Positions 1 through 12,048 of a stretch of DNA of 12,048 bases are shown in pieces. The notes under the pieces were generated by a model. It had not been told where the DNA came from. It worked only from the letters and a program-made list of their open reading frames with translations, and did not search any database. The number at the start of each line of letters is the position of its first letter. Position 1 is the first letter of the stretch. Both the position numbers and the translations under genes were made by a program. Source of the DNA: a candidate division LCP-89 bacterium (GTDB lineage: Bacteria; Electryoneota; B3-LCP); the NCBI GenBank assembly GCA_025774735.1, contig JALGZU010000058.1, positions 1-12,048 on the forward strand, given 5' to 3'.

Positions 1-510
1 CTAACCATGCCGGCCGGATTCCTTGGTAACCGGGACCGCACCCAGGACGTCCCCGAAGCTGCTCCCATTGGCATGTACAGCTACAACGCCTATGTGGGCA
101 CCTATCCTGACCTGGTTCTGGACAGCGACGCCTTCCCGTTCGAAAAGCTGGCCACCGGCGACGGTGCGCCCGTGGGCGACTGGAACAACTACGGCGAATC
201 CTTCGAAGCCTGGATGACAGCGGTCACGGAAAACGTTGTGGTACCCGACGAGTATTCCCTCGGGCAAAACTACCCCAATCCCTTCAACCCGCTGACCTCC
301 ATCAGCTTCGGGCTGCCCGAAGCGGGGCACGTCAAGCTGGCCGTCTACGACCTCCTGGGCCGCCAGGTAGCCCTGCTGGTCAACGGCAACCGCGAGGCGG
401 GTAATCACACCGCTACCTTCGACGCATCCAACCTGGCTTCGGGTCTCTACATCTACCGCATCGAAGCCGGCGACTTCTCAGCCGTCAGCAAAATGGTGCT
501 GATGAAGTGA
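1..510 (+). CDS. T9SS cargo protein, C-terminal part only (5' end outside window)
   Basis: The reading frame is open from the first base and ends at TGA 508-510. About 169 residues are visible and the N-terminal functional domain is missing, so the activity cannot be told. The first ~75 residues are the end of an Ig-like module (NRDRTQ, MYSYNAYVGTYPD, FPFEKLATGDG). The last ~85 are a type IX secretion type A sorting domain: QNYPNPFNP, SFGLPEAG, VYDLLGRQV, FDASNLASGLYIYR, KMVLMK. Proteins of this kind are carried across the inner membrane by Sec and across the outer membrane by T9SS, and are often attached to the surface. The visible part is closest to the end of the protease at 4754-7954, including a 41-nt identical run (28-68 and 7475-7515), so the missing part may be a similar protease; that is inference. 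The internal ATG at position 7 is not taken as the start because homology runs through it to the window edge. Confidence 0.93.
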   Translation, partial: LTMPAGFLGNRDRTQDVPEAAPIGMYSYNAYVGTYPDLVLDSDAFPFEKLATGDGAPVGDWNNYGESFEAWMTAVTENVVVPDEYSLGQNYPNPFNPLTSISFGLPEAGHVKLAVYDLLGRQVALLVNGNREAGNHTATFDASNLASGLYIYRIEAGDFSAVSKMVLMK

Positions 511-532
511 CAGTCAAAGCTTATTTGAATAC

Positions 533-564
533 AAGGCGTTCCGAATTTTCGGGACGCCTTTTTT
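533..564 (+). terminator. Intrinsic terminator after the first T9SS gene
   Basis: AAGGCGT (533-539) pairs with ACGCCTT (554-560), continued inside by CCGA/TCGG, and a run of six T follows (559-564). It starts 23 bases after the stop codon and separates the first gene from the promoter at 620. Confidence 0.9.
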
Positions 565-619
565 GTCATGTGGGTGAGATCGTCAAGTGTAATAAATTTT
601 GTAAATTTCAACTTCTATG

Positions 620-648
620 TTGACTTTCCATCTGAAAAGATGTATATT
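620..648 (+). promoter_or_regulatory. Sigma-70 type promoter for the LVIVD/FG-GAP operon
   Basis: TTGACT (620-625) and TATATT (643-648) are separated by exactly 17 bases. Transcription would start near 655, giving a leader of about 215 bases before the ATG at 870. The same -10 box and spacing recur in front of the other three transcription units of the window. Confidence 0.8.
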
Positions 649-670
649 AAAGGCTGAAAATCCTGCATGT

Positions 671-775
671 GCGTGGCCGACATCTGTGATTTGAGCGCGA
701 TATGGATTTGACCTGCAACCTGGGTGCAGGTCGCCTTGTCGGACAGGATGGAAAGGTCTGTAAGATGAAGGCGTA
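671..775 (+). promoter_or_regulatory. Candidate riboswitch-like leader RNA, copy 1
   Basis: This structured leader is homologous to 8098-8198. A closing helix CCGACA (677-682) pairs with TGTCGG (737-742). Within it a perfect 8-bp hairpin GACCTGCA (710-717)/TGCAGGTC (725-732) sits just 5' of the closing strand. A small 3' hairpin GTCT (756-759)/AGGC (769-772) follows. Sequence shared with copy 2 includes ATCTG near 682-686, GAGCG near 693, TTG.CGG at 736-742, and CTG..AA.ATGAAGGC at 758-772. Helices are kept with compensating changes (A680-T739 against G8107-C8166; T714-A728 against C8141-G8155). The AAGGC strand is also the 5' foot of the following terminator, so the RNA could choose between reading through and stopping. 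It does not resemble c-di-GMP, TPP, SAM, cobalamin, glycine or lysine riboswitches as I know them. An independent small RNA is the alternative. Confidence 0.65.
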
Positions 776-824
776 ATGAGGATTTATCTTCAGATAGGAT
801 AAGTCTAACTGCGCCTTTTTGTTT
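768..824 (+). terminator. Leader terminator (attenuator) upstream of the LVIVD gene
   Basis: AAGGCGTA (768-775) pairs with TGCGCCTT (810-817), with an inner hairpin around TATC-TTCA-GATA (786-797). It is followed by a T run (816-820) and a second TTTT after one G. It lies about 45 bases before the start codon of the downstream gene, with no convincing second promoter between them (TATAAT at 847-852 lacks a -35 box and would initiate inside the ribosome-binding site). The downstream genes therefore appear to depend on readthrough. Confidence 0.75.
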
Positions 825-869
825 TCTCGACGATCGTAAATGATGTTATAATCTCTGGGAGAATAGAAA

Positions 870-2495
870 ATGGATAAGAAAGTGCAAATCGCTTTGGCTG
901 TGGGGATGTTGACAGCTATAACAACATTCGCCCAGGACAGCCTGAATGTAACTAAAATCGGAGAACTTTCTCTACCTCTTGGCTATACCTATGGAGTCGC
1001 GGTTTTCGAGCCATACCTATATGTAGCCGATGGATCTGCCGGGCTGCGGATAGCAGACGTCTCAGACCCAACAGCGCCTGTTGAAGTAGGATATTGCCCT
1101 ACACCTGATAATGCCTATGGCGTGGCGGTTTCAGGATCATATGCCTACGTAGCTTGCAGTTATGGCGGCATGCTAATAGTAGATATTTCTGATCCAGCAA
1201 GGCCAACTGAGATTGGTCTCTGCGAGTTACCAGGCGGGGGTTCTGGCATAGCACTTTCAGGGTCGTACGCCTACCTTTCTGCTGGTGGCAGTGGTATGCG
1301 CGTAATTGACATATCAAATCCGGCGGCTCCTGTCGAAGTGGGGTACTGGATTGGATATGCCAATGGAGTTGCTGCTTCTGATTCATTTGTCTATGTGTCA
1401 CAAGGGATGTCCGGTTTGGTGGTAATTGATGTATCGAATCCGATTGCGCCTCTTGGGATTGGGTATTGTGGCACATCTGGTTATGCCAATGATGTAACGG
1501 TCTCGGGGATATATGCATACGTACCGAATAGTAATTTGGCTGTTGTTGACGTCTCCATCCCAACTGCGCCCATTGTCGTTGGGAGTTGCACAACACCAGG
1601 AGGAGGTACGTACGCTGCAGTTTCAGGGTCGTATGTATACTTGGCTGAGGGATGGGGTGGCGATCATCGAGTGATTGATGTTTCCGATCCGAATCTGCCA
1701 AGTGAGGTTGGTTATTATATAGAGCCCGGATACACCGAAGCTGTGGCTGTTTCCGGCTTGTACCATTATGTAAGTCATGAAACCTATGTGGGTGTCTACC
1801 AGTTCTCGCCGCCAGAGATCACCGTCACCCTAACCCCAGTTAATCCCCCAATCCAGCTCCCTGCTTCCGGTGGCTCCTTTGACTTCAACATCGAAGTGGC
1901 CAACACTGGAATGAATCCAGAGACTTTCGATATCTGGACGATGGTTACCCTTCCCAACAGCAGTGAATACGGGCCGATTATCAACGTGCCCGGCTTTACC
2001 GCTCCGGCGAGCTGGTCCGGCAATAGAGATAGAACTCAACTAATCCCAGCTGGCGCTCCTGCAGGTATGTACACCTATGATGGATATGTGGGAACCTATC
2101 CTGACGTAGTCTGGGACGAAGATCACTTCGATTTTGAGAAACTGACGGTTGGTGACGGTTCAACAGTGACAGAATGGGCTTGTTGGGGGGAATCCTTCGA
2201 GAAAGCTATACAACAACCGGGCGTCATTCCTGAAGAGATCTACCTATCTTCTGCATTTCCAAATCCGTTCAATCCGGCGACAACTATCCGCTATGGTCTA
2301 TCGCGAACATCAAACATCACAATAACCATCTTCGACGTCGCCGGACGTCTGGTAGCCACCCTGGTCAACGGCCACCGAGATGCCGGACACCACGAAATCA
2401 CCTTTGACGCGTCCAACCTGGCTTCGGGTCTCTACATCTACCGCATCGAGGCGGGCGATTTCATTGCCAGCAGCAAGATGGTGCTGTTAAAATAA
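870..2495 (+). CDS. Secreted LVIVD-repeat beta-propeller protein with T9SS sorting domain
   Basis: The 541-residue product starts at ATG 870, eight bases after GGGAG (857-861). Residues 1-22 are a signal peptide (likely cleavage after TTFA). Residues ~40-312 hold LVIVD-type propeller repeats: six clear copies of a unit of the form V[IV]D[IV]S.P..P.[EV][VI]G (near 60, 102, 143, 183, 223, 267) and a degenerate seventh, consistent with a seven-bladed propeller. Residues ~315-445 are the Ig-like module shared with the neighbours. Residues ~458-541 are the T9SS type A sorting domain (FPNPFNPATTI, FDVAGRLV, FDASNLASG, KMVLLK). LVIVD repeats are common in secreted or surface proteins, with structural or binding roles that are not well defined; no catalytic residues are visible. 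It lies 25 bases before the next gene and probably shares its transcript. The propeller part is visibly less GC-rich than the sorting domain, suggesting joining of segments of different origin. Confidence 0.92.
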   Translation: MDKKVQIALAVGMLTAITTFAQDSLNVTKIGELSLPLGYTYGVAVFEPYLYVADGSAGLRIADVSDPTAPVEVGYCPTPDNAYGVAVSGSYAYVACSYGGMLIVDISDPARPTEIGLCELPGGGSGIALSGSYAYLSAGGSGMRVIDISNPAAPVEVGYWIGYANGVAASDSFVYVSQGMSGLVVIDVSNPIAPLGIGYCGTSGYANDVTVSGIYAYVPNSNLAVVDVSIPTAPIVVGSCTTPGGGTYAAVSGSYVYLAEGWGGDHRVIDVSDPNLPSEVGYYIEPGYTEAVAVSGLYHYVSHETYVGVYQFSPPEITVTLTPVNPPIQLPASGGSFDFNIEVANTGMNPETFDIWTMVTLPNSSEYGPIINVPGFTAPASWSGNRDRTQLIPAGAPAGMYTYDGYVGTYPDVVWDEDHFDFEKLTVGDGSTVTEWACWGESFEKAIQQPGVIPEEIYLSSAFPNPFNPATTIRYGLSRTSNITITIFDVAGRLVATLVNGHRDAGHHEITFDASNLASGLYIYRIEAGDFIASSKMVLLK

Positions 2496-2520
2496 ACTTA
2501 GGGGATCAAGGGAGTCAGAT

Positions 2521-4509
2521 ATGAAACCTTGGAGTGTGATTTTAACGTTGTTTTTCATGGCACCGCTCGCCATGGCCCAGCCCACGCTGGAACCCGGCTG
2601 GCCGGTGCAGACCGGGTTTTCCGTTTCCCAATCCCCCGTCGCGGGCCAACTCGATGACGACGACGTCCTGGAATTCGCCATCGCTTCGCAGGATGGTTAC
2701 CTTTACGTCTTCAATCATGACGGCACCCTTGTCAATGGATGGCCGCAATACATGGGAACGGCGCTCTGGCCCGATCCCTATGCCAATATCTGCTCGTCCC
2801 CGGCAGTCTACGATATTAACGACGACGGTCTGAACGAAATCATCGTCGGCTGCTTCGACTCCTACATGTACGTCTTCAGCCGTGAAGGAAACCTCCTGCC
2901 GGGCTGGCCGTTCCAATCCGGATTTACCATCTTCAGCACACCGGCGCTGGGCGACATCGATGATGACGGCGAAATGGAGATCATCTACGGAGACAACTCC
3001 GGCGGCATCTACGCCCTGAATGTCGACGGCAGCGTCTGCACCGGATTTCCCTACCCGACGCCCTACGTGGTGCGTTCTTCACCGGCCCTGGGCGATCTCG
3101 ACCATGACGGGATCGACGAAATCGTCATCACGGCGGACAACAGCGATTATCACCTGTACGCCATCGATGGGGACGGATCCGACCTGCCCGGCTTTCCTAT
3201 CCAGTTCGCCAATGCCATCGGTTCGAACTCTTCACCCACTCTGGCCGATGTGGACGTCGACGGGGATCTGGAGATTGTCGTGGGAGACCGTTCCGGGTAT
3301 CTCCACGTCCTCCACCACGACGGCCAGTATCTTCCCAACTGGCCCATTGATGCCGGATACAGCCTGCAGAGCTGCCCCACGGTCGTCAACCTGGACGACG
3401 ATCCCGAGCTGGAAATCATCGTCGGCATGAACGATTCCCAGGTGATCATCTACGAAGTCGACGGGAGTTATTTCCCCGGATGGCCGCAGCCGACGGCCTA
3501 CACGGTGATCTCCTCGGCCTCGGTGGGTGACCTCGACGGCGATAATGAATTGGAAGTTGTGGTTGGCTGCAATACGGGTGAAGTGTACGGCTGGAATCTG
3601 GACGGTACGGCGGTTCCCGGTTTCCCCCTCACCGATCCCACCTACACGGTCTATTCCTCTCCGCTGCTGGAGGATCTCGATTATGACGGACATCTGGAGA
3701 TGGTTTTGGGCTGCAACGATACCTGGATTTACTGCTGGGATCTGGGCGCCAATACCTACAATCCTGATCTTTTGCCCTGGCCGCAATTCCGCCTGGATGC
3801 CCGCAACACGGCGGCCCTGATCATCGAACCGGAGATTGAGTTTGTCATGTACGGCCTAAATCCGCCGATCGTTATCCCTCCGATGGGAGGCAATTTTGAA
3901 TTTTTTGTCTCGTTGATGAGTTCCGAGACGTACACGCTGAATTTCGATGCCTGGGTGATGGTCACACTGCCCGATAGTACCCTCTACGGTCCAGTGTTGG
4001 GACCTGTTGACGTCGTTATGCCGGAAGGGCAGACCCTCGAACGGTACCGCATTCAGGAAGTCCCGGGCAGTGCTCCGGCCGGAGAGTACACCTACACAGG
4101 TTACGTCGGCTATTACCCGGATTATATCTGGGAAGAAGAGTCCTTCAACTTTACCAAATCGATCACCGGGGCTGGAGACGGTTGGGTCAGTCAATGGCTG
4201 AACACCGGCGATCCTTTTGAAATTCAGGCGGATCCGGCACCGCCCGCGGATTTCACCCTGCTGGAAAACTACCCCAATCCCTTCAACCTATCCACCACCA
4301 TCTCTTTCGCTCTGTCCGGCGCGGGCAAGATCAATCTAAGCGTATATGACATTTCAGGGCGGTTGGTGGCGACGCTTACCAACGGCTGGCGGGGTGCGGG
4401 GATGCACGAGGTCACCTTCGACGCATCCAACTTGGCTTCCGGCCTCTACATCTACCGCATCAAAGCCGGTGACTTCACCGCCGTCCGTAAGATGGTGCTG
4501 ATGAAGTGA
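2521..4509 (+). CDS. Secreted FG-GAP/VCBS-like repeat protein with T9SS sorting domain
   Basis: The 662-residue product starts at ATG 2521, six bases after AAGGGAG (2508-2514). Residues 1-19 are a signal peptide (cleavage after AMA). Residues ~38-432 hold eight repeats of about 47 residues. Each has an acidic calcium-type loop such as DINDDGLNE, DIDDDGEME, DLDHDGIDE or DLDGDNELE (starting near 43, 98, 145, 192, 243, 290, 337, 385), a strand like EIIVG, and a turn of the form DG...PG[WF]P. These features fit the FG-GAP/VCBS family of calcium-binding propellers, often found in adhesins and integrin-like proteins. Residues ~437-567 are the shared Ig-like module and ~578-662 the T9SS type A sorting domain (ENYPNPFNLSTTI, KMVLMK). 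The sixth loop (NLDDDPELE) lacks the usual glycine. The gene is the second of a two-gene unit behind the LVIVD gene. Function beyond surface binding or scaffolding is not evident. Confidence 0.92.
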   Translation: MKPWSVILTLFFMAPLAMAQPTLEPGWPVQTGFSVSQSPVAGQLDDDDVLEFAIASQDGYLYVFNHDGTLVNGWPQYMGTALWPDPYANICSSPAVYDINDDGLNEIIVGCFDSYMYVFSREGNLLPGWPFQSGFTIFSTPALGDIDDDGEMEIIYGDNSGGIYALNVDGSVCTGFPYPTPYVVRSSPALGDLDHDGIDEIVITADNSDYHLYAIDGDGSDLPGFPIQFANAIGSNSSPTLADVDVDGDLEIVVGDRSGYLHVLHHDGQYLPNWPIDAGYSLQSCPTVVNLDDDPELEIIVGMNDSQVIIYEVDGSYFPGWPQPTAYTVISSASVGDLDGDNELEVVVGCNTGEVYGWNLDGTAVPGFPLTDPTYTVYSSPLLEDLDYDGHLEMVLGCNDTWIYCWDLGANTYNPDLLPWPQFRLDARNTAALIIEPEIEFVMYGLNPPIVIPPMGGNFEFFVSLMSSETYTLNFDAWVMVTLPDSTLYGPVLGPVDVVMPEGQTLERYRIQEVPGSAPAGEYTYTGYVGYYPDYIWEEESFNFTKSITGAGDGWVSQWLNTGDPFEIQADPAPPADFTLLENYPNPFNLSTTISFALSGAGKINLSVYDISGRLVATLTNGWRGAGMHEVTFDASNLASGLYIYRIKAGDFTAVRKMVLMK

Positions 4510-4544
4510 CTGGGTAACAAGCGACGAACTAACTCGGTCTATCC

Positions 4545-4576
4545 GGGCATCCCGATACGTCGGGATGCCCTTTTTT
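4545..4576 (+). terminator. Strong intrinsic terminator after the propeller operon
   Basis: GGGCATCCCGA (4545-4555) pairs perfectly with TCGGGATGCCC (4560-4570) around a TACG loop, followed by six T. It lies 35 bases after the stop codon. Confidence 0.95.
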
Positions 4577-4640
4577 CATCCAGAACAATAATTCTTTCAC
4601 AAGCTCCGGTGAAAAAAAATCGCAACATAAGAAATATGAC

Positions 4641-4669
4641 TTGTATCTGCCTAAAAATTAACGTATATT
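4641..4669 (+). promoter_or_regulatory. Probable promoter of the protease gene
   Basis: TATATT (4664-4669) is preceded at 17 bases by TTGTAT (4641-4646), a weaker -35 than at the other three promoters. A start near 4676 would give a leader of about 78 bases. That leader has only a weak inverted repeat (GTTTGA 4693-4698 and TCAAAC 4725-4730) and no copy of the structured leader found in front of the LVIVD and TAXI genes. Confidence 0.6.
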
Positions 4670-4753
4670 ATATTACAGTAATCGGTCTCAGCGTTTGAAT
4701 GCGCATAAGCAGAGAAACAGATAATCAAACATGCGGTTCTAAGAGGAGAGAAA

Positions 4754-7700
4754 ATGAGGAAACTTGCACTACTGCTTTTGAGTCTGAGCCTGGCGGGTTC
4801 CGCCCTGGCCACCACCTTCACACCGGAACTGGTTGAGAAACTGAACGGCAGCTCGGACAACGAATTGATCCGCATCCTGATCACCTTTGAGGAGCAGGCA
4901 CAATTCAACTGGCTGGTCGAACAGACCGCCCGGATGAACAAGGCGGAAAGGCGCGCCTTCGTCGTCGACCATCTGAAACAGTTGGCCGAGTGGACGCAAG
5001 CCGACGTCAGGCTATACCTGGAAGACTGGGAAGCGGCTGGGAAGGTCCAGCATCTACGGTCAGTCTCCATCGTCAATCTGATGCACTGCCTGGCCACTCC
5101 CGAGGTGATTCGAGATTTATCGAATTACCCGGAGATCGCCGAAGTTGCCTATGATCCGGAGCGATTCATGCTGGATGAGGAAGCCCGACATGCCCGGCCG
5201 GCCGGAAAAGACGGGTTGGATGAAATCGCCTGGGGCGTCGCCGATGTTCACGCGCCTGAAGTCTGGCAGCAGGGATTCAGAGGCGCCGGTGCGCTGGTCA
5301 GCATCCTGGATACAGGTGTAAACTACAACCATGTTGATCTGGCCGACCACATGTGGGACGGCGGCGCGCAGTATCCGTATCATGGCTACGATTTCGCCAA
5401 TAACGACAACGATCCCATGGATCTGGGGCCGCTGGGACATGGGACTCATGTCGCAGGCTCAGTTGCTTCTGATGGTACAGCCGGTTCACAGTGCGGTGTG
5501 GCTCCTGATGCCACCATCATGGCCGTGCAGGTGTGGTCTGGCGCTGGCTACGGCAATATCGGAGATATGATTTCCGGCATTGACTTCTCCGTCGAGCACG
5601 GCGTCGATATCATCAACATGTCCGGGGGTATTGGTGGTGGCGGCAGCACCTCGGATAAACAGCAATTCCGCACCGCCTGCAATAACGCTCTGGTTGCCGG
5701 CGTGATCGCCAGCTTTGCTGCGGGCAATGAAGCGTACACTTCGCCCCCAAATTCGGTCCGTGTTCCCGGGAACTGCCCGCCACCCTGGCTGCACCCCGAT
5801 CAACTCCTCACTGGCGATATTAGCAACGTGGTTACCTGCGGAGCCACCCAATCCAACCACTCCATCGCATCCTTCTCGAGTCTTGGACCGGTCACCTGGC
5901 AGGACATCAGCCCCTGGTTCGATTACGCTTACAATCCCGGCATGGGATTGATCGATCCTGACATCTCCGCCCCCGGGGTGGACGTCAAATCCTGCCTCTA
6001 CAGCAACAACACCGGCTATACCTTCATGAGCGGAACTTCAATGGCTACCCCGCACGTCGCCGGAGCTATGGCACTGCTGCTGAGCAAGGACCCTAGCTTG
6101 ACCCCGGCCCTGATCGACATGTACCTGGAAACCTACGCCGAAGACCTGGGAGCCGTCGGTAAGGACAACATCTTCGGATCCGGCTTGATGAATGTCTACG
6201 ATGCGATTAACGCCATACCCGTCGGAACCGGCCCCTATCTGGTCGTGTCTGATAAAGAATTCGACGACATCGGCGGCAATAACAACGGCGCCCCCGATCC
6301 CGGGGAAACCTGCTCCATGATCGTCACGCTCTACAACGTCGGTCAGGGTGACGCCAGCAACATCGTCGGCACCCTCTCGACCACCGATCCTTACCTGACG
6401 ATTACCCAGACCGTCGCCAATTACCCCGATCTCTCCAATCTCGAACAGGGACAGGGTTCGCCGGCGTACCTGTTCGACGTCGATTCGGCCTGCCCACAGG
6501 GACAGTACGTCTCCTGCGATCTGCACGTCACCGCCGACAGCGCCTACACCACTGATATAGTCATCAATTTCGTGGTCGGCGATCCCGCCAACAGCCCTTC
6601 AGGACCCGATGCTTACGGCTACCTGGCCTACGATCCCTTCGATGCGCCCGAACTGCCGGTCTACGATTGGGTTGAAATCAGCGCCGATTCGGGCGGTCCC
6701 GGATCCCTGGTCAACTTCACCATGGATGACCAGGTCTTCCAGTACGTACTGCCTTTCTCCTTCCAATACTATGGCGCCGTGTTCGACACCTTTAGCGTGG
6801 CCGCCAACGGCTGGGTCGGTATGGGAGTTACCATCGATGATGATTACTCCAACTCGGGCATCCCCGACGCCGACGGGCCGCCCAACATGATCGCACCCTA
6901 CTGGGAAGATCTGTCACCCCAGAGGACCAATTCAGGCAAAGTCTGGATCTGGCAGGATATGACCGATCACCGCCTCATCGTCGAATGGAATCACATCGAA
7001 CAATATGCCCCCACGGGATCGTTCGAAACCTTCCAGGTCATCCTGCATGACCCCGTATACTATCCCACCGGAACCGGTGACGGACGCATCATCTTTCAGT
7101 ACAAGGACATGTCCACGACGGCTACCGGATCCGAAGGAACCATTGGCATCGAAAACGCCACCCAGACGGACGGCATCCAGTACTTCTTCGATGGCGGGTA
7201 TGATATGAACGCCCACCAGATCGAGGATGGGTTTGCCCTCCTCTTCACCACCCCTGCTGAAGCACCAGATCTGGTCGTCACCCTGACCCCCTACGGCACT
7301 CCCATCCAGATCCCGGCGGCCGGCGGCAGCTTCGACTTCAACATTGCCATCGCCAACAACGGAGTCAGTCAGGTGGTCGCCGACGTCTGGTGTGATGTAA
7401 CCCTGCCGAATGGTTCTCCCTTCGGACCGGTCCTCGGGCCGGTCAACCTGACCATGCCGGCCGGATTCTCTGGCAACCGGGACCGCACCCAGGACGTCCC
7501 CGAAGCTGCTCCCATAGGCATGTACAGTTACAACGCCTATGCGGGCACCTACCCGAACGTCGTACTGACCAGCGACAGTTTCCCCTTCGAGAAGCTGGCC
7601 ACGGGCGATGGCGTCTTGATTGAAGGATGGAACAACTACGGCGAATCGTTGGAAGCCTGGATGACGACAATGGCCGATGGGGTCGTCCCCGGTGAGTTCT

Positions 7701-7954
7701 CCCTCGAGCAGAACTACCCTAACCCCTTCAACCCACTGACCTCCATCAGCTTCGGCCTGCCCGAAGCGGGCATTGTGAAGTTGGCCGTATACGACATCCT
7801 CGGACGCCAGGTGGCACTGCTGGTCAATGGCAACAGGGAAGCAGGCAGTCACACCGTCACCTTCGACGCTTCGAACCTCGCTTCCGGCCTTTACATCTAC
7901 CGCTTCGAAGCCGGTGACTTCACAGCGTTGAATAAGATGGTGTTGATGAAGTAA
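4754..7954 (+). CDS. Secreted subtilisin-like serine protease (S8) with T9SS sorting domain
   Basis: The 1066-residue product starts at ATG 4754, five bases after AGGAG (4744-4748). Residues 1-19 are a signal peptide (cleavage after ALA). Residues ~20-155 look like an inhibitory prodomain removed on maturation. Residues ~160-490 are the S8 catalytic domain with all key residues: Asp186 (SILDTGV), His229 (GHGTHVAG), oxyanion Asn325 (AAGNE) and Ser429 (GTSMATPHVAG). The protein should therefore be an active endopeptidase. Residues ~494-608 form a beta domain opening with GNNNGAPDPGET, of the kind that follows catalytic domains in gingipain-like and S8 exoenzymes. Residues ~620-825 are a further beta-rich domain I cannot name (FPFSFQYYG-like core, APYWEDL, GRIIFQYKDM). 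Residues ~829-965 are the shared Ig-like module and ~979-1066 the T9SS type A sorting domain (QNYPNPFNPLTSI, KMVLMK). It probably acts on extracellular protein, for nutrition or for processing surface proteins. It is flanked by its own promoter and terminator, so is likely monocistronic. Confidence 0.95.
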   Translation: MRKLALLLLSLSLAGSALATTFTPELVEKLNGSSDNELIRILITFEEQAQFNWLVEQTARMNKAERRAFVVDHLKQLAEWTQADVRLYLEDWEAAGKVQHLRSVSIVNLMHCLATPEVIRDLSNYPEIAEVAYDPERFMLDEEARHARPAGKDGLDEIAWGVADVHAPEVWQQGFRGAGALVSILDTGVNYNHVDLADHMWDGGAQYPYHGYDFANNDNDPMDLGPLGHGTHVAGSVASDGTAGSQCGVAPDATIMAVQVWSGAGYGNIGDMISGIDFSVEHGVDIINMSGGIGGGGSTSDKQQFRTACNNALVAGVIASFAAGNEAYTSPPNSVRVPGNCPPPWLHPDQLLTGDISNVVTCGATQSNHSIASFSSLGPVTWQDISPWFDYAYNPGMGLIDPDISAPGVDVKSCLYSNNTGYTFMSGTSMATPHVAGAMALLLSKDPSLTPALIDMYLETYAEDLGAVGKDNIFGSGLMNVYDAINAIPVGTGPYLVVSDKEFDDIGGNNNGAPDPGETCSMIVTLYNVGQGDASNIVGTLSTTDPYLTITQTVANYPDLSNLEQGQGSPAYLFDVDSACPQGQYVSCDLHVTADSAYTTDIVINFVVGDPANSPSGPDAYGYLAYDPFDAPELPVYDWVEISADSGGPGSLVNFTMDDQVFQYVLPFSFQYYGAVFDTFSVAANGWVGMGVTIDDDYSNSGIPDADGPPNMIAPYWEDLSPQRTNSGKVWIWQDMTDHRLIVEWNHIEQYAPTGSFETFQVILHDPVYYPTGTGDGRIIFQYKDMSTTATGSEGTIGIENATQTDGIQYFFDGGYDMNAHQIEDGFALLFTTPAEAPDLVVTLTPYGTPIQIPAAGGSFDFNIAIANNGVSQVVADVWCDVTLPNGSPFGPVLGPVNLTMPAGFSGNRDRTQDVPEAAPIGMYSYNAYAGTYPNVVLTSDSFPFEKLATGDGVLIEGWNNYGESLEAWMTTMADGVVPGEFSLEQNYPNPFNPLTSISFGLPEAGIVKLAVYDILGRQVALLVNGNREAGSHTVTFDASNLASGLYIYRFEAGDFTALNKMVLMK
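7448..7954 (+). repeat. 3' cassette duplicated from the first gene (paralogous to 1-510)
   Basis: The last ~168 codons of the protease gene match bases 1-507 in register, apart from about one codon of length difference near the linker between Ig-like module and sorting domain. One stretch of 41 bases is identical (7475-7515 and 28-68). Protein identity is high throughout, and most differences lie in the linker and at third codon positions. This indicates recent duplication or gene conversion between the two cargo genes. Confidence 0.8.
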
Positions 7955-7979
7955 GAACCAACAGCAAAAACTAATTATC

Positions 7980-8004
7980 AGGGCGACTTTCGGGTCGCCC
8001 TTTT
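7980..8004 (+). terminator. Intrinsic terminator after the protease gene
   Basis: AGGGCGAC (7980-7987) pairs with GTCGCCCT (7994-8001), loop TTTCGG, followed by TTTT and a second T-rich stretch. It starts 26 bases after the stop codon. Confidence 0.9.
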
Positions 8005-8050
8005 ACTTTTTTCTGATTAAAAAATTTTACATTTCTGTATAAAATATATA

Positions 8051-8079
8051 TTGACATTCTGTTTAAAAAATGATATATT
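8051..8079 (+). promoter_or_regulatory. Sigma-70 type promoter for the TAXI/DUF481 operon
   Basis: TTGACA (8051-8056) and TATATT (8074-8079) are separated by 17 bases in a very A/T-rich stretch. Transcription would start near 8086, about 18 bases before the structured leader RNA and some 235 bases before the start codon at 8322. Confidence 0.85.
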
Positions 8080-8097
8080 TGTTTATTAACCGCAATT

Positions 8098-8198
8098 GAT
8101 CGGCTGGCAATCTGCGGATAGCGAGCGGTAAGGGAGAACCCGCATCCTAAGGGTGGGTCACTTTGCCGGGATAGATTAAAAGCCTGCTAAATGAAGGC
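8098..8198 (+). promoter_or_regulatory. Candidate riboswitch-like leader RNA, copy 2
   Basis: This is homologous to 671-772 and has the same order of helices. The closing helix CTGGCAA (8104-8110) pairs with TTGCCGG (8163-8169). The inner hairpin ACCCGC (8138-8143) pairs with GTGGGT (8153-8158). The 3' hairpin GCCT (8182-8185) pairs with AGGC (8195-8198). From the start of the inner hairpin to ATGAAGGC the two copies have nearly the same length (about one gap) while many bases differ, and the paired positions change together. AAGGC (8194-8198) also forms the 5' foot of the terminator, so folding of the 3' hairpin would prevent termination. The ligand or signal is unknown. An independent ~160-nt RNA ending at the terminator remains possible. 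Confidence 0.65.
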
Positions 8199-8247
8199 AC
8201 GGTGGGACTCATACTCTGAGATGAGCTGGGTTCCATTGTGCCTTTTT
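8194..8247 (+). terminator. Leader terminator (attenuator) upstream of the TAXI gene
   Basis: AAGGCACGGTGG (8194-8205) pairs over 12 positions with CCATTGTGCCTT (8233-8244), including G-T pairs, with an inner CTCAT/ATGAG helix (8208-8212, 8221-8225). Five T follow (8243-8247), then G and TTTT. It lies 75 bases before the downstream start codon and has no gene upstream on the same transcript, so it acts on the leader itself. Confidence 0.85.
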
Positions 8248-8321
8248 GTTTTCACAGGATATACCCTAATAGAAAACTGTCATTTAGATTCTGCCCCATA
8301 AAATCTGAGGAAAACAAGGCC

Positions 8322-10670
8322 ATGTTGAAGACCAAATCACCTATTCTAATCATTGCAGCCGGATTGGGCGTTGCACTTGCACTTCTGCTCGCTACGTATT
8401 TCCTCCTACCATTGCGCGATCGGGGCCCCTGGGAGGTTACGATAGCTACGGGTACAGAAGGAGGTACATATTTAACGCTGGGGCAACAGCTTGCCCGGAT
8501 TTTGGTAAGGCTCCCGGAAATACAGGAAGCCACGGCTCGGGAGACCGCAGCTTCTGTTGAGAACATTCAGCTCTTGTGTGACTCTAAGGCAGATATCGCC
8601 TTCGTCTTCAATCCTGCACTTACCGATCTTCCGCAGGAAGAGCGCGAAAAGATCTGTGTTCTGGCTCGCTTATATACGGATGTTGTTCAGATCGTGGTGC
8701 GAAAAGATGCGGGAATCCAGAGTTTGACGGATTTGAACGGGAAGAAGGTCTATGTCGGCAAGAAAAAGAGCGGCACAAAAGTCATCGCTGAAGCCATTCT
8801 TAAAGCTCTTCAAATCTTCCCTTCCATGAAGGTAGATGAAGGCAAATATGAGCAGGCATCTCAAATGCTCATAAACGGGGAACTTGATGCGGTTTTTTTC
8901 GTTTCCGGAAAGCGTACAAAAGCTGTGAAGATGGCTCTCGAATCCGGGAAGTGCTATCTCCTGGACCTAAGCGATAGCCTCGTCAGAATCACCGAGAGCA
9001 ACCGTGATGTTTTTGTTGAGGAGATTCCGGCCAATTTCTATGCAAACCAGACAAAACCTGTACTAACAGTGGGTGCAGATGCACTCTTGATGTGTCGCAA
9101 AAATCTTAACGACAACTTAGCGCTTTTAATTCTGAATACTCTATTTGACAACATAGGTGATCTTCTAATTGCACATGCCAGAGCCCATGATATCAGGTTT
9201 GAGAGGGCTTTTGATAGGTTACCGAACAATGTAGAACTTCACCCGAGCGCCATAAAATTTCGGGAGAGGGAGCAGAAAGAACTGCTCATTGCTACCGGTG
9301 CATTCAATGGGAAATACCATGAGTTGGGTAAGACGATGCAAATGCTACTCGCCCAGTACGGTATTTCTGCCAGAGCAGTTCATACGGAGGGATCAATAGA
9401 AAACCTTTCGTTGCTCACACAGAGACCAACCTTAGCAATAATCCAGTATGACGTTGCTCTGGCCTCATATATGGGTAACCCTGAGTTTTCTTATGGGAAG
9501 AAAGAGTCCAGCACGGCTGAGATTGCCATACGAAAAGTTAGAAACATAAGGAGAATCGCAACCCTCCACCCGGAGAAAGTCCACATCATGATTCGGCGTG
9601 ATCAGCTTCCAAATGACATAGGGACACGGCCGACTGTCCAGGCTTTGAGGAATACCCATGTCTGTACCGGACCCGCAAATAGCGGCACGCGCATATTGGC
9701 CCAAGCCATACTCAAACACCACGATATAAACTTAAAGTCTCCCATTCCTCTCTCGGTTCCGGACATGTTGGATAGAATTAATAATGGCGAAATTGCGGCC
9801 GGATTTTTCGTCAGCCATGTGCCCAGCGAGGCGGTTAAAACAATACTAGACAACGAAGAAATCAGGCTTTTGTCTATCGAACCCAAAAAGATGACCAAAT
9901 TGGTTGGATCAGCTATAAGAGCGTCCAGGATAGCTGCCGTCAGATATGGATGCCAACTGGAGGGCGAGCCTGCGGTGGAAACGCTTGAAACAAGGGCCGT
10001 CCTGGTGACGACTGAAGACCTGCCGTTCAACGTCCAGACGATCACGGAGGCGGTTTTCGAAGGAGCTGGAATACTCGGCCTTGAAAAGGAGGCTATGGCC
10101 ACAGATCTTTCAATTCCTGTCCACCCAGAAGCACGCAAATACTACAAGAAGGCGGGTCTTATCCCTTCAAAGCCGCCCTTCGACTGGCTGGCTGCGGCGT
10201 GGCGCTCCCTGGCTTGCATCGTGATACTCGTAACTGGATACCGCGGGTTTCTCCATTGGGGACGGGAGAAAACGGCCAGACTCAGCCGCCAAAGAATTTA
10301 CGACGTATCTGTCAAGATGGGTGAACCGCATTCCGTGGAAAGATTGTTCAAAATTCGCCGTGATATTCGCGAGTGTATCAGAAAGAAATGGTGGCAAGGA
10401 GGCAAGCTGGATGAGGCGCGCCGGCGCAACCTGGAGAAACTGATTGCGGAAAGAATTAGTGACGCTCGAGCAGCTCTCACGACTGAGCTCCTGACGGAAA
10501 TCCGTACGGTGGCGAAGGATAAAGAGTTAGATCGTAAGGGGAAGCTCGAGAGTTTTACCTCTCTTGAGGAACAGATCTGGACGCACATAGAGAGTGGCGA
10601 ACTGAATGAATCCCAGCATGCTTTTTTAATGGGATTGATTCAGAACCAGAGAGCTGCGCTAACTCGTTAG
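8322..10670 (+). CDS. Membrane-anchored protein with two TAXI-type solute-binding domains
   Basis: I place the start at ATG 8322, preceded by GAGG at 8307-8310, giving 782 residues. A longer GTG start at 8238 would lie inside the leader terminator and hide the N-terminal membrane segment, so I reject it. Residues ~7-30 form a hydrophobic anchor or uncleaved signal. Residues ~37-310 resemble TAXI/NMT1-like periplasmic binding proteins (IATGTEGGTYLTLGQQLARI; NIQLLCDSKADIAFV; DLNGKKVYVGKKKSGT; INGELDAVFFVSG). Residues ~319-612 repeat the fold in diverged form (LLIATGAFNGKYHELGKTM; IENLSLL; CTGPANSGTRILAQAIL; INNGEIAAGFFVSHV). A second membrane segment lies at ~623-645, followed by a charged, helix-rich cytoplasmic tail (~646-782). 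Usual TAXI proteins have one domain of about 320 residues and serve TRAP transporters. No TRAP permease is encoded within this window, so a sensing role is possible but inferred. Base composition is lower in GC than in the T9SS genes. Confidence 0.85.
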   Translation: MLKTKSPILIIAAGLGVALALLLATYFLLPLRDRGPWEVTIATGTEGGTYLTLGQQLARILVRLPEIQEATARETAASVENIQLLCDSKADIAFVFNPALTDLPQEEREKICVLARLYTDVVQIVVRKDAGIQSLTDLNGKKVYVGKKKSGTKVIAEAILKALQIFPSMKVDEGKYEQASQMLINGELDAVFFVSGKRTKAVKMALESGKCYLLDLSDSLVRITESNRDVFVEEIPANFYANQTKPVLTVGADALLMCRKNLNDNLALLILNTLFDNIGDLLIAHARAHDIRFERAFDRLPNNVELHPSAIKFREREQKELLIATGAFNGKYHELGKTMQMLLAQYGISARAVHTEGSIENLSLLTQRPTLAIIQYDVALASYMGNPEFSYGKKESSTAEIAIRKVRNIRRIATLHPEKVHIMIRRDQLPNDIGTRPTVQALRNTHVCTGPANSGTRILAQAILKHHDINLKSPIPLSVPDMLDRINNGEIAAGFFVSHVPSEAVKTILDNEEIRLLSIEPKKMTKLVGSAIRASRIAAVRYGCQLEGEPAVETLETRAVLVTTEDLPFNVQTITEAVFEGAGILGLEKEAMATDLSIPVHPEARKYYKKAGLIPSKPPFDWLAAAWRSLACIVILVTGYRGFLHWGREKTARLSRQRIYDVSVKMGEPHSVERLFKIRRDIRECIRKKWWQGGKLDEARRRNLEKLIAERISDARAALTTELLTEIRTVAKDKELDRKGKLESFTSLEEQIWTHIESGELNESQHAFLMGLIQNQRAALTR

Positions 10671-10729
10671 GCAACGTTCACTACGCAGGCTAAAAACAGG
10701 ATGAGTCAACAGAATCATAGGTGAACGCA

Positions 10730-11509
10730 ATGATAAAAAGGATTGTTCGAAAACTAGTAATTGGAACCTCCTTGATGGCGTTCCTTTTATTAGATCCCGG
10801 ATCGATCATTCAGGCGCAAGTCGACACCGAAGCCATGCGGGAATCAAGCATCGAGGAAGGCTGGAAGACGACGCTCTCGCTGAATGCGCTGGCTCAACAG
10901 GGGAATACCGAGGTATTATTCTTCGACACAAAACTGCGATTTGATTACCGGGCGGCAAAACTCCATATCTTCTTCTGCGCCAGTTTGCAGTACGGCGATG
11001 AAAGTGAGGAAAGATTTATCAATGAAGGCTTCATGCACCTGCGCTGGGTACGTTCGCTTGATTCCCGTTTTACCGTTGAAGTTTTCGTCCAGAATGAGTT
11101 CGATGACTCCATTCTTCTGGAAAAGCGAAGGCTGTTGGGTGGTGGCCTCCGGACACTCATTTTAGAAGCAAATAAGATAATTCTTCATATGGGAAACGGT
11201 TTTATGATCGAGCATGAAGATTATACCGATCCCGCCGAGGAAGATAAGAGGCTCTTGCGTTCGACAAATTATTTAACCGGAGAATGGTGGCTCGATGATA
11301 GAATCCAAATTTATTTGACTACATACTTTCAACCGAACGTGGAATCCATATCTGATTACCGCGTCCTATTGAGCAATGGATTGGAATTCAAATTAACTGA
11401 TTTATTATATGCAAATATTAAACTGGGATATAGATTTGACAGTGAACCTCTAAGGGGTATCAAGAAATATGATATCGAAACGGTAAACGGGCTTAGCCTT
11501 ACTTTCTGA
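10730..11509 (+). CDS. DUF481-like outer-membrane beta-barrel protein
   Basis: The start is ATG 10730, five bases after AGGTGA (10719-10724). An in-frame GTG at 10721 lies within that ribosome-binding site and is less likely. The product has 259 residues. Residues 1-~31 are a signal peptide with a lysine/arginine-rich start (cleavage after IQA). The rest alternates polar and hydrophobic residues with many aromatics (WKTTLSLNALAQQGNTEVLFF, FFCASLQYGDESEERFINEG, YANIKLGYRFDSEP) and ends in phenylalanine (LSLTF), typical of a beta-barrel inserted by the BAM complex. The opening segment with GNTE and the regular strand pattern resemble the DUF481/YdiY family, whose role is poorly defined. It begins 59 bases after the TAXI gene with no terminator between, so the two are probably co-transcribed. 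Confidence 0.75.
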   Translation: MIKRIVRKLVIGTSLMAFLLLDPGSIIQAQVDTEAMRESSIEEGWKTTLSLNALAQQGNTEVLFFDTKLRFDYRAAKLHIFFCASLQYGDESEERFINEGFMHLRWVRSLDSRFTVEVFVQNEFDDSILLEKRRLLGGGLRTLILEANKIILHMGNGFMIEHEDYTDPAEEDKRLLRSTNYLTGEWWLDDRIQIYLTTYFQPNVESISDYRVLLSNGLEFKLTDLLYANIKLGYRFDSEPLRGIKKYDIETVNGLSLTF

Positions 11510-11531
11510 CAAGGATTTTTGATTCGATATA

Positions 11532-11577
11532 GGGGCAGACCTCCAACAGGTTAGTCCCTTCTGGATGTGCCTGCCCT
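11532..11577 (+). other. Imperfect hairpin downstream of the barrel gene
   Basis: GGGCAG (11533-11538) pairs with CTGCCC (11571-11576), optionally extended by G11532-T11577. Inside, CCA/TGG and AGG/CCT helices are separated by small loops. There is no T run, and the true terminator follows 11 bases later. It may protect the 3' end of the mRNA or be a degenerate repeat. No function can be assigned. Confidence 0.45.
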
Positions 11578-11587
11578 GAGACTTTAG

Positions 11588-11609
11588 AGCCCCCTTCAGG
11601 GGGCTTTTT
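11588..11609 (+). terminator. Intrinsic terminator after the TAXI/DUF481 operon
   Basis: AGCCCCC (11588-11594) pairs perfectly with GGGGGCT (11599-11605) around a TTCA loop, followed by five T. Confidence 0.95.
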
Positions 11610-11620
11610 AAATTCTCATA

Positions 11621-11646
11621 GTAGCCCGGTCCTTCAGGACTGGGCG
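11621..11646. repeat. REP-like palindrome with GTAG foot
   Basis: GCCCGGTCC (11624-11632) pairs with GGACTGGGC (11637-11645), one G-T pair, around a TTCA loop. GTAG (11621-11624) overlaps the 5' foot, as in REP elements mobilised by REP-associated tyrosine transposases. It has no T run and is not a terminator. Only one copy lies in the window, so repeat status rests on resemblance. Confidence 0.5.
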
Positions 11647-11715
11647 TACCGCTTAATTGGAATCCAAAACCTCAACCGGCAAGAGTATTATTTTTCACAT
11701 ATTCCGGCAAAGATA

Positions 11716-11744
11716 TTGACATCCGTCGTTTAATTTCATATATT
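11716..11744 (+). promoter_or_regulatory. Sigma-70 type promoter for the cytochrome gene
   Basis: TTGACA (11716-11721) and TATATT (11739-11744) are separated by 17 bases. Transcription would start near 11751, giving a short leader of about 63 bases. Confidence 0.85.
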
Positions 11745-11754
11745 TCACTGTCCC

Positions 11755-11808
11755 GGTGCTTGGCTGATGAAACGGTGTGGAAGCACCTCCAGATAAACTG
11801 ATGGAGGT
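11755..11808 (+). promoter_or_regulatory. Leader with alternative hairpins, one masking the ribosome-binding site
   Basis: GGTGCTT (11755-11761) can pair perfectly with AAGCACC (11781-11787). ACCTCCA (11785-11791) can pair perfectly with TGGAGGT (11802-11808), which contains the GGAGG ribosome-binding site of the cytochrome gene. The two helices share bases 11785-11787, so they compete or stack with partial loss. The second form would block translation. This is a plausible translational switch; signal and direction are unknown. Confidence 0.5.
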
Positions 11809-11813
11809 TCTTC

Positions 11814-12048
11814 ATGAAAGTGGCTTCTATTTATCTGTATAGCATATCATCCCTGGCTGCTATCGCGTTCATGTCCCTATCTGTCTGGGCCGATCCCGTC
11901 CCCACGACCATTGACGACTTCTTCCTGCCCGGTTCACAACCAGATCAATCCGGTAGTTTCCAGTCGCCCAACCAGTGTGATAACTGCCACGGCGATTACG
12001 ATCTGACGGCTGAACCCGCTTTCAACTGGCGTGGCGGCATGATGTCGC
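11814..12048 (+). CDS. c-type cytochrome, N-terminal part (truncated by window edge)
   Basis: ATG 11814 follows GGAGG (11803-11807) by six bases. The visible 78 residues begin with a signal peptide (1-26, cleavage after VWA), so the protein is exported and heme is attached in the periplasm. Residues 55-59 are CDNCH, a CXXCH heme-c attachment site, followed by an acidic stretch and FNWRGGMM, a context I associate with multiheme cytochromes of uncultured FCB-type bacteria. The number of further hemes cannot be seen. It has its own promoter and leader, separate from the preceding operon. A role in extracytoplasmic electron transfer is likely; the partner is unknown. Confidence 0.8.
   Translation, partial: MKVASIYLYSISSLAAIAFMSLSVWADPVPTTIDDFFLPGSQPDQSGSFQSPNQCDNCHGDYDLTAEPAFNWRGGMMS

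Follow-up and report, generated by a model that had tools for sequence, protein, structure and literature searches.

The closest described RNA is the NMT1 motif, a xanthine riboswitch, which in the available part of its report (PMC7373994) has two stems and was probed as a 53-base RNA. According to that same part (PMC7373994), the motif occurs exclusively in Proteobacteria, acts through control of the ribosome site and is accompanied by almost no terminators. As there described, it shares one feature, that of a structured RNA positioned before genes for NMT1-type binding proteins, with the second of two RNA copies in a 12,048-nucleotide stretch of DNA (the window) from a candidate division LCP-89 bacterium. 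The differences from the motif, to the extent that the same source describes it, are that the present element is about 165 bases long with a terminator and no Rfam match, that its first copy is without a binding-protein gene, and that the nearest named relatives of the proteins encoded here are not from Proteobacteria. The element has the look of an RNA switch of a kind not recorded so far, for which two copies are too few to serve as proof; what is present is a real, duplicated and folded RNA without an Rfam match, most likely an attenuator leader. A literature search on riboswitches with TAXI or solute-binding proteins, on Zixibacteria and on c-di-GMP riboswitches found nothing related.

The two copies, A (655-825) and B (8086-8252), are both on the plus strand and are homologous almost end to end. 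With A as query nhmmer matched B at 8092-8251 (E 2.7e-8, 12-kb window), with B as query it matched A at 669-824 (E 1.1e-7), and the score of their local alignment was reached by none of 1000 dinucleotide shuffles under either of the scoring schemes. The likeness of 8098-8198 to 671-772 from which the initial annotation set out is, by the first of these E values and by the shuffles, one of homology. The alignment that it drew holds while its extent does not, the unit being longer with a promoter at 8051-8079 and RNA from about 8086 to 8252. Alignment of the conserved parts with MAFFT gave 121 columns with few gaps, and the match extends through the terminator hairpin and the U-run, with TTTTTGTTTT in common. 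Each copy consists of about 115 conserved bases, the last of them being ATGAAGGC, followed by a hairpin of 50 (A) or 51 (B) bases and a U-run, giving an RNA of about 165 bases. The promoter boxes and the spacer are also alike in A and B, unlike the stretch from U-run to start codon, which is 44 bases in A and 69 in B and poorly alignable between them. Upstream of each copy is the terminator hairpin of the preceding operon, at 533-560 for A and 7980-8001 for B. An unfiltered search of the window with a model without the hairpin (R1) gave A and B at 133.6 and 125.8 bits and the next match at 6.3, so no further copy is present there. In the same search the region 4510-4753, upstream of the subtilase gene that lies between both operons, was without the element. 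Feature coordinates are in Table 1.

Table 1. Coordinates and basis of the features of copies A and B and of the genes behind them; pairing values are predicted probabilities
Feature	Coordinates	Strand	Basis
Promoter-like site of A, TTGACT-17-TATATT	620..648	+	Consensus scan 10/12; boxes and spacer resemble those of B
Promoter-like site of B, TTGACA-17-TATATT	8051..8079	+	Consensus scan 11/12; TG before second box
Conserved part of A	655..772	+	Aligned with 8086-8198; start inferred from -10 box
Conserved part of B	8086..8198	+	Aligned with 655-772
Outer stem of the initial annotation in A, 677-681/738-742	677..742	+	5 pairs possible in both copies, 1 compensated; pairing 0.02
Outer stem of the initial annotation in B, 8104-8108/8165-8169	8104..8169	+	Pairing 0.00
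Stem S2 in A, 698-702/737-741 and 704-705/734-735	698..741	+	7 pairs possible in both copies, 1 compensated; pairing 0.36
Stem S2 in B, 8126-8130/8164-8168 and 8132-8133/8161-8162	8126..8168	+	Pairing 0.83 and 0.99
Hairpin P4 in A, 711-716/726-731	711..731	+	6 pairs in both copies, 1 compensated; pairing 0.99
Hairpin P4 in B, 8138-8143/8153-8158	8138..8158	+	Pairing 0.87
Putative terminator of A, 50-base hairpin (768-817) and U-run	768..825	+	-20.2 kcal/mol, reached by 1/1000 interior shuffles
Putative terminator of B, 51-base hairpin (8194-8244) and U-run	8194..8252	+	-31.1 kcal/mol, reached by 0/1000 interior shuffles
Gene after A: LVIVD repeats, type IX sorting tail	870..2495	+	Pfam
Second gene after A, 25 bases on: FG-GAP repeats, type IX sorting tail	2521..4509	+	Pfam, spacing
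Gene after B: two TAXI solute-binding domains, 782 aa	8322..10670	+	Pfam NMT1_3 twice, TRAP_TAXI twice
Second gene after B, 59 bases on: DUF481 protein	10730..11509	+	Pfam, spacing

Comparison with the 4227 families of Rfam 15, among them those for c-di-GMP, c-di-AMP and cobalamin, gave no match at the gathering cut-off, either for the window or for each element separately, and the best of the matches listed were below cut-off and located elsewhere or mostly in the hairpin. One such sub-threshold match, to suhB (32.4 bits with a cut-off of 41), is at 11548-11620 at the end of the TAXI-DUF481 operon and is probably that operon's terminator hairpin. A tRNA or tmRNA was ruled out by ARAGORN, which found 0 genes in the window. 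A leader peptide was also discarded, since by eye the frame opened by ATGAAGGC is of 3 codons in A and long in B, and no peptide appears to be conserved.

Conserved folding of the element is likely, though no single stem is proven by covariation, because shuffled alignments reach both the pair counts and the helix-level measures. For the conserved part the consensus fold has an energy of -25.45 kcal/mol as against -12.5 +/- 3.1 for column shuffles, with 0 of 300 as low. Folded as a single sequence and compared with 200 shuffles, B has a z of -3.65 (0/200) and A one of -2.09 (5/200). The pair counts of the three structures tried were matched by 126, 124 and 70 of 500 shuffles, and the observed values of the helix-length and covariation measures were reached by 93, 244, 85 and 33 of 1000 column shuffles. 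Covariation from two sequences alone is not significant. The selected RNA structure that had been claimed from the sequence keeps the backing of the consensus energy and loses that of the pair counts, which in two sequences do not rise above shuffles. The covarying pairs cited for it, A680-T739 becoming G8107-C8166 and T714-A728 becoming C8141-G8155, are present; as evidence they are weak, 124 of 500 shuffles doing equally well.

As they draw on one and the same 3′ strand, the outer stem and S2 are alternatives, and the compensated change at 739/8166 suits either of them, so it cannot discriminate between them. In the full-length RNA the mean pair probability of S2 is 0.36 as against 0.02 for the outer stem in A, and 0.83 as against 0.00 in B, so that the helix to which A680-T739 was assigned is outcompeted by the better-predicted S2. 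Of the stretches that had been described as unpaired, TTG.CGG and ATGAAGGC are no plain loops: TTG.CGG is the 3′ stem strand that the two alternatives share, and AAGGC forms the terminator's 5′ foot, so that neither of these is unpaired.

The hairpins at the ends of the two elements are read as intrinsic terminators on the basis of their fold and U-run. The terminator consensus scan, which wants short uninterrupted stems, listed neither of them; the lengths of four further terminator hairpins of the window, as folded, are 20-28 bases. The arms of the two element hairpins are mostly diverged, with 11 of 25 positions identical in the 5′ arms and 15 of 25 in the 3′ arms. With the arms aligned ungapped from the foot, pairing is kept in both hairpins at 14 of the initial 18 positions; of these 14, both partners have changed at 3 and one partner at 5.

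The sites preceding A and B are both sigma-70-like with an identical spacing of 17. Scanning the region of A gave 1 site, and since shuffles yield 0.7 on average this is not above chance and the scan alone is weak for A; the region of B gave 4 sites with 1.0 in shuffles. There is also a promoter-like site (9/12) at 8277-8304, between the terminator of B and its gene, and by eye a TATAAT at 847-852 before the gene behind A with a weak first box. At the usual distance from second box to start, transcripts from 847-852 or 8277-8304 would begin about 11 bases before the start codon. By the same start-site rule the sole promoter-like site whose transcript retains the ribosome site is, for each copy, the one upstream of the RNA, and readthrough from this upstream promoter is preferred because the intervening sites would cut off the ribosome site. 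Among six starts judged by eye, good ribosome sites are found at 870, 2521, 4754, 8322 and 11814. Further along, at 11714-11813, is, by eye, another TTGACA/TATATT promoter with a leader of about 60 bases containing two small hairpins; the gene behind it, which starts at 11814, has a CxxCH motif, and the R1 search found no copy of the element in that region.

It is rather probable that one cis-acting transcription-attenuation leader RNA is present twice, as A and as B, each time controlling transcription into the operon behind it. Transcription would begin at the promoter before the RNA, as its sites suggest, and the first 115 or so bases would fold around hairpin P4 and stem S2, for which there is support. 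The long hairpin with its U-run would then, going by its fold, halt RNA polymerase by default, and a small-molecule or protein input may determine whether readthrough occurs. With S2 formed, AAGGC would be free for the terminator and expression would be off; with S2 open, CYUU would hold AAGG and expression would be on. Pairing of the 3′ strand of S2 (CYUUGYCGG) with the terminator foot (AAGG) is possible by sequence in both copies and is predicted by folding only in A. When A is folded as far as 772, 734-737 is predicted to pair with 768-771 (0.87), and S2, whose probability is 0.64 on folding to 745, drops to 0.02; once the RNA of A is complete, the terminator is predicted to form and S2 to return to 0.36. 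In B the corresponding CUUU/AAGG pairing has a probability of 0.00 and the predicted partner of AAGGC, for as long as the terminator has not formed, is instead 8182-8185 (0.93). The predicted antiterminator is therefore not conserved, as the AAGGC of B has another predicted partner. What the predictions suggest is a switch by which AAGG may be held either by the S2 strand or by a neighbor, with the predicted partner differing in each copy. The conservation of CYUUGYCGG and ATGAAGGC would be explained if such a switch needs them.

Domain searches were with Pfam for six proteins of the window and with NCBIfam for five. The product behind B had been said to contain solute-binding domains, and it does, two of them being of the TAXI type by Pfam NMT1_3 and NCBIfam TRAP_TAXI; it also matches Pfam NMT1. 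Its start at 8322 is preferred over that of a longer ORF from 8238 because of the ribosome site and a database entry of 782 residues. With hydrophobicity judged by eye, the protein begins with a hydrophobic stretch, which is followed by both TAXI domains, another hydrophobic stretch and a charged tail some 130 residues long, and no transporter membrane gene beside 8322-10670 is present in the window; the protein looks more like a membrane sensor than a free transporter subunit. Its nearest named relative is from bacterium SM23_57 (62% over 75%), and those named among the 92 relatives listed include Gemmatimonadota, KSB1 and Fidelibacterota, while for the subtilase the nearest is from a Candidatus Zixiibacteriota bin (69% over 61%). 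A domain of about 110 residues before the sorting tail is common to type IX-sorted proteins of the window (7262-7660 and the genes at 1, 870 and 2521), and no Pfam model matched it. One genome, G748, which is alone in its phylum, has this domain at 56% identity. A search with the subtilase domain gave sorting tails in 17 of 80 genomes at E 1e-12 and in 6 of 69 at E 1e-20.

The idea that the RNA senses a compound related to what the TAXI protein binds is unsupported, because A precedes genes for LVIVD and FG-GAP proteins and, by Pfam, has no TAXI or other binding-domain gene behind it; the TAXI ligand was rejected as the signal on that ground.

A third copy that convinces was found neither in the genomes, plasmids, phages and viral contigs searched nor at the TAXI loci, though diverged copies could be missed. 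The homology search across genomes proposed with the initial annotation, as run with R1, leaves the element known from A and B alone. The genome sets overlap, and those of more than 40 genomes were searched under stricter filters. At E 1 there was no match in whole-genome sets of 13 and 1, and none at E 0.1 in sets of 64, 298 and 192; other sets gave matches in 3 of 40 (E 0.39-0.55), 1 of 245 (E 0.024) and 1 of 386 (E 0.094). The four places in the sets of 40 and 245 (E 0.024-0.55) were taken as chance, the best of them being, by eye, within an apparent protein-coding frame. A first pattern scan gave at least 120 matches. Among the matches listed, the 81 + 64 = 145 viral-contig loci searched with R1 yielded 2 and 8 matches (best E 0.089), the 8 from the set of 64 being partly forced by the pattern used to fetch those loci. 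The plasmids and phages contained short pieces covering 13-18% of the query (E 0.2-0.7), and in the 59 loci searched around TAXI relatives there were 3 matches, with E values of 0.45-2. Upstream of three double-TAXI relatives (L001-L003), 551 bases scanned contained no plus-strand promoter-like or terminator-like site, which with the blank from R1 means that over that distance the RNA is not associated with the TAXI family. In a control with 4 Mb of random sequence, A alone finds B at E 9e-6 with the hairpin and at 0.081 without it. A query without the hairpin thus barely finds B, and as R1 is of this kind the blanks for third copies are weak.

The reading as a leader draws on a homology that spans the entire unit, hairpin included, on similar promoters and on the start of an operon with a ribosome site 44 or 69 bases on, as well as on a consensus fold below 300 of 300 column shuffles and on hairpin length kept at 50/51 despite changed letters. 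Counting against it are the restriction to two sequences with pair counts that shuffles match, a predicted antiterminator that B does not share with A, the promoter-like site at 8277-8304 and the TATAAT at 847-852 between terminators and genes, the lack of a copy before double-TAXI genes of other lineages in the R1 search, and the ending of the conserved unit at the U-run, as is also expected of a free-standing RNA gene. That last point leads to the suggestion, which is unlikely but deserves weight, that a free, trans-acting small-RNA gene of about 165 bases is present in duplicate as A and B and that the genes behind them use other promoters. Such a gene would be a complete transcription unit with its own promoter and terminator kept with the RNA, as is seen, and the long, strong terminator hairpins, an antiterminator that is not conserved, the unlike proteins encoded by the two downstream operons and the site at 8277-8304 all suit it. 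It does not account for both copies being 44-69 bases before an operon on the same strand, and by the start-site rule the possible intervening promoters on which it depends would yield transcripts that begin some 11 bases short of the start codon and lack the ribosome site. The leader reading is favored over duplication of a small-RNA gene.

Even if A and B are leaders, what acts on them could be an RNA-binding protein or a processive antitermination factor instead of a metabolite. This branch of the leader reading, weighed as a part of it, we regard as improbable: strong hairpin terminators leave a 4-base antiterminator little room to win alone and both operons encode envelope or surface proteins, but neither a gene for such a protein nor a known binding motif was found with Pfam for six and NCBIfam for five proteins of the window. 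That the pair is just an old duplicated promoter-terminator stretch without a regulatory role is very doubtful, since its hairpins have been kept at 50/51 bases with letters changed yet paired and its folding is below 300 of 300 shuffles, though the knowledge of two copies only and pair counts not above shuffles would be in keeping with it.

Returning to attenuation leaders, a more specific and quite tentative proposal, which we hold as a possibility with the balance somewhat against it, is that with A and B an as yet undescribed class of transcription-controlling sensor RNA, from a lineage without cultured members, has its first two representatives. They would respond to one common signal, for instance a second messenger and not the TAXI ligand, and would tie together an envelope-anchored tandem TAXI protein and surface proteins secreted by the type IX route. 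If A and B do represent a leader class, one RNA would unite unlike operons for exported proteins in a regulon of bacteria that no one has in culture, the common signal could be sought directly, and tandem TAXI proteins would gain a regulatory clue. If they are instead a small-RNA family, it is still of an RNA without an Rfam entry. With two copies the weight of the finding is limited in either case.

From the perspective of known terminating riboswitches and attenuator leaders, the order of promoter, folded conserved part, intrinsic terminator and then operon is the same here, with the differences that no sequence of an Rfam 15 family is shared and that the predicted antiterminator differs between the copies. 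Orphan riboswitch candidates, as far as the available part of a review (PMC10043782) describes them, rest on many sequences while here there are two, from one contig; what the element has in common with them is that a conserved RNA of rare occurrence stands before genes whose products are dissimilar, and the same part of that review expects thousands of riboswitch classes that have yet to be seen.
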